From the NCBI GenBank assembly GCA_947497455.1, contig CANMGU010000002.1:1706506-1770505 (forward strand): DNA of 64,000 bases, written 5' to 3'. The position numbers and the translations under genes are program-made. Shown piece after piece: positions 1 through 64,000 of the stretch. The DNA comes from an uncultured Sphingomonadaceae bacterium (GTDB lineage: Bacteria; Pseudomonadota; Alphaproteobacteria; Sphingomonadales; Sphingomonadaceae). Under the pieces are notes generated by a model that saw only the letters and a list, made by a program, of their open reading frames with translations, was not told the DNA's origin and did no database searches. Numbering within the stretch: the first letter of the stretch is position 1; each line of letters begins with the position of its first letter.

Positions 1-873
1 ATTGTCGCGTTGGCAACCAGTCATGGCTTCTCCGGCGCGTATTCGACCAGCGGCTATAGCTGCCACGCCAGTGTCATCGCCGGCGAAGGTGATGGTATGG
101 AACGCGACTATGCCTATGACAGTACCCGTCACTTTGAAGATCTCGACACCGCGGAGGCTATCGGCAAAGAAGCCGGCGAACGCGCGGTATCGCGATTGAA
201 CCCTGTAGACTTTAAATCGGGGGCAATGCCGGTTGTGTTTGATCCGCGGATCAGCAACTCATTGCTCGGTCATTTTGTTGGTGCCATTGCAGGGAGCAGC
301 ATAGCCCGCAAGACCAGTTTTCTTCTGGAAGCACTGGATACGCAGGTATTCGATAGTGCGATCAATCTAATCGATTGCCCCCACCGCAAACGAGGCTTGC
401 GGTCGAAAGCCTTTGATGGCGAAGGGTTGCCAACAGCCAAAACAAAATTGATCGACAATGGTCGCCTGACCCAATGGATTATGGAAAGCGCATCGGCACG
501 GCAATTGGGATTGCAGCCTACTGGCCATGCCTCTCGCGGGGTTGGGGGTGCGCCAGGTGTCAGCGTGACCAACCTCCACATGAATGCTGGAACGGTGAGC
601 AAGGCAGAGCTGATCAGGGACATCAAACATGGCGTTTATATTACAGAGTTGATTGGCCAAGGCGTGAACCCAGTTACAGGCGACTATAGCCGCGGTGCAG
701 GCGGTTTCCTGATCACGGATGGTGAAATCGGAGCACCGGTTTCGGAAATCACTATTGCGGGCAATCTCAAAGATATGTTTGCGAGCCTGATCCCGGCGGA
801 CGATCTGGAATATCGCTATGCCATAAACGCGCCGACCTTGCGCACCGACAGTATGACGGTGGCCGGTGGTTAG
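1..873 (+). CDS. pmbA: PmbA/TldD-family metalloprotease, C-terminal part (5' end outside window)
   Basis: The frame is open from the first base, so the start lies upstream; about 290 residues of a protein usually near 450 are present. The segment matches the C-terminal half of PmbA/TldD proteins: a serine/glycine-rich strand region (SHGFSGAYSTS), a glycine-rich GHASRGVGGAPG stretch, and an ending with GGFLITDGEI followed by ITIAGNLKDM, which is typical of PmbA rather than TldD. PmbA forms a cytosolic heterodimer with TldD that degrades unfolded peptides and matures some modified peptides. The zinc-binding residues lie mainly on TldD. PmbA is the better call over TldD, but the missing N-terminus prevents a firm choice. 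Confidence 0.85.
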   Translation: MVALATSHGFSGAYSTSGYSCHASVIAGEGDGMERDYAYDSTRHFEDLDTAEAIGKEAGERAVSRLNPVDFKSGAMPVVFDPRISNSLLGHFVGAIAGSSIARKTSFLLEALDTQVFDSAINLIDCPHRKRGLRSKAFDGEGLPTAKTKLIDNGRLTQWIMESASARQLGLQPTGHASRGVGGAPGVSVTNLHMNAGTVSKAELIRDIKHGVYITELIGQGVNPVTGDYSRGAGGFLITDGEIGAPVSEITIAGNLKDMFASLIPADDLEYRYAINAPTLRTDSMTVAGG

Positions 874-901
874 GAAGGCCTTTCAAATCTAAATCGTTAG
901 T

Positions 902-923
902 GGCGCGCGTGCCGAACCGCGCC
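902..923. terminator. possible terminator hairpin after pmbA
   Basis: A perfect 6-bp inverted repeat, GGCGCG (902-907) and CGCGCC (918-923), with a 10-nt loop lies 28 bp after the pmbA stop. It is followed by TATTAG rather than a run of T, so it is a weak terminator candidate. Confidence 0.35.
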
Positions 924-991
924 TATTAGACAGAAAAGCCGTCTTTCCAAACCCGTTGGAGAAGGCTGAGGGTTAATGGAGTTATTTTCGG

Positions 992-1780
992 TTGGTTGAT
1001 TTCGATAAGATTGTTGCGATAGCCAGAGAGGCTGGCGATCTCGCCATGCGGCAATGGCAGGCCGGCAAAAGCGCCGAAAAGACATGGGAAAAATCGCCCG
1101 GACAGATTGTTAGCGAAGCTGATATTGCGGTGGATCGATTCCTCCGCGAGCGCTTGGCGGCACAATTGCCTGAAGCCGGATGGCTGTCAGAGGAAACCGC
1201 GGAGGAGCAGTCGTTATCTGGCCGTGATATGGCATGGGTTGTCGATCCGATTGATGGAACCAAAGATTTTGTGAAGGGCGAAACGGGGTGGGCGATCTCC
1301 ATCGCGCTGGTCCAAAATGGCGCCCCGATTTTTGGTATTTTGGAAGCGCCAGCGATGGAAGAAACCTGGATCGCCAAAGCCGGCAGTCATACAGAAGTGA
1401 ATGGTCGAGCGCTTAAAGCGAGTACCCGCGAGCATTATGATGGATCGCGCATACCGCTTGGCGATGTTGATCTACCGAAAGAGATCAAACTGGCTCCTGT
1501 GACAAAACCCAACAGCATCGCACTGCGTCTGGCAATGGTGGCGGATGATCGGGCGGATCTGGTTGTCTCGACCCGCTGGGGTAGTGAATGGGATATTGCC
1601 GCAGCCCATGTAATTGCTCAAGAAGCAGGTGCAATTGTCACCGATGCGCATGGCAAAGACCTGCGCTATAATGGCACGCATGGGCAGGCTTTTGGTGTCC
1701 TATGCACGTCAGAGGGTATTCACGATGCTGCCGTCGCTCGTGTCGCCAAATTTCTTTCGGAAAATGAAGGGCAGAGCTAA
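992..1780 (+). CDS. inositol-monophosphatase-family phosphatase (CysQ/SuhB type)
   Basis: A 262-residue Mg2+-dependent phosphatase of the inositol monophosphatase superfamily. Visible metal-site motifs are SEADIAVD near residue 41, the WLSEE glutamates near 64-68, DPIDGT at 85-90 and the C-terminal WDIAAAHVIAQEAG. The family includes 3'(2'),5'-bisphosphate nucleotidase CysQ, histidinol phosphatase and SuhB; the sequence does not decide the substrate, though CysQ-like seems most likely. The start is TTG at 992, because GGAG at 978-981 is well placed for it and the nearby ATG at 976 is out of frame and stops after seven codons. Its stop overlaps the crtB stop by 4 bp on the opposite strand. Confidence 0.85.
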   Translation: MVDFDKIVAIAREAGDLAMRQWQAGKSAEKTWEKSPGQIVSEADIAVDRFLRERLAAQLPEAGWLSEETAEEQSLSGRDMAWVVDPIDGTKDFVKGETGWAISIALVQNGAPIFGILEAPAMEETWIAKAGSHTEVNGRALKASTREHYDGSRIPLGDVDLPKEIKLAPVTKPNSIALRLAMVADDRADLVVSTRWGSEWDIAAAHVIAQEAGAIVTDAHGKDLRYNGTHGQAFGVLCTSEGIHDAAVARVAKFLSENEGQS

Positions 1781-2706
1781 ACTGGCTTTCGCGGACGCGT
1801 CCAGAGCTGTTCGCGAGTTGCCCCTTTGGATCTGAACACCGCTTGACCGAGAGCTTTGGCAACCCATGCGACCTTTGCTGCCTTGCTGGTCACGATCCGC
1901 TTGTTGAGCGAGCCGCCATCGCTCCGTCTCACCGCGCGTGCGATATCGCCATATATGCCTGCTGCCGCTAACACGGCCCAACGCGAACGAAAAGGCAACC
2001 GTGCCGCACCGACCCGAGCGGAGGCTTCATAGCGTTCCGACAGATCGCATAGCCGTTCGATCAACTGAACCAATGCATCCTGCCGTGAGGGATTCATCAA
2101 GTCATCAGGATTAATCCGCATCTCGGCAAGCCAGTCTTTGGGCAAATAGCAGCGCCCGGCTGCGGCATCCTCGGCAATGTCGCGGGCGATGTTGGATAGC
2201 TGGAAAGCCAGTCCCAGATCACTGGCACGGTCGAGCGTTTCATCGTCCCGTGGTGAGATACCCATAACAATCGCCATCATACAGCCGACCGCGCCGGCGA
2301 CGTGATAGCAATATTGATAGAGATCATCCTCGCTCTGCGGCCGCCATTGTTTGGCATCCAGTGCAAAGCCGTCAATTACATCATTGGCCAGTTCAAGGGG
2401 CAGGCGGCACTCCTGAGCGACAATGCCTACCGCATCAAAGGCGGGTTTGCCGGTTTGCTCACCACCCATCGCGCGGCGTGTCAGCATCCGCATCACTGCG
2501 ATGGTTTTTTCCGATGCCGGGGTCGCCGACATGCCATGACCATGGTCCTGACCATCGGCCAGATCATCGCACTCGCGGCACCAGGCATAGAGCATCCACA
2601 CCCGTTCACGGGTTTGTGTGGCAAACAGCTTGGAGGCGAGCGCAAAGGATTTGGACCCGCGATCGATACTGGCTTTGGCGTGAAGGACGAGGTTGGCGCG
2701 ATTCAT
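1777..2706 (-). CDS. crtB: phytoene synthase CrtB
   Basis: This 309-residue trans-isoprenyl diphosphate synthase condenses two geranylgeranyl diphosphates to phytoene, the first committed carotenoid step. Both aspartate-rich Mg2+-diphosphate sites are visible: ECDDLADGQD in the first third and NIARDIAEDAAAGRCYLP in the second half, which matches phytoene/squalene synthases. Position after crtI and crtY makes phytoene synthase preferable to squalene synthase. The ATG shares one base with the crtI stop (TGATG), indicating translational coupling in a crtY-crtI-crtB operon. The 3' end overlaps the convergent phosphatase stop by 4 bp, leaving no room for a terminator. Confidence 0.95.
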   Translation of the reverse strand: MNRANLVLHAKASIDRGSKSFALASKLFATQTRERVWMLYAWCRECDDLADGQDHGHGMSATPASEKTIAVMRMLTRRAMGGEQTGKPAFDAVGIVAQECRLPLELANDVIDGFALDAKQWRPQSEDDLYQYCYHVAGAVGCMMAIVMGISPRDDETLDRASDLGLAFQLSNIARDIAEDAAAGRCYLPKDWLAEMRINPDDLMNPSRQDALVQLIERLCDLSERYEASARVGAARLPFRSRWAVLAAAGIYGDIARAVRRSDGGSLNKRIVTSKAAKVAWVAKALGQAVFRSKGATREQLWTRPRKPV

Positions 2707-4226
2707 CAGGTGTCTTGCAAAATATCCTCGAGCATCAGCTCCGCCGTTGCCTTGGCACTGCCGACTACTCCTGGAATACCGGCACCCGGATGGGTTCCCG
2801 CACCAACAAAATACAGGTTGTTGATCACATCATCCCGATTATGCACCCGGAACCAGGCGCTTTGGGTCAGGAGTGGCTCCAGACTGAATGCGCTTCCGAG
2901 ATGCGCATTGAGGTCGGTGCCAAAGTCCTGAGGTGTATAGTGAAAGCTGGTCACAATCCGGTCATGAATATCAGGGATCAGACGGTGGCCGATCTCGTCG
3001 AGAATACGCTTCTCATATATTGGCCCCATCTCTTCCCAGTCAATCGGCAGCTTGCCCTGGTGCGGAACAGGCGCCAACACATAAAAAGTGCTGTGACCTT
3101 CTGGTGCCATCTCTGGGTCGGTTACCGTTGGATGATGGAGATAGAGCGAGAAATCACTCGGCAGCACGCCGTTATCGTAAATATCCTCCAGCAATCCTTT
3201 GTAGCGCGGACCAAACAGAATCATGTGATGGGGAATGCCTGGCCAGGTCCCTTTGAGCCCGAAATGCACGACAAAAAGCGACGGTGAGTATTTCTTCTTG
3301 TTGAGTGAAGCGGTAACCTTGTCACTGCGATGTTTGTGGCTCAGCAGGTCGCGATAGCTATGCATTACATCGGCATTGGATGCGACGGCATCAAATGTCT
3401 CGCTCCAGCCCGACTTGCAAGTCACACCCGATGCGCGATCACCTATCATATCGATGCTCGTCACCGGATCGGACAGTCGGATTGTGCCACCAATCCGCTC
3501 AAAATGCTTCACCATCGCGGCGATCAGCATGTTCGTTCCACCCTTGGCGAACCAGACACCGCCTAGCCGTTCAAGCTTGTGGATCAGACCATATATTGCG
3601 CTGGTTGCCATCGGATTGCCGCCAACCAATAGCGACTGAAAGGAAAGAAACTCCCGCAGTTTTTCGTTTTTCACAAAGCTTGAAACTTTGGCATAAACCG
3701 AGCGGTAAGCTTCAAACTTCATCAGCGCCGGTGCCGCCTTGATCATCGATTTGAAATCGAGAAAAGCCTTGGTTCCGAGTTTGACATAGCCTTCTTCGTA
3801 AAGTCCGCCGCTATATTCAAGGAAGCGTTTATAGCCTTCGACATCATCCGGTTCTATCGCGGCAATATTGGCGTAAAGCTCGTCAGGGTCATTGACGTAA
3901 TCGAAATTCGTGCCGTCTGGCCAGTTCAGCCGGTAAAAAGGTGATACCGGCATCAGCTCGATATCCTTTGCCATGTCATGACCGGTTAAGTCCCACAGCT
4001 GGCTAAGGCAATCGGGATCGGTGATCACGGTAGGTCCGCCATCAAAGATAAACCCTTCCTTGTCCCAATAATAGGCCCGCCCGCCTGGCTTATCGCGGCT
4101 TTCTAGGATCGTGGTCTGGATGCCGGCGGACTGCAAACGTATGGCAAGCGCAAGTCCACCAAAGCCGGAACCGATTACGGCGGCTTTTCGGAACAGTTCG
4201 GGCTGGCTTTTGGTCACTTCATTCAT
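2706..4226 (-). CDS. crtI: phytoene desaturase CrtI
   Basis: A 506-residue FAD-dependent desaturase converting phytoene to lycopene. The N-terminus holds the dinucleotide fold (VIGSGFGGLALAIRLQSAG) followed by the CrtI signature KPGGRAYYW and GFIFDGGPTVITDP. The C-terminus has the second FAD-contact region (YFVGAGTHPGAGIPGVVGSA), also classic for bacterial CrtI. Length is normal for the family. It lies 12 bp after crtY and overlaps crtB by one base, so all three are probably made from one transcript. It should act at the inner membrane. The number of desaturation steps (four, giving lycopene) is inferred from the adjacent lycopene cyclase. Confidence 0.96.
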   Translation of the reverse strand: MNEVTKSQPELFRKAAVIGSGFGGLALAIRLQSAGIQTTILESRDKPGGRAYYWDKEGFIFDGGPTVITDPDCLSQLWDLTGHDMAKDIELMPVSPFYRLNWPDGTNFDYVNDPDELYANIAAIEPDDVEGYKRFLEYSGGLYEEGYVKLGTKAFLDFKSMIKAAPALMKFEAYRSVYAKVSSFVKNEKLREFLSFQSLLVGGNPMATSAIYGLIHKLERLGGVWFAKGGTNMLIAAMVKHFERIGGTIRLSDPVTSIDMIGDRASGVTCKSGWSETFDAVASNADVMHSYRDLLSHKHRSDKVTASLNKKKYSPSLFVVHFGLKGTWPGIPHHMILFGPRYKGLLEDIYDNGVLPSDFSLYLHHPTVTDPEMAPEGHSTFYVLAPVPHQGKLPIDWEEMGPIYEKRILDEIGHRLIPDIHDRIVTSFHYTPQDFGTDLNAHLGSAFSLEPLLTQSAWFRVHNRDDVINNLYFVGAGTHPGAGIPGVVGSAKATAELMLEDILQDT

Positions 4227-4238
4227 GGTGATTGGGGC

Positions 4239-5396
4239 TCATCTATATTTTATCATGATAGGGAGGGCTTTGGTAATCGGAACCGGTGGACGGCCAAAGA
4301 GGAGTGCGGCCTGATCCCATCTGGTTGTGGTGCCAGCATAGAAGCGCGCAATCAAATTCTCATCCTTGCTATAGGTATGTTCAAGCGTTTTATAGCGTTG
4401 CTCGGGCTTACCAGCCTTGAACATCATTGCACAGAGCATATGATAGAATTTGCAATGCTGCCAATGCTTTGCTGCATATTCCCGAAGCATCTTATCAAGG
4501 TCATCCTGGGTTAAATCGGGTAATGTCGCAACCTTCATTGCAGTTCGTACAGCCATCGGCAGGGAGTAGCTGGTCACCGGATGGATTAGCGCGGCTCTGG
4601 CTCCGGCACGGGCTTCAACCCCGTCATGGGTGGCCCAGAATGCGTCAAAATCTCCGCCATAGAGCACAGGCAGACGGCCGGCTTCACTACGCTTGATTTC
4701 AGCAACATCCCAGCCTTGCGTCCGGGCGTAATCGGCAATGCGTTGATGGCTGGTTTCGACATCCAGTTCATCGCCGTTGGAATAATAAGTATCTTCAACA
4801 AATATCTCGGTCGCGCTGAAGGGCAGGGAATAGACGAAGCGGTAGCCGTCTATCTGTTCGACCGTGGCGTCCTTGATAATTGGACGGCTCAGTCCATGTG
4901 GTTTGGAAAGACGCAGAACCTGGCCAGCAAACTTCTGCCAGCCATATTCAAGCGCGGAAAAATTGCCGCCGCCCCGGGCGTCCAATATCATATTGGCGGT
5001 GAGTATATCGCCATTGACCATCGTAATGACGTTAGCCGTAATCTCGCTTATTTTTGAGCTGGTTATAAGGCTCTTCTGCAAAAGTTCCTTGCGAACAATG
5101 CGATTAAAATTCTCCGACAATATCGACCGATAGCCGGTATTCAACGTACGACTATATTTGGGAAAGCGTACGTCATAACTGTCCCATTGATGGGATATCA
5201 GCGGCTCGACCAGCCACAGATGCTCCGGCGCTATGTCACTCTCAAAAAAGGACCAGATATGATTGCCACCAAAATGATCTTCGGCCTCGATCAGCGCAAT
5301 CGACAGTTCCGGCCGCAATTTGTGCAACGCCAGCGCGATCAGCCCTCCGGCCAGCCCGCCACCCGCTATCGCCAAATCAAACTGCCTTTTCGCCAT
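4239..5396 (-). CDS. crtY: lycopene beta-cyclase CrtY
   Basis: A 385-residue flavoprotein closing the beta-ionone rings of lycopene to give beta-carotene. The N-terminal dinucleotide motif is DLAIAGGGLAGGLIALAL, followed by GGNHIWSFF, a CrtY hallmark; MILDARGG and FVYSLPFS lie in the middle. The open frame extends to 5495, but the ATG at 5396 puts the flavin motif about ten residues in, as in other CrtY proteins, and the upstream 33 residues are not protein-like. It is first gene of the crtYIB operon. A 110-bp gap separates it from the divergent hydroxylase gene and must hold both promoters; no convincing -35/-10 pair was found there. Confidence 0.94.
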   Translation of the reverse strand: MAKRQFDLAIAGGGLAGGLIALALHKLRPELSIALIEAEDHFGGNHIWSFFESDIAPEHLWLVEPLISHQWDSYDVRFPKYSRTLNTGYRSILSENFNRIVRKELLQKSLITSSKISEITANVITMVNGDILTANMILDARGGGNFSALEYGWQKFAGQVLRLSKPHGLSRPIIKDATVEQIDGYRFVYSLPFSATEIFVEDTYYSNGDELDVETSHQRIADYARTQGWDVAEIKRSEAGRLPVLYGGDFDAFWATHDGVEARAGARAALIHPVTSYSLPMAVRTAMKVATLPDLTQDDLDKMLREYAAKHWQHCKFYHMLCAMMFKAGKPEQRYKTLEHTYSKDENLIARFYAGTTTRWDQAALLFGRPPVPITKALPIMIKYR

Positions 5397-5506
5397 ATGG
5401 CCGCCGTAGCCTATGGTGAAGGCGGGGGGAAGCCTGTCCCAAAGCATGTAGCAAAATAAACTGGTTTCACCTTGCCTGCGGTGGCTTTGCGGCATAGCCT
5501 GCGAGA

Positions 5507-6256
5507 ATGAACTTGCTGCTCCCTATCCTGCTTTCAGCGGTTGCCATGACGATCATAGTCGGTGTGCGCTACTTGCTCACCAGCGGCTTTTTCGCTTGGC
5601 TGACGCAGCGGATCAGACCTGGTCAGTATGATCGCCTGAAGCCGCAGATATCCCGTGAGATCCGCTGGTCGCTCTATTCGGCCGCAATATACGGCATTCC
5701 CACTGGTATCTTGGCCTGGGGTTGGCAAAATGCGGGTTGGACAAGAATTTACACGGATATCAGCCTATATCCGCTTTGGTATCTGCCGCTGTCATTATTC
5801 GTCTATCTGTTTTTGCATGACACCTGGTTTTACTGGACCCACCGATTGTTTCATCGGCGCGGATGGTTTGAAATAGCTCATGCGGTGCATCATGAAAGTC
5901 GACCGCCAACCGCCTGGGCGGCAATGAGTTTTCACCCGATTGAAGCGATTAGCGGAGCTATTGTAATTCCCGCTCTGATCATCGCGGTTCCGATCCATGT
6001 CGGCATTTTGGGACTTGTCCTGCTGATCATGACGATTATGGGAGTGACGAACCATATGGGATGGGAGATGTTTCCGCGATGGTTGGTTAACGGCCCGTTA
6101 GGGAAGGGGCTGATAACTGCAACCCATCATGAAAAACATCACAGTGCGTACAGGGGCAATTATGGATTATACTTTCGGTTTTGGGACAAAGTCTGTGGCA
6201 CAGATCTCGGGCTTGGGTCTTTTGATGGCGCTGCCAAACAGCGCAGCAGTAGCTAA
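5507..6256 (+). CDS. fatty-acid-hydroxylase-superfamily protein, candidate carotenoid ring hydroxylase (CrtG-like)
   Basis: A 249-residue di-iron membrane hydroxylase of the sterol desaturase/fatty acid hydroxylase superfamily. Histidine boxes are visible as HDTWFYWTHRLFH, HAVHHES and HHEKHH, between hydrophobic helices. It is much longer than the usual CrtZ (about 160-170 residues). Its position divergent from crtY suggests a carotenoid role; by established knowledge the beta-ring 2-hydroxylase CrtG, which makes nostoxanthin-type pigments in sphingomonads, is a similar-sized hydroxylase, so that is the leading hypothesis. A sterol- or lipid-type desaturase remains possible. The reading frame overlaps the start of the next gene, DUF2141. 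Confidence 0.7.
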   Translation: MNLLLPILLSAVAMTIIVGVRYLLTSGFFAWLTQRIRPGQYDRLKPQISREIRWSLYSAAIYGIPTGILAWGWQNAGWTRIYTDISLYPLWYLPLSLFVYLFLHDTWFYWTHRLFHRRGWFEIAHAVHHESRPPTAWAAMSFHPIEAISGAIVIPALIIAVPIHVGILGLVLLIMTIMGVTNHMGWEMFPRWLVNGPLGKGLITATHHEKHHSAYRGNYGLYFRFWDKVCGTDLGLGSFDGAAKQRSSS

Positions 6257-6653
6257 CCAGGCAGCCGTTGCGCCCGTGGTGGCAGCGACGCTTGATATCT
6301 CCGTTTCAGGACTGCGATCTCAAAAGGGCGATGTGTTGGTCTGTTTGAGCACCAATCCCAAATATTTCCCCGATTGCCGCAAGGATAAGGAAGCACGCAA
6401 AATCAAGGTTGCCGCGTCCGATGCCGGCAGCGTGCAAATCACTGATGTGAAGCCGGGTACTTATGCTGTGGCGCTTATTCATGACGAAAATACCAACGGT
6501 AAAATGGATATGGCGCTGTTTCTGCCGCGCGAGGGTTTTGGTTTTTCGCGAAATCCCAAAATCGGCATGGGACCTCCCAAGTTTAAGTCTGCCCAGTTCA
6601 CGGTCGGTGCAGAAAACGTGAACTATGCCGTAAAAATGAAGTATATTTTATGA
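6162..6653 (+). CDS. DUF2141 secreted protein
   Basis: A protein of about 163 residues with an N-terminal hydrophobic signal-like segment (ISGLGLLMALP, then ANQA as a possible cleavage site) and a DUF2141 domain: LDISVSGLRS, GDVLVCL, then YAVALIHDENTNGKMD and the glycine-rich GFGFSRNP. The domain is common in secreted proteins of carotenoid-bearing alphaproteobacteria; its function is not known. The ATG at 6162 has AGGGGC just upstream and gives the best signal peptide. Starts at 6129 or 6225 are also in frame. With the 6162 start it overlaps the hydroxylase gene by 95 bp in another frame, which is unusually long. Confidence 0.75.
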   Translation: MDYTFGFGTKSVAQISGLGLLMALPNSAAVANQAAVAPVVAATLDISVSGLRSQKGDVLVCLSTNPKYFPDCRKDKEARKIKVAASDAGSVQITDVKPGTYAVALIHDENTNGKMDMALFLPREGFGFSRNPKIGMGPPKFKSAQFTVGAENVNYAVKMKYIL

Positions 6654-6693
6654 TGTAAGCCCGATCCTTTCCCCCAAAGATTCAGGAATTCAA

Positions 6694-7545
6694 ATGTACA
6701 AATATGCCTTGGCTGCCAGCTGCCTTTTCCTGGTTTCATCACCGCTTTTGGCGCAAGCCGAGGGGCAACGTCCTCCGACGGGGAAAAATGTTTTTGACGG
6801 CGACTATGTAACGATTGGCGCCGGTGTTGCTGCCGGGCCAAGTTATGACGGTTCGGACGACTATAATGTATCGCCGCTTCCGGTCATTCTGGGCAGCGTT
6901 GCAGGTATCGATTTTGAACCTCGTGGTCCTGGCCTTGCTCTGGATGTGATACCTGACAAAGAGGGTGCAAAGGTGGATTTCATCTTTGGGCCCGTCGGCC
7001 GGGCGCGTTTCGACCGCAACAGCAGGATCGGGGATGACGTGGTCCGCAGCCTTGGCGAGTTGGATGTAGCCGTCGAACTGGGGGCAGTGGCGGGGGTTAA
7101 GGTGAACCGTCTGTTTCGCCGATTTGACTCACTGACCGCGAAAGTTGATCTGCGCTGGGATGTTGCCGGAGCGCATGAAGGACGGGTGATTTCACCCAGC
7201 CTGACCTATTTCATGCCGATTAATCGCGGTACAGCTGCCAGTCTGACAATCAGCGCGGACCATGTTGATGATGACTATGCCAATTACTATTTCAGCATTT
7301 CACCCGCCGGAACCGCGGCCAGCGGGCTGCCGACTTTCAACGCAACTGGCGGCTGGAAAAATGTCGGGATATCGCTGTTCAATGCCATCGATCTTGATGG
7401 CGATGCCACCAATGGCGGCTTTTCAGTAATATTACTGGGTGGATATTCGCGATTGCTGGAGGATGCAAAACGGTCTCCGGTCACTGCAATCCGCGGTGAT
7501 GCCGACCAGTTTTTCGGCGCAGTTGGGGTTGGATACACATTTTAG
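6694..7545 (+). CDS. MipA/OmpV family outer membrane protein
   Basis: A 283-residue protein with a signal peptide (LAASCLFLVSSPLLAQA) and a beta-barrel pattern matching the MipA/OmpV family: an N-terminal VTIGAGVAAGPSYDGSDDY strand, PLPVILG, and an aromatic C-terminal residue in VGVGYTF, the usual outer-membrane assembly signal. MipA is known as a scaffold for murein enzymes in E. coli and OmpV proteins are channel-like; which applies here is not decided. It starts 40 bp after the DUF2141 gene and may be co-transcribed with it. Confidence 0.88.
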   Translation: MYKYALAASCLFLVSSPLLAQAEGQRPPTGKNVFDGDYVTIGAGVAAGPSYDGSDDYNVSPLPVILGSVAGIDFEPRGPGLALDVIPDKEGAKVDFIFGPVGRARFDRNSRIGDDVVRSLGELDVAVELGAVAGVKVNRLFRRFDSLTAKVDLRWDVAGAHEGRVISPSLTYFMPINRGTAASLTISADHVDDDYANYYFSISPAGTAASGLPTFNATGGWKNVGISLFNAIDLDGDATNGGFSVILLGGYSRLLEDAKRSPVTAIRGDADQFFGAVGVGYTF

Positions 7546-7548
7546 GTC

Positions 7549-7574
7549 ACAGAAATGGCCTCGAACCATTCTGT
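7549..7574. terminator. inverted repeat between convergent mipA-like gene and prfB
   Basis: ACAGA-A-ATGG (7549-7558) pairs with CCATTCTGT (7566-7574), nine base pairs with one bulged A and a 7-nt loop. It lies between two convergent stop codons, so a bidirectional terminator is likely, though there is no long T run. Confidence 0.45.
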
Positions 7575-7592
7575 AATATTGGCGGTATTGTT

Positions 7593-8720
7593 CTAGTCGA
7601 CATCCTCAACATCGACCTTCTCGCCGGTTACCCGCTGCGACAATGCGGCGGCGATGAAGGGATCGAGCGCACCATCAAGAACATCGGAGGGCGCACTCGA
7701 AGTGACGCCGGTGCGTAGGTCCTTGACCATCTGATAGGGTTGCAGGACATAAGAGCGGATCTGATGGCCCCAGCCGATCTCTGTCTTGGCCTCATATTCC
7801 CCGCTGGCTTCGGTTTCACGGCGTTGCAATTCTGCCTCGTACAAACGTGCCTTGAGCATACCCATCGCGGTAGCGCGGTTCTTGTGCTGGCTGCGATCAT
7901 TTTGCGAGGCAACGACAATACCGGTGGGCTGGTGGGTAATGCGTACGGCGCTATCTGTGGTGTTCACGTGCTGTCCGCCGGAGCCGGAGGCGCGATAAGT
8001 ATCGATTTTCAGGTCGCCCTCATTGATTTCGACCTCAAAACTGTCATCTATTACCGGATAGACCCAGACGCTGGAAAAGCTGGTGTGGCGTTTTGCGGCA
8101 CTGTCAAAGGGAGAGATGCGCACCAGACGGTGAACGCCGCTTTCAGTCTTTGAAAAGCCATATGCATTCTCGCCCTTAATTTCGAGAGTCGCGGATTTTA
8201 TACCCGCCTGATCTCCGGCCTGATAATCGACCATCGATACTTTGTAACCGCGCGCTTCTGCCCACCGCTGATACATACGAAGTAGCATCTCGGCCCAGTC
8301 TTGGCTTTCCGTGCCTCCGGCACCGGCGTGGATTTCCAGATAGGTGTCGAAATTATCGGCTTCACCGGAAAGCAGAGCCTGGACCTTGTCGCGGTCTGCA
8401 CGATCGGCGAGCTGGCTCAACGTCTGCACACCCTCTTCGACCAGCGCATCATCACTTTCTTCGTCGGCCATTTCGATAAATTCAAGCGCGTCATCCATTT
8501 CCTGCTGGATCTCGCGCGCGGCGGTAATCGATTCATCCAGCCGTCGCCGCTCGGTCATTACCGCTTGTGCCGCACTTTGATCGTCCCATAGCGTTGGGTC
8601 TTCGACACGCGCATTAAGCTCGTCCAGCCGGCGCAAGGCTACATCCCAGTTGAGCGAGGTCTTCAGCAGGTCGAGCGCTGCGCTAATCCGATCAACATGC
8701 GCCTGAGCTTCCGCACGCAT
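7593..8720 (-). CDS. prfB: peptide chain release factor 2
   Basis: A 375-residue class I release factor that recognises UGA and UAA stop codons and hydrolyses peptidyl-tRNA on the ribosome. The codon-recognition tripeptide SPF appears in VRISPFDSAAKRH, defining RF2 rather than RF1. The catalytic GGQ is in RASGSGGQHVNTTDSAVR. The frame is continuous from the N-terminus (MRAEAQAHVDRI); no in-frame UGA near codon 25 and no SD-like slippery element are present, so the autoregulatory frameshift known from E. coli is absent. It stands alone on the minus strand. Confidence 0.97.
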   Translation of the reverse strand: MRAEAQAHVDRISAALDLLKTSLNWDVALRRLDELNARVEDPTLWDDQSAAQAVMTERRRLDESITAAREIQQEMDDALEFIEMADEESDDALVEEGVQTLSQLADRADRDKVQALLSGEADNFDTYLEIHAGAGGTESQDWAEMLLRMYQRWAEARGYKVSMVDYQAGDQAGIKSATLEIKGENAYGFSKTESGVHRLVRISPFDSAAKRHTSFSSVWVYPVIDDSFEVEINEGDLKIDTYRASGSGGQHVNTTDSAVRITHQPTGIVVASQNDRSQHKNRATAMGMLKARLYEAELQRRETEASGEYEAKTEIGWGHQIRSYVLQPYQMVKDLRTGVTSSAPSDVLDGALDPFIAAALSQRVTGEKVDVEDVD

Positions 8721-8910
8721 TACAAAGTCTCCAATTATCTCTTGGCGCTGGGATTAGACGATATGGCGGTGATGTAAACAGGATATGATGATGCAAGGGT
8801 TGGAAGGCGGGTGCGAACCGATCAACAAATAGATAACATCTATTGAAATCTTGGTTTGGTTTAAAATATTCAATTTTTAGAAATCGGCTATTGCGTCTCA
8901 ACTACATAAA

Positions 8911-8930
8911 GATGCACATGTTTTTGCATC
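8911..8930. repeat. small inverted repeat upstream of the carbonic anhydrase gene
   Basis: GATGCA (8911-8916) and TGCATC (8925-8930) form a perfect 6-bp inverted repeat 25 bp before the start codon. It lies in an AT-rich 235-bp region between the divergent prfB and carbonic anhydrase genes. It could be an operator or a leader hairpin; nothing identifies the binding protein. Confidence 0.3.
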
Positions 8931-8955
8931 AATCAAACCGATAGGGAATTTGAGA

Positions 8956-9705
8956 ATGAAATTACGGGATTCTTTTGCTTGTGTAGCGGTTGCCGCACTT
9001 ATGACGGTTCCAGCACAGGCTGCCGATAAACCTGCTTATGATTACGGTGCCGAAAAGGGTGCCGAAAAATGGGGCCAACTTCACAGTGATTATGCCATTT
9101 GCGAGAGCGGCAATATGCAATCACCGATCGACCTTGCGGGCGCTAATGCTACTGGAAATGTCGAGATTGCCGTAGATTATCAATCCGGCGGCATGGAGGT
9201 GCTCAACAAAGGCCTGACCATCCAGACCAATTTTCCAAATGGATCAAAAATGATGAGCGGTGGCATGACCTTCAACCTCATCCAGATCCATTTCCATACG
9301 CCATCAGAGCACGCTATGTCTGGTAAGCGTTTTCCCCTTGTCGGGCATTTTGTCCATGCGACAGAAGATGGCAAATTGGGCGTATTGGGCGTCATGTTTG
9401 AGGAGGGAGCAGCCAATAAATCACTGGGTCAAATACTTTCGATAGCGCCTACCGCAAAATCAGATCAACCCATGCAAACTGCTGAAGTTTTTGATCCCAA
9501 TGATATGTTGCCTGATGATTTGGCCGTCTATCGGTACATGGGCTCACTCACCACGCCGCCATGTAGCGAGGGCGTAAATTGGCATGTTCTGCGTGACACA
9601 GTAACAGCGAGCAAGGAACAGATCGCCGCATTTGAAAATCTGATGGGGGACAGTGCCCGTCCAGTAAGGGCGCTGAACAATCGCTTGGTTGTTGCACCAG
9701 AATAA
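8956..9705 (+). CDS. alpha-class carbonic anhydrase, periplasmic
   Basis: A 249-residue zinc enzyme that interconverts CO2 and bicarbonate. It has a clear signal peptide (FACVAVAALMTVPAQA), so it acts in the periplasm. The family motifs are present in order: WGQLHSDYAICESG, NMQSPIDL, the zinc ligands in IHFHTPSEH and the third histidine in LVGHFVHA, then SLTTPPCSEGVNW near the active-site rim. The ATG at 8956 is preferred over the in-frame TTG two codons upstream, because AGGGAA lies about eight bases before it. It is monocistronic and meets the desaturase gene tail to tail at a short hairpin. Confidence 0.95.
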   Translation: MKLRDSFACVAVAALMTVPAQAADKPAYDYGAEKGAEKWGQLHSDYAICESGNMQSPIDLAGANATGNVEIAVDYQSGGMEVLNKGLTIQTNFPNGSKMMSGGMTFNLIQIHFHTPSEHAMSGKRFPLVGHFVHATEDGKLGVLGVMFEEGAANKSLGQILSIAPTAKSDQPMQTAEVFDPNDMLPDDLAVYRYMGSLTTPPCSEGVNWHVLRDTVTASKEQIAAFENLMGDSARPVRALNNRLVVAPE

Positions 9706-9709
9706 CCCT

Positions 9710-9733
9710 GTTAGACGGCGAATATTGTCTAAC
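9710..9733. terminator. hairpin at the convergent carbonic anhydrase/desaturase ends
   Basis: A perfect 7-bp inverted repeat, GTTAGAC (9710-9716) and GTCTAAC (9727-9733), has a 10-nt AT-rich loop. The right arm contains the desaturase stop codon. On the plus strand AATTGTCTTT follows, so it could serve as a modest terminator for both genes. Confidence 0.45.
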
Positions 9734-10724
9734 AATTGTCTTTAGAAACGAAGGGCTTCGACAATTTGTCTTGGCCCTTCGCTGCTATTGAGAGGGCGCG
9801 TTCGCTGACTGGCGAGATACCGGGGCGTGGCGGCAGGTTTGACGGTAGTTTGATATCCCAGGCCAGGCCCATTTTCTCCAGCAACAATATAAATTGGTAA
9901 CCCAAATCAATCTGCCCGGGATAAAGTCCGTGGCAAGCAGAGCTGGGAAAAGCATGGTGATTGCAGTGCCAGCTTTCACCCATTGTTGGAATGGCGAGGG
10001 CGGGGACATTATGCGCCTGCAAGGCCGCGTCATCCAGATGCCAGTCTTGTGGTCCGCGGCTATGAGCAAAATAGGAAATGAACCAGTGCATGGTGGTGCA
10101 GGCTGCAACCCGCACAACAACACCCCAGACAACCCAAGGCAGCCCGCCAATGGCAAAGAGGATCAGGGCGACCGGAATTTGATGCAGCATCCAGCTTTTT
10201 TGTAAGAACCGGTAGAAAGGGTCATTGGCGATTTCCGATCCCGGATCAAAGCCGGGTGGATTTTTCAGCTTCAACTTGAAGTTGAGATAATAGAAGCCTT
10301 CCGTCCATAGCGGCTTGCCATGGCGGAGGAACCAGTGGCATTTTTCCTCTCGCTGGGCCCAGTCCCGGCTGTCATGCAGGCCAATGGTCCAAATCGGACC
10401 ACCCATGCCAACCAACGTGCCGAAATAGACCAAAGTGCGTTCCAGCCACTTGGGACATTCAAAGCTGCGATGAATAAGGCGGCGATGAAAGCCGACTGAA
10501 TGACCGGCACATAAAGTAACGGCTGATAGCCCGAGAAAAACAGCTAAAGCGCCCCAGGTGAAATAGAGGGGGGCCAGGATCAAGGCACCCAAGAGGAATC
10601 CCGTATTCCAGATGGAGCGACCGGGATCCCACAAAACTTCGCCTTCATCAGGGCTTGCTTGATCCAGATTGGTCAGACTGTTAACTTTGAAGGCGGCGCT
10701 GCCGCTCTGTAGATCACGCCCCAT
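9729..10724 (-). CDS. membrane fatty acid desaturase with atypical second histidine box
   Basis: A 331-residue integral-membrane desaturase of the acyl-CoA/lipid Delta-9 type. It has hydrophobic helices around residues 42-75 and 160-200, a first histidine box HRRLIH at 80-85 and a third box GESWHCNHHAFP near 270, both canonical. The expected second box HRxHH is absent: after helix two the sequence reads GLHDSRDWAQREE, with further histidines at 130 and 135. Canonical enzymes need all boxes to bind the di-iron centre, so this belongs to a divergent subfamily or uses other ligands. Its start overlaps the upstream SRPBCC gene by 11 bp, implying coupled expression. Confidence 0.8.
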   Translation of the reverse strand: MGRDLQSGSAAFKVNSLTNLDQASPDEGEVLWDPGRSIWNTGFLLGALILAPLYFTWGALAVFLGLSAVTLCAGHSVGFHRRLIHRSFECPKWLERTLVYFGTLVGMGGPIWTIGLHDSRDWAQREEKCHWFLRHGKPLWTEGFYYLNFKLKLKNPPGFDPGSEIANDPFYRFLQKSWMLHQIPVALILFAIGGLPWVVWGVVVRVAACTTMHWFISYFAHSRGPQDWHLDDAALQAHNVPALAIPTMGESWHCNHHAFPSSACHGLYPGQIDLGYQFILLLEKMGLAWDIKLPSNLPPRPGISPVSERALSIAAKGQDKLSKPFVSKDNC

Positions 10725-11652
10725 GCTCTACCTCCTGAACCGGGTGCCGGAAAATTATGTCGCGCAGAAATTGCTTTGCGCTCTGCTTTGCAGCAAGATT
10801 TTGCATCGGCCCGAAATACCATGCAGGGTCGAGCAGGCGTTCATAGCGAACCGTGAGCGCGACCCGGGTGCCGCCACCTGCCAGCGGTGTGAAACGTACG
10901 TCGGTGCCGTCAATTTCCATATAATTGTTGAGATAACTGTCGTTGCGTGTGATTTTGGTCTGGATATGCTGGGGAGTAACCTTGGTTATGGTCACGTCCA
11001 TCTGCCCCTTATGCGTGTTGGTCCATACCCAACGCTTATAGGTGAAGTTCATGTGATGGACGTCGCCTTCTCCCAGACTGCCCGCCTCCACGCTGTCGGG
11101 CAGGGGGAAGAGCCGCAAGAACCAGTGCCGGTCGCTGGAGAAACTGATCGGGGCCGCCATATTGGTCTGGAGCTCCGCAATGCTGAGGGGGCTATCCGCT
11201 ACAAAGGTTGCTGTGCTGGTGCGTTCCACCGTGGTTGCGGGGATCATACCCTCGCTCACGAGGAGAAGAATCAGCACAGGAAAGGCTGAAACTTTGAAGA
11301 TATTGTCCAGCGAGTCATCCGATTTATCCCGCGACAGCCAGCGGAACAGAAAAGTTAGAGACACGATGAGATAATAGATCGGCATGAACATCAACATGCA
11401 AATAAAGCCTTCAAACAATATCACCGATGTCGCGAGAAATATGATTGTGACAAGGCGCATATGATTGAGATACTGTTTCCAGACAGTCGTCCCATCACTG
11501 ACTTTCGTGAAAAAGGCCAAAGCAAGCGAAATGACAAATGGAATAGCAATGTAGAGCAATGTCCCCTTGCCGAAATCACTATCCAGCAGGGTGCGGATCG
11601 TCAGTGTTGATACACCAATTATCAGTAACAAATATTTCCAAGATATGCCCAT
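10714..11652 (-). CDS. membrane protein with C-terminal SRPBCC-like domain
   Basis: A 312-residue protein that I cannot assign to a named function. The first 150 residues hold about four transmembrane helices (for example YLLLIIGVSTLTI, LLYIAIPFVISLALAFF, MLMFMPIYYLIVSLTFLF). The remainder resembles a START/polyketide-cyclase (SRPBCC) fold: an alternating beta pattern with GGGTRVALTVRYERLLDPAWYFGP and a final amphipathic helix. Such domains bind lipids or other hydrophobic ligands. It sits between a GMC oxidoreductase and the desaturase on one strand, with an 11-bp overlap to the desaturase, so a lipid-handling role in the same pathway is a reasonable inference. Confidence 0.6.
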   Translation of the reverse strand: MGISWKYLLLIIGVSTLTIRTLLDSDFGKGTLLYIAIPFVISLALAFFTKVSDGTTVWKQYLNHMRLVTIIFLATSVILFEGFICMLMFMPIYYLIVSLTFLFRWLSRDKSDDSLDNIFKVSAFPVLILLLVSEGMIPATTVERTSTATFVADSPLSIAELQTNMAAPISFSSDRHWFLRLFPLPDSVEAGSLGEGDVHHMNFTYKRWVWTNTHKGQMDVTITKVTPQHIQTKITRNDSYLNNYMEIDGTDVRFTPLAGGGTRVALTVRYERLLDPAWYFGPMQNLAAKQSAKQFLRDIIFRHPVQEVEHGA

Positions 11653-11726
11653 CAGCTTTGGTTTGCCGCACGATGGTTATCATGGCAAGACAATCATAGT
11701 TTTGCCCGGATTATCTTTGCGTCTGC

Positions 11727-13748
11727 TTATCCAAAGCGGTTTTTTCCGGCCATAGCCCGGTGGGCCATTGCCATCGTCGTGAGCTGTGCATTGACGCGAA
11801 TGCAACTGGGCATCACGCTGGCGTCGGTGACATAGACATTGCTCGTACCGTGAACGCGCTGGTCAAGGTCAACCACGCCCTTGGCCGGATCGACATTGAT
11901 CGCATTGCCGCCATGGGGATGGGAACTGGACAACACCACATCGTCCGGTTCGATGATGGCGTCCCGATAGAAATTGTCAATTTCGCTATCGCTCATGCCC
12001 CTGCGCAAGGTTTGTCCTTTCAGAAGGGCGGGGTAAACTTCGATGGCACCATTGAGAAAATGAACCTTGGTCATTGTCGCCAATGCACGGCGAAGCAGCG
12101 CGAGCTCCGGTTCACCTACTTTCAATTTGAGCTTACCATCCTCCATCTTTCCGAGACGGTCGGCCGGAAATAATACGCCGGCAGAAACCAGTCGGTTGTA
12201 ATTGAGCATGCGTCGGAAATGTTCATCGAACCATCCGGGAACGAGGGTTGCCATACTCATCGGGGGCTGAAAATGGCTTTCGATCAGATAGTCTCCGCGG
12301 TCAACATAGGTTGCCATCTGGTCCTCGTTCCAGACATTCATCTCTTGCCCTTCAGGCATCAAAGCGACGACTGGGCAGGCAATGTTGAGAGATATTTCAT
12401 CGCCGGATTTTTCGATCCCGCTGTTGATCAGCAAATTGCTGGACGCCAATGCTCCGGCCGCCACAACTACACCTTTGCGCGCCCTTATAGTGCGTTTGCG
12501 GCCATCGCGGAGCGTGACCTTGACCGCTTCGGCGACGCGCGTATTCTGCGCGCCATCCTTCCAAACAATTTCGTTTGCTTCAGCGCCGTCCAATATCCGC
12601 GCGGGCTTAGGACGATCTGTACTGGTGGCATGGGTAAGGAAACTCTCCGGCATTGCTTTCTTGCGGCCATAGGGACAACCGGTGTTGCAATAGCCGCAAT
12701 AGACACATTCGCTATCCGGTGTTTTGGGACCATAATTTTTCTGAAACCATGCTGCAATGGCCTGCTTGTCCATCGGGTCGTTGGATTGCGCTGCATATTT
12801 GTTCCAGCCGTCGAGCAGGTGGGGGCCGTTATTTCGTCCTGATATTGCTGATATTTCGGAAACCTCTAATGCGTTCTCAACCGCCTCATAGCTTATTGTG
12901 AGTTCCGCTTCGCTTACTGGCGCGCCCAGAGCATCCCAGGTCTGGTATACATCCTCAGCCTGGGGATGGACGAGGCCAGCATGTTTCATGCGCAAACAAA
13001 TGCCGTTGTTGATAACGGTCGAACCTCCAACCACGCGTCCCTGAAAGACGATTACATCGCGATCTTTGGTCGTTTGCAACGCACCGTCCTTGAACAGGCG
13101 CGCCGTCATTCGGGCTTCTTCATGCGTGATGCGGGAAGAGGGGTAGTTATGGCCCGCTTCGACGATGAGCACTTCGTGCCCTTCATCAGTCACTGAAGCG
13201 GCAGCTACGGCGCCGCCTGCGCCAGATCCTATGACGAGGACATCCACTTCTTCAGGAACGGCATCATGTCCGACAAACACTTCGGCTTTTAGGTCGCGTC
13301 TGGGCTCACGCCTGACCGGCAGCTCACCAGGGGCGGAACGGTCCCGCTGACCGGGCAACTCATATTTGAGCCGCTGGTAAATCGGATTGTCAAAATTCAA
13401 TTCTTCATCGCCGCGTTCCCAGTGGCCGTAGTATCCAGCGAGGATCACACCCCTGGTGCGGGCGATATCCTGAAACAGGTCCACCCGGCTGTTCTGCAGA
13501 CGACGGCGGATCAACGATTGACGCATTTTTGGGGGTGCTAGAAGGAAGAAAGGGCCTCCAAGGATGAGGAACAATCCATAGAGCGCCAGCCCGATTTCCT
13601 TTGGTTTGTCACCATCGATGTTAGAGAAATGCTCTTGTAGATTCTCAACCACCTGGGACGGTGAAATTGCCATTGGCGTATCGTGAAATAACGTTTGCGT
13701 AAGCGCTTTAAGCATGCGCGCTTGCAGGGGATTAAACGGTTTCTGCAT
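11727..13748 (-). CDS. GMC-family FAD oxidoreductase, long-chain-alcohol-oxidase-like
   Basis: A 673-residue flavoprotein, longer than the common 530-560-residue GMC enzymes because of a 165-residue N-terminal extension that contains a hydrophobic stretch near 55-72 and probably attaches to the membrane. The FAD motif VIGSGAGGAVAA lies at 172-183. A cysteine cluster CVYCGYCNTGC (CxxCxxCxxxC) follows mid-protein, and the catalytic region SSSHPHGGN and VNAQLTTMAMAH is near the end. The layout resembles long-chain fatty alcohol oxidases and cholesterol oxidase-like enzymes more than choline dehydrogenase. The substrate is unknown. The neighbouring desaturase and SRPBCC genes on the same strand point to a lipid alcohol. 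Confidence 0.82.
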   Translation of the reverse strand: MQKPFNPLQARMLKALTQTLFHDTPMAISPSQVVENLQEHFSNIDGDKPKEIGLALYGLFLILGGPFFLLAPPKMRQSLIRRRLQNSRVDLFQDIARTRGVILAGYYGHWERGDEELNFDNPIYQRLKYELPGQRDRSAPGELPVRREPRRDLKAEVFVGHDAVPEEVDVLVIGSGAGGAVAAASVTDEGHEVLIVEAGHNYPSSRITHEEARMTARLFKDGALQTTKDRDVIVFQGRVVGGSTVINNGICLRMKHAGLVHPQAEDVYQTWDALGAPVSEAELTISYEAVENALEVSEISAISGRNNGPHLLDGWNKYAAQSNDPMDKQAIAAWFQKNYGPKTPDSECVYCGYCNTGCPYGRKKAMPESFLTHATSTDRPKPARILDGAEANEIVWKDGAQNTRVAEAVKVTLRDGRKRTIRARKGVVVAAGALASSNLLINSGIEKSGDEISLNIACPVVALMPEGQEMNVWNEDQMATYVDRGDYLIESHFQPPMSMATLVPGWFDEHFRRMLNYNRLVSAGVLFPADRLGKMEDGKLKLKVGEPELALLRRALATMTKVHFLNGAIEVYPALLKGQTLRRGMSDSEIDNFYRDAIIEPDDVVLSSSHPHGGNAINVDPAKGVVDLDQRVHGTSNVYVTDASVMPSCIRVNAQLTTMAMAHRAMAGKNRFG

Positions 13749-13812
13749 TTTTATCTTCCTAAAGCGCGACCCTAGAAAAATAATTCCATCAATATATCAA
13801 CGGGCTATTGCC

Positions 13813-14841
13813 CTAATCGGTTTTGTTTGCTTTCAAAGCGTTGGCGATACCCAATCCGTCGCCATTGGTTCCACCGGCCAACCGGCCGATCAATTCACCC
13901 TTGATCATGTCAATTTCAGCGATCCGATTCAGGCCCGTCTCAGCGGCATAAAGCCGCGTACCGTCGGATGAATAAAGGATCGTGACTTGCGCCGCCTGTT
14001 GCGTGCCGCTGACTTTTATTGTGCCTTTGGGTTGCCGTGTTTCCACATCATATAAACCAAGCGCGCCGTCTCCCAGATTGGAGGTTACGGCGGTTTTGCC
14101 ATCCGGACTAATGGCAACACGGATCGGGAATTTACCGGTCTTGATCGTGGTCAGTTCTTCAAGACTGACAGCATCGAATATCCGCAAAAGATCGCCGCGA
14201 CGATCGGCAACCCAGACTGTTTTTCCATCCGGTGTGATCGCAAGGCCTTCCGGTTCCGTGCCTGCGGGCAGGTCTTTGATTTTGGTGTTCTCCGCAAGAT
14301 CAATCACAGTGATTGTTCCGGACTGCATGTTGCTTACAAAAGCCCGACTTTTATTCGGCGTCACCACAACCATATGGCTGCCTTTTTGACCGGTTGGAAT
14401 TTGATTGATTTCGCGTTTTTGTTCTGCGCCGGATGGAGGAGACACAATTGTTATACTGTCGCTGCCTTCTGTAGAGGCGATGATGCGGCCGTCGTCCAGC
14501 CAGACAATACCGTGGGGGCTTTTTCCGGGGGTCAGCGCAATTGTTTCGATCAGATCGTGCGCTGCGATGTCAAAAATATCGATATGCTCGGCGCCATAGG
14601 AAACAATCGCGGCCAACCTGCCATCCGGTGATATTGCGACTTCATGTGGATTTTTACCGGTATTGCGGCGAGCAATTTCACGGCCAGTGGCGAGGTCAAT
14701 GAAGCTTAACGTGTCCTCTCCCTTGTTTCCCACCAGCAATATGCCGGCCGTTGCCGAACGATCAACAGGCTGGTCTTCTGCAGAAACGGAGCAGGCGGTG
14801 AACAGCGTTGCCGCTGCCAGGGCAATTGCCAATCTATTCAT
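13813..14841 (-). CDS. YVTN-type beta-propeller lipoprotein
   Basis: A 342-residue protein with a lipoprotein signal (MNRLAIALAAATLFTAC, lipobox TAC), so it should be anchored in the envelope. The rest is a series of about 40-residue propeller blades with the recurring pattern of the YVTN/NHL group: HEVAISPDGRLAAIV, HGIVWLDDGRIIAST, EGLAITPDGKTVWVA, IRVAISPDGKTAVTS. Such propellers usually act as binding or scaffold proteins, sometimes beside quinoprotein dehydrogenases; no enzymatic residues are recognisable. It lies 64 bp upstream of the GMC gene on the same strand and could be the first gene of that operon. Confidence 0.82.
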   Translation of the reverse strand: MNRLAIALAAATLFTACSVSAEDQPVDRSATAGILLVGNKGEDTLSFIDLATGREIARRNTGKNPHEVAISPDGRLAAIVSYGAEHIDIFDIAAHDLIETIALTPGKSPHGIVWLDDGRIIASTEGSDSITIVSPPSGAEQKREINQIPTGQKGSHMVVVTPNKSRAFVSNMQSGTITVIDLAENTKIKDLPAGTEPEGLAITPDGKTVWVADRRGDLLRIFDAVSLEELTTIKTGKFPIRVAISPDGKTAVTSNLGDGALGLYDVETRQPKGTIKVSGTQQAAQVTILYSSDGTRLYAAETGLNRIAEIDMIKGELIGRLAGGTNGDGLGIANALKANKTD

Positions 14842-14855
14842 TTGAAACCTCTCCT

Positions 14856-14892
14856 AAAAAAATCCCCGGCAAGGCTTTGTGCCGAACCGGGG
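14856..14892 (-). terminator. rho-independent terminator after the CsgG-like gene
   Basis: Read on the minus strand, CCCCGG (14887-14892) pairs with CCGGGG (14864-14869), with an inner GGC/GCC pair and small internal loops. It is followed at once by ATTTTTTT (14856-14863). It lies 29 bp after the stop of the CsgG-like gene and separates it from the beta-propeller gene. Confidence 0.8.
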
Positions 14893-14920
14893 ATGATATA
14901 CTCTGTTCGCTACAGGGAAC

Positions 14921-15688
14921 CTATTCAGCTTCTGGCGCAGCCGCGCTGGGATCTTCTGGAAGACCACCAAGTTGCGACACCATTTTCGTGTATGCATCAA
15001 GATAAGCGAGTGCCATCACGCGGCCAATCTGTGTATCGGTATAGCCGCCACCAGCTGCTCCAGCGAGAGCGCCGCCAAAGAAGCCGCCACCTCCGCCGCC
15101 AAATTTGAGATCAGATTTGCGAGAATAGCCTTCGGTAATGCGTTCCATTTCGGTTGTACGCACGTTGACCAGCGAGAGCGTCACGTTCGCTTCTTTCTTG
15201 TTAATCTTGACCCCGCCGAACAGGCCACCGAAGGCTCGTCGCCCCAGTCCGCCTAGAACAGCACCGCCAACACCACCGCCACCGGACCTGGCATTGGCAG
15301 AGATAATATCGGGTACGATCACATAGTCGGCGGCCTTAACCTGGCGTTTGCCAATGTTCGAACCACGCTGCAGCTCTCCGGAATCAGCGAGTGCGCGTTC
15401 AACGGCTCTGCTGGCAAGGCCCCGACCACGATCAACCAAACCAAAACAGCCGGAGCGAGCGACGAAAGTCTTGATCAATGCTTCCGGTGAACCCAGCTTG
15501 TAATTTATCCACCAGCGGTCTTCTGGCTCGACAATGGCAATGGTACCCAGTTTTTTATAGCAGACCGGGATCTCTGCGACCCCACGTTCTTGCGCTTTTT
15601 GGCCTTTGGACTTGCCAGCGGCATGCGCTGCGCCTCCTGAAAGAGCGATCGATGAAACAGCTATTGCGGTGACTATTTTTTTCAACAT
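14921..15688 (-). CDS. CsgG-family secreted/outer-membrane protein
   Basis: A 255-residue protein with a signal peptide (VTAIAVSSIALSGGAAHAA) and a CsgG-like core: IAIVEP, a region on self-defined subunit activity (FGLVDRGRGLASRAVERALADSGEL), DYVIVPDI and NVTLSLVNVRTTE. Two glycine-rich stretches (SGGGGVGGAVLGGLGRRAFGG and FGGGGGGFFGG) are inserted in the core and are unusual. CsgG forms the curli export pore in enterics, but many alphaproteobacterial CsgG-domain proteins stand alone and have no known role; no curli subunits are near. The ATG at 15688 follows a strong GGAGGGA and starts the signal peptide; the open frame extends upstream without support. Confidence 0.75.
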   Translation of the reverse strand: MLKKIVTAIAVSSIALSGGAAHAAGKSKGQKAQERGVAEIPVCYKKLGTIAIVEPEDRWWINYKLGSPEALIKTFVARSGCFGLVDRGRGLASRAVERALADSGELQRGSNIGKRQVKAADYVIVPDIISANARSGGGGVGGAVLGGLGRRAFGGLFGGVKINKKEANVTLSLVNVRTTEMERITEGYSRKSDLKFGGGGGGFFGGALAGAAGGGYTDTQIGRVMALAYLDAYTKMVSQLGGLPEDPSAAAPEAE

Positions 15689-16003
15689 TTTATTCCCTCC
15701 GATTGAAGATACCCTGCCGGTGCTGTGAAACTGAATCGTTGAGTTTGATGCAGCACGGCGAAACATTGCGGACCTCAGTATGTGCAAGATGATCTAATTC
15801 TCATCGCACGTTTCTGAGCTCTGGAAGACATACTAACCGTATTACGCTCCTGTTGTTGTGATCTATAGCACGTTTTAGACATGACCATTTTTGACCTGTC
15901 TGCCAACAAATAAGTTAGGAATAAGTCGTAACTCTTTCCTTTTATAATTATGCCGTTAGCATGCACGGAAAGATAATGGACCTTGAGTCTGGGAGGAAAA
16001 TGC
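15689..16003. other. 315-bp intergenic region without a recognised gene
   Basis: This gap lies between the divergent CsgG-like and ferredoxin reductase genes. It is AT-rich from about 15860 on and must contain both promoters. A TATAAT sits at 15943-15948 and a TTGACC at 15891-15896, but they are not spaced as one promoter. No conserved ORF, tRNA or clear hairpin was seen. Confidence 0.5.
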
Positions 16004-17311
16004 ATGCGGCATATCGCGATCATCGGGTCGGGGCCTGCGGGCTATTATTCGGCTGAGGCGGCGCAGAAAAGATATGGCGATGAGGTTACCGTCGATATCA
16101 TTGATCGGCTGCCTGTTCCATTTGGCTTGATCCGTACCGGTGTTGCTCCCGATCATCAGTCTATCAAAGCTGTCTCACGGCGTTACGAGAAAACCGCTCT
16201 GGGCGATAACGTCCATTTCATTGGTAATGTCAGTGTTGGTGACGATGTCAGCATTGAGGAATTGCAAGATTTTTATGATGCAGTGATATTGGCGACAGGC
16301 GCGCCAAATGACCGGCCACTGGAGATTGAAGGTAGCGATTTATCAGGCGTGGTTGGCAGTGCGGCCTTTGTCGGATGGTATAACGGTCATCCTGACTACA
16401 AGGATCTTGATCCACCGTTGGATGGCAAATCAGTGGCGGTCATTGGCAATGGCAATGTTGCGCTGGATGTCGCTCGTATTTTAGCGAAGACGGAAGCGGA
16501 ATTTGCTGGCAGCGATATTGTGGGTCATGCATTGAACCAGCTTACCAACAGCAATGTTGAGAAAATCACGTTACTTGGCCGCCGCGGTCCCCATCAAATT
16601 GCCATGACACCGAAAGAGTTGGGTGAGCTTGGTCATCTTGAACGGGCGCGTCCGGTCATCGACACATTGGATTTTCCCGATGAGGGTGCAGATGCGATGC
16701 TGGAGCCCGGAATGCGCAAATCGGTCACCCATTTGCGAAGCTTTTTTACCCGTGCAGGGGAATTGCGCGACAAACCCGTCACGATTGATTTCGATTTTTT
16801 CGCCATGCCGGTTGCCATTGAAGGAGATGGTAAAGTTGAAAAACTGATCATCGAAAAAACCGAACTGGATGCGGACTTGCGCTCGCAAGGAACCGGCGAG
16901 CGCTATGAGTTGGACTGCTCAATGGTGATCAGCTGCATCGGGTATCGGACGCCGCCGATAGAAGGAGTTCCCTATGAACATGGCCGGGGTCGATTTGCGA
17001 ACGTAGATGGTCGAATATTACCGGGGCTCTATTGTGTGGGCTGGGCTAGACGTGGACCTACAGGCACGATTGGTACCAACAAGCCGGACGGCTTTGCAAT
17101 CATTGAAGCGGTTGCGGAAGATATCGGGTCAGGGGATAACAAAGAGGGACGCAAAGGTCTTGATCGCCTGTTCGAACGCCGCGGAGTGGAAGCGGTGACC
17201 TTTCGGGACTGGAAGAAGATCGAAGAAGCTGAAATCGCGAACGCTCGCGATGGTGCACCGCGAGAAAAATTTACGGATATTGCCGATATGATTGCTGCGC
17301 GGGAAGGCTAG
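16004..17311 (+). CDS. FprA-like ferredoxin/adrenodoxin-NADP+ reductase
   Basis: A 435-residue flavoprotein of the adrenodoxin reductase/FprA group, which passes electrons from NADPH to ferredoxins, often for P450s or Fe-S cluster work. The FAD motif IAIIGSGPAGYYSAEAA begins at residue 3, PVPFGLIRTGVAPDHQ follows as the family signature, and the NADP motif VIGNGNVALDVAR lies near 150. The C-terminal GWARRGPTGTIGTNKPD is also diagnostic. The ATG at 16004 is chosen because GGGAGG stands seven bases upstream. Its TAG overlaps the convergent hydrolase stop in a shared CTAG. No ferredoxin or P450 gene is adjacent. Confidence 0.93.
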   Translation: MRHIAIIGSGPAGYYSAEAAQKRYGDEVTVDIIDRLPVPFGLIRTGVAPDHQSIKAVSRRYEKTALGDNVHFIGNVSVGDDVSIEELQDFYDAVILATGAPNDRPLEIEGSDLSGVVGSAAFVGWYNGHPDYKDLDPPLDGKSVAVIGNGNVALDVARILAKTEAEFAGSDIVGHALNQLTNSNVEKITLLGRRGPHQIAMTPKELGELGHLERARPVIDTLDFPDEGADAMLEPGMRKSVTHLRSFFTRAGELRDKPVTIDFDFFAMPVAIEGDGKVEKLIIEKTELDADLRSQGTGERYELDCSMVISCIGYRTPPIEGVPYEHGRGRFANVDGRILPGLYCVGWARRGPTGTIGTNKPDGFAIIEAVAEDIGSGDNKEGRKGLDRLFERRGVEAVTFRDWKKIEEAEIANARDGAPREKFTDIADMIAAREG

Positions 17312-18198
17312 TCCAACCAGTCTTGCAAAATTGCATTCACTTTTTCCGGCGCTTCCTGTTGTACCCAATGTGACACTCCCGGAAGGCGATGAAGAGTGAA
17401 ATTTTCGACCCATTGCTCGGTGCCTTCGGTGCATTTTATATTGAGCGCACTGTCTTCCTCTCCCCAGATCATCAAAGTGGGAATGGTGATGGGTTTGTTC
17501 TCGATATCGATGACATTACGGTGTCGGAGCAGGGCTCGGTAATAGTTGACCATCGCCCTCATTGATCCTGGCCGCGTTGCCGCTTTAGCGTAGTGTTCAA
17601 GTTCGTCGTCTGAAAAATTGCTCTGATCGCAAGCCATGTTACTGAAAGCCCGTTTTATCGGTTCGCCCTGGCCACGAGACATCAGGAATTCGGGTAGCCA
17701 GGGTATCTGGAAAAAGAATATGTACCAGCTGCGGCGCAACTGCCGCCAATGGCGGATCTCGCGCCGCCCGACCATGGGATGCGGAACATTCATGATCACT
17801 AAGCGTTTCAAAGGCCGGATTTTCTGAATCGCGAAGGCCCACGCAACAATTGCGCCCCAGTCATGCGCAATCAGTGTGACCTCATCCGCACCGCTTGCAT
17901 CGATCAGCGCGGCGACGTCAGCGCAAAGATGATCCAGCGCATAGTCACGCACCGTTGGCGGTTTGCTCGATCCGCCATAGCCACGCATATTTGGTGCCCA
18001 CACCTGATAGCCTTGCTCAACCAGCAGCGGAATTTGAAAACGCCAGCTATAGTGCAGTTCTGGAAAGCCGTGCAGGCAGAGTGCAAGTTTATTGCCTTCA
18101 CCCGCCTGGGCAACTTCAAAGGTCTGACCGTTGGCTTCAATCCATTGGACGGTGATTCCACTATCGGGATGAGGATTCCATGATGGCATGTTGGACAT
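17308..18198 (-). CDS. alpha/beta hydrolase, epoxide-hydrolase-like
   Basis: A 296-residue alpha/beta-hydrolase. The oxyanion motif HGFPELHYSWR is the HGxP form found in epoxide hydrolases and haloalkane dehalogenases. The nucleophile is an aspartate, in IAHDWGAIVAWAFA. A late histidine in LPGVSHWVQQEAPE and an acid in MIWGEEDSAL complete the triad. The cap region is tryptophan- and tyrosine-rich, with tyrosines suited to epoxide opening, so epoxide hydrolase is preferred over dehalogenase. The substrate is unknown. It is a single gene on the minus strand, 79 bp from the divergent amidohydrolase. Confidence 0.85.
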   Translation of the reverse strand: MSNMPSWNPHPDSGITVQWIEANGQTFEVAQAGEGNKLALCLHGFPELHYSWRFQIPLLVEQGYQVWAPNMRGYGGSSKPPTVRDYALDHLCADVAALIDASGADEVTLIAHDWGAIVAWAFAIQKIRPLKRLVIMNVPHPMVGRREIRHWRQLRRSWYIFFFQIPWLPEFLMSRGQGEPIKRAFSNMACDQSNFSDDELEHYAKAATRPGSMRAMVNYYRALLRHRNVIDIENKPITIPTLMIWGEEDSALNIKCTEGTEQWVENFTLHRLPGVSHWVQQEAPEKVNAILQDWLD

Positions 18199-18277
18199 CG
18201 GAAAAGTCTAACAGCAGATGGGTTTAACCATCCAGTTAAATCTGCTATTCGTGTAGAAATTATTCAGGAGAGACTCG

Positions 18278-20020
18278 ATGCATGATCTTGTAATTCGCGG
18301 TGGCACGGTGGTTGATGGGACCGGCTGTGCGCCGTTTACAGCGGATATCGCTATTGATGGGGATCGGGTTTCCCAGGTCGGAACTGTGACTGCCGAAGGG
18401 CGCGAGGAACTTGATGCGACCGGCAAGATTGTTTCCCCGGGCTTTGTGGATGTGCACACCCATTATGACGGACAGGCAACTTGGGACGACGAAATGGCAC
18501 CCTCAAGCTGGCATGGGGTGACAACCGTCGTCATGGGTAATTGCGGCGTCGGTTTTGCTCCGGCCAAACCAGACAAGCATGATTGGCTCATCGGCCTGAT
18601 GGAAGGCGTAGAGGATATTCCCGGTACGGCCCTTGCGGAAGGCATGACCTGGAACTGGGAGACTTTTCCCGAATATATGGATGCGCTGGAAGAACTGCCA
18701 CGCACCATTGATGTTGCAACCCACGTTCCACATGGAGCCATTCGGGCCTATGTTCTGGGCGACCGTGAAAAACCAGGTGCGGTTCCCACCGACGATGACG
18801 TGGAGCAGATGTCGAAAATCGTGGAAGACGGTCTGCGAGCTGGTGCTTTGGGCTTTTCAACCTCGCGCACCGTGCTGCATCGCTCGGTTGACGGGGAGCT
18901 GGTTCCTGGAACTACCGCAACCAAAGAAGAGCTGATCGGAATTGGCCGCGCCATGGGCCGCGTTGGCTATGGTGTGTTCGAGATGGCTTCTGACCTCAAT
19001 CGGGAGTGGGATGAATTTGGTTGGATGGGTGATTTAAGTCGCGAGACCGGTCTACCTGTAACATTCGCGGCACTGCAATCGATCGCCAAAGACCAACCCC
19101 TTGAAGAGCAAATCGCCAACATGCGCGCTGAAAACGACAACGGCGCAAATATTGTGGCACAGATCGCCTTGCGCGGAAATGGTATCATCATGGCTTGGCA
19201 GGGTACGGTTCATCCGTTTGTCCGCAAGCCAAGTTGGGAAGCGATTGCAGACCTGCCGTGGGAAGAAAAATATGCTCGGCTCAATGATCCCGAGTTCAAG
19301 GCGAAACTGATCTCTGAAGCGAGTCTGCCGGCGGAGAATGTCGATATGGCTCCCGTGCAGTTTATCGTTACCGATGGTTGGGCGATGCACTATCAAATGG
19401 ATGATGGTTTCAACTACGAGCCAACCGCCGAGGAAAGCATCAATGCACGCGCCAATGCCGCAGGCGTAACGCCAGCAGAATATGCCTATGATCTGCTAAT
19501 GTCTGATGACGGCAAAGGACTGATCTATCTGCCTATTCTAAACTATATTGATGGCAATCTGGATTTTCTCCACGCGCTGCAACATGCCGATGACACGGTG
19601 AACAGTCTGTCCGATGGTGGAGCGCACTGCGGCACCATCTGTGACGCTGCAAGCCCGACTTTCATGTTGGAGCATTGGGTTAAAAACCGCGAGCGTGGTA
19701 CCATTACGATTGAAAATGCGATTAAGCGGCAGTGTTTGGATACGGCTCGCCTCTATGGTCTGCATGACCGTGGCGTGTTGAAGCCTGGCTATCTTGCCGA
19801 CGTCAATGTGATCGATATGGACAGGATCAAGCTGGGCAAGCCATGGCTCGCCTTTGATCTGCCCGCGGGCGGCAAGCGTTTGCTGCAAAAGGCCGATGGC
19901 TATGATTATACGATCAAGTCAGGGCAAGTGACCTTCAAAGGCGGCATTGTCACGGATAAACGTCCTGGCGGCCTGATCCGTGGTCCGCAAAATGCCGAGA
20001 TGCTGGAGGCGGCAGAGTAA
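18278..20020 (+). CDS. N-acyl-D-amino-acid deacylase-like amidohydrolase
   Basis: A 580-residue metal-dependent amidohydrolase of the D-aminoacylase branch. It starts with [13 protein letters not shown] and the metal motif [11 protein letters not shown] near residue 60, then GNCGVGFAP, whose cysteine bridges metals in D-aminoacylases, and ends with [13 protein letters not shown], the usual closing barrel segment. The family hydrolyses N-acyl-D-amino acids, dihydropyrimidine-like rings or related amides; the exact substrate is open. A well-placed CAGGAGAG precedes the ATG. The next gene starts 3 bp after its stop and is probably co-transcribed. Confidence 0.88.
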
Positions 20021-20023
20021 ACA

Positions 20024-20416
20024 GTGTTTGCCGATGCCGGTCTGCTCAGGCTCGCTTACATTGCCAATATCCTGATATTAGTGCCGATCTGCTGGAATAT
20101 GTTTTTCGGCAGCGGTGTGGCCAATGTATTTGAAGGCAAGGTCGAAGAGTCCGCTGGTCTTCGAATATTGGCCGGGAGTCTGTGGCTGGCAATATTGGTT
20201 GGATCCGCGATAGGCTTGCTTGCGCCACGTTTCTTCGCGCCGATCATATTGATCCAGATCTTCTACAAAAGCCTCTGGCTGCTAGCCTTTATCCTACCAT
20301 TGATCGTCGCCGGTAACTCCGATCAGGTTCCATGGGGGATTTCAGCAACCTTCATTGCCATCATATTCTGCTATCCATTCCTGTTTTGGTTTTCAGGGGT
20401 TTGGCGAAGCCATTGA
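20024..20416 (+). CDS. small membrane protein of unknown function
   Basis: A 130-residue protein with four predicted membrane segments (AYIANILILVPICWNMFF, ILAGSLWLAILVGSAIGLL, IILIQIFYKSLWLLAFILPLIV and FIAIIFCYPFLFWF). I do not recognise a family. The GTG start at 20024 lies 3 bp after the amidohydrolase stop, and GGAGG inside that gene is the likely ribosome-binding site, so translation is probably coupled. The close spacing suggests a transport or membrane role linked to the amidohydrolase, but this is inference. Confidence 0.65.
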   Translation: MFADAGLLRLAYIANILILVPICWNMFFGSGVANVFEGKVEESAGLRILAGSLWLAILVGSAIGLLAPRFFAPIILIQIFYKSLWLLAFILPLIVAGNSDQVPWGISATFIAIIFCYPFLFWFSGVWRSH

Positions 20417-20421
20417 CGGAT

Positions 20422-20448
20422 GGTGCTCCGCATAAACTGCGGAGCACC
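20422..20448. terminator. strong bidirectional hairpin between convergent genes
   Basis: A perfect 11-bp inverted repeat, GGTGCTCCGCA (20422-20432) and TGCGGAGCACC (20438-20448), has a 5-nt loop. It fills the short gap between two convergent stop codons. There is no T run on either side, so it may act with Rho or as an mRNA 3'-end stabiliser. Confidence 0.7.
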
Positions 20449-20460
20449 CCGCTCAGTTGC

Positions 20461-21543
20461 CTAAAAAGACTTTTGCCAGCCGATGGTAAACATCCAGTCG
20501 CCTGTCATTTGAGGGCCATTGAGATCCTGATAGACCGGAGCTCCAACCTCGATACCCAGACGATGACCCGCTAAGGGCCCGTGCGTGCCGACGAGATTGA
20601 TGCCGCCGATCAGATCGACCCGTTCGCCGCCCTGAAAATCGGGATTCGCGGTTTGGACAGGTCCCATGATCATCGGATCAATTCCTTGCACCCGACTGGT
20701 GGTTCGGCCTTTGATCCGGCCCGACAAGCTAATCCATTGCGCCGGGCGATAGCTGATCCAGGTGGTCAGCTCGTGCACATCGCCAAAGCGGTAACCTTGA
20801 TCGTTCGTGCCCGTGCGGATTGTCCCGGCATATTGCGAACCAAGACCAATCGATCCGTGCCAGCTTTTGTAGGTAATGGACGGTTTGAGATCCCAGGTGC
20901 CTGAACCGATTTGCATCATATAAGGCACGCGGATGGTTGGTTCGCCACCCATCGGGGTGAGGATTTGGGCGGTCTTTGTTGTCGATCCGGTCGGAATGGA
21001 AACAGCAGCTCGAACAGTAAGCTCCCGCTGCGTATCGCCTTTGCGATCCGAAACACCCAATATCGGAAATACGCCGCCAAGGGTGATATCGCCAAAGCCC
21101 TTCGGATTGGTTGTGAAGTTACCCTGCACGTTGGTAGCAGCGCCGCCGACAAAAGTTATATGCTCCATCTCCTTTTCGACATAGCTGCCCATGGCAATCA
21201 ATGTGACCCAATCGGTTGGCGCATACATTGCACCGACCATCGTCATGTCAGTGCGCATGGCGGTTGGCACAATACGCAATGTGGGCGGTTGGCCCGGGGC
21301 ACCGAAAAAACGATTTGGGATGGTGGTTACAATGTCTTCAGGAGAGACGCTGTCGGTCCCGATCTGATTGCCGCTCATCTCCATATGCATATGGCGGACC
21401 GAGAACATGACCTCGCCCTTCTTATGAGCATGGTCGGCCATCACACCTATCGGGGCGTGATCATCGGCCCTGACATCATGGGCAAGCGTGGGCGTGGAAA
21501 GGCAGGCGGTAACAAGCACCCCTGCGCAAAGCAAGTATTTCAT
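20461..21543 (-). CDS. outer-membrane transporter-like protein (phenol MetA family), Met/His-rich
   Basis: A 360-residue secreted protein with signal peptide (LLCAGVLVTACLSTPTLA). The body looks like an outer-membrane beta-barrel of the MetA-pathway phenol degradation type: MMVGAMYAPTDWVTLIAMGSY-like strands, KGFGDITLGG, LTVRAAVSIPTGS and a final FTIGWQKSF ending in an aromatic residue. The mature N-terminus is rich in histidine and methionine (VRHMHMEMSGNQIG), which hints at copper. It follows a DUF2946 gene on the same strand by 66 bp; that pairing also points to copper uptake or tolerance, but no copper enzyme is present nearby to confirm this. Confidence 0.7.
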   Translation of the reverse strand: MKYLLCAGVLVTACLSTPTLAHDVRADDHAPIGVMADHAHKKGEVMFSVRHMHMEMSGNQIGTDSVSPEDIVTTIPNRFFGAPGQPPTLRIVPTAMRTDMTMVGAMYAPTDWVTLIAMGSYVEKEMEHITFVGGAATNVQGNFTTNPKGFGDITLGGVFPILGVSDRKGDTQRELTVRAAVSIPTGSTTKTAQILTPMGGEPTIRVPYMMQIGSGTWDLKPSITYKSWHGSIGLGSQYAGTIRTGTNDQGYRFGDVHELTTWISYRPAQWISLSGRIKGRTTSRVQGIDPMIMGPVQTANPDFQGGERVDLIGGINLVGTHGPLAGHRLGIEVGAPVYQDLNGPQMTGDWMFTIGWQKSF

Positions 21544-21609
21544 GGTATTTTCCTGTAATTGTCTGATTTTTAGCCGCTGAATTGGTTCAGAATAGGCCGG
21601 TAACTGAGA

Positions 21610-22044
21610 TCAGGCGGTGACAGGCGGGCCAGTTGCGGGCGGAATGTTTATCCGGTTACGGACAGCAAAATGGCGCTGAACCTCTGGTACATGCGCGGCC
21701 ACGATCTGATCATTGATCGCGATCGTGGGCGATGTTGAAATCAGACTGGCCCCGGAAGATGCCGCATAACTACAGACGGAGCTGCCAGTTTCGGAATTTG
21801 GTGAGTCCGGTTTTTCTGGACCGCCATAAACCATAGCTAGCATCGCATAATCAGGATGGTCCGGCGTAATGGCAAGCTTGCTGGTACCATGACCAGAGCA
21901 CAGTTCGATGGAAAAACCAGCGGTGGTTTGACTTGGCATAAAGCCCTGCGGAGCAAGAGCGGAAAGCAACAAAGCAAACGCAGCCAATGTGATGGACAGC
22001 AGTTTGCCTCGCAACGGCTTGTGTGGGGGTACGGCTATATTCAT
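21610..22044 (-). CDS. DUF2946 protein
   Basis: A 144-residue protein with one N-terminal hydrophobic segment (LLSITLAAFALLLSALAPQG) and the DUF2946 pattern: a FSIELCSGHG motif, a SSVCSYAA motif and a proline-rich end with PPATGPPVTA. Two cysteines and a histidine could bind metal. DUF2946 proteins commonly occur with TonB receptors and copper proteins. It is the first gene of a probable two-gene unit with the barrel protein downstream. Function is unproven. Confidence 0.65.
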   Translation of the reverse strand: MNIAVPPHKPLRGKLLSITLAAFALLLSALAPQGFMPSQTTAGFSIELCSGHGTSKLAITPDHPDYAMLAMVYGGPEKPDSPNSETGSSVCSYAASSGASLISTSPTIAINDQIVAAHVPEVQRHFAVRNRINIPPATGPPVTA

Positions 22045-22099
22045 CGCTTTGGCGGATCTATAGTAATGCTAACCGGCATTGACCAGTATGGAATGCCGA

Positions 22100-22576
22100 T
22101 CAAAGCAGTTTTATTGGGCTCTGTGTTGCGATTATCTTAGCGGTTTTATCAGCAATGATCAGGAAACCGCTTTCCGGTGTTCCAAAACCAAGGCGCTGGC
22201 GTTTGAATTTGAAGAGCGAAGCATCGGAAACATGGATTTGGCCCCAGGGCACAAAAAAGGGGTGCTGGAATGGACCGAAGATTTTCCACATTGATACCCG
22301 CAAGCCCGTCCGACAAACGTCGAAGCGTAAACAGCCGGAGAAATTGACTTTTGCTGACGATAGTCTGCCCATGGCCCCCGATTGGGCGCGCATGACCATC
22401 AGGTTTTCGTCAGGTCTGTCTGAAAATCGGTTTTGCAACTTATTCCATCCGGACATGCGTCCGAGCAAGGTTACGATAAGCAACCACATGCCCAGAAACA
22501 TGACCGGGAATAGAGCCAAAATCATGGTCTCGTCTATCGGAAAACCCATCAGAACGAAGGGTTCGGTGTCGGACAA
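22100..22576 (-). CDS. membrane protein of unknown function downstream of dnaN
   Basis: Up to 158 residues with one clear membrane helix (LALFPVMFLGMWLLIVTLLG) followed by a soluble domain of about 110 residues containing FGPFQHPFFVPWGQI and FLIIADKTAKII. No family is recognised. The track start is TTG at 22576; an ATG at 22549 would give 149 residues, and neither has a good ribosome-binding site. It begins 10 bp after dnaN, so coupling to dnaN translation is likely. Base composition and codon style match the neighbours. Confidence 0.6.
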   Translation of the reverse strand: MSDTEPFVLMGFPIDETMILALFPVMFLGMWLLIVTLLGRMSGWNKLQNRFSDRPDENLMVMRAQSGAMGRLSSAKVNFSGCLRFDVCRTGLRVSMWKIFGPFQHPFFVPWGQIHVSDASLFKFKRQRLGFGTPESGFLIIADKTAKIIATQSPIKLL

Positions 22577-22586
22577 ATCGACCGCG

Positions 22587-23702
22587 TTACACCCGCATCG
22601 GCATCAGCACATAAAGCGCCGGTGACTTGTCGTCCTCACGGATCAATGTTGGTGCGCTAGCATCGGCGAGATGAAGCTCGACATTGTCGCCTTCAATCTC
22701 ACTCAGAATGTCCAAGAGGTACCGCGAGTTAAAGCCGATTTCAAAGCTGTCTTCCTTATAAGCTCCCGGTACCTCTTCGGCCGCAGTGCCGTTTTCTGGT
22801 GAAGTGACGGAGAGCGTGATCTTATCATCGCCCAAGGCCATTTTTACAGCGCGGGTCTTTTCGGTGGCAATGGTTGAGACACGGTCGACGCCTTGCGCAA
22901 AGCTCTTGGGATCAATTTTCAGAATCTTGTCATTTCCGGTCGGAATGACGCGTGTGTAATCCGGGAAGGTACCGTCAATCAGCTTGCTTGTCAGGATTGC
23001 AGTGCCGAGAGTGAAACGAATTTTGCTCGCAGACAGATCAATCTGAACGGATGCTTCGCCATTTTCGTCAAGCAGCTTGCGCAGTTCATTGACGCATTTG
23101 CGGGGAACGATAACGTCCGGCATGCCTTCTGCTCCAGCAGGGCGGGGCAGAGTGACACGGGCTAGACGATGGCCGTCCGTGGCAGCGGCTTTCAGAACCG
23201 GTGTCTCTTCATCCTGAACGTGCAGAAAAATGCCGTTCAGATAATAGCGTGTTTCTTCTGTGGAGATCGCAAATTTGGTTTTATCGATAATCTGTACCAA
23301 GGATGCCGCCGGCAGCTCGAAACTTGTGGGCAGGTCGCCCTCGGCGATGATTGGGAAATCATCACGAGGCAAGGTTTGCAGATTGAATCGTGCCCGGCCT
23401 GCATTGACCTTCATTTTGCCATCAGCAGCGTCCAGTTGTACCTGCGACCCATCTGGCAATTTGCGGGCAATATCGAACAGCGTGTGGGCAGAAACGGTTA
23501 TTGAGCCAGCCGTTTCCACCTGCGCCTCTACCGTCTCAACAACCTGCAGATCTAGGTCAGTGGCCATTAGCTTAATGCCGCCACCGTCGCTGGCTTCGAT
23601 CAATACATTGGACAGAATCGGGATCGTATTGCGCCGCTCAACCACCGACTGGACATGGCCCAGACTTTTCAGCAGTGCTGCGCGTTCAATTGTCGCTTTC
23701 AT
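22587..23702 (-). CDS. dnaN: DNA polymerase III beta subunit (sliding clamp)
   Basis: A 371-residue clamp, the normal length, made of three similar domains that form a dimeric ring around DNA. It begins MKATIERAALLKSLGHVQSVVERRNTI-like, typical for alphaproteobacterial DnaN, has ILSNVLIEA, VSAHTLFDIARKLPDG, FNSRYLLDIL, and ends in the conserved YVLMPMRV, which lies near the binding pocket for clamp partners. The start is the ATG at 23702 with AAGGACGG upstream; the frame extends 29 codons further without a plausible protein. dnaA is not adjacent here. Confidence 0.97.
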   Translation of the reverse strand: MKATIERAALLKSLGHVQSVVERRNTIPILSNVLIEASDGGGIKLMATDLDLQVVETVEAQVETAGSITVSAHTLFDIARKLPDGSQVQLDAADGKMKVNAGRARFNLQTLPRDDFPIIAEGDLPTSFELPAASLVQIIDKTKFAISTEETRYYLNGIFLHVQDEETPVLKAAATDGHRLARVTLPRPAGAEGMPDVIVPRKCVNELRKLLDENGEASVQIDLSASKIRFTLGTAILTSKLIDGTFPDYTRVIPTGNDKILKIDPKSFAQGVDRVSTIATEKTRAVKMALGDDKITLSVTSPENGTAAEEVPGAYKEDSFEIGFNSRYLLDILSEIEGDNVELHLADASAPTLIREDDKSPALYVLMPMRV

Positions 23703-23871
23703 AAACCGTCCTTCATTTCCTGTCCCTGGGCAGTATATTTCGCCCCAATGGCTGCTCCCGGACACAGCAAAAGACTCCGTCCAGTTCACAGATAGTCATC
23801 GCTTCATTAACAATATCAACCAATAGGGCAAGCCTGATACAGGGGGTGACAAAGATATTGCGGTGAAAATC

Positions 23872-23880
23872 TGTGGAAAA
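23872..23880 (-). promoter_or_regulatory. DnaA-box-like site upstream of dnaN
   Basis: On the minus strand TTTTCCACA differs from the consensus TTATCCACA at one base. It lies about 170 bp upstream of dnaN and 70 bp before the divergent phosphatase gene. It is a single site, so it suggests DnaA control of dnaN at most, not an origin. Confidence 0.3.
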
Positions 23881-23953
23881 AACACACAATGCGGCTAAAC
23901 CGACTAAAGATAATGACCAGCGACATTATGCAAAAGCGAATTAGGCTATAGTT

Positions 23954-24607
23954 ATGAGCAATTTAAGTGGCAGTTTTAGCACAAACGGAAAGCGCCTGTT
24001 CATTGCCCGTCATGGCGAGACGATTTTCAATCTGGCTGGCCGTATTCAGGGGAATGATGCACATACCCCTTTGACACAACGCGGTTTCGCCCAGGCTGAT
24101 GAAATGGGTCGTGCGCTGGCGCTCTATCTGGGTGGTTTCTGCGACCTTGATCTCGTTGCTTCAGACACGGGTCGAGCACTGCAAACCTTGTCGATCGTTT
24201 GTGAGCATATTGAGTTGGATTGGCACAACACCATTCCTGATGCCCGTCTTCGGGAGATTAATATGGGAGAATGGGAAGGCATTTATTACGGCAAGCTCAA
24301 CGGTCAACTGAAAGTTGATTACGATCAGGGATTATTTCTTACCCAAGCACCGGGCGGAGAAACATATCGTGACATTGTGAACCGGTTGAAAACTTGGCTT
24401 GCCGATCAAGTATTTGACCGCGACATGCTTATAATTAGCCACGGGATGACCAGCCGGGTATTGCGGGGTTTATTGACCGGACAACCGTCGCTGGAACTCA
24501 TCGATGCGCCTATGGCTGAAAGCCTACCACAAGGTTCGATGGTTCAAATTGTGGATGGTGCTGAGAAAATTGTCCACTTGGGTGCCGGAGAGAGTGAAAA
24601 GGCATGA
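23954..24607 (+). CDS. histidine phosphatase family protein (phosphoglycerate-mutase-like)
   Basis: A 217-residue enzyme of the histidine phosphatase superfamily. The catalytic RHGE motif lies in LFIARHGETIFNLAGRIQG, and the second histidine in LIISHGMTSRVLRGLLTG; the pattern DTGRALQTLSIV is also typical. The family covers cofactor-dependent phosphoglycerate mutases and broad phosphatases such as GpmB, CobC and others; the substrate cannot be read from the sequence. It overlaps the next gene by 4 bp (ATGA). Confidence 0.88.
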   Translation: MSNLSGSFSTNGKRLFIARHGETIFNLAGRIQGNDAHTPLTQRGFAQADEMGRALALYLGGFCDLDLVASDTGRALQTLSIVCEHIELDWHNTIPDARLREINMGEWEGIYYGKLNGQLKVDYDQGLFLTQAPGGETYRDIVNRLKTWLADQVFDRDMLIISHGMTSRVLRGLLTGQPSLELIDAPMAESLPQGSMVQIVDGAEKIVHLGAGESEKA

Positions 24608-25110
24608 GGATTGCTGCTGGAGCTCTGGCCGTGATCTGTCTGACACTAATGTCAGCGCCGATTGCAGCCAAAGATTCGCTCGGCATTTTTAACAGCTGGG
24701 GCGCATTTCGCGATCTGGCTGTTCCACGTTGCTATGCAATTGCTGAATCAGAGGACATAAGAGGCAAGGCTGAGCGAAAATCTTACGCTTCCGTCGGTTT
24801 CTGGCCCAAGCGGAATATTCGCGCCCAATTTCATGTTCGTCTCAGCCGCGATCGCTCAACCAACAGCCGTGTCATGGTCGGTATTGGAGGCCGTCGGTTC
24901 CAACTGACGGCCAATCGATCGGACGGGTGGTCGCAGGATAGACGCATGGACGCCGCAATAATTGCGGCTTTACGCTCTGCCAACAGCATGACCATTGAGA
25001 GCACGGGACGCGATGGCAAACCGATTGTTGATGCTTATCTGTTGCGCGGTGCGGCAACCGCAATTGATGCGGCTTCATTGGGCTGTTCGCGTCTGAAACG
25101 GGAAGACTGA
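24604..25110 (+). CDS. secreted protein of unknown function
   Basis: A 168-residue protein with a signal peptide (GALAVICLTLMSAPIAA). The mature part of about 147 residues has two cysteines (PRCYAIAES and LGCSRL) that could form a disulfide, and beta-type segments. It faintly resembles invasion-associated locus B proteins, but I do not assign it. It overlaps the phosphatase gene by 4 bp and is surely co-expressed with it. Confidence 0.7.
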   Translation: MRIAAGALAVICLTLMSAPIAAKDSLGIFNSWGAFRDLAVPRCYAIAESEDIRGKAERKSYASVGFWPKRNIRAQFHVRLSRDRSTNSRVMVGIGGRRFQLTANRSDGWSQDRRMDAAIIAALRSANSMTIESTGRDGKPIVDAYLLRGAATAIDAASLGCSRLKRED

Positions 25111-25191
25111 AAATAACTTATGTGGGCCTGATGATTGGTTGATCGCCCTCATGGCTGGTATTTCCGGTGATCCAGCCCTATATGCGCCCTC

Positions 25192-26439
25192 ATGCAGATT
25201 CCCGGCCATATAGATCCTGTCCCGTTACCCGCCAAAGTGACGCCCCGTGAAGACGGGCGCGTTGACTTGATTGGTTTGAGTGTCGCTGAAATTCGGGACG
25301 TGCTGATCGAAGCGGGATTGGATGAGAAACAGGGAAAGCTGCGCTCAAAGCAGTTGTTTCACTGGATGTACCATCGCGGAGTTAATGATTTTGCGGTAAT
25401 GACAGATATGAGCAAGACGCTGCGGCCATGGTTGGCAGAGCGTTTTGTGATCGGACGTCCGGAAATTGTCGAAGCCCATTTATCGGAAGACGGTACACGC
25501 AAATGGCTGCTGCGGTCTGCGGACAAGCAAGATTATGAAATGGTCTTCATTCCTGATGAAGATCGCGGCACATTATGCATTTCCTCGCAAGTGGGTTGCA
25601 CGCTTAACTGCCGCTTCTGCCATACGGGAACGATGCGGTTAGTTCGTAATCTGACCCCCGGGGAAATTGTCGGGCAGGTCATGCTGGCGCGCGATGCGCT
25701 GGGAGAATGGCCCAAGGGCGTTATGGATTTCGCCGACGATGAAGAGGCGGAAAGTACCAAGGAATATAATCAGGCTTACAAGTCCGATGGTCGCTTGCTG
25801 ACGAATATCGTGCTAATGGGCATGGGCGAGCCGCTTTATAATTTCGATAATGTCCGCGATGCGATGAAGGTGGTGATGGATGGCGCCGGTTTGGCACTGT
25901 CGCGCCGCCGGATTACCTTGTCGACCAGCGGTGTCGTGCCGATGATCGCGAGAGCAGGCGAAGAGATAAGCGTCAACCTGGCAATCTCACTGCATGCGGT
26001 AAACAAGGAAACGCGGGATGAGATCGTGCCGCTCAACCGCAAATACTCCATTGAAGAGTTGCTCCAGGCTTGCGCGGATTACCCGGGTTCCAGCAACTCG
26101 CGGCGGATCACCTTTGAATATGTGATGCTGAAAGACAAGAATGACAGCGACGAAGATGCACGCGAATTGGTCAATCTGCTGCGGCAATATGACTTGCCAG
26201 CCAAGGTGAACTTGATCCCGTTCAATCCTTGGCCGGGTTCTGCCTATGAATGTTCCACGCCTGAGCGGATCAAAGCATTTTCCAAGATTGTCTTTGATGC
26301 CGGTATCAGTGCGCCTGTGCGAACGCCGCGCGGACGGGATATAATGGCTGCCTGCGGTCAATTGAAATCAGCGAGTGAAAAGAAAAGCAGAGCCGAACTC
26401 GACCGTCTGGCGGAAGAAAAACAAGCCGCATTGGGCTGA
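25192..26439 (+). CDS. rlmN: 23S rRNA (adenine-2503-C2)-methyltransferase RlmN
   Basis: A 415-residue radical SAM methyltransferase that adds a C2 methyl to A2503 of 23S rRNA and A37 of some tRNAs. The 4Fe-4S cluster cysteines are in [17 protein letters not shown]. The cysteine pair needed for catalysis is provided by the CGQ region near the C-terminus ([11 protein letters not shown]) and the conserved cysteine before it. [13 protein letters not shown] and [15 protein letters not shown] are further signatures. It has a short extra loop with acidic residues ([13 protein letters not shown]). It is longer than the E. coli protein (384) mainly through the N-terminus and this loop. No cfr-like features. 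Confidence 0.95.
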
Positions 26440-26449
26440 TGTGCCAGAT

Positions 26450-26839
26450 CTAAACGGTTGCTATTACGTCAATCTCTACCATCAGGCCGGGGATGGCCAA
26501 AGCTTTGACTTCGACAATTGTATCCGCTGGATAAGGCTCTGAAAAATAGTGTTTTCGCGCTTCTACGATTTGCGGAAAATAGGCCATATCAGTAAGATAG
26601 ATGGTGACCTTGACGATCTTTTCTCGGCTGCTGCCGCCAGCCGCTAACACGCGGTCGATATTGATGAAGACCTGCGCTACCTGTTGATCAAAGTCTCCTG
26701 CGCCAACAATATTGCCCGCTTCGTCAATAGCCGCTTGACCCGATAGAAAAAGCATATCGCCAACCCGCCAGCCTGGTGCGATGGCATAAGGGGCGAGGGG
26801 GTCTGGATCGATATTGATCACTCTGTGATTGTCGGCCAT
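26450..26839 (-). CDS. RidA/YjgF/Rid-family protein lacking the usual arginine
   Basis: A 129-residue member of the Rid (YER057c/UK114) family, forming a trimer in known cases and deaminating reactive enamines. Recognisable parts are MLFLSGQAAIDEAGNIVG, QVFINIDRVLAAGGSSREKIVKVTIYLTDM and VEVKALAIPGLMVEIDVIA. RidA proper has an arginine in the PARS motif for carboxylate binding; here the equivalent reads PADTIVEV, so the arginine seems replaced and the activity may differ. The start is the ATG at 26839, since GGAGGAG lies inside the longer open frame that begins at a TTG. Confidence 0.85.
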   Translation of the reverse strand: MADNHRVINIDPDPLAPYAIAPGWRVGDMLFLSGQAAIDEAGNIVGAGDFDQQVAQVFINIDRVLAAGGSSREKIVKVTIYLTDMAYFPQIVEARKHYFSEPYPADTIVEVKALAIPGLMVEIDVIATV

Positions 26840-26915
26840 CGATTTTTCGCTCCTCCGCAAGTTTCTTTCGTTGCACTGTAACGACTAACTTTCTTTTGTC
26901 GAACAACTGGCTAGG

Positions 26916-27740
26916 ATGAAAAGTGAAATGACGGATACGCCAGAACGAAAAGCTTTACGCCACCGGCTGACCACCCGGCTTTGGCATTGGATCAATGCGC
27001 TGTGCCTTCTTGTGCTGCTAATGAGCGGTCTGACCATTTTTAATGCGCATCCGCGGCTTTATTGGGGCGAATATGGTGCCAATGGTGACTATGCGTGGGC
27101 AGCGGTGGGATCTTCACAAACGTTAGGCTATGTCAGGCTCGGCGAAACCAAGGTTGAGACAACCGGCTTCATCGGAAATTGGCGCGATAGCGAGGGCGAG
27201 ATACAGACCTGGGCTTTTCCTGGCTGGGCAACGATACCATCCTATTACAGCCTCGCTGACGGACGGCGGTGGCATTTCTTCTTCGCTTGGATATTCAGCA
27301 TTGGTTTGGCCTTTTTCATGATCCGTTCGTTGTTCAACCGCCATGTGCAAAATGATTTGCATATTAACCGCTCTGAGTGGCGGCCGTCCCACATCTTGCG
27401 CGATATAAAAAACCATTTGCGGCTGCGGTTTCACGATGATGGCGGCGTTAACATCTATAATATTCTGCAAAAGCTTAGCTATATTGGAGTGATCTTCATT
27501 CTGTTGCCTCTGATGATATTCACAGGATTGGCTATGTCACCGGCGATGGATGCGAACTGGCCGTGGCTCACTGACATTTTTGGCGGTCGTCAGTCTGCGC
27601 GATCCGTTCACTTTATCGGAATGTTCTTGCTGGTACTGTTCTTTATCGTTCATATGATCACGCTGTTGCTTGCGGGGCCATTCAAGCAAACCTGGGCCAT
27701 GATTACTGGCGGAGAGCGGAAAGAAAGTGGCCATGAATAA
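26916..27740 (+). CDS. cytochrome b561-type membrane subunit
   Basis: A 274-residue membrane protein of the bacterial cytochrome b561/formate dehydrogenase gamma type. It has four helices (WHWINALCLLVLLMSGLTI; WHFFFAWIFSIGLAFFM; IGVIFILLPLMIFTGLAM; IGMFLLVLFFIVHMITLLL). Histidines in TTRLWHW, RRWHFFF, SVHFIG and VHM are candidates for the two hemes. A 70-residue loop with GYVRLGETKVETTGF follows helix one and faces the periplasm. It overlaps the next gene, a periplasmic molybdoenzyme, and probably delivers electrons to or from the quinone pool, as YedZ does for YedY. Confidence 0.88.
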   Translation: MKSEMTDTPERKALRHRLTTRLWHWINALCLLVLLMSGLTIFNAHPRLYWGEYGANGDYAWAAVGSSQTLGYVRLGETKVETTGFIGNWRDSEGEIQTWAFPGWATIPSYYSLADGRRWHFFFAWIFSIGLAFFMIRSLFNRHVQNDLHINRSEWRPSHILRDIKNHLRLRFHDDGGVNIYNILQKLSYIGVIFILLPLMIFTGLAMSPAMDANWPWLTDIFGGRQSARSVHFIGMFLLVLFFIVHMITLLLAGPFKQTWAMITGGERKESGHE

Positions 27741-28494
27741 TCTGCTGACCCGACGAAAACTTATCACCGCAAGCGCTATCGGCGCTGGCAGCTTGTTGAG
27801 CGGCTGCGATTCACTGAGCCGCAGTCCTGCCTTTCAAAATATATTGGGCAGTGCCGAAAACGCGAACTTCCTGGTCCAGCGCGCCTTGGGTGATCGGTTG
27901 GAACTGGCCAGCGAATATAGTATCAAAGATCTGTCGCCGAAGTTTCGAGCCAATGGTACACGTGATCCCGGAACGGCCGATTATACAGCCAGTGCCGCGC
28001 AAGGTTTTGCGGATTGGCAATTGCGCCTGACAGGTCTCTTTGGGAAGCCTCAGAATTTCTCTCTGGCGGCCTTGCTGTCCATGCCGCAGCGCACCCAGAT
28101 CACCCGGCATGATTGTGTTGAAGGCTGGAGCGCGATTGGCCAGTGGACTGGCGTTCCTCTGAAATTGCTACTGGATCTCGCGCAATTACAAGACAAAGCG
28201 AAATTTCTGGTTTTCCATTGTGCTGACCGGCTAGGCGGCCGTCCTTATTATGAGAGCATTGACTTGCTCGATGCATTCCATCCGCAGACGATCATGGCTC
28301 ACCGATTGAATGGAGAGGCTGTGCCGATTGAAAACGGAGCACCGCTGCGCCTGCGGGTGGAGCGGCAACTTGGCTATAAGCATGCAAAATATGTGACCGG
28401 GATTGAAGCAGTTGCAACGTTGGACAATATCGGTTCTGGCAAGGGTGGCTATTGGGAAGATGTCGCTAATTATGAGTGGTATGCTGGCATCTAG
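27733..28494 (+). CDS. molybdopterin-dependent oxidoreductase (sulfite oxidase family), Tat-exported
   Basis: A 253-residue enzyme of the sulfite oxidase/YedY molybdopterin family. The N-terminus carries a twin-arginine signal (TRRKLITASAIGAG) followed by LLSGC, a possible lipobox, so it may be a Tat-exported lipoprotein. The cofactor domain shows TRHDCVEGWSAIGQWTGVPL, where the cysteine is the expected molybdenum ligand, and RLRVERQLGYKHAKYV. It lacks the heme domain of animal sulfite oxidase. The ATG at 27733 overlaps the cytochrome b stop by 8 bp, so the two form a redox pair. The substrate is unknown; protein methionine sulfoxide (MsrP role) is one option. Confidence 0.88.
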   Translation: MNNLLTRRKLITASAIGAGSLLSGCDSLSRSPAFQNILGSAENANFLVQRALGDRLELASEYSIKDLSPKFRANGTRDPGTADYTASAAQGFADWQLRLTGLFGKPQNFSLAALLSMPQRTQITRHDCVEGWSAIGQWTGVPLKLLLDLAQLQDKAKFLVFHCADRLGGRPYYESIDLLDAFHPQTIMAHRLNGEAVPIENGAPLRLRVERQLGYKHAKYVTGIEAVATLDNIGSGKGGYWEDVANYEWYAGI

Positions 28495-28538
28495 CCATCA
28501 TTTGATAGGGGGATATTAAATGCTGAAGGAGCGCATGA

Positions 28539-29777
28539 ATGTCCATTTTGGGTAGTTTTTTAGGAAGCGTTGTAAAAAAAGGATCCATTGCCGTCATTCA
28601 TCCGGATGGCTCAACGGAAAAATTCGGAAAGCCTGAAGAGGGCTATCCGGATGTTGCCGTGCGCTTGGCTGACAAAGGCGTTATGCGTCAAATATTGCTT
28701 GATCCCCGTCTTGGCGCAGCCGAGACCTTCATGGATGGACGCCTGATTGTTGAGCAGGGCGATATTATGGAGCTCGTGCAGCTACTACGGGCCAACCGGC
28801 GCTGGGAGCGAGGTGGCCGTCTGAATGATCCGAGCGCGTTCATGAAAGCAAAAGGTTTCATCGCTGCGCGTTTGGACAGTATCAACGGACAACGCCGTTC
28901 TAAGGCCAATGTTGCCCATCACTATGATCTTAGTCGTGACCTCTATGAGCTGTTTCTCGACAAGGATATGCAATATAGCTGTGCCTATTGGACCGATCCA
29001 GCGAATACGCTCGAACAGGCTCAGCTCGACAAGAAAGCCCATATTGCCGCCAAGCTGGATTTGAAAGCTGGCCAGCGCGTACTCGATATCGGTTGTGGTT
29101 GGGGTGGCATGGCGCTTTACTTGCACCAAAAATTTGGGGTTGAAGTGTTGGGCATTACGCTCAGCGAAGAACAACTGAAAGTCGCCCAAGAGCGGGCAAA
29201 GAAAGAAGGCGTTGCCGACAAGGTGAAATTTGAGCTTATCGACTATCGCGACCTCGCAGAGCGTGAGGCGGGGCAGTTTGACAGGATAGTGTCGGTTGGC
29301 ATGTTCGAACATGTCGGGACGCCGAACTTCAAAACCTTTTTTCGCTGTGCTGCCAATCTGATGACTGACGATGGGGTTATGCTGCTCCATACAATTGGTC
29401 GGATGGGAAAACCTGGAACGACCGATGCGTTCACGCGTAAATATATTTTTCCTGGAGGTTATATCCCCGCGCTAAGCGAGACCGTGGAGGCCAGTGAGCA
29501 CTTCCGTCTAATGGCCACGGATATTGAAACGCTGCGGCTACATTACGCCCTGACCCTGCGTGAATGGTACAAGCGGACCGTGGCGAACAAGGAGAAGATC
29601 GTAGCACTATATGATGAGCGTTTTTTTCGGTTATGGACTTTCTATCTGGCCGGCGCGACAGCGGCGTTTGAAAGCGGAAGCATGTGTAACTATCAAATTC
29701 AGTTCAGCCGCAGTCGGCATTCACTGCCAATAACGCGGGACTATATAGGGGAAGTCGAGCAGAATTTGCGTGGCTGA
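28539..29777 (+). CDS. cyclopropane-fatty-acyl-phospholipid synthase family methyltransferase
   Basis: A 412-residue SAM-dependent enzyme of the CFA synthase group, slightly longer than E. coli Cfa (382). It transfers a methylene from SAM to unsaturated phospholipid chains or methylates related lipids. The SAM site is VLDIGCGWGGMALYL, followed by GITLSEEQLKVAQERA and YRDL, then the family's active-site block VSVGMFEHVG, FPGGYIPALSE and the C-terminal FQ(F/I)-type QIQFSRSRHSLP. The ATG at 28539 has AAGGAG seven bases upstream. It sits 44 bp after the molybdoenzyme and may share its operon. It acts at the inner membrane. Confidence 0.88.
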   Translation: MSILGSFLGSVVKKGSIAVIHPDGSTEKFGKPEEGYPDVAVRLADKGVMRQILLDPRLGAAETFMDGRLIVEQGDIMELVQLLRANRRWERGGRLNDPSAFMKAKGFIAARLDSINGQRRSKANVAHHYDLSRDLYELFLDKDMQYSCAYWTDPANTLEQAQLDKKAHIAAKLDLKAGQRVLDIGCGWGGMALYLHQKFGVEVLGITLSEEQLKVAQERAKKEGVADKVKFELIDYRDLAEREAGQFDRIVSVGMFEHVGTPNFKTFFRCAANLMTDDGVMLLHTIGRMGKPGTTDAFTRKYIFPGGYIPALSETVEASEHFRLMATDIETLRLHYALTLREWYKRTVANKEKIVALYDERFFRLWTFYLAGATAAFESGSMCNYQIQFSRSRHSLPITRDYIGEVEQNLRG

Positions 29778-29796
29778 TTAATATTGGTATCCCCTG

Positions 29797-30237
29797 TCAT
29801 GGATATTTTTTATCCATTGCCTCTTTGTCAAATGCAATGAGTTCCGCCAGCACGTTTCGATCTATCCGATCAAGTCGGGTAACATAGAGACATGCGGATC
29901 CCCGTTTGTGCGGCCCAAGCCTCTCAAGCAACTCCGTCTGTTTCGCTTTATTCTCTTGTTCGCTGGTGCAGCTTAGCACGTAAAGGCTGAGATTCTGTTT
30001 TCTCGGAGAAAAGCCTGAGCGGCACATATCGCCTTCGCGACCGGAATCATATTTGTAGTGATAGCTGCCAAAGCCGATGATGCTTTCTCCCCACATTTTG
30101 GGTTCTTCGCCAGTTATTTCCTTGAACATCTCCAGTAGTTCCACGGCATCCTGCCGCCGACCCTCATGCTCTACCGCGTCAATGAATGCAGTCACATCTC
30201 CGTCATTCTCTTTCGTCTTGTTTTCCGCTGTAGCCAT
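29797..30237 (-). CDS. DUF1801 protein
   Basis: A 146-residue cytoplasmic protein of the DUF1801 (YdhG-like) family, a small beta-alpha fold of unclear role. The diagnostic part is [32 protein letters not shown]-type sequence, with [12 protein letters not shown] and [11 protein letters not shown] after it. The start is the ATG at 30237, with AGGGAGG just upstream on that strand; the longer open frame to 30513 runs into the argG gene and is not real. It is divergent from argG across about 90 bp. Confidence 0.85.
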
Positions 30238-30327
30238 GTTTTCCTCCCTTATACTCTCTATAGCATATTGCTTACAAATTTGGAGCCTGTTAGGCGCGCC
30301 GCACATTCCATTTTCGAAAGTATCATC

Positions 30328-31551
30328 ATGAGCGATTCCGTAAAGCGTGTGGTTCTGGCCTTTTCCGGGGGGCTTGATACCAGTGTTATCCTGAAATGGC
30401 TGCAGCAGGAATATGGTTGCGAGGTTGTGACCTTTACGGCTGATCTGGGGCAGGGTGAAGAACTGGGGCCGGCACGCAAGACCGCAGAAATGCTTGGCGT
30501 TAAGCCGGAGCACATCTTTATCGATGACTTGCGCGAAGAATTTGTAAAAGACTATGTGTTCCCGATGATGCGCGCGAATGCGCTTTATGAGGGGCTCTAT
30601 CTGCTCGGTACTTCCATTGCTCGACCATTGATCTCAAAGCGTCAGATCGAGATTGCAAAGGCCACAGGCGCGGATGCTGTGGCCCATGGAGCAACAGGAA
30701 AGGGCAATGACCAGATTCGTTTCGAACTGGGCTATTACGGCCTGAATCCCGATGTGAAAGTCATCGCTCCATGGCGGGAGTGGGATTTGACCAGCCGTAC
30801 CCGACTGATTGAGTTTGCCGAAAAGCACCAGATTCCTGTTCCCAAGGACAAGCGCGGAGAAGCGCCGTTTTCAACCGACGCAAACATGTTGCACACCTCG
30901 TCCGAAGGCAAGGTACTTGAGGATCCATGGGAAGAAGTGCCTGACTATGTCTATTCGCGGACGAACAATCCGGAAGATGCACCCGATAAACCGGAATATA
31001 TCACCATCGACTTTGAACATGGCGATGGCGTAGCGATTAATGGCGAAGGCATGAGCCCCGCGACCTTGCTCGAAAGGCTCAACGAATACGGTCGAGAGCA
31101 TGGCATCGGTCGACTTGATCTGGTCGAGAATCGCTTTGTCGGCATGAAATCGCGCGGCATGTACGAGACGCCGGGTGGTACCATCTATCACGCAGCGCAT
31201 CGCGGGATCGAGCAGCTTACCCTCGATAGCGGCGCTGCCCATATGAAAGACGAGCTGGCGCCGCGCTATGCGGAACTCGTGTATAATGGCTTCTGGTTCG
31301 CGCCAGAGCGTGAGATGTTGCAGGCCGCAATCGACAAAAGCCAGGAGCGAGTGACCGGTACAGTAAGACTGAAACTCTACAAGGGATCGGTTAATGTCGT
31401 TGGTCGTAAGGCAGATGTTAACTTCAACCTATATAGCGAAGATGTTGTGACGTTTGAGGATGACGCAGGCGCTTATGACCAGAAGGATGCAGAAGGCTTT
31501 ATCAAGCTCAATGCCTTACGGCTTCGGTTGCTTGGTAAGCGTGACAGGTAA
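30328..31551 (+). CDS. argG: argininosuccinate synthase
   Basis: A 407-residue ligase joining citrulline and aspartate with ATP, the penultimate step of arginine synthesis. The PP-loop motif [15 protein letters not shown] sits at the N-terminus; [18 protein letters not shown] and the aspartate/citrulline-binding [13 protein letters not shown] are both present. Length matches the bacterial family. The ATG at 30328 aligns with known N-termini ([15 protein letters not shown]); the open frame upstream belongs to the intergenic region. No other arginine gene is near, and argH is elsewhere. Confidence 0.97.
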
Positions 31552-31562
31552 TCTGATCTGAT

Positions 31563-32537
31563 ATGCTGATCGCGATTTTCACCCTGTTGGCTGGCTTTGT
31601 CGTCTTGATCGGCGGGGGAGAACTCTTGGTACGCGGCGCGGTTCGGGTTGCCGAGCGTGCCGGGATGTCGGAATTGCTGATCGGCCTGACCATTGTCGGT
31701 TTCGGGACGTCTGCGCCTGAACTGGTCGCGAGTGTGGAAGCGGCGCGGGCCGGTTCACCAGGTATTGCCTGGGGCAATGTTGTGGGATCAAACCTCGCCA
31801 ATAGTCTGTTGATCCTGGGAACAGCGTCCCTGATTTTGCCAATGGTGGTACCGCGCGGACCGTTGTGGCGTGATGGTGGTCTGGCCATGCTCGCGACGAT
31901 CACCCTTTGGTTTGTGGCCAGTACCAGTGGCATAACCGTTGCCATTGGTTCCGGATTTCTACTCCTCCTCTGCTTGTATCTCGGCTATGCCTACTGGGCC
32001 GAAAGGACTCAGCCTGTCGGGGCTAGCGCTTTGCACGAAAAGGCAGAGTCGCTCGAAGTCACCGATACCCATTTGCATGACGAGCAACCGCTCTGGCGTT
32101 CGGTCCTGACGTTGATCGGCGGGATTGTACTGATTGTGGCTGGAGGACGCTGGCTCGTTGAAGGAGCCGTAGATCTGGCGCGGCTGGTGGGGTTGAGTGA
32201 AGCGGTCATTGGTTTGACAGTCATTGCAATCGGAACCTCGCTGCCAGAACTGGTGACTTCGGTCATTGCAGCTTACAAAGGGGCAAGTGCCGTTGCGCTG
32301 GGCAATGTGCTGGGTTCGAACATCTTCAATCTGCTGCTGATTGGCGGGGTTACCGCAGTCATTGCGCCAGGGACGATTCCAGGAGAGATCACCAACTATG
32401 GCCTGCCATTGCTGATCGCGACGTCGGTTCTGCTGATGATCTTCGCGGCGACTGGGCGCAGGATAACGCGATGGGAGGGGGCGATCCTCTTGATCATTTA
32501 CATCGCTCAACTCGTTTACAATGTGGTGGCTGTCTAA
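31563..32537 (+). CDS. calcium/sodium antiporter, YrbG/CaCA family
   Basis: A 324-residue inner-membrane antiporter of the Ca2+:cation antiporter superfamily. Two inverted repeats each carry the alpha-repeat signature: GFGTSAPELVASVEAARAG with GNVVGSNLANSLLILG in the first half, and AIGTSLPELVTSVIAAYKG with GNVLGSNIFNLLLIGG in the second. About ten helices are predicted, and the mid-protein loop is hydrophilic. It would exchange Ca2+ for Na+ or H+. It starts 11 bp after argG and could ride on its transcript, but no functional link is evident. Confidence 0.92.
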   Translation: MLIAIFTLLAGFVVLIGGGELLVRGAVRVAERAGMSELLIGLTIVGFGTSAPELVASVEAARAGSPGIAWGNVVGSNLANSLLILGTASLILPMVVPRGPLWRDGGLAMLATITLWFVASTSGITVAIGSGFLLLLCLYLGYAYWAERTQPVGASALHEKAESLEVTDTHLHDEQPLWRSVLTLIGGIVLIVAGGRWLVEGAVDLARLVGLSEAVIGLTVIAIGTSLPELVTSVIAAYKGASAVALGNVLGSNIFNLLLIGGVTAVIAPGTIPGEITNYGLPLLIATSVLLMIFAATGRRITRWEGAILLIIYIAQLVYNVVAV

Positions 32538-32579
32538 GCTCTTCCAGTGTTGCTGAAGTTTGCGAAAGGGCCGCGGAGA

Positions 32580-32608
32580 TTGACTTTGCGTTTATAATTC
32601 GATAATAC
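32580..32608 (+). promoter_or_regulatory. sigma70-type promoter of arsR
   Basis: TTGACT (32580-32585) and TAATAC (32603-32608) are separated by exactly 17 bp. The arsR ATG at 32616 is only 8 bases past the -10, so transcription would start at or next to the start codon and the message would be leaderless or nearly so. The AT-rich spacer (TTTATAATTCGATAA) is the likely ArsR binding site. Confidence 0.6.
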
Positions 32609-32615
32609 TGGAAAT

Positions 32616-32963
32616 ATGGAAACGATTCGCAATCACACCGCCGTAAATGTCCTCTCAGCACTCGCGCAGGAGCATCGTCTGGCGATATTTCGGCTACTGG
32701 TCCAGGCGGGGCGCAGCGGACTGCCTGCGGGTCAAATCGCCAAACAGCTTGATATGCCGGCGAGTTCGCTATCCTTTCACCTGTCGCACCTGAAAAATGG
32801 CGGCGTTGTGAGTGACGAAAGGGATGGGCGATCGATCATCTATCGCGCCGATTTTCAGGCGATGAACCGGCTGATGGCGTTTCTTCTGGAAAATTGCTGC
32901 GCGGGCGATGACTGCCTGCCCGCAGATGCGGCCGAAACATGTATGGAAGGACAAGACGCATGA
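32616..32963 (+). CDS. arsR: ArsR-family arsenic-responsive repressor
   Basis: A 115-residue winged-helix metalloregulator. The helix-turn-helix reads AGQIAKQLDMPASSLSFHLSHLKNGG. A C-terminal cysteine group NCCAGDDC (C94, C95, C100) matches the C-terminal As(III) site known from Acidithiobacillus ArsR rather than the CxC site in the DNA-reading helix of E. coli ArsR. When As(III) binds, the repressor should leave the promoter just upstream. It overlaps arsI by 4 bp (ATGA). The start is ATG at 32616, with no ribosome-binding site, which fits a leaderless message. Confidence 0.92.
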   Translation: METIRNHTAVNVLSALAQEHRLAIFRLLVQAGRSGLPAGQIAKQLDMPASSLSFHLSHLKNGGVVSDERDGRSIIYRADFQAMNRLMAFLLENCCAGDDCLPADAAETCMEGQDA

Positions 32964-33397
32964 AAAGATTTCACCTCAACCTGAAAGTCTCGGATCTCGA
33001 AAAGTCCCGCGCCTATTATGCGAAGCTATTCGGTGAGCAACCTGCCGTCGTGAAGCCGGACTATATCAAATGGATGCTGGATGATCCCTATATCAATTTC
33101 TCGATTGAACCCACCAGCGACGCTACTGGCGGCGAAACCGGCATCGCCCATGTCGGCCTGCAAGCAGAAAGTCCTGAAGAACTGCAAGCCGTCTACGAGC
33201 GCGTGCAGGATGCCGCCGGTCCGCGGTTCGAGGAAGGCGCGACCACCTGCTGCTATGCCTCATCAGAGAAAAACTGGACGCAAGACCCCGACGGCCTGAT
33301 CTGGGAAGCCTTTTACACCGACGGTCAGGTCACCCATTATGGGAAATTGCCTGACCTAGGCGGCGGTCAATCCGACGCTGCGTGCTGTTTGAGCTAA
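32960..33397 (+). CDS. arsI: ArsI-type organoarsenical C-As lyase (VOC family)
   Basis: A 145-residue vicinal-oxygen-chelate dioxygenase of the ArsI/CadI family, which breaks the carbon-arsenic bond of trivalent methyl- and aromatic arsenicals using Fe(II) and O2. The expected metal ligands are visible as H5 (RFHLNLKV), H64 (GIAHVGL) and E116 (IWEAFY). The vicinal cysteines that hold the arsenical are C97-C98 in TTCCYAS. A further CC pair lies near the C-terminus (AACCLS). The gene start overlaps the arsR stop by 4 bp, and aqpS follows by 10 bp, so it is the middle gene of the operon. Older databases call such genes CadI. Confidence 0.88.
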   Translation: MKRFHLNLKVSDLEKSRAYYAKLFGEQPAVVKPDYIKWMLDDPYINFSIEPTSDATGGETGIAHVGLQAESPEELQAVYERVQDAAGPRFEEGATTCCYASSEKNWTQDPDGLIWEAFYTDGQVTHYGKLPDLGGGQSDAACCLS

Positions 33398-33407
33398 GGC
33401 GCCGAAA

Positions 33408-34085
33408 ATGGGGGATTTTTCAAGGGCGCAAAAGCTCGGTGCCGAAGCGCTGGGATCGTTTTTCCTGTTTGTCACCGTGGTCGGCTCCGGGATCATGGCG
33501 GAAAATCTGGCCAGCGGGAATGTCGCCGTCGCGTTGCTCGGCAATACGTTGGCAACCGGTGCGATATTATTCGTGCTGATCGCTATATTGGCGCCGATAT
33601 CCGGTGCCCATTTCAATCCCGCCGTGACTTTTGTCATGATCTTGCGCAAAGAACTGACACCGAAAGTTGGCGTTTTGTTTGTCATTGCGCAACTGATCGG
33701 GGGTCTGATTGGTGTCTGGGCGGCCCATATCATGTTTGAGCTGCCGGTATTCCAGCTGAGCGAAAAGGTACGCACCGGCGGTGGCCAATGGCTCGGAGAA
33801 CTGATCGCCACCTTCGGCCTATTATTTACGATATTGGGCACCGTGCGCTTCCGCCCCGAATGGGTGGCACCAGCGGTAGGGCTCTATATCTCTGCGGGAT
33901 ATTGGTTCACCAGCTCGACCAGCTTTGCCAATCCGGCAATCACCGTGGGCCGGGCCTTTTCCAATAGCTTTGCCGGAATTGCACCCGCGGATGTTGCCGG
34001 ATTTGTCGCCGCTCAATTTGCCGGTGCGGCCTTGGCATGGATGGTTGCGCGCTGGTTGTTTCAGCAGTCAGATTGTCCTGCTTAA
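33408..34085 (+). CDS. aqpS: aquaglyceroporin-like MIP channel, AqpS-type
   Basis: A 225-residue MIP channel with six helices and two NPA motifs, GAHFNPAVTF and FANPAITVGR. In place of the usual arginine right after the second NPA there is ITVGR, typical of the aquaporins found in alphaproteobacterial ars operons. AqpS can pass As(III) down its gradient out of the cell and also takes up arsenicals such as methylarsenite. With ArsI upstream, the likely job is release of As(III) produced by C-As cleavage. Its stop overlaps the convergent phosphatase stop (TTAA). Confidence 0.85.
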   Translation: MGDFSRAQKLGAEALGSFFLFVTVVGSGIMAENLASGNVAVALLGNTLATGAILFVLIAILAPISGAHFNPAVTFVMILRKELTPKVGVLFVIAQLIGGLIGVWAAHIMFELPVFQLSEKVRTGGGQWLGELIATFGLLFTILGTVRFRPEWVAPAVGLYISAGYWFTSSTSFANPAITVGRAFSNSFAGIAPADVAGFVAAQFAGAALAWMVARWLFQQSDCPA

Positions 34086-34555
34086 TAGGATTCAATGAAG
34101 TCTATCTGAACCTGTGTGTCCGGAATTTTCAATCCTCGAGCTTGGGAGACCAATTCAATTGCATCTTGTGTTTTCAATCCAACAGATTTCAGGATGCAAC
34201 AAATCAGCAGCCCTGACCGCCCAATTCCTGCCCGACAATGAATACCTAGTGATTGACCTTCGGACAATTCTGCTGCCAGTCTTGTTACCACTGGTTTGAA
34301 GCTTTCCAGACCCGGAATTTGGCGATCCGGTATTGGGAACGACGTAAATTGCAGGCCAATCTGATTGCAAGTTTCTCGTTCGCTTAAAAGGCCTAGCTCG
34401 ATTTCCTCTTCGGTTTCCAACAACGAGATAATATGATCCATCCCGGACGTCTGATAAAATTTCAGATCATCCTGCAACCATTCACCCGACGGTTTTGGCA
34501 TTTGAAATAGCGAGCCGACGGTAGGACTGTTGATCTTGTAAATAGAGGGCCTCAT
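34082..34555 (-). CDS. dual-specificity/tyrosine phosphatase-like protein
   Basis: A 157-residue cysteine phosphatase with the P-loop HCRAGIGRSG, which fits the HCX5R signature. SLLETEEEIELGLLSERE and the FPIPDRQIPG motif (the general-acid aspartate) are typical of bacterial dual-specificity phosphatases. It is not a low-molecular-weight arsenate reductase. It meets aqpS tail to tail with a 4-bp overlap, so it is not part of the ars operon. Target proteins are unknown. Confidence 0.82.
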   Translation of the reverse strand: MRPSIYKINSPTVGSLFQMPKPSGEWLQDDLKFYQTSGMDHIISLLETEEEIELGLLSERETCNQIGLQFTSFPIPDRQIPGLESFKPVVTRLAAELSEGQSLGIHCRAGIGRSGLLICCILKSVGLKTQDAIELVSQARGLKIPDTQVQIDFIESY

Positions 34556-34601
34556 TTGGACGCACTAGAAGCAAACTAGCCTATCGGCAATTCTTCCATT
34601 G

Positions 34602-34645
34602 CATTGTTGGGAATCAGTCCCTAAATAGCAGTCATCCCAACATTG
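34602..34645. promoter_or_regulatory. long inverted repeat in the rimP leader
   Basis: Arms CATTGTTGGGA (34602-34612) and TCCCAACATTG (34635-34645) pair at ten of eleven positions around a 22-nt loop. It lies between the divergent phosphatase and rimP genes. It may be a leader structure of the rimP-nusA operon. Confidence 0.45.
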
Positions 34646-34660
34646 TGAGATTTTGAAGGG

Positions 34661-34684
34661 GCTGGCGCCAAACGGGGCCGGCGC
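34661..34684 (+). promoter_or_regulatory. GC-rich hairpin just upstream of rimP
   Basis: GCGCC (34665-34669) can pair with GGCGC (34680-34684), or alternatively GCTGGC (34661-34666) with GCCGGC (34677-34682). The two pairings exclude each other. It is 33 bp from the rimP start, in the place where leader control of this operon would act. Confidence 0.4.
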
Positions 34685-34716
34685 GAAAGAGTTTTGCATT
34701 TTGACTGGAGCAAGAT

Positions 34717-35277
34717 TTGACGGATATGACTGCCATTATGAACCTGATCGAACCGGAAGCGGAAGCTTTGGGTTTTGAACTGGTGCGCGTGCAGTTTGTG
34801 TCCGGCGCGGATGAGCCGACCTTACAAATCATGGCCGAGCGGCCCGAGACGGGCCAGCTCGGCATAGATGATTGCGCAGCCTTGTCGCGGCGCATTTCGG
34901 AAAAATTTGATGTATTGGAAGAAGAAGGCCGCGATCCGATTGAAGACGCGTACCGGCTGGAAGTCAGCTCGCCAGGCATTGATCGTCCGCTAACCCGCGC
35001 AAAAGATTATGCGAATTGGGCAGGGCATGAAGCGCGGATCAATCTGATTGATGCCGTTTCGGGTAAGAAACAGTTGCGCGGCTTGCTTGACGGGATCGAA
35101 GGTGAGATAATAGCGATTGACGATCGCAAGGCGGGGCGTCAAACGACAACCCTCGACAACGTGCATAGCGCGAAGCTGATTCTGACCGACGCCCTGATTG
35201 CTGCGACCATTCCGGTTTCTGCCGATGGCGCGGATGAAATTGAAGAAGATACTCTAAACGAAGAACAGGAAGACTAA
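34717..35277 (+). CDS. rimP: ribosome maturation factor RimP
   Basis: A 186-residue protein that helps assemble the 30S subunit. It begins with EPEAEALGFELVRVQF and contains the family's YRLEVSSPGIDRPLTR motif in the middle; the acidic C-terminal tail (DEIEEDTLNEEQED) is an addition seen in sphingomonads. The start is TTG at 34717, because GGAG (34707-34710) is six bases upstream and the resulting MTD start fits relatives; the ATG at 34726 is 15 bases from it. It heads the rimP-nusA-ylxR-infB series, with nusA starting two bases after its stop. Confidence 0.93.
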   Translation: MTDMTAIMNLIEPEAEALGFELVRVQFVSGADEPTLQIMAERPETGQLGIDDCAALSRRISEKFDVLEEEGRDPIEDAYRLEVSSPGIDRPLTRAKDYANWAGHEARINLIDAVSGKKQLRGLLDGIEGEIIAIDDRKAGRQTTTLDNVHSAKLILTDALIAATIPVSADGADEIEEDTLNEEQED

Positions 35278-35279
35278 TC

Positions 35280-36914
35280 ATGGCCAGTGCCATTTCTGCG
35301 AATAAGGCTGAATTGCTAGCAATTGCCAATGCGGTTGCATCGGAAAAGATGATCGACAAGACCATTGTGGTCGAAGCGATGGAAGAGGCCATTCAGAAAG
35401 CAGCCCGTGCCCGTTACGGTGCCGAAAATGATATCCGCGCCAAGCTCGACCTGCAAACTGGCGACCTGCGCTTGTGGCGTGTGGTTGAAGTGGTTGAGGA
35501 AGTTGAAGACTATTTCAAGCAGGTTGACCTGAAACAAGCTGAAAAGCTGGAAAAGGGCTCGAAAGTGGGCGACTTCATTGTTGATCCGCTACCCGCTGTT
35601 GATCTCGGCCGTATCGATGCGCAGTCCGCAAAACAGGTTATCTTCCAGAAAGTCCGTGATGCTGAGCGTGAGCGGCAGTTTGAAGAATTCAAGGATCGCG
35701 CTGGCGAAATCATCACCGGTGTCGTGAAGTCAGTGGAATTCGGCCATGTCGTTGTTGATCTGGGTCGCGCTGAAGGCGTTATCCGCCGCGACCAGCAAAT
35801 TCCGCGCGAAGCCGCTCGTGTTGGTGACCGCGTCCGTTCGTTGATCATGAATGTGCGCCGCGAAAACCGTGGGCCGCAGATTTTCCTGTCCCGCGCACAT
35901 CCTGATTTCATGAAGCTCCTGTTTGCCCAGGAAGTACCTGAAATTTATGACGGCATTATCGAAATCAAAGCCGCCGCCCGTGACCCCGGCAGTCGCGCCA
36001 AAATCGGCGTGATCAGCCAGGATAGTTCAATCGATCCGGTTGGCGCCTGCGTGGGTATGAAGGGTAGCCGCGTTCAGGCCGTCGTGCAGGAAATGCAGGG
36101 CGAGAAAATCGACATCATTCCATGGTCCGACGATATCGCGACCTTTGTGGTGAACGCATTGCAGCCTGCGACGGTGAGCCGCGTGCTGATCGATGAAGAA
36201 GAAGGCCGTATCGAAGTGGTTGTTCCTGATGATCAGCTCAGCCTCGCCATTGGTCGCCGCGGACAGAATGTCCGTCTGGCGTCTCAATTGACCGGTTTGG
36301 CCATCGACATCATGACCGAAGCTGATAGCAGCGAGAAGCGTCAGGCCGAATTTGCCGTCCGCACCGCGATGTTCCAGGAAGATCTGGATGTGGATGAGAC
36401 CTTGTCGCAGCTTCTGGTTGCCGAAGGCTTTAGCGAGATGGAAGAAGTCGCTTATGTCGCTCCGGAAGAGCTTTCGAACATTGAAGGTTTTGACGACGAA
36501 CTGGCGGCTGAACTGCAAAGTCGTGCGCTGGAAGCCTTGGAACGCCGCGAAGCAGCTGCCAAGGCCGAGCGCACCGAGCTGGGCGTGGAAGATGCCATTG
36601 CCGAACTGCCATACATGACGGAAGCCATGTTGGTGACATTGGGTAAGGCGGGCCTCAAGACTCTCGACGATGTTGCTGATCTGGCAACCGACGAGCTGGT
36701 TTTGAAACGCAAAGCCGAGCCACGCCGCCGCAATGACAATCGCAAGCCAGAGCCCGATGGTGTGCTGGCGCAATATGGTCTGACCGAAGAGCAGGGCAAT
36801 GAGATTATCATGGCCGCCCGTGCGCACTGGTTTGACGACGAGGAAGAAGCTGCTCCGGCTGCTGACGCCGAGGCAAAAACAGGGGAGGACGCGAATGCGG
36901 AAGCTCCCCAATGA
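35280..36914 (+). CDS. nusA: transcription elongation/termination factor NusA
   Basis: A 544-residue RNA polymerase-binding factor. The N-terminal domain (1-125) is followed by an S1 domain near 135-200 (GEIITGVVKSVEFGHVVVDLGRAEGVI) and two KH domains (VGACVGMKGSRVQAVVQEM near 250 and LAIGRRGQNVRLASQLTG near 325). The C-terminus holds two helix-hairpin repeats and a short acidic, alanine-rich tail. It controls pausing, Rho-independent termination and, with Nus factors, antitermination. It overlaps the next gene by 20 bp. Normal length for the class. Confidence 0.96.
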   Translation: MASAISANKAELLAIANAVASEKMIDKTIVVEAMEEAIQKAARARYGAENDIRAKLDLQTGDLRLWRVVEVVEEVEDYFKQVDLKQAEKLEKGSKVGDFIVDPLPAVDLGRIDAQSAKQVIFQKVRDAERERQFEEFKDRAGEIITGVVKSVEFGHVVVDLGRAEGVIRRDQQIPREAARVGDRVRSLIMNVRRENRGPQIFLSRAHPDFMKLLFAQEVPEIYDGIIEIKAAARDPGSRAKIGVISQDSSIDPVGACVGMKGSRVQAVVQEMQGEKIDIIPWSDDIATFVVNALQPATVSRVLIDEEEGRIEVVVPDDQLSLAIGRRGQNVRLASQLTGLAIDIMTEADSSEKRQAEFAVRTAMFQEDLDVDETLSQLLVAEGFSEMEEVAYVAPEELSNIEGFDDELAAELQSRALEALERREAAAKAERTELGVEDAIAELPYMTEAMLVTLGKAGLKTLDDVADLATDELVLKRKAEPRRRNDNRKPEPDGVLAQYGLTEEQGNEIIMAARAHWFDDEEEAAPAADAEAKTGEDANAEAPQ

Positions 36915-37608
36915 GACGCCTTCTAAACCTTTAGATCGCGCAGCACATCGAAAATGCATATTGACTGGGGAAAGCCTTCTCCAGGATGCATTGGTGCGTC
37001 TCGCACTCAGTCCCGATGATGCCATCGCGCCGGATGTCCGTGCCAAGGCGCCGGGACGGGGCGCTTGGATCAGTGTTGATCGCGACGCACTGGCAGAAGC
37101 GCAAGCCAAAGGGGCACTGAAAGGTGCATTGTCGCGCGCCTTCAAAACCGGGAAGCTCACTATTCCCGATGATCTGGCCGCACAGGTTGAAAATGCGCTG
37201 GAACGCGCCACATTAGACAGGCTGGGACTGGAAGCGCGTGGCGGTATGCTTCTGACCGGTTCAGAAAAGATTGAAACGGCTGCGCGGCAGGGTGATCTTC
37301 AGATGCTCCTTCACGCCGCCGATGCTGGTCGTGACGGGTCCTCTAAACTGGATCAGGCATGGCGGGTTGGCAGTGATCGGGAAGGACAGGATGTCCGCGG
37401 TCAGATATTGCCAGTGGACCGACAGGCCCTTTCTGTGGCATTGGGCCGTCAAAATGTCGTGCATATAGGCATAACCGACCACAGGGCGGCGGGGCGAATA
37501 TCGCACATGCTGGATAGATGGTGCCGCTTTATCGGGTCTGATAAGGTCGATGGCACCAGTGATGATGGCAGCGATGAAGGCGGCGAGGCGGAGAAGAAAG
37601 TTGCGTGA
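36895..37608 (+). CDS. ylxR: YlxR (DUF448)/L7Ae-like RNA-binding protein
   Basis: A 237-residue protein between nusA and infB, where YlxR always sits. The N-terminal DUF448 domain has the HRKCILTGE segment and a GRGAWISVD motif, and a later part resembles an L7Ae-like RNA-binding domain (LDRLGLEARGGMLLTGSEKI, then ALGRQNVVHIGITDHRAAG). The C-terminal tail is acidic and glycine/serine-rich. The start is ATG at 36895 with GGGGAGG before it, inside the end of nusA. YlxR binds RNA; some relatives affect transcription. Confidence 0.9.
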   Translation: MRKLPNETPSKPLDRAAHRKCILTGESLLQDALVRLALSPDDAIAPDVRAKAPGRGAWISVDRDALAEAQAKGALKGALSRAFKTGKLTIPDDLAAQVENALERATLDRLGLEARGGMLLTGSEKIETAARQGDLQMLLHAADAGRDGSSKLDQAWRVGSDREGQDVRGQILPVDRQALSVALGRQNVVHIGITDHRAAGRISHMLDRWCRFIGSDKVDGTSDDGSDEGGEAEKKVA

Positions 37609-37674
37609 ACTGGTTTGAAGTTGATCAGTTAAAATATTGAAGTAATGAATTTTTTTAAGGATTAAGTCTGTTCG

Positions 37675-40224
37675 ATGAGTGAAGAAAATAAAGATACCGC
37701 AAAACCTGCACGCAAGCCTTTGGGACTGAAGCGTTCGGTTGAGCCTGGTGAAGTCAAACAGACGTTTAGCCATGGACGCACCAACAAGGTTGTCGTCGAG
37801 GTCAAGCGCCGTAAGCTGGTGGGCAAGCCTGGAGCACAGGAAGCCGCCAAGGAAGTGGTCAAGGAAACCCCGGCACCTGCCCCTGCGCCTGCACCTGTAG
37901 AAGCAAAGAAACCCGCTCCAGCGCCCAAGCCGAAGCAGGAAGATGTGCTGACCCGTCAGGAAAAGCAGGCGAAATTGCTGCGCGAGGCTGAAGAAGCCCG
38001 TCTGGCCGCCATGGAGGAAGCGCGTAAACGCGATACCAAGGCCAAGAAAGACCAGACCGCCGAAGAGAAAAAACGTGCGGAAGATAAGCGTAAGGCGGAA
38101 GAAGAAGCCGCCAAAAAGGCGCAGGAAGAAATTAAGGCAGCGGAAGAAGCGGCAGCTGCTGCAGCTGCCGAAGCGGCAGAGGCCCCTGAGACCACCGAAG
38201 AAGCCAAGCCTGCGACCAGCGGCGCGGCACATCCGCCTGCACGGAAGTTTACGCCGGTTGAGGCTCCGAAACGGCCTGAACCGAAACAGAAACCGAAAAC
38301 CGGACGCAGTGATCGTGGCGATCGCCGGCAATCCGGCAAGCTGACGGTTAATCGCGCTCTACGCGGTGAGGACGGCGCAGCACGTGCACGCTCGCTTGCG
38401 GCGCTTAAACGGGCGCGCGAGAAAGAAAAGCGCGCACAAATGTCGGGTCAACCGCGCGAACCGCGTGAGAAGCAGATCCGTGATGTCGTCGTGCCGGAAG
38501 CGATTACCGTACAGGAACTGTCCAAGCGTATGGGCGAAAAGGGTGCTGACCTTGTCAAATCCCTGTTCAATATGGGCTCGATGGTTACCGTCAACCAGAC
38601 GATTGATCAGGATACAGCGGAACTGCTGGTTGAAGAATTCGGCCATAATATCGAGCGTGTGTCCGAGGCCGATGTCGAAATCGATACCGAAAAAGATGTT
38701 GATCCGGAAGAAACGCTGAAGCCGCGTCCTCCCGTGGTAACGATTATGGGCCATGTTGATCATGGTAAAACATCGCTGCTCGACGCCCTGCGCGGAACCG
38801 ATGTCGTTGCTGGCGAAGCAGGCGGGATTACGCAGCATATTGGCGCTTATCAGGTCAAGATGAAATCGGGCGACAAGGTTACATTCCTTGATACGCCGGG
38901 CCACGAAGCCTTTACCAGTATGCGGCTGCGCGGTGCGAATGCGACCGATATCGTGATTTTGGTGGTGGCGGCTGATGACGGCCTGATGCCGCAGACGATC
39001 GAGGCGATCAACCACACCAAGGCGGCCGATGTGCCGATGATTGTGGCGATCAACAAGATCGACAAGGAAGGCGCGGATCCCATGCAGGTGCGCACGCGTC
39101 TGCTGGAACATGAGGTGATCGTCGAGGAAATGTCTGGTGACGTGCAGGATGTTGAGGTTTCTGCACTGAAGAAGACTAATCTCGAGGAACTGATTGAGAA
39201 GATCCACTTGCAGGCCGAGCTGCTTGAACTCAAAGCCCGCCCGGATCGTCCGGCCGAGGGCATTGTGATCGAGGCGAAGCTCGACAAGGGACGTGGGCCA
39301 GTGGCCACGGTTCTGGTCCAGCGCGGGACGCTGAAACGCGGCGATATCTTCGTTGTCGGCTCGCAAACCGGTAAGGTTCGGGCGATGATCGACGACAAGG
39401 GCGCACAGCCCAAGGAAGCCGGTCCGTCGGTTCCGGTCGAAGTGCTGGGTCTGTCCGGCGTTCCGTCTGCCGGTGACAAGCTCACCGTGGTCGAGAATGA
39501 ATCACGCGCGCGCGAAGTCGCAACCTATCGGGCCGAGCAGGAGAAACTGCAACGCACAACACAGGCGCCGACGAGTCTGGAGAACATGTTCTCTGCGGCG
39601 GCGGACAGCGCGGTTGAATTCCCGCTGCTGGTGAAAGCCGATGTGCAGGGCAGTACCGAAGCTATTGTGCAGGCGCTGAACAAGATATCCAATGACGATA
39701 TCAAGGTCCGTATCCTGCACAGCGGCGTAGGCGCGATTACTGAGTCTGATGTGACTCTGGCGAGTGCCAGCAAGGCGCCGATTATCGGCTTTAACGTGCG
39801 GCCTAATGCGAAAGCCCGTGAAATTGCCAAACGCGATGGAGTGCGTCTGAAATATTTCGATATCATCTATGATCTGACCGATGAAATCCGCGCCGAAATG
39901 GCCGGTGAGCTTGGTCCAGAGAAGATCGAGAATGTCATGGGCCGCGCCGAGGTCAAAGAGGTGTTCAAATCGGGCAAGCGCGACAAGGCCGCTGGTCTGT
40001 TGGTCACCGAAGGCACGCTGCGCAAAGGTCTGTTCGCACGGCTTACCCGCGAGGATGTTATCGTCAGCAAGACGACCATCGCCTCGCTCCGTCGCTTCAA
40101 GGACGATGTTGAGGAAGTCCGCGCCGGTATGGAATGTGGTGCGGTGCTCGAGGACACCAACGACATCAAACCGGGCGATATGCTGGAAGTCTTTGAGGTT
40201 GAAGAGAAAGAACGCGTTCTTTGA
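37675..40224 (+). CDS. infB: translation initiation factor IF-2
   Basis: An 849-residue GTPase that places initiator tRNA on the 30S subunit. A long, charged alanine/lysine/glutamate-rich region with proline blocks fills residues 60-240, as in many alphaproteobacteria. An IF2 N-terminal domain with [20 protein letters not shown] follows, then the G domain: GHVDHGKT at 359-366, DTPGHEAF near 405 and NKIDKEG near 460. Domains II-IV complete the protein, ending in [13 protein letters not shown]. The low-complexity part is the source of several false overlapping frames on the other strand. Confidence 0.97.
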
Positions 40225-40253
40225 CGGCGGATCAATCCTTCTGGGGGACAGAA

Positions 40254-40676
40254 ATGGTTGAGGCGCTGAAGCAAGAAGACGTGCTGGGTTTTAAGCGCCC
40301 ACCCTGTTCCGAAGCGGTAAACGCCGTGATACTGGCGGCGGACACGGAAACCGGCGCTGTCCGGATGCAGTTTGATGCACCGCAGGCTTTTACGAGCCCA
40401 CGAGGCACCATTCAGGGCGGCTTTGTCGCGGCGATGGTTGATGAAGTGATCGGCATTCCGGTGCTGGTAAAATCCGGTGGTGAGAATGCACCGCTTACAC
40501 TGGATTTGAGCGTGACCTACATCAAACCGGTTCTGCCGGGGCGTGTTTACGGAGAAGGGCAGATTGTCCGCGTGGGACGATCAATCGCTTTTCTCGAAGC
40601 GCAACTCTATGATGAGGCGGGCGCGCTATTGGTGAAGGCCACATCTACGGCTAAGGTTGGACCGACGATAAAGTAA
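40254..40676 (+). CDS. PaaI-type hotdog thioesterase
   Basis: A 140-residue hotdog-fold protein of the PaaI/YbgC-like thioesterase group, hydrolysing acyl-CoA thioesters. The core strand/helix [20 protein letters not shown] has the GGxxAxxxDE pattern, and [16 protein letters not shown] matches the second half. The substrate is unknown. The ATG at 40254 has GGGGGA seven bases upstream and is preferred to the TTG at 40221. It sits between infB and rbfA, an unusual place, and overlaps the rbfA start by one base. Confidence 0.85.
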
Positions 40677-41086
40677 TGGCAAAATATAACGACACATCTC
40701 CTGAAGGCCGCTCAGTGCGGCTCTTGCGCGTGGGTGAGCAGGTTCGGCATATCTTGTCGGAGCTGCTGATGCGCGGGGAAGTGCATGATGATGTGCTGAC
40801 ATCTCACTCGGTCAGCGTCACCGAGGTGCGCATGTCTCCGGATTTGCGCCATGCCACGGTATTTGTGAAACCCTTGCTGGGCGCGAATGAGGCGGATGTG
40901 CTCAAGGCGCTGAAAACCAACACCGCCTATTTTCAGAAGCAGGTCGCCAGCCGGGTAAAGATGAAATATGCCGCTCGGCTTAAATTTCTCGCCGACGAGA
41001 GCTTTGACGAAGCGGCGCACATCGAAAATTTGCTGAACAATCCGAAAGTTGCCCAGGATTTGGGTGACGACCAGAGCGAAGAATAG
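40676..41086 (+). CDS. rbfA: ribosome-binding factor A
   Basis: A 136-residue 30S maturation factor with a KH-type fold. Recognisable parts are [20 protein letters not shown] at the start and [19 protein letters not shown] in the middle, ending in [22 protein letters not shown]. Its ATG shares a base with the thioesterase stop. After rbfA comes a palindrome-containing gap and a series of unrelated genes before truB, instead of truB directly. Confidence 0.95.
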
Positions 41087-41100
41087 TAAAAGCACATTTT

Positions 41101-41136
41101 CGCAATCCTGAACTTGATTCAGGATATCATTGCGGG
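41101..41136. repeat. palindromic element in the rbfA-tdk gap (same core as the truB insertion)
   Basis: ATCCTGAA and TTCAGGAT surround CTTGA (41105-41125), a perfect 8-bp inverted repeat. Outer bases CGCA(AT) and (AT)TGCG extend it. The 21-bp core is identical to the left half of the element inside truB at 44122-44142. Confidence 0.8.
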
Positions 41137-41152
41137 TCATATGGTTAACAGA

Positions 41153-41175
41153 GATTCTGGAACGATTTCAGAATC
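41153..41175. repeat. second inverted repeat before tdk
   Basis: GATTCTG (41153-41159) and CAGAATC (41169-41175) pair around 9 nt. It resembles a decayed form of the neighbouring palindrome (about 12 of 21 core positions agree) and lies 20 bp upstream of tdk. Confidence 0.5.
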
Positions 41176-41194
41176 ATGGGTTTAGAGACTGATT

Positions 41195-41773
41195 ATGGCC
41201 AAACTCTATTTCTACTACAGCTCGATGAACGCGGGCAAATCAACCACATTGCTGCAGGCGGATTTCAACTATCGCGAACGCGGCATGCGCACGATGCTGT
41301 GGACGGCGGCGCTGGATGACCGCGAGGATGCCGGTTGGATCAACTCGCGTATCGGTCTGAAGAAAAAAGCCCATCTGTTTGAAAATGAAACAGATATGCT
41401 GGCAGATATCAGCACGCAACATGAAGAGAATACCCTGGATTGCGTGCTGATCGATGAAGCCCAGTTCATGACCAAGGACCAGGTCTTCCAGGTGGCGTTG
41501 GTCGCGGATCAATTGCGCATTCCCGTTCTTGCCTACGGCCTGCGTACCGATTTCCAGGCGGCTCTATTTCCCGGCAGTGCGCAATTGCTAGCCATTGCGG
41601 ATGAGCTGGTCGAAATCAAAGCGGTCTGTGAATGCGGCAGTAAATCGACGATGAACATGCGTGTCGATGAAGAGGGCAATCCTGTGCTGGCTGGCCAACA
41701 AACGGCCATTGGTGGCAACGAGCTATATGTCGCGCTGTGCCGCAAGCATTTCATGGAAAAACTCAATGGCTGA
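41195..41773 (+). CDS. tdk: thymidine kinase
   Basis: A 192-residue type II thymidine kinase that salvages thymidine with ATP. The P-loop is YSSMNAGKSTTLLQ near the N-terminus, the Walker B/active-site region is CVLIDEAQFMT, and YGLRTDFQAALFPGSAQLLAIAD is a family signature. Zinc-binding cysteines are CECG and a later CRKH near the end. It has its own gap upstream and probably its own promoter; it overlaps the next gene by 8 bp. Confidence 0.96.
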   Translation: MAKLYFYYSSMNAGKSTTLLQADFNYRERGMRTMLWTAALDDREDAGWINSRIGLKKKAHLFENETDMLADISTQHEENTLDCVLIDEAQFMTKDQVFQVALVADQLRIPVLAYGLRTDFQAALFPGSAQLLAIADELVEIKAVCECGSKSTMNMRVDEEGNPVLAGQQTAIGGNELYVALCRKHFMEKLNG

Positions 41774-42308
41774 CCTGTCGGCGGTACTGGAGGAATTTCC
41801 GGTACGTCTGGAACCCCTGGCGGAACATCATATCGAACCGCTGCGTGCCGCCTGTGCGGAGGATCAAGAAATCTGGGATATCTACCCGGTTTCGATGCTG
41901 GATGAACATTTCGACGAGGCTATGAAAGCCTTTCACAATACAGACAATTGGGTACAGTTGGCGGTGATCGATACAGAATCCGGCAAGCTGGTGGGTATGA
42001 GCAATTATATCAATCCTGATCCCAACACCAAAGTCACCGAAATTGGCGGAACCTATATTGCGCCTTCGGTACGCGGCAGCGGATTTAACGATGTCATGAA
42101 GAAGCTGATGATCGATCATGCTTTTTCTTGCGGCTTTTCCCGCATCGAATTTCGCGTCGATACCCGCAACAAACGCTCCATGGCGGCGGTGCTGAAGCTG
42201 GGCGCCAAGCACGAAGGGACGCTGCGCAAAAACCGGATTACCTGGACTGGCTTTATTCGCGATACGGCTGTATTTGGCTTGCTCCAAGAGGAGTGGGCAA
42301 ACCGGTAA
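41766..42308 (+). CDS. GNAT-family N-acetyltransferase
   Basis: A 180-residue GNAT acetyltransferase. The acetyl-CoA site appears as GTYIAPSVRGSGFNDVMKKLM and the RimJ/RimL-type features FRVDTRNKRSMAAVLKLGAKHEG follow, indicating a protein or small-molecule acceptor of the RimJ/L group. The ATG at 41766 lies within the end of tdk, overlapping by 8 bp. It shares one base with the downstream methyltransferase start, so three genes are tightly coupled. Confidence 0.85.
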   Translation: MADLSAVLEEFPVRLEPLAEHHIEPLRAACAEDQEIWDIYPVSMLDEHFDEAMKAFHNTDNWVQLAVIDTESGKLVGMSNYINPDPNTKVTEIGGTYIAPSVRGSGFNDVMKKLMIDHAFSCGFSRIEFRVDTRNKRSMAAVLKLGAKHEGTLRKNRITWTGFIRDTAVFGLLQEEWANR

Positions 42309-43027
42309 TGACAGATGATGTGAACGGCTGGGTGCAGTCAGCCGACGCGTGGATTGCTTCCGTCGGCGAGCAAGGCGACTGGACCCGGCGTACATTTCTG
42401 GACGCCGTTATGCTTGACCGTGGGGTTGCTATTGGCGGGCGGTTTCTCGATGTGGGGTGTGGGGAAGGACGCTTTGTCCGTATGTTGCAAGATCGCGGCA
42501 TGTCCGGATCGGGCATCGATCCGGTGCCGAGCCTGATTGAAACGGCCCAGAAACGCGATCCAGAGGGCGATTATGCGATTGGCTTTGGTGAAAAACTGGC
42601 CTTTGATGAAGCCAGTTTCGACCTGACTATCGCTTATTTGTCGCTGATCGATATTGAAGATTATCGCACGGCGATTGCAGAAATGGCGCGCGTGACTAAG
42701 CCTGGTGGTTCCTTGCTTATCGCGAATCTGACCAGCTTTTTTACCGCAGGTAAATGGAGTCGTAGCCTGACAGGCGCCGCAAAAAGCTTTCAGATGGATG
42801 ATTATTCCAAGGAGCGCGCTACCCGCGAAAAATGGGCAGGCATCGACATCCTAAACTGGCATCGCCCGCTCAGTGCCTATTTCGAAGCTTTCCTCGGCAA
42901 CGACCTGCAGCTGACGCATTTTTCAGAGCCAACGCCGCCGCCAGTCGATGATGCGAAGCATGACCGCTATACCCGTGTGCCCGGGTTTCTGGTTATGGAG
43001 TGGAAGAAGTCGACTCAGGGAAGGTAG
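42308..43027 (+). CDS. SAM-dependent methyltransferase (class I)
   Basis: A 239-residue methyltransferase of the UbiE/type 11 group. Motif I is FLDVGCGEGRFVRMLQDRG, then GIDPVPSLIETAQKR, FDLTIAYLSLIDIEDY and MARVTKPGGSLLIANLTSF. The substrate is unknown. The ATG at 42308 overlaps the GNAT stop by one base. A later region with WHRPLSAYFEAFLGNDL may form a lid for the acceptor. It is probably the last gene of the tdk operon. Confidence 0.85.
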   Translation: MTDDVNGWVQSADAWIASVGEQGDWTRRTFLDAVMLDRGVAIGGRFLDVGCGEGRFVRMLQDRGMSGSGIDPVPSLIETAQKRDPEGDYAIGFGEKLAFDEASFDLTIAYLSLIDIEDYRTAIAEMARVTKPGGSLLIANLTSFFTAGKWSRSLTGAAKSFQMDDYSKERATREKWAGIDILNWHRPLSAYFEAFLGNDLQLTHFSEPTPPPVDDAKHDRYTRVPGFLVMEWKKSTQGR

Positions 43028-43035
43028 ATTTAATT

Positions 43036-43074
43036 TACCCGGGTATATTGACTCGATTATTATCGGGGTATAAA
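43036..43074 (+). promoter_or_regulatory. possible promoter and operator of the DUF2239 gene
   Basis: A perfect 10-bp palindrome TACCCGGGTA (43036-43045) is followed by TTGACT (43048-43053) and TATAAA (43069-43074). The 15-bp spacing is shorter than ideal. The palindrome touches the -35 and could bind a regulator. Confidence 0.35.
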
Positions 43075-43096
43075 TGCACGTCCGAAAGGATTGACC

Positions 43097-43609
43097 ATGA
43101 CCACCTATACAGCATTTTCGGAAGCAAACTGGTTGGCGACCGGATCTCGCTCTGAGATTATTGACACCTTGCGCGCTTTGCCTGCGGTTAAGCGGAGTTC
43201 GGACATTTTGGTTTTCGATGACGAGACCGGTAATCAGATAGACTTTGATTTGCGGGCTAACAATGAAACAGAAGCGCCGACCAAACGGGGGCGGCCAAAA
43301 CTTGGCGTGATTTCAAAGGAGATCACGTTGCTTCCGCGGCATTGGGATTGGCTGGGAAAGCAATCCGGCGGGGCATCGGCGACATTGCGCCGATTGGTTG
43401 ATCAGGCGCGAAAAACTGGTGTGGACAAACGAAAAGGACAAGATGCCGCTTATCATTTCCTGACGGTGATTGCAGGAGATTGGCCGCAATTTGAGGAAGT
43501 GATACGGGCGCTTTACGCCGGTGATCGGGAACGTTTTGAATTGCTTTCCAAGCAATGGTCGGCTTCGGTCCGCGATCACGCTATCGGTCTGGCATGGCCG
43601 AATCCCTGA
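43097..43609 (+). CDS. DUF2239 protein
   Basis: A 170-residue protein of the DUF2239 family, whose function is not known. Visible are the N-terminal TAFSEANWLATGS, LVFDDETGNQIDFDLR, RGRPKLGVISKEITLLPRHWDWL and a C-terminal QDAAYHFLTVIAGDWPQFEEV. The middle RGRPKLG plus the helix around HWDWL recall a DNA-binding AT-hook/ribbon, so a regulatory role is possible. The ATG at 43097 has AAAGGA upstream. It ends 22 bp before truB. Confidence 0.8.
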   Translation: MTTYTAFSEANWLATGSRSEIIDTLRALPAVKRSSDILVFDDETGNQIDFDLRANNETEAPTKRGRPKLGVISKEITLLPRHWDWLGKQSGGASATLRRLVDQARKTGVDKRKGQDAAYHFLTVIAGDWPQFEEVIRALYAGDRERFELLSKQWSASVRDHAIGLAWPNP

Positions 43610-43631
43610 TGCTTTTTTCCAGGAATTATTC

Positions 43632-44630
43632 TTGAAACACCATGGCTGGATCATTCTCGACAAACCGCTGGAGCTGGGTTCAACTCAGGCCGTTGGTGCG
43701 GTGAAGCGTAACCTGCGCGAAGCGGGGCTGCTCGGGAAGGGCAAGGACAAGACCAAGGTTGGTCATGGCGGGACGCTGGATCCGCTGGCGACCGGGGTCT
43801 TGCCGATTGCCATAGGCGAAGCGACGAAGCTTTGCGGGCGGATGCTGGATGCTTCGAAAATCTACGAATTCACGATTGCCTTCGGTAGCGAGACCGAGAC
43901 GCTGGATGCGGAGGGAGAGATTTCCGAAACTTCCGATCATCTTCCCACATTAGCGGAGGTAGAAGCGATATTGCCGGAATTTACCGGGGTCATTGATCAG
44001 ATACCGCCGAAATATTCCGCTCTGAAAATTGATGGCAAGCGGGCCTATGATCTGGCGCGGGCTGGCGAGGCGGTTGAGATGAAGATGCGGAGTGTGACGA
44101 TATATTCCCTGGAAATTCGTCATCCTGAACTTGATTCAGGATCCAGAGCATCAAGCGCAAGCGTTAGCGAAAACTCGCCCTGGATTCCGGATCAAGTCCG
44201 GAATGACGTTGTGCAAGAAGTGACCCTCACCGCCAATGTTTCGAAAGGTACTTATATCCGTTCTCTCGCGCGCGATATTGCCCGTGCACTGGGCACCGTC
44301 GGCCATGTTGCGATGTTGCGCCGGACCAAGGCCGGGCCGTTTACGCTCAAACATGCGATTTCACTGGACAAACTCAATGAAATTGGTAAGGGCGCGGACA
44401 TTAAAGATTATCTCTTGCCGCTTGAGGCGGGGCTGGACGACATCCCGGCTTTCGACCTCACTCCTGATCAGGCGAGACTGCTTCGGCAAGGCCAAGTGCT
44501 GGACGAACAGGATTTGATCGGGAACCCCGCCATAAACGGGCTTTTCTTAGCGACCGAAGACGGAAGTCCGGTTGCGCTGGCAGAGCTTGTTGATGGGATC
44601 GTAAAGGTCGTTCGCGGGTTTAATTTGTAA
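43632..44630 (+). CDS. truB: tRNA pseudouridine-55 synthase with a 31-residue palindrome-encoded insertion
   Basis: A 332-residue pseudouridine synthase that modifies U55 in the T loop of tRNAs. The catalytic aspartate lies in [14 protein letters not shown], with [31 protein letters not shown] and [14 protein letters not shown] as family signatures. The start is TTG at 43632, because AGGA is seven bases upstream and [10 protein letters not shown] begins there. Residues 163-193 (RHPELDSG to PDQVRNDV) have no counterpart in TruB and are encoded by two palindromes at 44118-44210. Removing these 93 bases restores E-I-V-Q-E-V in frame. The insertion is in the loop before the SKGTYIRSL strand and the rest of the protein is intact. 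Confidence 0.94.
44118..44208. repeat. bipartite palindromic element inserted in truB
   Basis: A 29-bp left half (44118-44146) and a 29-bp right half (44180-44208) are imperfect inverted copies (23 of 29 positions, all differences transitions) around a 33-bp spacer. Each half is itself a palindrome: ATCCTGAA/TTCAGGAT around CTTGA on the left, ATTCCGGA/TCCGGAAT around TCAAG on the right. TT occurs on both edges and may be a 2-bp target duplication. Confidence 0.85.
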
Positions 44631-44655
44631 AGATGTTCGAAGGAAAAATAAGAAT

Positions 44656-44925
44656 ATGACGATTACAGCAGAAAAAAAGCAGGAACTGATTGAAAAATTC
44701 GCCCAGACAAAAGGCGATACCGGTTCCCCGGAAGTACAGGTTGCAGTCCTTACCGAGCGTATTGTGAACCTGACCGAGCATTTCAAAGGCCACCACAAAG
44801 ATAACCACTCCCGTCGTGGTTTGCTGATGATGGTCAACAAGCGTCGCAGCTTGCTGGACTATCTCCGCAAGAAAGACGCGGCCCGCTATTCCAAGTTGAT
44901 TAAAGACCTTGGTCTCCGGAAATAA
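44656..44925 (+). CDS. rpsO: 30S ribosomal protein S15
   Basis: An 89-residue S15 of normal length with the full signature: [23 protein letters not shown] near the start, then [29 protein letters not shown] and [16 protein letters not shown]. It binds 16S rRNA at the central domain. It follows truB by 25 bp and is closed by a terminator before the pnp leader. In many bacteria S15 represses its own translation; a leader to test that is not apparent here. Confidence 0.98.
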
Positions 44926-44936
44926 GAGTTTCGAAG

Positions 44937-44964
44937 ACGGCCTCCATGCGGGGCCGTTTTCTTA
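44937..44964 (+). terminator. rho-independent terminator after rpsO
   Basis: ACGGCC (44937-44942) and GGCCGT (44952-44957) form a 6-bp stem with a 9-nt loop, followed by TTTTCTTATT. It lies 11 bp past the rpsO stop. Confidence 0.8.
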
Positions 44965-45059
44965 TTGGGCGTTGCAGCAATAAGGCGGCAATGCTTCACA
45001 CCAGGGGCACAAATGACCCCGAACCGTTGTTCAGCCGGATTGCTGGACACATGAAAGCC

Positions 45060-45083
45060 CCCGCACTGCATAGGGCAGGCGGG
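45060..45083 (+). promoter_or_regulatory. hairpin in the pnp leader
   Basis: CCCGC-A-CTGC (45060-45069) pairs with GCAGGCGGG (45075-45083), nine pairs with one bulged A and a 5-nt loop. It ends 16 bp before the pnp ATG and sits beside the ribosome-binding site AAAGGA. Its place resembles the stem-loop through which E. coli PNPase controls its own mRNA. Confidence 0.55.
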
Positions 45084-45099
45084 ACAAAGGAAAACAAGA

Positions 45100-47370
45100 A
45101 TGTTTGATGTAAAGAAAGTTGAAATGGAGTGGGGCGGACAGACCCTCACTTTGGAAACGGGCCGTATTGCCCGTCAGGCTGATGGCGCGGTACTCGCGAC
45201 TCTCGGCGAAACGGTTGTACTCTGTGCAGTTACCGCCGCTAAATCGGTACGCGAAGGACAGGATTTCTTCCCGCTTACCGTTCACTATCAGGAAAAATTC
45301 TCAGCCGCTGGTCGTATTCCAGGCGGTTTCTTCAAGCGCGAAGGCCGCGCGACGGAAAAAGAAACGCTGACATGTCGTTTGATTGACCGTCCTTGCCGTC
45401 CGCTGTTCCCCGAAGGTTTCTACAACGAAATCAACGTGATTTGTCAGGTGATGAGCTATGATGGCGTCAACGAACCTGACATTCTCGCCATGGTTGCAGC
45501 GTCCGCTGCGCTGACCATCTCTGGCGTTCCCTTCATGGGCCCAATTGGTGCGGCTCGTGTGGGTTACAAAGAAGGCGAATATCAGCTGAACCCAAGCATG
45601 GACGAAGTCGCCGAAGGTGATCTCGATCTGGTTGTTGCCGGTACACAGGGCGCAGTAATGATGGTGGAATCGGAAGCGAAAGAGCTTTCCGAAGAAGTCA
45701 TGCTCGGTGCTGTAGATTTTGCTCATAACGCTTGTAAAGACGTTGCTGGCTTGATCATTGATCTGGCGGAACAGGCTGCGAAAGAGCCTTGGGAGCTTGC
45801 TCCAACCGAAGACAATAGCGCGATGAAAGAAGACCTGCGCAAGTTGGTAGGTGATGATATTGCTGCTGCTTACAAGCTGACCGATAAATCAGCGCGTTCA
45901 GATGCGTTGAATGTCATGCGTGACAAAGCCAAAGAGAAATATGCCGAAGAAGACGGCCAGACCCAGATGACTGCCGGTAAGATGGTCAAGAAACTGGAAG
46001 CTGAAATCGTTCGCGGCGCGATCATCAAAGACGGCACCCGTATTGATGGCCGTAAGCTTGATCAGGTTCGCCCGATTGAAGCCATGGTTGGCTTGTTGCC
46101 ACGGACCCACGGTTCGTCCTTGTTCACCCGTGGTGAAACGCAAGCAATTGTGACCACGACACTGGGCACCAAAGACGCCGAGCAAATGATCGATGGTCTT
46201 GACGGTTTGAGCTACAGCAATTTTATGCTGCACTATAACTTCCCGCCTTATTCAGTTGGTGAAGTTGGTCGTTTCGGATTTACCAGCCGCCGCGAAACCG
46301 GTCACGGTAAGCTCGCATTCCGCGCGCTTCGCCCGGTATTGCCGACGGTTGATGATTTCCCTTACACCATTCGTGTTCTGTCCGACATTACCGAGTCTAA
46401 CGGCTCTTCTTCGATGGCAACCGTCTGTGGCGGCTCGCTGGCGATGATGGACGCTGGCGTGCCTTTGGCAAGCCCGGTTTCCGGTATTGCGATGGGCTTG
46501 ATCCTTGAAGGCGAAGACTTCGCTGTTCTCTCCGACATTCTCGGTGACGAGGATCATCTCGGCGATATGGACTTCAAGGTTGCTGGTTCCGAAAAAGGCA
46601 TCACCTCTTTGCAGATGGACATCAAGGTAGCCGGCATTACGCAGGAAATCATGAAGTCTGCTCTGGAACAAGCCAGCGGCGGCCGTGCGCATATCCTGGG
46701 TGAAATGTCCAAGGCGCTTAGCAGCACGCGTACGGAAATGTCTGAGCATGCTCCGCGTATCGAAACGCTGCAGATCAACAAAGAGAAGATCCGCGACGTT
46801 ATCGGTACCGGCGGTAAAGTGATCCGCGAAATCGTTGCTGAAACCGGCGCGAAGGTCGACATTGACGATGAAGGCCTGATCAAGGTTTCTTCCTCCGACA
46901 AGTCGCAGATTGACGCGGCTCTGAAATGGATCGAAGGCATTGTGGAAGAGGCCGAAGTTGGCAAAATCTATGATGGTAAGGTTGTGAACCTCGTCGACTT
47001 TGGCGCATTCGTGAACTTCATGGGTGGCAAAGACGGTCTCGTCCATGTCTCTGAAATCAAGAATGAGCGTGTCGAGAAGGTTGCTGACGAACTGTCCGAA
47101 GGTCAGGAAGTTAAGGTCAAGGTTCTCGAAATCGATCAGCGCGGCAAGGTTCGCCTGTCGATGCGGGTCGTTGATCAGGAAACCGGTGAAGAGCTGGAAG
47201 ACACGCGTCCTCCACGCGAAAGCAAACCACGCGGTCCGCGCCGGGATGGCGGCGGTGGTCGTGGTCGCGGACGTGACGGCGGCGGCGGCCGTGGCCGTGG
47301 CCGGAACAACGATGGTCCTAAGGATGAGGGCGGCGATATTCCATTGCCAAGCTCGATCACTGAAGACTAG
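45100..47370 (+). CDS. pnp: polyribonucleotide nucleotidyltransferase (PNPase) with RG-rich tail
   Basis: A 756-residue phosphorolytic 3'-5' exoribonuclease. Two RNase PH-like cores are present (the first with [22 protein letters not shown], the second with [13 protein letters not shown] and FDxx-type catalytic residues), then a KH domain ([15 protein letters not shown] near 565) and an S1 domain near 620-690 ([28 protein letters not shown]). The C-terminal 50 residues are arginine/glycine-rich ([10 protein letters not shown] repeated twice), more than in E. coli, and may add RNA or protein binding. ATG at 45100 follows AAAGGA. A strong terminator follows. Confidence 0.97.
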
Positions 47371-47390
47371 GCCTTCTGAAAGATTGCATG

Positions 47391-47420
47391 AAAAGGGCTC
47401 CGTGAAAGCGGGGCCCTTTT
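47391..47420. terminator. bidirectional terminator between pnp and the MFS gene
   Basis: AAAAGGGCTCCG (47391-47402) and CGGGGCCCTTTT (47409-47420) form a 12-position stem with one G-T pair and a 6-nt loop. TTTTTT follows on the plus strand and the A run gives a T run on the minus strand. It ends exactly at the convergent MFS stop codon. Confidence 0.9.
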
Positions 47421-48857
47421 TTATGGAGTAGGCTGCAGTCTGATCAGGAACCAGGCTGCAATGGCGCTGACCAAAGCCAATAATGCGCCGACCCATGCGG
47501 CACGGGCAAAGCCGGCAACCAACGCGCCATTGCCGCCATCGCTGCTAACCAGGACAAACCCGAGCAGGGCGGTAGCGATGAGTCCCGCTGACCGGGATAT
47601 CGCGTTGTTGATGCCCGAAGCGGTTCCGCCATGCTGGTCATCAACGCTTGCCATCACCGCTGTGGTCAGCGGCGCGACGCTAGCAGTCATGCCAAGCGCA
47701 ATGATCATCAGCGCGGGAAATATATCGCGCCAATAGTGGATCTCGGTACCGCTCAACAGGCTGAAATAGAAAAATCCAGCCGCCACTATCGCTGGGCCGA
47801 CGGTCAATATCATCCGGACACCAAAGCGGTCACTGAGCCCGCCAGCATAACGCGACAATATCGCCATGGTAAGCGGGAAGGGAAGGAGCGCAAAGCCGGT
47901 CTCTGTCGCCGAATAGCTCCCGGCGTTGATCAGTGTGAACGGCAAAAGCACCAGTAAACCGCCAAGCGCAGCATATAGAAACAGTGTCAGCATCGAGATC
48001 CCTGCAAAACTGGCGGTATTGAACAGATGGAGCGGCACCATCGCTTGGTCTTTTTTGCGTTTTTCGACGCGCAGAAACAGGATGATAGCCAAGACTGCAA
48101 CGCTGGCTGCGAGCCATTTGATCCAGCGCGCGACACTGTCGTCGGGCAGCACTGTCAATGTCCAGACCAACGCTCCCAGTCCGATGGTGATCAAACTGGC
48201 CCCGCTCCAATCGAGGGGATGAGCTCTTGATGGCTGCTCGCGGTTTTCCGTGATCGCTCGCTGACCGATAATCAGCGCGATAATCGCCAGCGGAACGGAG
48301 ATCGCGAAAGCCCAGCGCCAATTGGCCAGGTCAATCGCCCAGCCGCCGATAACGGGCGCAAGGGCTCCGGCGAAAGCGCCCATGCCAGCCCACGTGCCAA
48401 TGGCCTTCCCACGCTCGCTCTCGCTGAAGCTGGTCGAGATAATGGCCAGACTATTGGGAGCGAGCAGCGCGGCACCAAGGCCCTGAACGGCACGCATGGC
48501 CAGCAAGAGGTTCAAACTGGGTGCAAAGGCACAAGCCAGAGTGGCCAGCGTGAACAGGATAAGGCCGGCTTGAAACATCAACTTGCGGCCATATTTGTCA
48601 CCTAGCGCGCCGCCCAGCAGAACCAGCGCACCAACTGGCAAGAGGTAGCTGTTTATAATCCACTGCGCCCCTTGCGCCCCGGTGTTGAACTCTGCTTGCA
48701 TGGAGGGCAGAGCGACATTGACAATCGCGCCCATGACGAACGCCAGGCTGGATCCCGCAATGGTGGCGACAAGAACACCGGTCTTATGTGTGCAATCCTT
48801 CTCCGCCGGCGAAAAGCCTATGCTTTCATCGCAGGGGGCGGGAAAGGCGGTTGTCAC
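47421..48857 (-). CDS. MFS transporter, DHA2 (14-helix) type
   Basis: A 478-residue drug/proton antiporter of the DHA2 group. Motifs include GAIVNVALPSMQAEF after helix one, LGGALGDKYGRKLMF (motif A), and SLAIISTSFSESERGKAIGTWAGMGA, typical for EmrB/QacA-like pumps. About 14 helices are seen. Substrates are unknown. The start is GTG at 48857. It is a single gene; the region from 48858 to 49112 upstream holds no further gene. Confidence 0.88.
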   Translation of the reverse strand: MTTAFPAPCDESIGFSPAEKDCTHKTGVLVATIAGSSLAFVMGAIVNVALPSMQAEFNTGAQGAQWIINSYLLPVGALVLLGGALGDKYGRKLMFQAGLILFTLATLACAFAPSLNLLLAMRAVQGLGAALLAPNSLAIISTSFSESERGKAIGTWAGMGAFAGALAPVIGGWAIDLANWRWAFAISVPLAIIALIIGQRAITENREQPSRAHPLDWSGASLITIGLGALVWTLTVLPDDSVARWIKWLAASVAVLAIILFLRVEKRKKDQAMVPLHLFNTASFAGISMLTLFLYAALGGLLVLLPFTLINAGSYSATETGFALLPFPLTMAILSRYAGGLSDRFGVRMILTVGPAIVAAGFFYFSLLSGTEIHYWRDIFPALMIIALGMTASVAPLTTAVMASVDDQHGGTASGINNAISRSAGLIATALLGFVLVSSDGGNGALVAGFARAAWVGALLALVSAIAAWFLIRLQPTP

Positions 48858-49112
48858 GCCCTTTCAGTCTGGGTTTTGGTTTGCTCTTTTTCTGCGCGCG
48901 GGTTCGAACAGCATTGCATGTCTGTCGTGATGGTGGGCACTTGGCTGTTATTCTGAGAAAGCGGGGCGGACTGGCTATGCGGGCGCTGCATCATAATATC
49001 ATTCTGACTGTTCATCCTGCAGATATCAAGGGGCGGTTATGGCGCTAACAGATAGGCCGCGCCGATAATTAGGCTATTGGCGGGCAGGATATTAGTGGTT
49101 AAGGGAAGTGTT

Positions 49113-49895
49113 ATGAAAAACATGATCATCAAAGCGGCTCTTTTGGGCCTGTCCGTTACCACTCTTTCGGCCTGTGCAGCACTTGGCGGTGGCGGGAATA
49201 GCGGTGCAGATACGCGCTATGTCGCACGCGACGTAAATACGCTCTATAACGCGGCGAAAGACCGGCTCGACCGCGGTCAATATAAGCTCGCAGCTGCCCT
49301 GTTTGACGAGGTTGAGCGGCAGCATCCCTATTCGCCATGGGCCCGCCGTGCACAGCAGATGAGTGCCTTCAGCTATTATGTCGCTGGTGACTATAACAAG
49401 GCGATCGAATCATCACGGCGTTTCCTGTCAATCCATCCGGGTAACAAAGACGCACCTTATGCTTATTATCTGATCGCGCTCAGCTATTATGAACAGATCA
49501 GCGATGTGACCCGTGACCAGAAAATTACCGAGCAGGCTCTGGCAACCCTTGGAGAAGTGGCCCGCCGCTATCCCAATAGCCGATATGCTGCAGACGCCCT
49601 GTTAAAGATGGATCTGGTCAACGATCATCTCGCCGGTAAGGAAATGGAAATTGGCCGTTTCTATCAACGGCGCGGCAAATGGCTGGCCGCAACCATTCGG
49701 TTCCGCACGGTCATTGAGAAATATGAAACAACTACCCACTCGCCGGAAGCCTTGATGCGGCTTACGGAATCCTATCTTGCATTAGGTATTCCTTCGGAAG
49801 CCAAGAAAAGCGCGGCAGTATTGGGCGCCAACTATCCCGGTTCAAAATGGTATGAGCGCGCTTATGATCTGGTCAACAAGCACGGCGCAACCTGA
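49113..49895 (+). CDS. bamD: outer membrane assembly lipoprotein BamD
   Basis: A 260-residue lipoprotein of the BAM complex that folds beta-barrel proteins into the outer membrane. Its lipobox is TTLSAC at the end of the signal peptide. TPR-like repeats follow: LYNAAKDRLDRGQYKLAAALFDEVERQHPYSPWARRAQ, then a second with AIESSRRFLSIHPGNKDAPYAYYLIALSYYEQI and further ones. Length is normal. ATG at 49113 has AAGGGAAG upstream; the frame extends twelve codons above without support. recN follows by 72 bp, the usual alphaproteobacterial order. Confidence 0.95.
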   Translation: MKNMIIKAALLGLSVTTLSACAALGGGGNSGADTRYVARDVNTLYNAAKDRLDRGQYKLAAALFDEVERQHPYSPWARRAQQMSAFSYYVAGDYNKAIESSRRFLSIHPGNKDAPYAYYLIALSYYEQISDVTRDQKITEQALATLGEVARRYPNSRYAADALLKMDLVNDHLAGKEMEIGRFYQRRGKWLAATIRFRTVIEKYETTTHSPEALMRLTESYLALGIPSEAKKSAAVLGANYPGSKWYERAYDLVNKHGAT

Positions 49896-49967
49896 TTTTG
49901 TGTAAATTGCCGCGATCCATGCTCATGGAGCGTTGCAGCTAAGATAAACGTGATTTAAGAGAGAGCT

Positions 49968-51632
49968 GTGCTGCAGTCTCTTTCCATTCGTGACATTGTT
50001 CTAATCGAGGCGCTGGACCTGGAATTCGGGTCCGGCCTGTCGGTGCTGACAGGCGAAACCGGCGCGGGCAAATCCATATTACTGGACTCTCTCGGCCTTG
50101 CTCTCGGCAATCGCGCGGATAGCGGATTGGTCCGACAAGGCACTCAAAAAGCCCAAGTAACGGCGAGCTTTGATACGCCGGCTAACGGCAGCAAACTGGC
50201 TGACTATCTCCAAGACAACGATATCGATGTGGAGCCGGGCGAACCATTGATCATCAAGCGTTCGGTCAAGGCCGATGGCGGAAGCCGTGCATTCGTCAAT
50301 GATCAACCTTGTTCAGCGACGTTGCTGCGCGAATTGGGTAGCAAGCTGATTGAGATACATGGCCAGCATGATGATCGCGGTTTGATCAATCCCAAGGGGC
50401 ATCGGACATTGCTCGACACTTATGCCGGTGCCGATGGCGCAAACGTCAGACAGGCTTTTGAAGGCTGGCAGTCTGCAAAAGCGGCTTTGGAAAAAGCGTT
50501 GGATGATCAGGAAGCGGCGGAGCAGGATCGCGAATATCTCGAACATAGCGTGGCTGAACTTTCCAAGTTCGCACCGCAACCGGGAGAAGAGCAGGAACTG
50601 GCTCTCGAACGCGCAACGATGATGAAGGGCGAGAAGCTGACCGGTGACCTTGAGGCGATCCGAGCAGCTTTTGACGGATCAAATGGGGGGCTGGCGTCTC
50701 TCAGGGCAGCGGCGCGGCGTCTGGACCGGATTTCGGAAGATCATCCGTTATTGGCAGAAGCTTTGCAGGCCATTGATCGCGCGGTGATCGAGGCCAGCGA
50801 GGCGGAGGAAAAACTCAATGACGCCGCCCATGCGCTGACCTTTGATCCGCAGCGGCTCGACGATATGGAAACGCGGCTCTTTGATTTGCGCGCTTTGGCC
50901 CGCAAACATCGGGTTGAGGGTGATGCTTTGCCGCAATTGCTGATCGATCTCGAAGCACGGCTATTGGCGATTAGCGACGGCGGCAAATCATTAGGGGTTC
51001 TGGAGGCAAATGTGAAAGCCGCCAAGCAGGCCTATGTTGATGCTGCGGAAGCGTTGCGGGTGAAACGGACCAAGGCAGCAAAGGCTTTGGATAAAGCCGT
51101 TGCCGGAGAACTGGTGCCTTTGAAACTGGACGCGGCGCGGTTTGAAACCCTGCTGGAGCCTTTAGAGGAAGACCGCTGGGGTGCGAACGGCATGGACCGG
51201 ATCGAGTTTCTGATTTCCACAAATCCCGGCGCACCCTTGGCCCCGCTGGGCAAAATTGCGTCTGGCGGGGAATTGTCGCGTTTTATCTTGGCGCTAAAAG
51301 TTGCCTTGGCGGAAGAAGGTGGCGCCAAGACGATCATCTTTGATGAAGTTGATCGCGGCGTAGGCGGTGCTGTCGCCTCCGCCATTGGCGACCGGCTTTC
51401 CCGCCTGTCAGGCAGCGCGCAATTGCTGGTCGTCACCCACAGCCCGCAAGTGGCATCCAAGGGCAATGCCCATATGCTGATCAACAAAAGCTCCAACGGC
51501 ACGGTATCGCGGACGGATGTCAACGCGCTAGATGATGACGGCCGGCGGCAGGAAATTGCGCGGATGTTGTCGGGCGCGGATGTGACCGATGAGGCGAGGG
51601 CGCAGGCGGATCGTTTGCTGGAGGGGGTTTGA
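49968..51632 (+). CDS. recN: DNA repair protein RecN
   Basis: A 554-residue SMC-like ATPase in double-strand break repair. The Walker A GETGAGKSILLDSLG lies near residue 30, the signature SGGELSRFILALK and Walker B TIIFDEVDRGVGG are in the last third, and the middle holds coiled-coil-like alternating segments. The start is GTG at 49968 with AGAGAGAG upstream. Length is typical. A palindromic element begins 17 bp after its stop. Confidence 0.96.
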   Translation: MLQSLSIRDIVLIEALDLEFGSGLSVLTGETGAGKSILLDSLGLALGNRADSGLVRQGTQKAQVTASFDTPANGSKLADYLQDNDIDVEPGEPLIIKRSVKADGGSRAFVNDQPCSATLLRELGSKLIEIHGQHDDRGLINPKGHRTLLDTYAGADGANVRQAFEGWQSAKAALEKALDDQEAAEQDREYLEHSVAELSKFAPQPGEEQELALERATMMKGEKLTGDLEAIRAAFDGSNGGLASLRAAARRLDRISEDHPLLAEALQAIDRAVIEASEAEEKLNDAAHALTFDPQRLDDMETRLFDLRALARKHRVEGDALPQLLIDLEARLLAISDGGKSLGVLEANVKAAKQAYVDAAEALRVKRTKAAKALDKAVAGELVPLKLDAARFETLLEPLEEDRWGANGMDRIEFLISTNPGAPLAPLGKIASGGELSRFILALKVALAEEGGAKTIIFDEVDRGVGGAVASAIGDRLSRLSGSAQLLVVTHSPQVASKGNAHMLINKSSNGTVSRTDVNALDDDGRRQEIARMLSGADVTDEARAQADRLLEGV

Positions 51633-51643
51633 TGCGGTTCTGT

Positions 51644-51688
51644 CTCAAGCCCCTCCCTTTCAAGGGAGGGGTTGGGGTGGGATTTGGC
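51644..51688. repeat. palindromic element A (left of DUF559 gene)
   Basis: CCCCTCCCTT (51650-51659) and AAGGGAGGGG (51662-51671) form a perfect 10-bp inverted repeat, followed by TTGGGGTGGG. The whole block, including CAAG before the stem, is matched in inverse orientation by element B at 52117-52158, with a different stem sequence but kept pairing. Confidence 0.8.
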
Positions 51689-51759
51689 GCAGCCAATATC
51701 ATCCTGTGATGAAGGCATGATATCAACCTATTTCCTCCTGCGAAGGCGAGGGATTTTTA

Positions 51760-54254
<2,495 letters not shown>

Positions 54255-54276
54255 GCCGAAATTACGGGGACCATTT

Positions 54277-55437
54277 ATGGCCAAGAAACAGGGAATATTG
54301 AAGCAGTTGGCCAAGGACCTGGAAGCGCCGCCGGAAGTGCGCCGTTTCGGTAGCGGCTGGCTCGCAGGTTTCTTCGCTGTCGTGATGGCCATTGCGGGGC
54401 TGGGCATGGTGCTAGCGTTGCGTTTTCCAGAATGGTTCGCCACGCCGGAATTGCAGGCGGTGAAGGACTGGACCGGTTTTCGAGGTGCGGTTCATCTGTT
54501 GCTGCTGGGATCCTATGCGCTGGCTTTGCTAAGCCTGCTGCTGCGCCCGCGCAAGTCACTCGGATTTTTTGCGCTTGCCATTGGCATAACCGCCGCGTTT
54601 CTGGGCGGTGCCAATGTGCAGCCGGAAGATACCAGGAGCTGGGGTATTTTCTTCGGGCTTGATTTCTTCATCGTCAATATGGTCGCCACTGGCCTGATGT
54701 TCGCACCGCTGGAACGGATATTGCCGCACAAGCGATCGCAGCGTCTGTTTCGTATCGAATGGCGAGAGGATCTGTTTTACTATCTGATCAGTTCGATGAT
54801 GGTGCAGGCCTTGACCTTTTTGGCGCTCGCCCCTTCCAACGTGGTGGTTGCCAATACCAATAGCTGGGATGCTTTCCGGGCGATGGTTGCCTCTATCCCG
54901 TGGATCTTGCAGTTCCTGATCGTCTTGGTGCTGACCGATCTGGTGCAGTATTTCTTTCACCGGACGTTCCATCGCTGGCCGTTCCTTTGGGGTTTTCACG
55001 CCGTCCATCATTCCGCCAAATCGATGGACTGGCTAGCCGGCGCGCGGATGCATTTTATCGAGATCATATTGCTGCGCGGCATCACATCCCTGCCGATGAT
55101 GACATTAGGTTTCAGCCCGTCGGTGCTTCAGGCCTATATCGCGTTCGTCTATATCTATTCGTCTCTGCTGCACGCGAATATCAAAGGTGACTTTAACTGG
55201 CTCGGGCACTGGATTGCGACGCCGCGCTTTCATCACTGGCATCATGGACTGGAACGCGAGGCCTTTGATGTGAACTTTGCGATCCATTTTCCTTGGATCG
55301 ACAAGCTGTTCGGGACTTTCTATCTGCCGCCATCCAAATGGCCGGAAGGTTATGGGATACCGGAAGATGTGCCGACGGGTTATTTGAAGCAGTTCGCCTA
55401 TCCCTTAACCCGCAAGAAACCCGATTATCAGGACTAG
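54277..55437 (+). CDS. sterol desaturase/fatty acid hydroxylase family membrane protein
   Basis: A 386-residue membrane protein of the fatty acid hydroxylase superfamily, with about seven helices. The di-iron histidine boxes are HRTFHR, HAVHHSAKS and the third as HHWHHGLE. Long N-terminal helices (FFAVVMAIAGLGMVLAL and others) precede the domain and are not found in the short carotenoid hydroxylases. The substrate, a lipid or hopanoid-type molecule, is unknown. It starts 22 bp after ligA and ends 9 bp before an AraC regulator gene. Confidence 0.85.
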   Translation: MAKKQGILKQLAKDLEAPPEVRRFGSGWLAGFFAVVMAIAGLGMVLALRFPEWFATPELQAVKDWTGFRGAVHLLLLGSYALALLSLLLRPRKSLGFFALAIGITAAFLGGANVQPEDTRSWGIFFGLDFFIVNMVATGLMFAPLERILPHKRSQRLFRIEWREDLFYYLISSMMVQALTFLALAPSNVVVANTNSWDAFRAMVASIPWILQFLIVLVLTDLVQYFFHRTFHRWPFLWGFHAVHHSAKSMDWLAGARMHFIEIILLRGITSLPMMTLGFSPSVLQAYIAFVYIYSSLLHANIKGDFNWLGHWIATPRFHHWHHGLEREAFDVNFAIHFPWIDKLFGTFYLPPSKWPEGYGIPEDVPTGYLKQFAYPLTRKKPDYQD

Positions 55438-55446
55438 ACGGGGCAA

Positions 55447-56565
55447 ATGGGGGATCCGGCAAATATTGATATCGGGTGGCGCAGCGCCCTCATGCTGGCC
55501 GCTGCCCTGCCGGTTTATGCCAGCACGATATTCCTGTTGATCCGCAATATCGAGCGGCGTGCCAGCCTGTTTCTTGCTGCCACCCTGTTTGCCATTGCCT
55601 TTACGCTGACACCGCAGATCGTTGGCTATGCCGGCTTTTATGATGTCTGGCCGGGGCTGACTTTCTTTCCGTTCAATGCCAAATTATGGATCGCACCGCT
55701 TTTCTATCTCCATGCTTATTGCCTCATGCATGGCGGACCGCTGGGCTGGCGCAAATATTTGCTGCTGCCGGGACTGATCCAAACGGCCTATTATGTCTGG
55801 GCGTTTACCGCTCTCGGCGATTACAAAGCCAAATGGGCCTATAATGATGCGTTTCACGTGCCTTATGTGGTGCGGTTTGAAACCCTGTTGGTGATCATGT
55901 TCACAATCATCACAACCATTGCCGTTTTCCGGTTAATGACGCGCTATCGCCTCTATTTGCAAACCACCCAGTCGGCCGCCTCCGATTTTGATCCACGCTG
56001 GATTACAAGACTATTCGTCGTTGCAGCGATCGCTATTTTCCTGTGGCTTTTGATCGAGATTGTCGACGTGGCGATTATCCCGCTCAGCTATAATCAGGAA
56101 TATCCCTTTCAGCTGGCGATCATGGTGATCGTGGCGGTCGCTGGGCTGGATGCGCTGTCTTCTATCCGTGAACCCTATCCGAAGATGAGCAACAGGCCTG
56201 CTGAACCGTCTACAGAAGCGGAGCAGCGTGACTGGGCAACCGAAGGACGGACGCTGGAACAAAAAGTTCGCCAGAACCAGTGGTATCTCGAGCCACGACT
56301 GAATATCCGCGATGTCGCATCGCGCCAGGCGAGCAATGAAAGCTATATCTCGCGTTCCCTGAATCAAGGCCTTGGTTTGACCTTCAATGCGTTTATCAAC
56401 GGCCTGCGCGTCGATCATGCCAAGGATTTGCTCGGCAAAAGTGATGAGAATCTGATTCAAGTCGCCTTTGCTTCGGGCTTTAACAGCAAAGCCAGTTTCA
56501 ATAGAGTTTTCAAGGAAATAGCGGGGATGACTCCGACCGATTATCGCAGGAACATGACTGGTTGA
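55447..56565 (+). CDS. membrane-anchored AraC-family regulator
   Basis: A 372-residue regulator with six or seven N-terminal membrane helices (residues 15-235, such as ALMLAAALPVYASTIFLLI and LFVVAAIAIFLWLLIEIV) and a cytoplasmic AraC domain in the last 100 residues. Its two helix-turn-helix units are in NIRDVASRQASNESYISRSLNQG and ENLIQVAFASGFNSKASFNRVFKEIAGMTPTDYR. Such proteins sense an outside or membrane signal directly. It starts 9 bp after the hydroxylase gene; the next gene downstream, an S41 peptidase, is probably a target or partner. Confidence 0.85.
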   Translation: MGDPANIDIGWRSALMLAAALPVYASTIFLLIRNIERRASLFLAATLFAIAFTLTPQIVGYAGFYDVWPGLTFFPFNAKLWIAPLFYLHAYCLMHGGPLGWRKYLLLPGLIQTAYYVWAFTALGDYKAKWAYNDAFHVPYVVRFETLLVIMFTIITTIAVFRLMTRYRLYLQTTQSAASDFDPRWITRLFVVAAIAIFLWLLIEIVDVAIIPLSYNQEYPFQLAIMVIVAVAGLDALSSIREPYPKMSNRPAEPSTEAEQRDWATEGRTLEQKVRQNQWYLEPRLNIRDVASRQASNESYISRSLNQGLGLTFNAFINGLRVDHAKDLLGKSDENLIQVAFASGFNSKASFNRVFKEIAGMTPTDYRRNMTG

Positions 56566-56697
56566 AACGTCTCAAAATCCGTATTTAGGGTCTCAATACA
56601 GCGATTGAGGCGCAGGCCCCACGATCTTCCATCATCTGTTTCTCATGCCCCGGCCCGATGTCCGGTGCTCAGAAACTGATGATAGATGGAGATTAGA

Positions 56698-58206
56698 ATG
56701 TTCAACTCAAAAATGATTGCGACGACCGCTTTCGTAACCGCTCTGGCCTTGCCTAGTGCAAGTTGTGCTCAAAGCAAAAGCCAAGCACCCGAACCAGAAT
56801 ATGATGCAACCACAATGCTCACACCGACACAAGTCGCCAGTGATGTCGCATTGGCCGAAGAAGCTTATGAACGCATCCATCCCGGCTATATCCGTTACAC
56901 CGATCCCGAAACGCTGAAAGCGGCGTGGGCCGCGATTACAACAAAGGCTGCGACCCAAAAGGGTATGACCATTGGTGATTTCTATTTAGAAATTCAAAAC
57001 GTCCTGACGCTAATCCGCTGTGATCATACCAAAGCCGAGCTGCCAAGCCAGCTCGCGAAAGAGCGTAATGTCACGCCGGTCTATCTGCCTCTGCGCTGGA
57101 CGCTGATAGAGGATAGGGCAATTGTTACCATACCAGCCGAAACAGGACTCAACCGGGGCGACGAAATACTCGCCATTGATGGTCGTCCGATTGCAGAGAT
57201 GATCGCAGAAGTCGCCCCGTTGATCCCGGTGGATGGCTATACGGAGTGGTCAAGACGCTCAGGTGTCTCGGAATCTCTCGAGTTTCGGGGCGGGGCGATT
57301 GACCATTTCGGTGCTTTGCTCTGGGACATCAAACCATCGGCAACCGTTTCGATAGCCACTGCAGATGGCACAAAACGAGATGTCGTTGTTGATAGGATCA
57401 TCCACAAGAAATGGACGGCATTGGGCAAACTGGCCGATGACGCTCCTGCTGCCAATTTCAAGGACGCGATAGGGTTTGAACGACTGGGAAACCAAAGCGC
57501 ATATCTCAAAGTAGATACTTTCGTAAACTATCGTGACCCGGTGAAACCGAAGGCCCTGTTCGATCCGATTTTCGATGCTCTCAAAGAAGAAGGACGTGAA
57601 AACCTGATACTGGATCTGCGAGAAAATGGAGGCGGATCAACGGATGCGCAACGGGCACTGACATCTTATCTTTTTGACAAGCCCGTAAAACTGGCGACCG
57701 ACGCCAGAGTGAAAACTCTGAACCACAAAGGACTAGAAGAGCATTTGTGGACATGGGACAAACGCGCGATCAATCCCAGTGCCTTGGGATTCAGGAAAAA
57801 TGACGATGGAACCTACTCGCTGCGGTCTTTTGTGGAGGATCTGATAAAGCCAGTTAAGCCTGCGAAAAACGGATTCAGAGGCAAGCTAATTGTGCTGACC
57901 AGCGATAGTAATAGCTCGGCAAGCGCGACTTTGGTCGCATTGTTGAAAGGCAGCGAACGGGCGATATTGGTCGGGGAAAAAACCGGCGGCAGCCCCGATG
58001 GCAACACCGGTGGATTGCAGTTTACGTTGACGGTTCCCGAAAGCCGCGTGCGAATGCGGATCCCGATGATCCGCTACTTCAATGATCTGAAAGGCTTTGA
58101 ATCTGGACAGGGTATCATGCCTGATAAGGTCATTCCGTTATCTGTAGATGCTTTTCGCGCCGGATCGGATCCGGCTTTGGAAGCCGCCAAAGCGTTGGTT
58201 AAGTAA
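56698..58206 (+). CDS. S41 family peptidase (tail-specific-protease-like), secreted
   Basis: A 502-residue secreted peptidase. It has a signal peptide (ATTAFVTALALPSASCA), a first domain with TPTQVASDVALAEEAYERIHPGY, a PDZ-like stretch with RGDEILAIDGRPI and the S41 protease core: LILDLRENGGGSTD, the catalytic serine in SSASATLVALL and the lysine in VGEKTGGSPDGNTGG. It probably cleaves peptides in the periplasm. The ATG at 56698 is preferred over the in-frame ATG at 56686, because GGAG lies six bases before it. It may be controlled by the membrane AraC protein. A tandem hairpin pair begins 3 bp after the stop. Confidence 0.85.
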   Translation: MFNSKMIATTAFVTALALPSASCAQSKSQAPEPEYDATTMLTPTQVASDVALAEEAYERIHPGYIRYTDPETLKAAWAAITTKAATQKGMTIGDFYLEIQNVLTLIRCDHTKAELPSQLAKERNVTPVYLPLRWTLIEDRAIVTIPAETGLNRGDEILAIDGRPIAEMIAEVAPLIPVDGYTEWSRRSGVSESLEFRGGAIDHFGALLWDIKPSATVSIATADGTKRDVVVDRIIHKKWTALGKLADDAPAANFKDAIGFERLGNQSAYLKVDTFVNYRDPVKPKALFDPIFDALKEEGRENLILDLRENGGGSTDAQRALTSYLFDKPVKLATDARVKTLNHKGLEEHLWTWDKRAINPSALGFRKNDDGTYSLRSFVEDLIKPVKPAKNGFRGKLIVLTSDSNSSASATLVALLKGSERAILVGEKTGGSPDGNTGGLQFTLTVPESRVRMRIPMIRYFNDLKGFESGQGIMPDKVIPLSVDAFRAGSDPALEAAKALVK

Positions 58207-58209
58207 ATA

Positions 58210-58270
58210 GGGCGACTGATGTTTTGCCCCCAATCCATCAGTCGCCCAGGGTCCCCACCCGAACTCTAAA
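58210..58270. repeat. tandem hairpin unit 1 (12-bp stem plus conserved tail)
   Basis: GGGCGACTGATG (58210-58221) and CATCAGTCGCCC (58236-58247) form a perfect 12-bp stem; the loop contains CCCCC. The tail GGTCCCCACCC, one G, then AACTCTAAA ends at 58270. It is almost the same as unit 2. Confidence 0.85.
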
Positions 58271-58299
58271 AAATTTGTGTCCAGCTGAGTAATAACCAA

Positions 58300-58358
58300 G
58301 GCGGCTGACGGAATTTCCCCCGACCGTCAGCCGCCCTGGTCCCCACCCCAACTCTAAA
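58300..58358. repeat. tandem hairpin unit 2 (12-bp stem plus conserved tail)
   Basis: GGCGGCTGACGG (58300-58311) and CCGTCAGCCGCC (58324-58335) form a perfect 12-bp stem; the loop again contains CCCCC. The tail GGTCCCCACCC, one C, then AACTCTAAA ends exactly at the next gene's stop. Two stem pairs differ from unit 1 and both arms changed together. Confidence 0.85.
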
Positions 58359-59213
58359 TCACGTCCTCGCTGCGGCTTCTTTCACCGCCAATTCTTTCAC
58401 CCCGAAGCCGCCTTCCTTATTCTCGGGAAAAAGCGGCCAGGCGAGTTGTTGTCCAACAGTTGCAGGCGCAAGATTTTCAACGCCATAGCTCTCGGGATAA
58501 CGGCGTGTTATTTTTGCCGTTCCAAACAGAATATCCCAAAAGAATAAAAGGTTACCATAATTGCCCTTATAGTTTGTCGCCCCATCTTCCATATGACGTC
58601 CGTGGTGGGCGTGGTGGGTTGCGGGTGTCGAGATTGTTCTCTCCACCAGCCACATTACCGGAGATAGCCATTTGATTTTGTAGAGCGGTTCATCCCATGC
58701 AACGTCACTATGCGCTGCTATAATCACGGTCATTTTTACGGAGATGAATCCGACATAGACCCAGCCGAGACCAAGGTAGATGAGTATGCCTGAGAACCAG
58801 ATGCTGGGCATCAGAAAATAGTAGAAAATATTGTTCCGGTAGACCAAACGGATGCTCATATATTTCGCATCATGATGCGCGCGATGCAGATTGTATAGAA
58901 ACGGGATGCGGTGCGAGAGCCGGTGCATCCAATATTGAGTCATATCATCGAAAATGAGGAACAGTGCGATCGCCGCGACCAGCGGGATGCTCGCAAGCGC
59001 ACCTGCCCATTGCGGAGCAGCCGCGCCCATTAAAAATTGCGCTGAAACTATAATGAATGGCTGGGTAAGCAGCGTCAGAACCAGTGATCCGACAATCTCG
59101 ACTATTGCGTCTTTGCGGGTTTGATCAGGTTTTTTGAACAAATTTGTGCGAAATAATTCCAGCAGCCCAAAGAACAGGAATGTTCCAAGAATCGCATAGA
59201 TTTCTGGTCGCAC
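58359..59213 (-). CDS. sterol desaturase family protein
   Basis: A 284-residue membrane protein of the fatty acid hydroxylase superfamily. Histidine boxes are visible as YWMHRLSHR, HRAHHDAKYM and ATHHAHHGRHME. Helices (for example IYAILGTFLFFGLLEL and LLTQPFIIVSAQFLMG) flank them. It is the third member of the superfamily in the window. Its 3' end abuts the tandem hairpins. It is divergent from a Crp/Fnr gene 67 bp away. Substrate unknown. Confidence 0.85.
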   Translation of the reverse strand: MRPEIYAILGTFLFFGLLELFRTNLFKKPDQTRKDAIVEIVGSLVLTLLTQPFIIVSAQFLMGAAAPQWAGALASIPLVAAIALFLIFDDMTQYWMHRLSHRIPFLYNLHRAHHDAKYMSIRLVYRNNIFYYFLMPSIWFSGILIYLGLGWVYVGFISVKMTVIIAAHSDVAWDEPLYKIKWLSPVMWLVERTISTPATHHAHHGRHMEDGATNYKGNYGNLLFFWDILFGTAKITRRYPESYGVENLAPATVGQQLAWPLFPENKEGGFGVKELAVKEAAART

Positions 59214-59280
59214 TGATTAATTCCCCTGGTGACACTGGGCTTGAATTCGGTAGCCTGTTATCAGATAGCTGAATTTGGAA

Positions 59281-59979
59281 ATGCTAAGAGGTTTGCAATT
59301 GGTCGATTCACGCCATCTTTCTGGATCCGTTTTCAGCGCCGCTGGTTTTGTAACCGCGCTACCGGAGAATATTCGCGAGCGTTTACTGGCACATGGCCGT
59401 TCCCGTTGTTTTGCTAAAGGAGAGTTGATTCAGCAACGCGGCGATCCGGGCCGGGAATTTTGGTATATCCTCAGCGGCTCCGTACAGATTGGCCGTTTCT
59501 CCGTAGACGGCGAGTTAACGCTCTTTGCACTTCTCGGCCCAGGAGAGAGCTTTGGAGAACAGGCTTTTTTGGGTGAATTTCCGCGTTTGGTAGATGCCAT
59601 TGCCGGTACCGAAACAAAGCTGATTCAAGTTGGCGAGAAAGAATTGGAGGCCGCTATTGCGTCGGATCCAAGCGTCGCGAGAATATTGCTCAAAGCAATG
59701 GCGCATATGGTGCAACGCGGCTTTGATTTGGTCGAAGCGGGACGAAATCTGTCGACCGTCGACCGGGTTGCGCAGACCTTGTTGCGACAATGTAATGAAG
59801 GGGATCGCAATGTCACGATAACCGTAACTCAACAAAGCCTTGCTGATCTTGTCGGCGTTTCACGAGTGTCGCTGGGGAAAGCCCTCGACAAAATTGAGCA
59901 GTCGGGCCTGATTTCTCGTCGATATGGCCGGATCATTGTGAGGGATCGGGACAAACTGTCCCGCTTGCTTGGAGGCTAG
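59281..59979 (+). CDS. Crp/Fnr-family transcription regulator
   Basis: A 232-residue protein with an N-terminal cyclic-nucleotide-type domain (FWYILSGSVQIGRF, GPGESFGEQAFLGEFPR) and a C-terminal helix-turn-helix (QQSLADLVGVSRVSLGKALDKIEQSGLI). The FGE-type motif resembles the cAMP pocket but lacks the full RXS set, so the ligand is uncertain. No FNR cysteine cluster is seen. It is divergent from the sterol desaturase gene and may regulate it. Its stop overlaps the next gene in a shared CTAG. The ATG at 59281 is preferred over an in-frame TTG two codons upstream. Confidence 0.88.
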   Translation: MLRGLQLVDSRHLSGSVFSAAGFVTALPENIRERLLAHGRSRCFAKGELIQQRGDPGREFWYILSGSVQIGRFSVDGELTLFALLGPGESFGEQAFLGEFPRLVDAIAGTETKLIQVGEKELEAAIASDPSVARILLKAMAHMVQRGFDLVEAGRNLSTVDRVAQTLLRQCNEGDRNVTITVTQQSLADLVGVSRVSLGKALDKIEQSGLISRRYGRIIVRDRDKLSRLLGG

Positions 59980-60668
59980 TTCTCTGTTCCTGATTCCAAG
60001 AACCAGCGCATGGCACCGCCTTGAAAAGGGGTCCAAATTCCGGTTCTGATGCCAGCTTGTCGCAAGACATCGCTGGTCCAGCTATTGCATGTATAGAATG
60101 CATTATAGTGACCGCGGGATTTATAGAATAAGTCATATTTCCCATAGCCTGGCGAGGGAATGGAATGGCCAGTCTCATCGCGCACGAAGCGTAGCTTGAT
60201 CGTCTCAATAATCGAACGATATTCTGCTTCGGTGACTTTGAAACTGCGGCGATAATGGGGATAAGCCTGTGGATAATTCAGGTGATAAACATGCAGCAAC
60301 ACATCACTGCTGCCAAAAATGGCGCTAGCTGCATCCTGAAACCGTAAATCCTGCCAATGCTCTGTGTTCCGATAAACGCCTTCATGACCCCAGCCGACAA
60401 GGATGTGGCTGCCATAATCAGACGGCTGACTAAGATGCTCAGGCCGTACCAGTTCGCTCCAGTCATACACCTCACTCTGAATGGGCATGATGATGCCGGT
60501 ATGGAGGCCATTGGTTTCGATGAATAATTCTATGCCATCATCGGGGCTTTGCCAAAGTTGATTGGCGGGAAATATGCTGCCGAACAGGGCGGCAGTGAGA
60601 TATAGCATGACTACCGCCGATATAGCTTTGGCGATGCGTTTGGGCCATTTCATTCGAGAAGTTGCCAT
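59976..60668 (-). CDS. DUF2459/TIGR02117 family protein
   Basis: A 230-residue protein with one N-terminal membrane helix (AISAVVMLYLTAALFGSIF) and a soluble domain of the TIGR02117/DUF2459 type: NGLHTGIIMP, ILVGWGHEGVYRN and YNAFYTCNSWTSDVLRQAGI. The conserved histidine-rich and CNSW motifs recall a papain-like hydrolase pocket (Cys in TCNSW, His in LHTG), but the activity is unproven. The start is ATG at 60668; the open frame upstream into the phhA promoter is not credible. Confidence 0.8.
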   Translation of the reverse strand: MATSRMKWPKRIAKAISAVVMLYLTAALFGSIFPANQLWQSPDDGIELFIETNGLHTGIIMPIQSEVYDWSELVRPEHLSQPSDYGSHILVGWGHEGVYRNTEHWQDLRFQDAASAIFGSSDVLLHVYHLNYPQAYPHYRRSFKVTEAEYRSIIETIKLRFVRDETGHSIPSPGYGKYDLFYKSRGHYNAFYTCNSWTSDVLRQAGIRTGIWTPFQGGAMRWFLESGTEN

Positions 60669-60697
60669 TGAAACCTTTTCTGCTGTAGGATGTCCAT

Positions 60698-61594
60698 ATG
60701 TTGACAGCCCCCGACCCAGAATCCCATGTCTATGACAAGCCGCCGGCGCACGCAAATGCAGACTGGACGATAGACCAGAACTGGTCCGCTTATAGTGCAG
60801 AAGAGCACGCGACCTGGGACACGCTTTTTGCGCGCCAGAAGGAAATGTTGCCTGGGCGTGCGGCGCAGGCCTTTCTGGATGGCATTGACATCTTAAAACT
60901 GTCGAAGCCCGGCATTCCGGATTTTGAAGAATTGAACCACATCCTGATGGATGCAACCGGCTGGCAGGTGGTGGCCGTGCCCGGGCTGGTGCCGGATGAT
61001 GTGTTTTTTGACCATCTCGCCAATCGCCGCTTTGTTTCAGGCAATTTCATCAGACGGCCTGATCAACTCGACTATCTGCAGGAACCCGATATTTTTCATG
61101 ACGTTTTTGGTCATGTGCCGATGCTCGCGGATCAACGCTTTGCGGACTATATGGAAGCTTATGGTCGCGGCGGCCTTCGCGCGCTGAAATTTGGGACGCT
61201 CAAACAGTTGGCCCGGCTATATTGGTATACCGTGGAGTTCGGTCTGATTCAGGAAGCCGACGGTCTGCGGATATATGGGGCTGGAATAGTATCGAGCTAT
61301 GGCGAGAGTGTCTTCGCGCTTGATAGCAAAAGCCCCAACCGCATCATGTTCGATCTGGAACGGGTCTTGCGCACTGAATATCGAATTGATGATTTTCAGC
61401 AAAATTACTTTGTTATTCCCAGTCTGGACGAGCTCTTGCGCGTGACTGTCGAAACCGACTTCAAGCCGGTTTATGAGAAAATTGCTGATCTACCGGACAT
61501 TGCAATTGCCGATATTGTCGAGGGAGACGAGGCGCTGACCCGCGGCACGCAGGATCATCCTAGCGCACAATCGGACCAAGCCGTCATCGTCTAG
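60698..61594 (+). CDS. phhA: phenylalanine 4-monooxygenase
   Basis: A 298-residue pterin-dependent iron hydroxylase converting phenylalanine to tyrosine. The iron ligands are in DIFHDVFGHVPML (two histidines) and YWYTVEFGLIQE (glutamate). The N-terminal WTIDQNWSAYSAEEHATWDTLF and the DYLQEPD region match bacterial phenylalanine hydroxylases. It is longer at the C-terminus than the Chromobacterium enzyme. It needs tetrahydropterin; no recycling gene (phhB) is near. It ends four bases before prmA. Confidence 0.95.
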   Translation: MLTAPDPESHVYDKPPAHANADWTIDQNWSAYSAEEHATWDTLFARQKEMLPGRAAQAFLDGIDILKLSKPGIPDFEELNHILMDATGWQVVAVPGLVPDDVFFDHLANRRFVSGNFIRRPDQLDYLQEPDIFHDVFGHVPMLADQRFADYMEAYGRGGLRALKFGTLKQLARLYWYTVEFGLIQEADGLRIYGAGIVSSYGESVFALDSKSPNRIMFDLERVLRTEYRIDDFQQNYFVIPSLDELLRVTVETDFKPVYEKIADLPDIAIADIVEGDEALTRGTQDHPSAQSDQAVIV

Positions 61595-61598
61595 CCGA

Positions 61599-62582
61599 TC
61601 AGCATTCTCCGAAATAATCCGACGCCAGCGGCGACCGGATCATATGTTGCGGCTTTCTGGCGCCATATTGACGTGCCTTGACCAGCGTCAGGCACGGCCA
61701 CTGATTTTCCAGAAGGCTATGGCGTAGCCGAAATCCGGCTCGGATATAGCTATGCAAGACATCTGGGCGTTGGGTCTGCAGCAAACCGGCCAGGATCAAA
61801 ACCGTGTTCGGCGCCGCTGCGGCTGCAATTTGCGGCGCTAAGGCGACAAGCGGTCCTGCCAATATATTGGCGATGATCAGGTCATATGGCGCGCGCCTGC
61901 CGATCGCCGGATGGTCCAGTCCGTTGCTGGTCTCCAACCTGACCACATTGGGAGCATTGCCAGTCCTGATCATGTTGACCGCAGCATTTTGAGTGCTGAC
62001 TTCGACGGCGACGGGGTCAATATCACTGGCGATAATCTGCGCGGTTGGCCAAAGGTGACGTGCCGCAAAGGCAAGCAGGCCGGTGCCTGTTCCGACATCG
62101 ATGATATTGTGATAATTTTGGCCCAGTCGTTTCAGCCGGTCGAGACTTTCCAGACAGCCCTTGGTGGTTTCATGATGACCCGTGCCAAAGGCCTGGCCGG
62201 CATCGATACAGATGTTGGTGACCTTGTTGTCCTCCAGCGGTGCGCTGTTTGACGTATGCACATAAAAACGGCCCGCGCGCAGCGGCTCCAGTCCTTGCTG
62301 GCTGAGCGTGACCCAGTCTTCATCCTCAAGCTTTTCAACTGCCGGATCGAACTGGGACAGTTTGGCGGATGGCGACAGTTCGGCAATGTCCTTCAGAAAC
62401 GCTGCATCGGGATTGAAGTCGCAATAAATCTCGATGACCCAGTCATCGGGAGTTTCGGGATCTGCTTCGCGGGTAACAATCGTCGGCACGCTGTCGGTCG
62501 AGCTAATAAAGAGATTGTCCTCGGATAATCGATCCGCCTCTTCGCGCGTGCAGGGCAGGGTGACCTTCCAGGTGTCGGTCAA
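61599..62582 (-). CDS. prmA: ribosomal protein L11 methyltransferase
   Basis: A 327-residue SAM-dependent methyltransferase that methylates ribosomal protein L11. The SAM motif is IDVGTGTGLLAFAARHLWP, and VEVSTQNAAVNM and YDLIIANILAGPLVALAP (the NILA motif) are diagnostic of PrmA. The N-terminal domain holds the L11-recognition part. Length is slightly above E. coli PrmA (293). It is 27 bp downstream of the ABC-F gene and shares its strand, so both are likely co-transcribed. Confidence 0.94.
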   Translation of the reverse strand: MTDTWKVTLPCTREEADRLSEDNLFISSTDSVPTIVTREADPETPDDWVIEIYCDFNPDAAFLKDIAELSPSAKLSQFDPAVEKLEDEDWVTLSQQGLEPLRAGRFYVHTSNSAPLEDNKVTNICIDAGQAFGTGHHETTKGCLESLDRLKRLGQNYHNIIDVGTGTGLLAFAARHLWPTAQIIASDIDPVAVEVSTQNAAVNMIRTGNAPNVVRLETSNGLDHPAIGRRAPYDLIIANILAGPLVALAPQIAAAAAPNTVLILAGLLQTQRPDVLHSYIRAGFRLRHSLLENQWPCLTLVKARQYGARKPQHMIRSPLASDYFGEC

Positions 62583-62609
62583 AAGGCCAGATCCCGGCCA
62601 GAACCATTG

Positions 62610-64000
62610 CTATGCATTGGCCATCTCCAGCGCTTCATTCGCCTCCAGCCAGACCGCTTCATTCTGTTCCAGCTCTTCCTGAACCGACGCGCGCAATTTC
62701 ATCAACTCGGTCATTGTCAGGTCGGCATGTTCTTGTTCCGCACTGGCAGGATCAAACATCGCGCGATCAAGGGCGGACAGTTTTTTTCCGAGCATTTCGA
62801 TCTTCTTCTCGGCGCTACTGGCGGTTTTGCGCAGCTCCGATTGTTGCTTGCGCCGCTCAGCGGCCAGTCGGCGTTCTTCCTTGCGGTTGCCGCCGCCCCC
62901 GCCTGTGGCCGATTTGACCTCTTGATTCCGCCCCAACACAAAGTCGGTATAGTCGTTGAGCGACCCGGAAAATTCATTTGCCTTGCCACTATCGACCATG
63001 ACCAGACGGTCAGCGGTCAGTTCCAGCATATGGCGATCATGGCTGACCATGATCACCGCACCGCTATATTCATTCAGCGCATGAACCAGCGCTTCGCGAG
63101 CATCGACGTCGAGATGGTTTGTCGGCTCATCAAGGATCAACAAATGCGGCGCATCGCGGGTGATCAAGGCCAGCGCGAGCCGCGCCCGTTCGCCGCCCGA
63201 TAATTTACCGACCTTCATGGTTGCCTTGTCACCGGAAAACCCGAAGCGACCCAATTGCGCACGGACCGCACCCGGCTTTGCATCTTTCATCAGACGCGTC
63301 ATATGTTCGAGCGGCGTATCGGTTGGGTCCAGCTCTTCCACCTGATATTGGGTGAAATAGCCAACGGTCAATTTGCCGGACTTGTTCATGGCGCCGGCCT
63401 TGGGATCCAACTGGCTGGCAAGCAATCGCGCAAGCGTGGTCTTGCCATTGCCGTTGCGTCCAAGCAGGGCCGTACGATCATCGGGGTCAAGACGCAGGTT
63501 CAGACCGGACAATATGATATTATCACCATAGCCGACGGCCGCATCATCGAGCGTGATCAGCGGCGGCTTGAGTTCGGCGGGACTGGGAAAATGAAAGCTG
63601 AGCGAGGGATCTTCAATTGCCGCTGCAATCGGTTCCATGCGGGACAGCGCCTTCACCCGGCTCTGCGCCTGCTTGGCGCTATGCGCCTTGGCACCCCAAC
63701 GGTCGACAAAGGCTTGCAGCTTTTCACGCTGGGCGAGCTGCTTTTCACGGGAGGCCGCCATTTGCGCCTGGCGTTCAGCGCGCTGTTTCTCGAACGCGTC
63801 ATAGCCACCGGGATAGAGCGTGGTCTTTCCACCTTGCAGATGCAGGATATGATCGACCACGTTATTGAGCAAATCCCGTTCATGGCTGATGACCAAAATC
63901 GTCGCCTGATAGCTGGTCAGGAAATTTTCGAGCCACAGGGTCGCTTCGAGATCGAGATGGTTTGATGGCTCGTCGAGCAACAGCAGTTCGGGCTGCGAAA
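62610..64000 (-). CDS. ABC-F family ATPase (5' end outside window)
   Basis: The frame stays open to the window end, leaving the C-terminal part of an ABC-F protein, which normally has 600-650 residues. The Walker B of ATPase domain 1 (LLDEPSNHLD) lies at the edge. A long linker with KQAQSRVKAL follows, then domain 2 with Walker A LLGRNGNGKTTLARL, signature LSGGERARLALALI and Walker B LLILDEPTNHLDVDAREAL. A C-terminal coiled coil (KEERRLAAERRKQQSELRKTASS) resembles the Uup/YheS type. Such proteins act on ribosomes. Exact subgroup cannot be fixed without the first domain. Confidence 0.93.
   Translation of the reverse strand, partial: SQPELLLLDEPSNHLDLEATLWLENFLTSYQATILVISHERDLLNNVVDHILHLQGGKTTLYPGGYDAFEKQRAERQAQMAASREKQLAQREKLQAFVDRWGAKAHSAKQAQSRVKALSRMEPIAAAIEDPSLSFHFPSPAELKPPLITLDDAAVGYGDNIILSGLNLRLDPDDRTALLGRNGNGKTTLARLLASQLDPKAGAMNKSGKLTVGYFTQYQVEELDPTDTPLEHMTRLMKDAKPGAVRAQLGRFGFSGDKATMKVGKLSGGERARLALALITRDAPHLLILDEPTNHLDVDAREALVHALNEYSGAVIMVSHDRHMLELTADRLVMVDSGKANEFSGSLNDYTDFVLGRNQEVKSATGGGGGNRKEERRLAAERRKQQSELRKTASSAEKKIEMLGKKLSALDRAMFDPASAEQEHADLTMTELMKLRASVQEELEQNEAVWLEANEALEMANA

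Follow-up and report, generated by a model that had tools for sequence, protein, structure and literature searches.

Among the closest described systems are the CGTC-tagged REPs, which were defined by a CGTC tag, stems of 8-9 bp that start with AT, loops of 4-5 nt, a CCA tail and an arrangement as head-to-head dimers (Di Nocera, De Gregorio and Rocco, 2013; PMC3733652). These repeats occur chiefly in alphaproteobacteria and are mostly intergenic, with some located inside genes (PMC3733652). The same survey assigned the Rickettsia palindromic elements RPE-4 and RPE-6 to the CGTC REP superfamily, classed dRS3 of Neisseria as a CGTC-1 REP, and found no transposase associated with CGTC REPs (PMC3733652). 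Regarding coding targets, truB was already listed as REP-interrupted in E. litoralis, S. alaskensis and S. maltophilia, RPE-1 was reported to interrupt truB of R. conorii, and tRNA synthetases were included among the interrupted genes (PMC3733652). Only recB was named as having a shared REP site, with the other genes of one functional category being interrupted at differing sites (PMC3733652). This paper is the only literature that we found on truB together with RPEs. Interruption of truB by REPs is therefore already known from a few species, and what the present analysis adds is that it occurs at one recurrent hairpin site.

The window, meaning the whole 64,000-nucleotide stretch of Sphingomonadaceae DNA that was analysed, contains a truB gene at 43632..44630 on the + strand, with a TTG start codon at 43632, that codes for tRNA pseudouridine(55) synthase. 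The gene product matches NCBIfam TIGR00431 with 218 bits (cut-off 151), has the Pfam domains TruB_N and TruB_C_2, and is encoded by a single genomic copy, as this is the only truB match in the whole source genome (Parasphingorhabdus, a genus assigned through named records whose TruB loci are shared). Within this gene a 91-bp palindromic element at 44118..44208 (+) encodes most of residues 163-193. The element is a head-to-head pair of CGTC-tagged REP units composed of a left unit at 44118..44146 (+), which reads CGTC / ATCCTGAA / CTTGA / TTCAGGAT / CCAG, a 33-nt spacer at 44147..44179, and a right unit at 44180..44208 (-), which reads CGTC / ATTCCGGA / CTTGA / TCCGGAAT / CCAG. Each half is thus a hairpin with an unpaired CGTC tag at one end, an 8-bp stem that starts with AT and encloses the 5-nt loop CTTGA, and a CCAG tail; both tags point outward, and the stems of the two halves are unlike, as in a heterodimer. 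The inverted-repeat arms of the whole element (44118-44149 and 44177-44208) are 32 nt each and 78% complementary. Together with a repeated TT the element amounts to 93 bp, or 31 stop-free codons in frame. Judged by its sequence, the truB element fits the geometry of the CGTC-tagged REPs of family 2 (CGTC-2) in every sequence feature by which these repeats are recognised. An Rfam scan of the truB region matched no family.

Additional searches of the source genome revealed that the element is one of many. The half-site pattern has ~24 matches at ≤2 mismatches and 33 at ≤3, as compared to 0 matches for the reversed pattern that served as a control, and a BLAST search with the insert region gave 15 matches; the remaining copies are found either outside of genes or at the ends of ORFs. 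Moreover, the DNA of the insert loop folds with a z of -4.5, a range (below -4) reached by 0/148 same-length control windows taken elsewhere in truB genes. The dispersal of the half-site and a folding score beyond the controls indicate that the element is not a product of chance. A degenerate second copy of the dimer is located in the window itself, at 41101..41170 (+; the right end is approximate, and the left unit occupies 41101-41125), in the gap between rbfA (40676-41086) and tdk (41195-41773). In two further complete genomes, 3/19 element loci are inside ORFs, namely truB in both and one apparent glyS, which indicates that truB is a main coding target and not the sole one, in agreement with the tRNA synthetases listed previously (PMC3733652). 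The glyS case (L368 1501-1561, genome G008) is an in-frame REP dimer in an ORF that resembles the gene for the beta subunit of glycyl-tRNA synthetase.

A first-pass annotation, made from the sequence alone, had described an in-frame 91-bp palindromic element that adds 31 residues to TruB and whose halves are palindromic and inverted copies of each other; the repeat, unit, dispersal and folding evidence upholds each of these points. Two of its details did not hold. It had taken the repeated TT for a duplication made upon insertion, but TT/TT is found at truB only; none of the other dimers in the source genome (0/7), which are bounded by T...A, has a 2-bp direct repeat at its ends. Target-site duplication was thus rejected, and the truB element lacks the direct target duplication that marks an insertion sequence or MITE. 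It had also predicted an empty junction that reads E-I-V-Q-E. This junction was seen in no relative because every Parasphingorhabdus TruB that was read holds an insert or a remnant, and the precise boundaries of the element are inferred since an exact empty site was found in none of these proteins.

In regards to the enzyme, the SKGTYIR active-site strand (44241..44261, +) lies directly downstream of the hairpin that carries the insert and forms invariant columns in the multiple alignment of TruBs. Tyr208 and Arg210 of this strand align with E. coli Tyr179 and Arg181, which have a catalytic role, and no variation is seen in the multiple alignment at positions that correspond to catalytic residues. 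Alignment to E. coli chains places the hairpin tip between TruB strands, 11-16 residues ahead of the SKGTYIR tyrosine. The AlphaFold model of TruB has a mean pLDDT of 90, with values <50 at model residues 171-181 between strands 155-164 and 198-205, and its best PDB match is E. coli TruB 1k8w (E 3.9e-29). The TruB core and catalytic residues are intact in the presence of the insert, which is itself modelled as a loop without order at the tip of the hairpin.

When the TruBs of the genus are compared, this hairpin is found extended or altered in all 30 of the 30 readable Parasphingorhabdus proteins, with at least 8 different sequences at its tip. Nearly all of these loops are, at the DNA level, inverted repeats of other families. 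For example, the closest sister species (L010) retains just an initial portion of this element, leaving its TruB 19 residues shorter and in frame, and the loops of L016, L018, L022 and L029 look like a remnant beside a newer element. A single ancestral loop was rejected because the loops of sister species are unrelated in sequence. The first-pass annotation had considered that all relatives might carry an equivalent, non-palindromic loop. This is not what is observed, as the loops are mostly other palindromes and TruBs with short loops exist in the family.

The same pattern extends over the Sphingomonadaceae. Among 223 distinct family TruBs, drawn from an even genome sample plus named genomes with four loci being unreadable, 81 have a palindromic element at the hairpin tip, and these fall into ~12 classes as set by peptide patterns; in the even sample alone, carriers make up 38/139 loci and 27/79 genera. 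On a FastTree tree built from core TruB without the loop, parsimony requires at least 59 changes by class (multi-state) and 37 by presence or absence, relative to shuffled means of 80 and 66, respectively, with these counts combining gain and loss. A folding z < -4 is reached by 70/148 loops and by 0/148 control windows of the same genes. All forward CGTC units in the loops (23/23) begin in one codon phase (RH/CH...), and a second reading frame of the forward CGTC half is also open; use of a single frame agrees with selection for a reading that is hydrophilic and free of stops. In Sphingomonadaceae, palindromic families that are unrelated to one another have settled at this tip on many occasions, and both partly deleted inserts and remnants in stacks are seen there.

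Other loops also occupy this tip. A conserved non-palindromic loop, SAFATTAGRPDPYDPAAPLELA, is present in 58/223 TruBs, many of them from the Erythrobacter group (L119, L122, L149), and in L196, L246, L267 and L271 a palindrome is added beside it. The TruB loop of L238 (G096) reaches ~91 residues and contains a stack of several REP-like pieces drawn from more than one class. Outside of the family, the non-family matches listed for a sample of 289 alphaproteobacterial genomes are at most ~14 residues longer than the short-loop query over the matched span. Six genomes were re-inspected, one of which (G238) has a match split at the hairpin by a stretch with no obvious palindrome. The hot spot therefore looks like a Sphingomonadaceae feature in this comparison, which leaves R. 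conorii and S. maltophilia aside.

Overall we consider it highly probable (roughly 85%) that a REP dimer of CGTC-2 geometry inserted into the TruB beta-hairpin at its tip, ahead of SKGTYIR, and that this tip is a tolerated and recurrently colonised site. As for mechanism, it is most likely that elements insert at random, that tolerance at a surface hairpin acts as the filter, and that decay and replacement follow. Specifically, CGTC REP dimers would insert at random, the TruB hairpin tip included, and with this tip serving as a permissive landing site survival would be expected only of insertions that keep the frame, bring no stop codon and fall in a surface loop. The effect of the element on TruB would presumably be near neutral, and inserts would then decay and be replaced, with partial deletions and stacked remnants as the result. 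The interpretation given in the first-pass annotation stands in so far as this is an in-frame, RPE-like insertion, and falls short in treating it as a single odd insertion, as it is one event at a recurrent site and the element belongs to a kind of repeat already named in print.

The evolution of the loop was compared with that of the core in two clades that have comparable loops, the S-type (L012-L015, L031-L036) and the H-type (L025-L028). The dN/dS of the loop is 0.43 in the S-type and 0.98 in the H-type versus 0.09 and 0.08, respectively, in the core, indicating that the protein loop is relaxed. These values also bear on whether the loop was recruited adaptively, in which case a longer loop would help TruB in RNA handling, in a chaperone role or in partner binding, and palindromes would be ready-made stop-free material that is later refined. 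A ratio below 1 in the S-type, where all ten loops are of equal length, points in that direction, as do the near absence of an empty site in Parasphingorhabdus despite fast sequence turnover and the conservation of the SAFATTAGRPDPYDPAAPLELA loop, sometimes together with a palindrome. We nevertheless regard adaptive recruitment as doubtful, because the H-type ratio is near 1, the loop sequences are mutually unrelated, the insert is modelled as disordered, and TruBs with short loops are frequent in the family (52/139 loci of the even sample) and appear from the sequences sampled to be the rule outside of it.

Synonymous divergence in the loops falls below that of the core in these genes (0.13-0.17 versus 0.32-0.46 for the S- and H-types), a result that plain neutrality does not predict and for which younger loops, conversion by other copies and nucleic-acid constraint are candidates. 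Such a constraint would be expected were the palindrome to function as nucleic acid, with a hairpin in truB mRNA or DNA tuning truB-rpsO expression or blocking RNases and the protein loop being a by-product. This is also congruent with the strong folding of loop DNA and with stems that are mostly intact and show a few two-sided changes, at 2-4 per class. However, these few changes are not decisive for compensatory stem evolution, and in the two best-sampled classes compensatory changes are rare and several pairs are broken. Furthermore, equally structured repeats occur outside of genes, which indicates that the structure comes with the element, and the frame is kept in every case, which points to the protein being made. 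A nucleic-acid function therefore seems to us quite unlikely as the explanation of the truB insert.

The distribution of CGTC units in truB genes raises the further question of whether palindromes are truly targeted to truB by sequence or structure, beyond tolerance alone. There are 45 units within the loop (19.7 kb) versus 1 elsewhere in these genes (215.6 kb), and in the three genomes examined internal insertions are confined to truB and the one apparent glyS. Selection that removes insertions from the rest of an important gene explains this concentration, however, and the ~12 unrelated families at the site show no common target sequence or duplication, making targeting improbable. Finally, an ordinary lineage-specific expansion of the TruB loop with a coincidental palindrome has in its favour the long non-palindromic loops (SAF type) of some family TruBs, and is scarcely credible given the dispersed near-identical copies in the same genomes, which refute coincidence, and folding well beyond that of control windows.

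As to the mover of these repeats, the source genome has 0 Y1_Tnp matches, and a RAYT-type (Y1) transposase was thus rejected as the mover; yet it contains a stand-alone GIY-YIG gene, the sole such gene in this genome, at C1:544204-544425. In the region C1:544036-544488 (locus L047 1071-1525), a single CGTC unit precedes this gene of 102 residues and a pair of units follows it, a layout that is repeated in related species. In the genus, 12 of the 21 stand-alone GIY-YIG genes examined have CGTC units at a distance of up to ~200 bp, on one side or on both, and often as a single unit upstream and a pair downstream; when the subfamily of the flanking REPs is mapped on the phylogeny of 24 GIY-YIG proteins it requires 3 changes, the minimum, a count as low as which occurs in 0/200 shuffles. 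No CGTC units were observed at the 12 GIY-YIG loci that score highest in the genus. Nine of these 12 are unmatched by tblastn with the REP-flanked type, and the 12 appear to be mostly another, more distant paralogue group, which suggests that the CGTC association is limited to certain GIY-YIG clades. There are also no V-type palindromes near the unflanked GIY-YIG genes. Ssn proteins are site-specific single-strand GIY-YIG nucleases that are paired with the Neisseria NTS/dRS3 palindromic repeats.

The relation between GIY-YIG genes and CGTC REPs is an association only. With less confidence than is given to the insertion itself, we infer from this gene arrangement that CGTC units may be moved by the stand-alone GIY-YIG nucleases that they flank, and not by a RAYT. 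A broader and tentative reading, which we think possible and rather unlikely, is that CGTC REPs are non-autonomous GIY-YIG elements, the counterpart of the RAYT REPtron, and that the TruB hairpin captures successive families that have been partly domesticated as a functional loop, with an insert captured long ago as the origin of the conserved SAFATTAGRPDP loop. The flanking pattern in any case provides a concrete candidate mover of CGTC REPs, a point left open by the 2013 survey.

Intragenic palindromes have so far been viewed as accidents scattered over genes. Here one site, defined to the residue in an enzyme that is widespread and encoded by a single gene copy, was struck dozens of times by unrelated elements. 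This constitutes a natural replicate experiment, and the TruB site allows tests of how mobile DNA adds protein segments, of how fast inserts decay and of whether added loops have any function.

The comparison with known systems can be summarised as follows. The GIY-YIG nuclease together with a dispersed palindromic repeat is a likeness to the Ssn and NTS/dRS3 pairing of Neisseria, with Ssn membership of the Parasphingorhabdus genes being putative only. As in the RAYT/REPIN system there are dispersed inverted REP pairs and a nuclease gene flanked by its matching REPs; in contrast to the GTAG tag and RAYT gene of that system, the tag here is CGTC and a GIY-YIG gene takes the place of one with a Y1 transposase domain. 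With Rickettsia palindromic elements, the truB insert shares the property of being a short palindrome in frame within a protein-coding gene, although in a different host order. The likeness to these elements drawn in the first-pass annotation was apt and the kind of event already known, because RPE-4 and RPE-6 are CGTC repeats as well and interrupted truB genes have been listed (PMC3733652). The CGTC REPs of 2013 agree in tag, stem, loop, CCA tail, dimers, alphaproteobacterial host and an interrupted truB. The truB element is thus ordinary as a member of this known class of repeats, and what is remarkable is its site. The differences are that the 2013 survey found no transposase whereas CGTC units here flank stand-alone GIY-YIG genes, and that one truB tip has been the recurrent site for ~12 classes of element, some of them non-CGTC.
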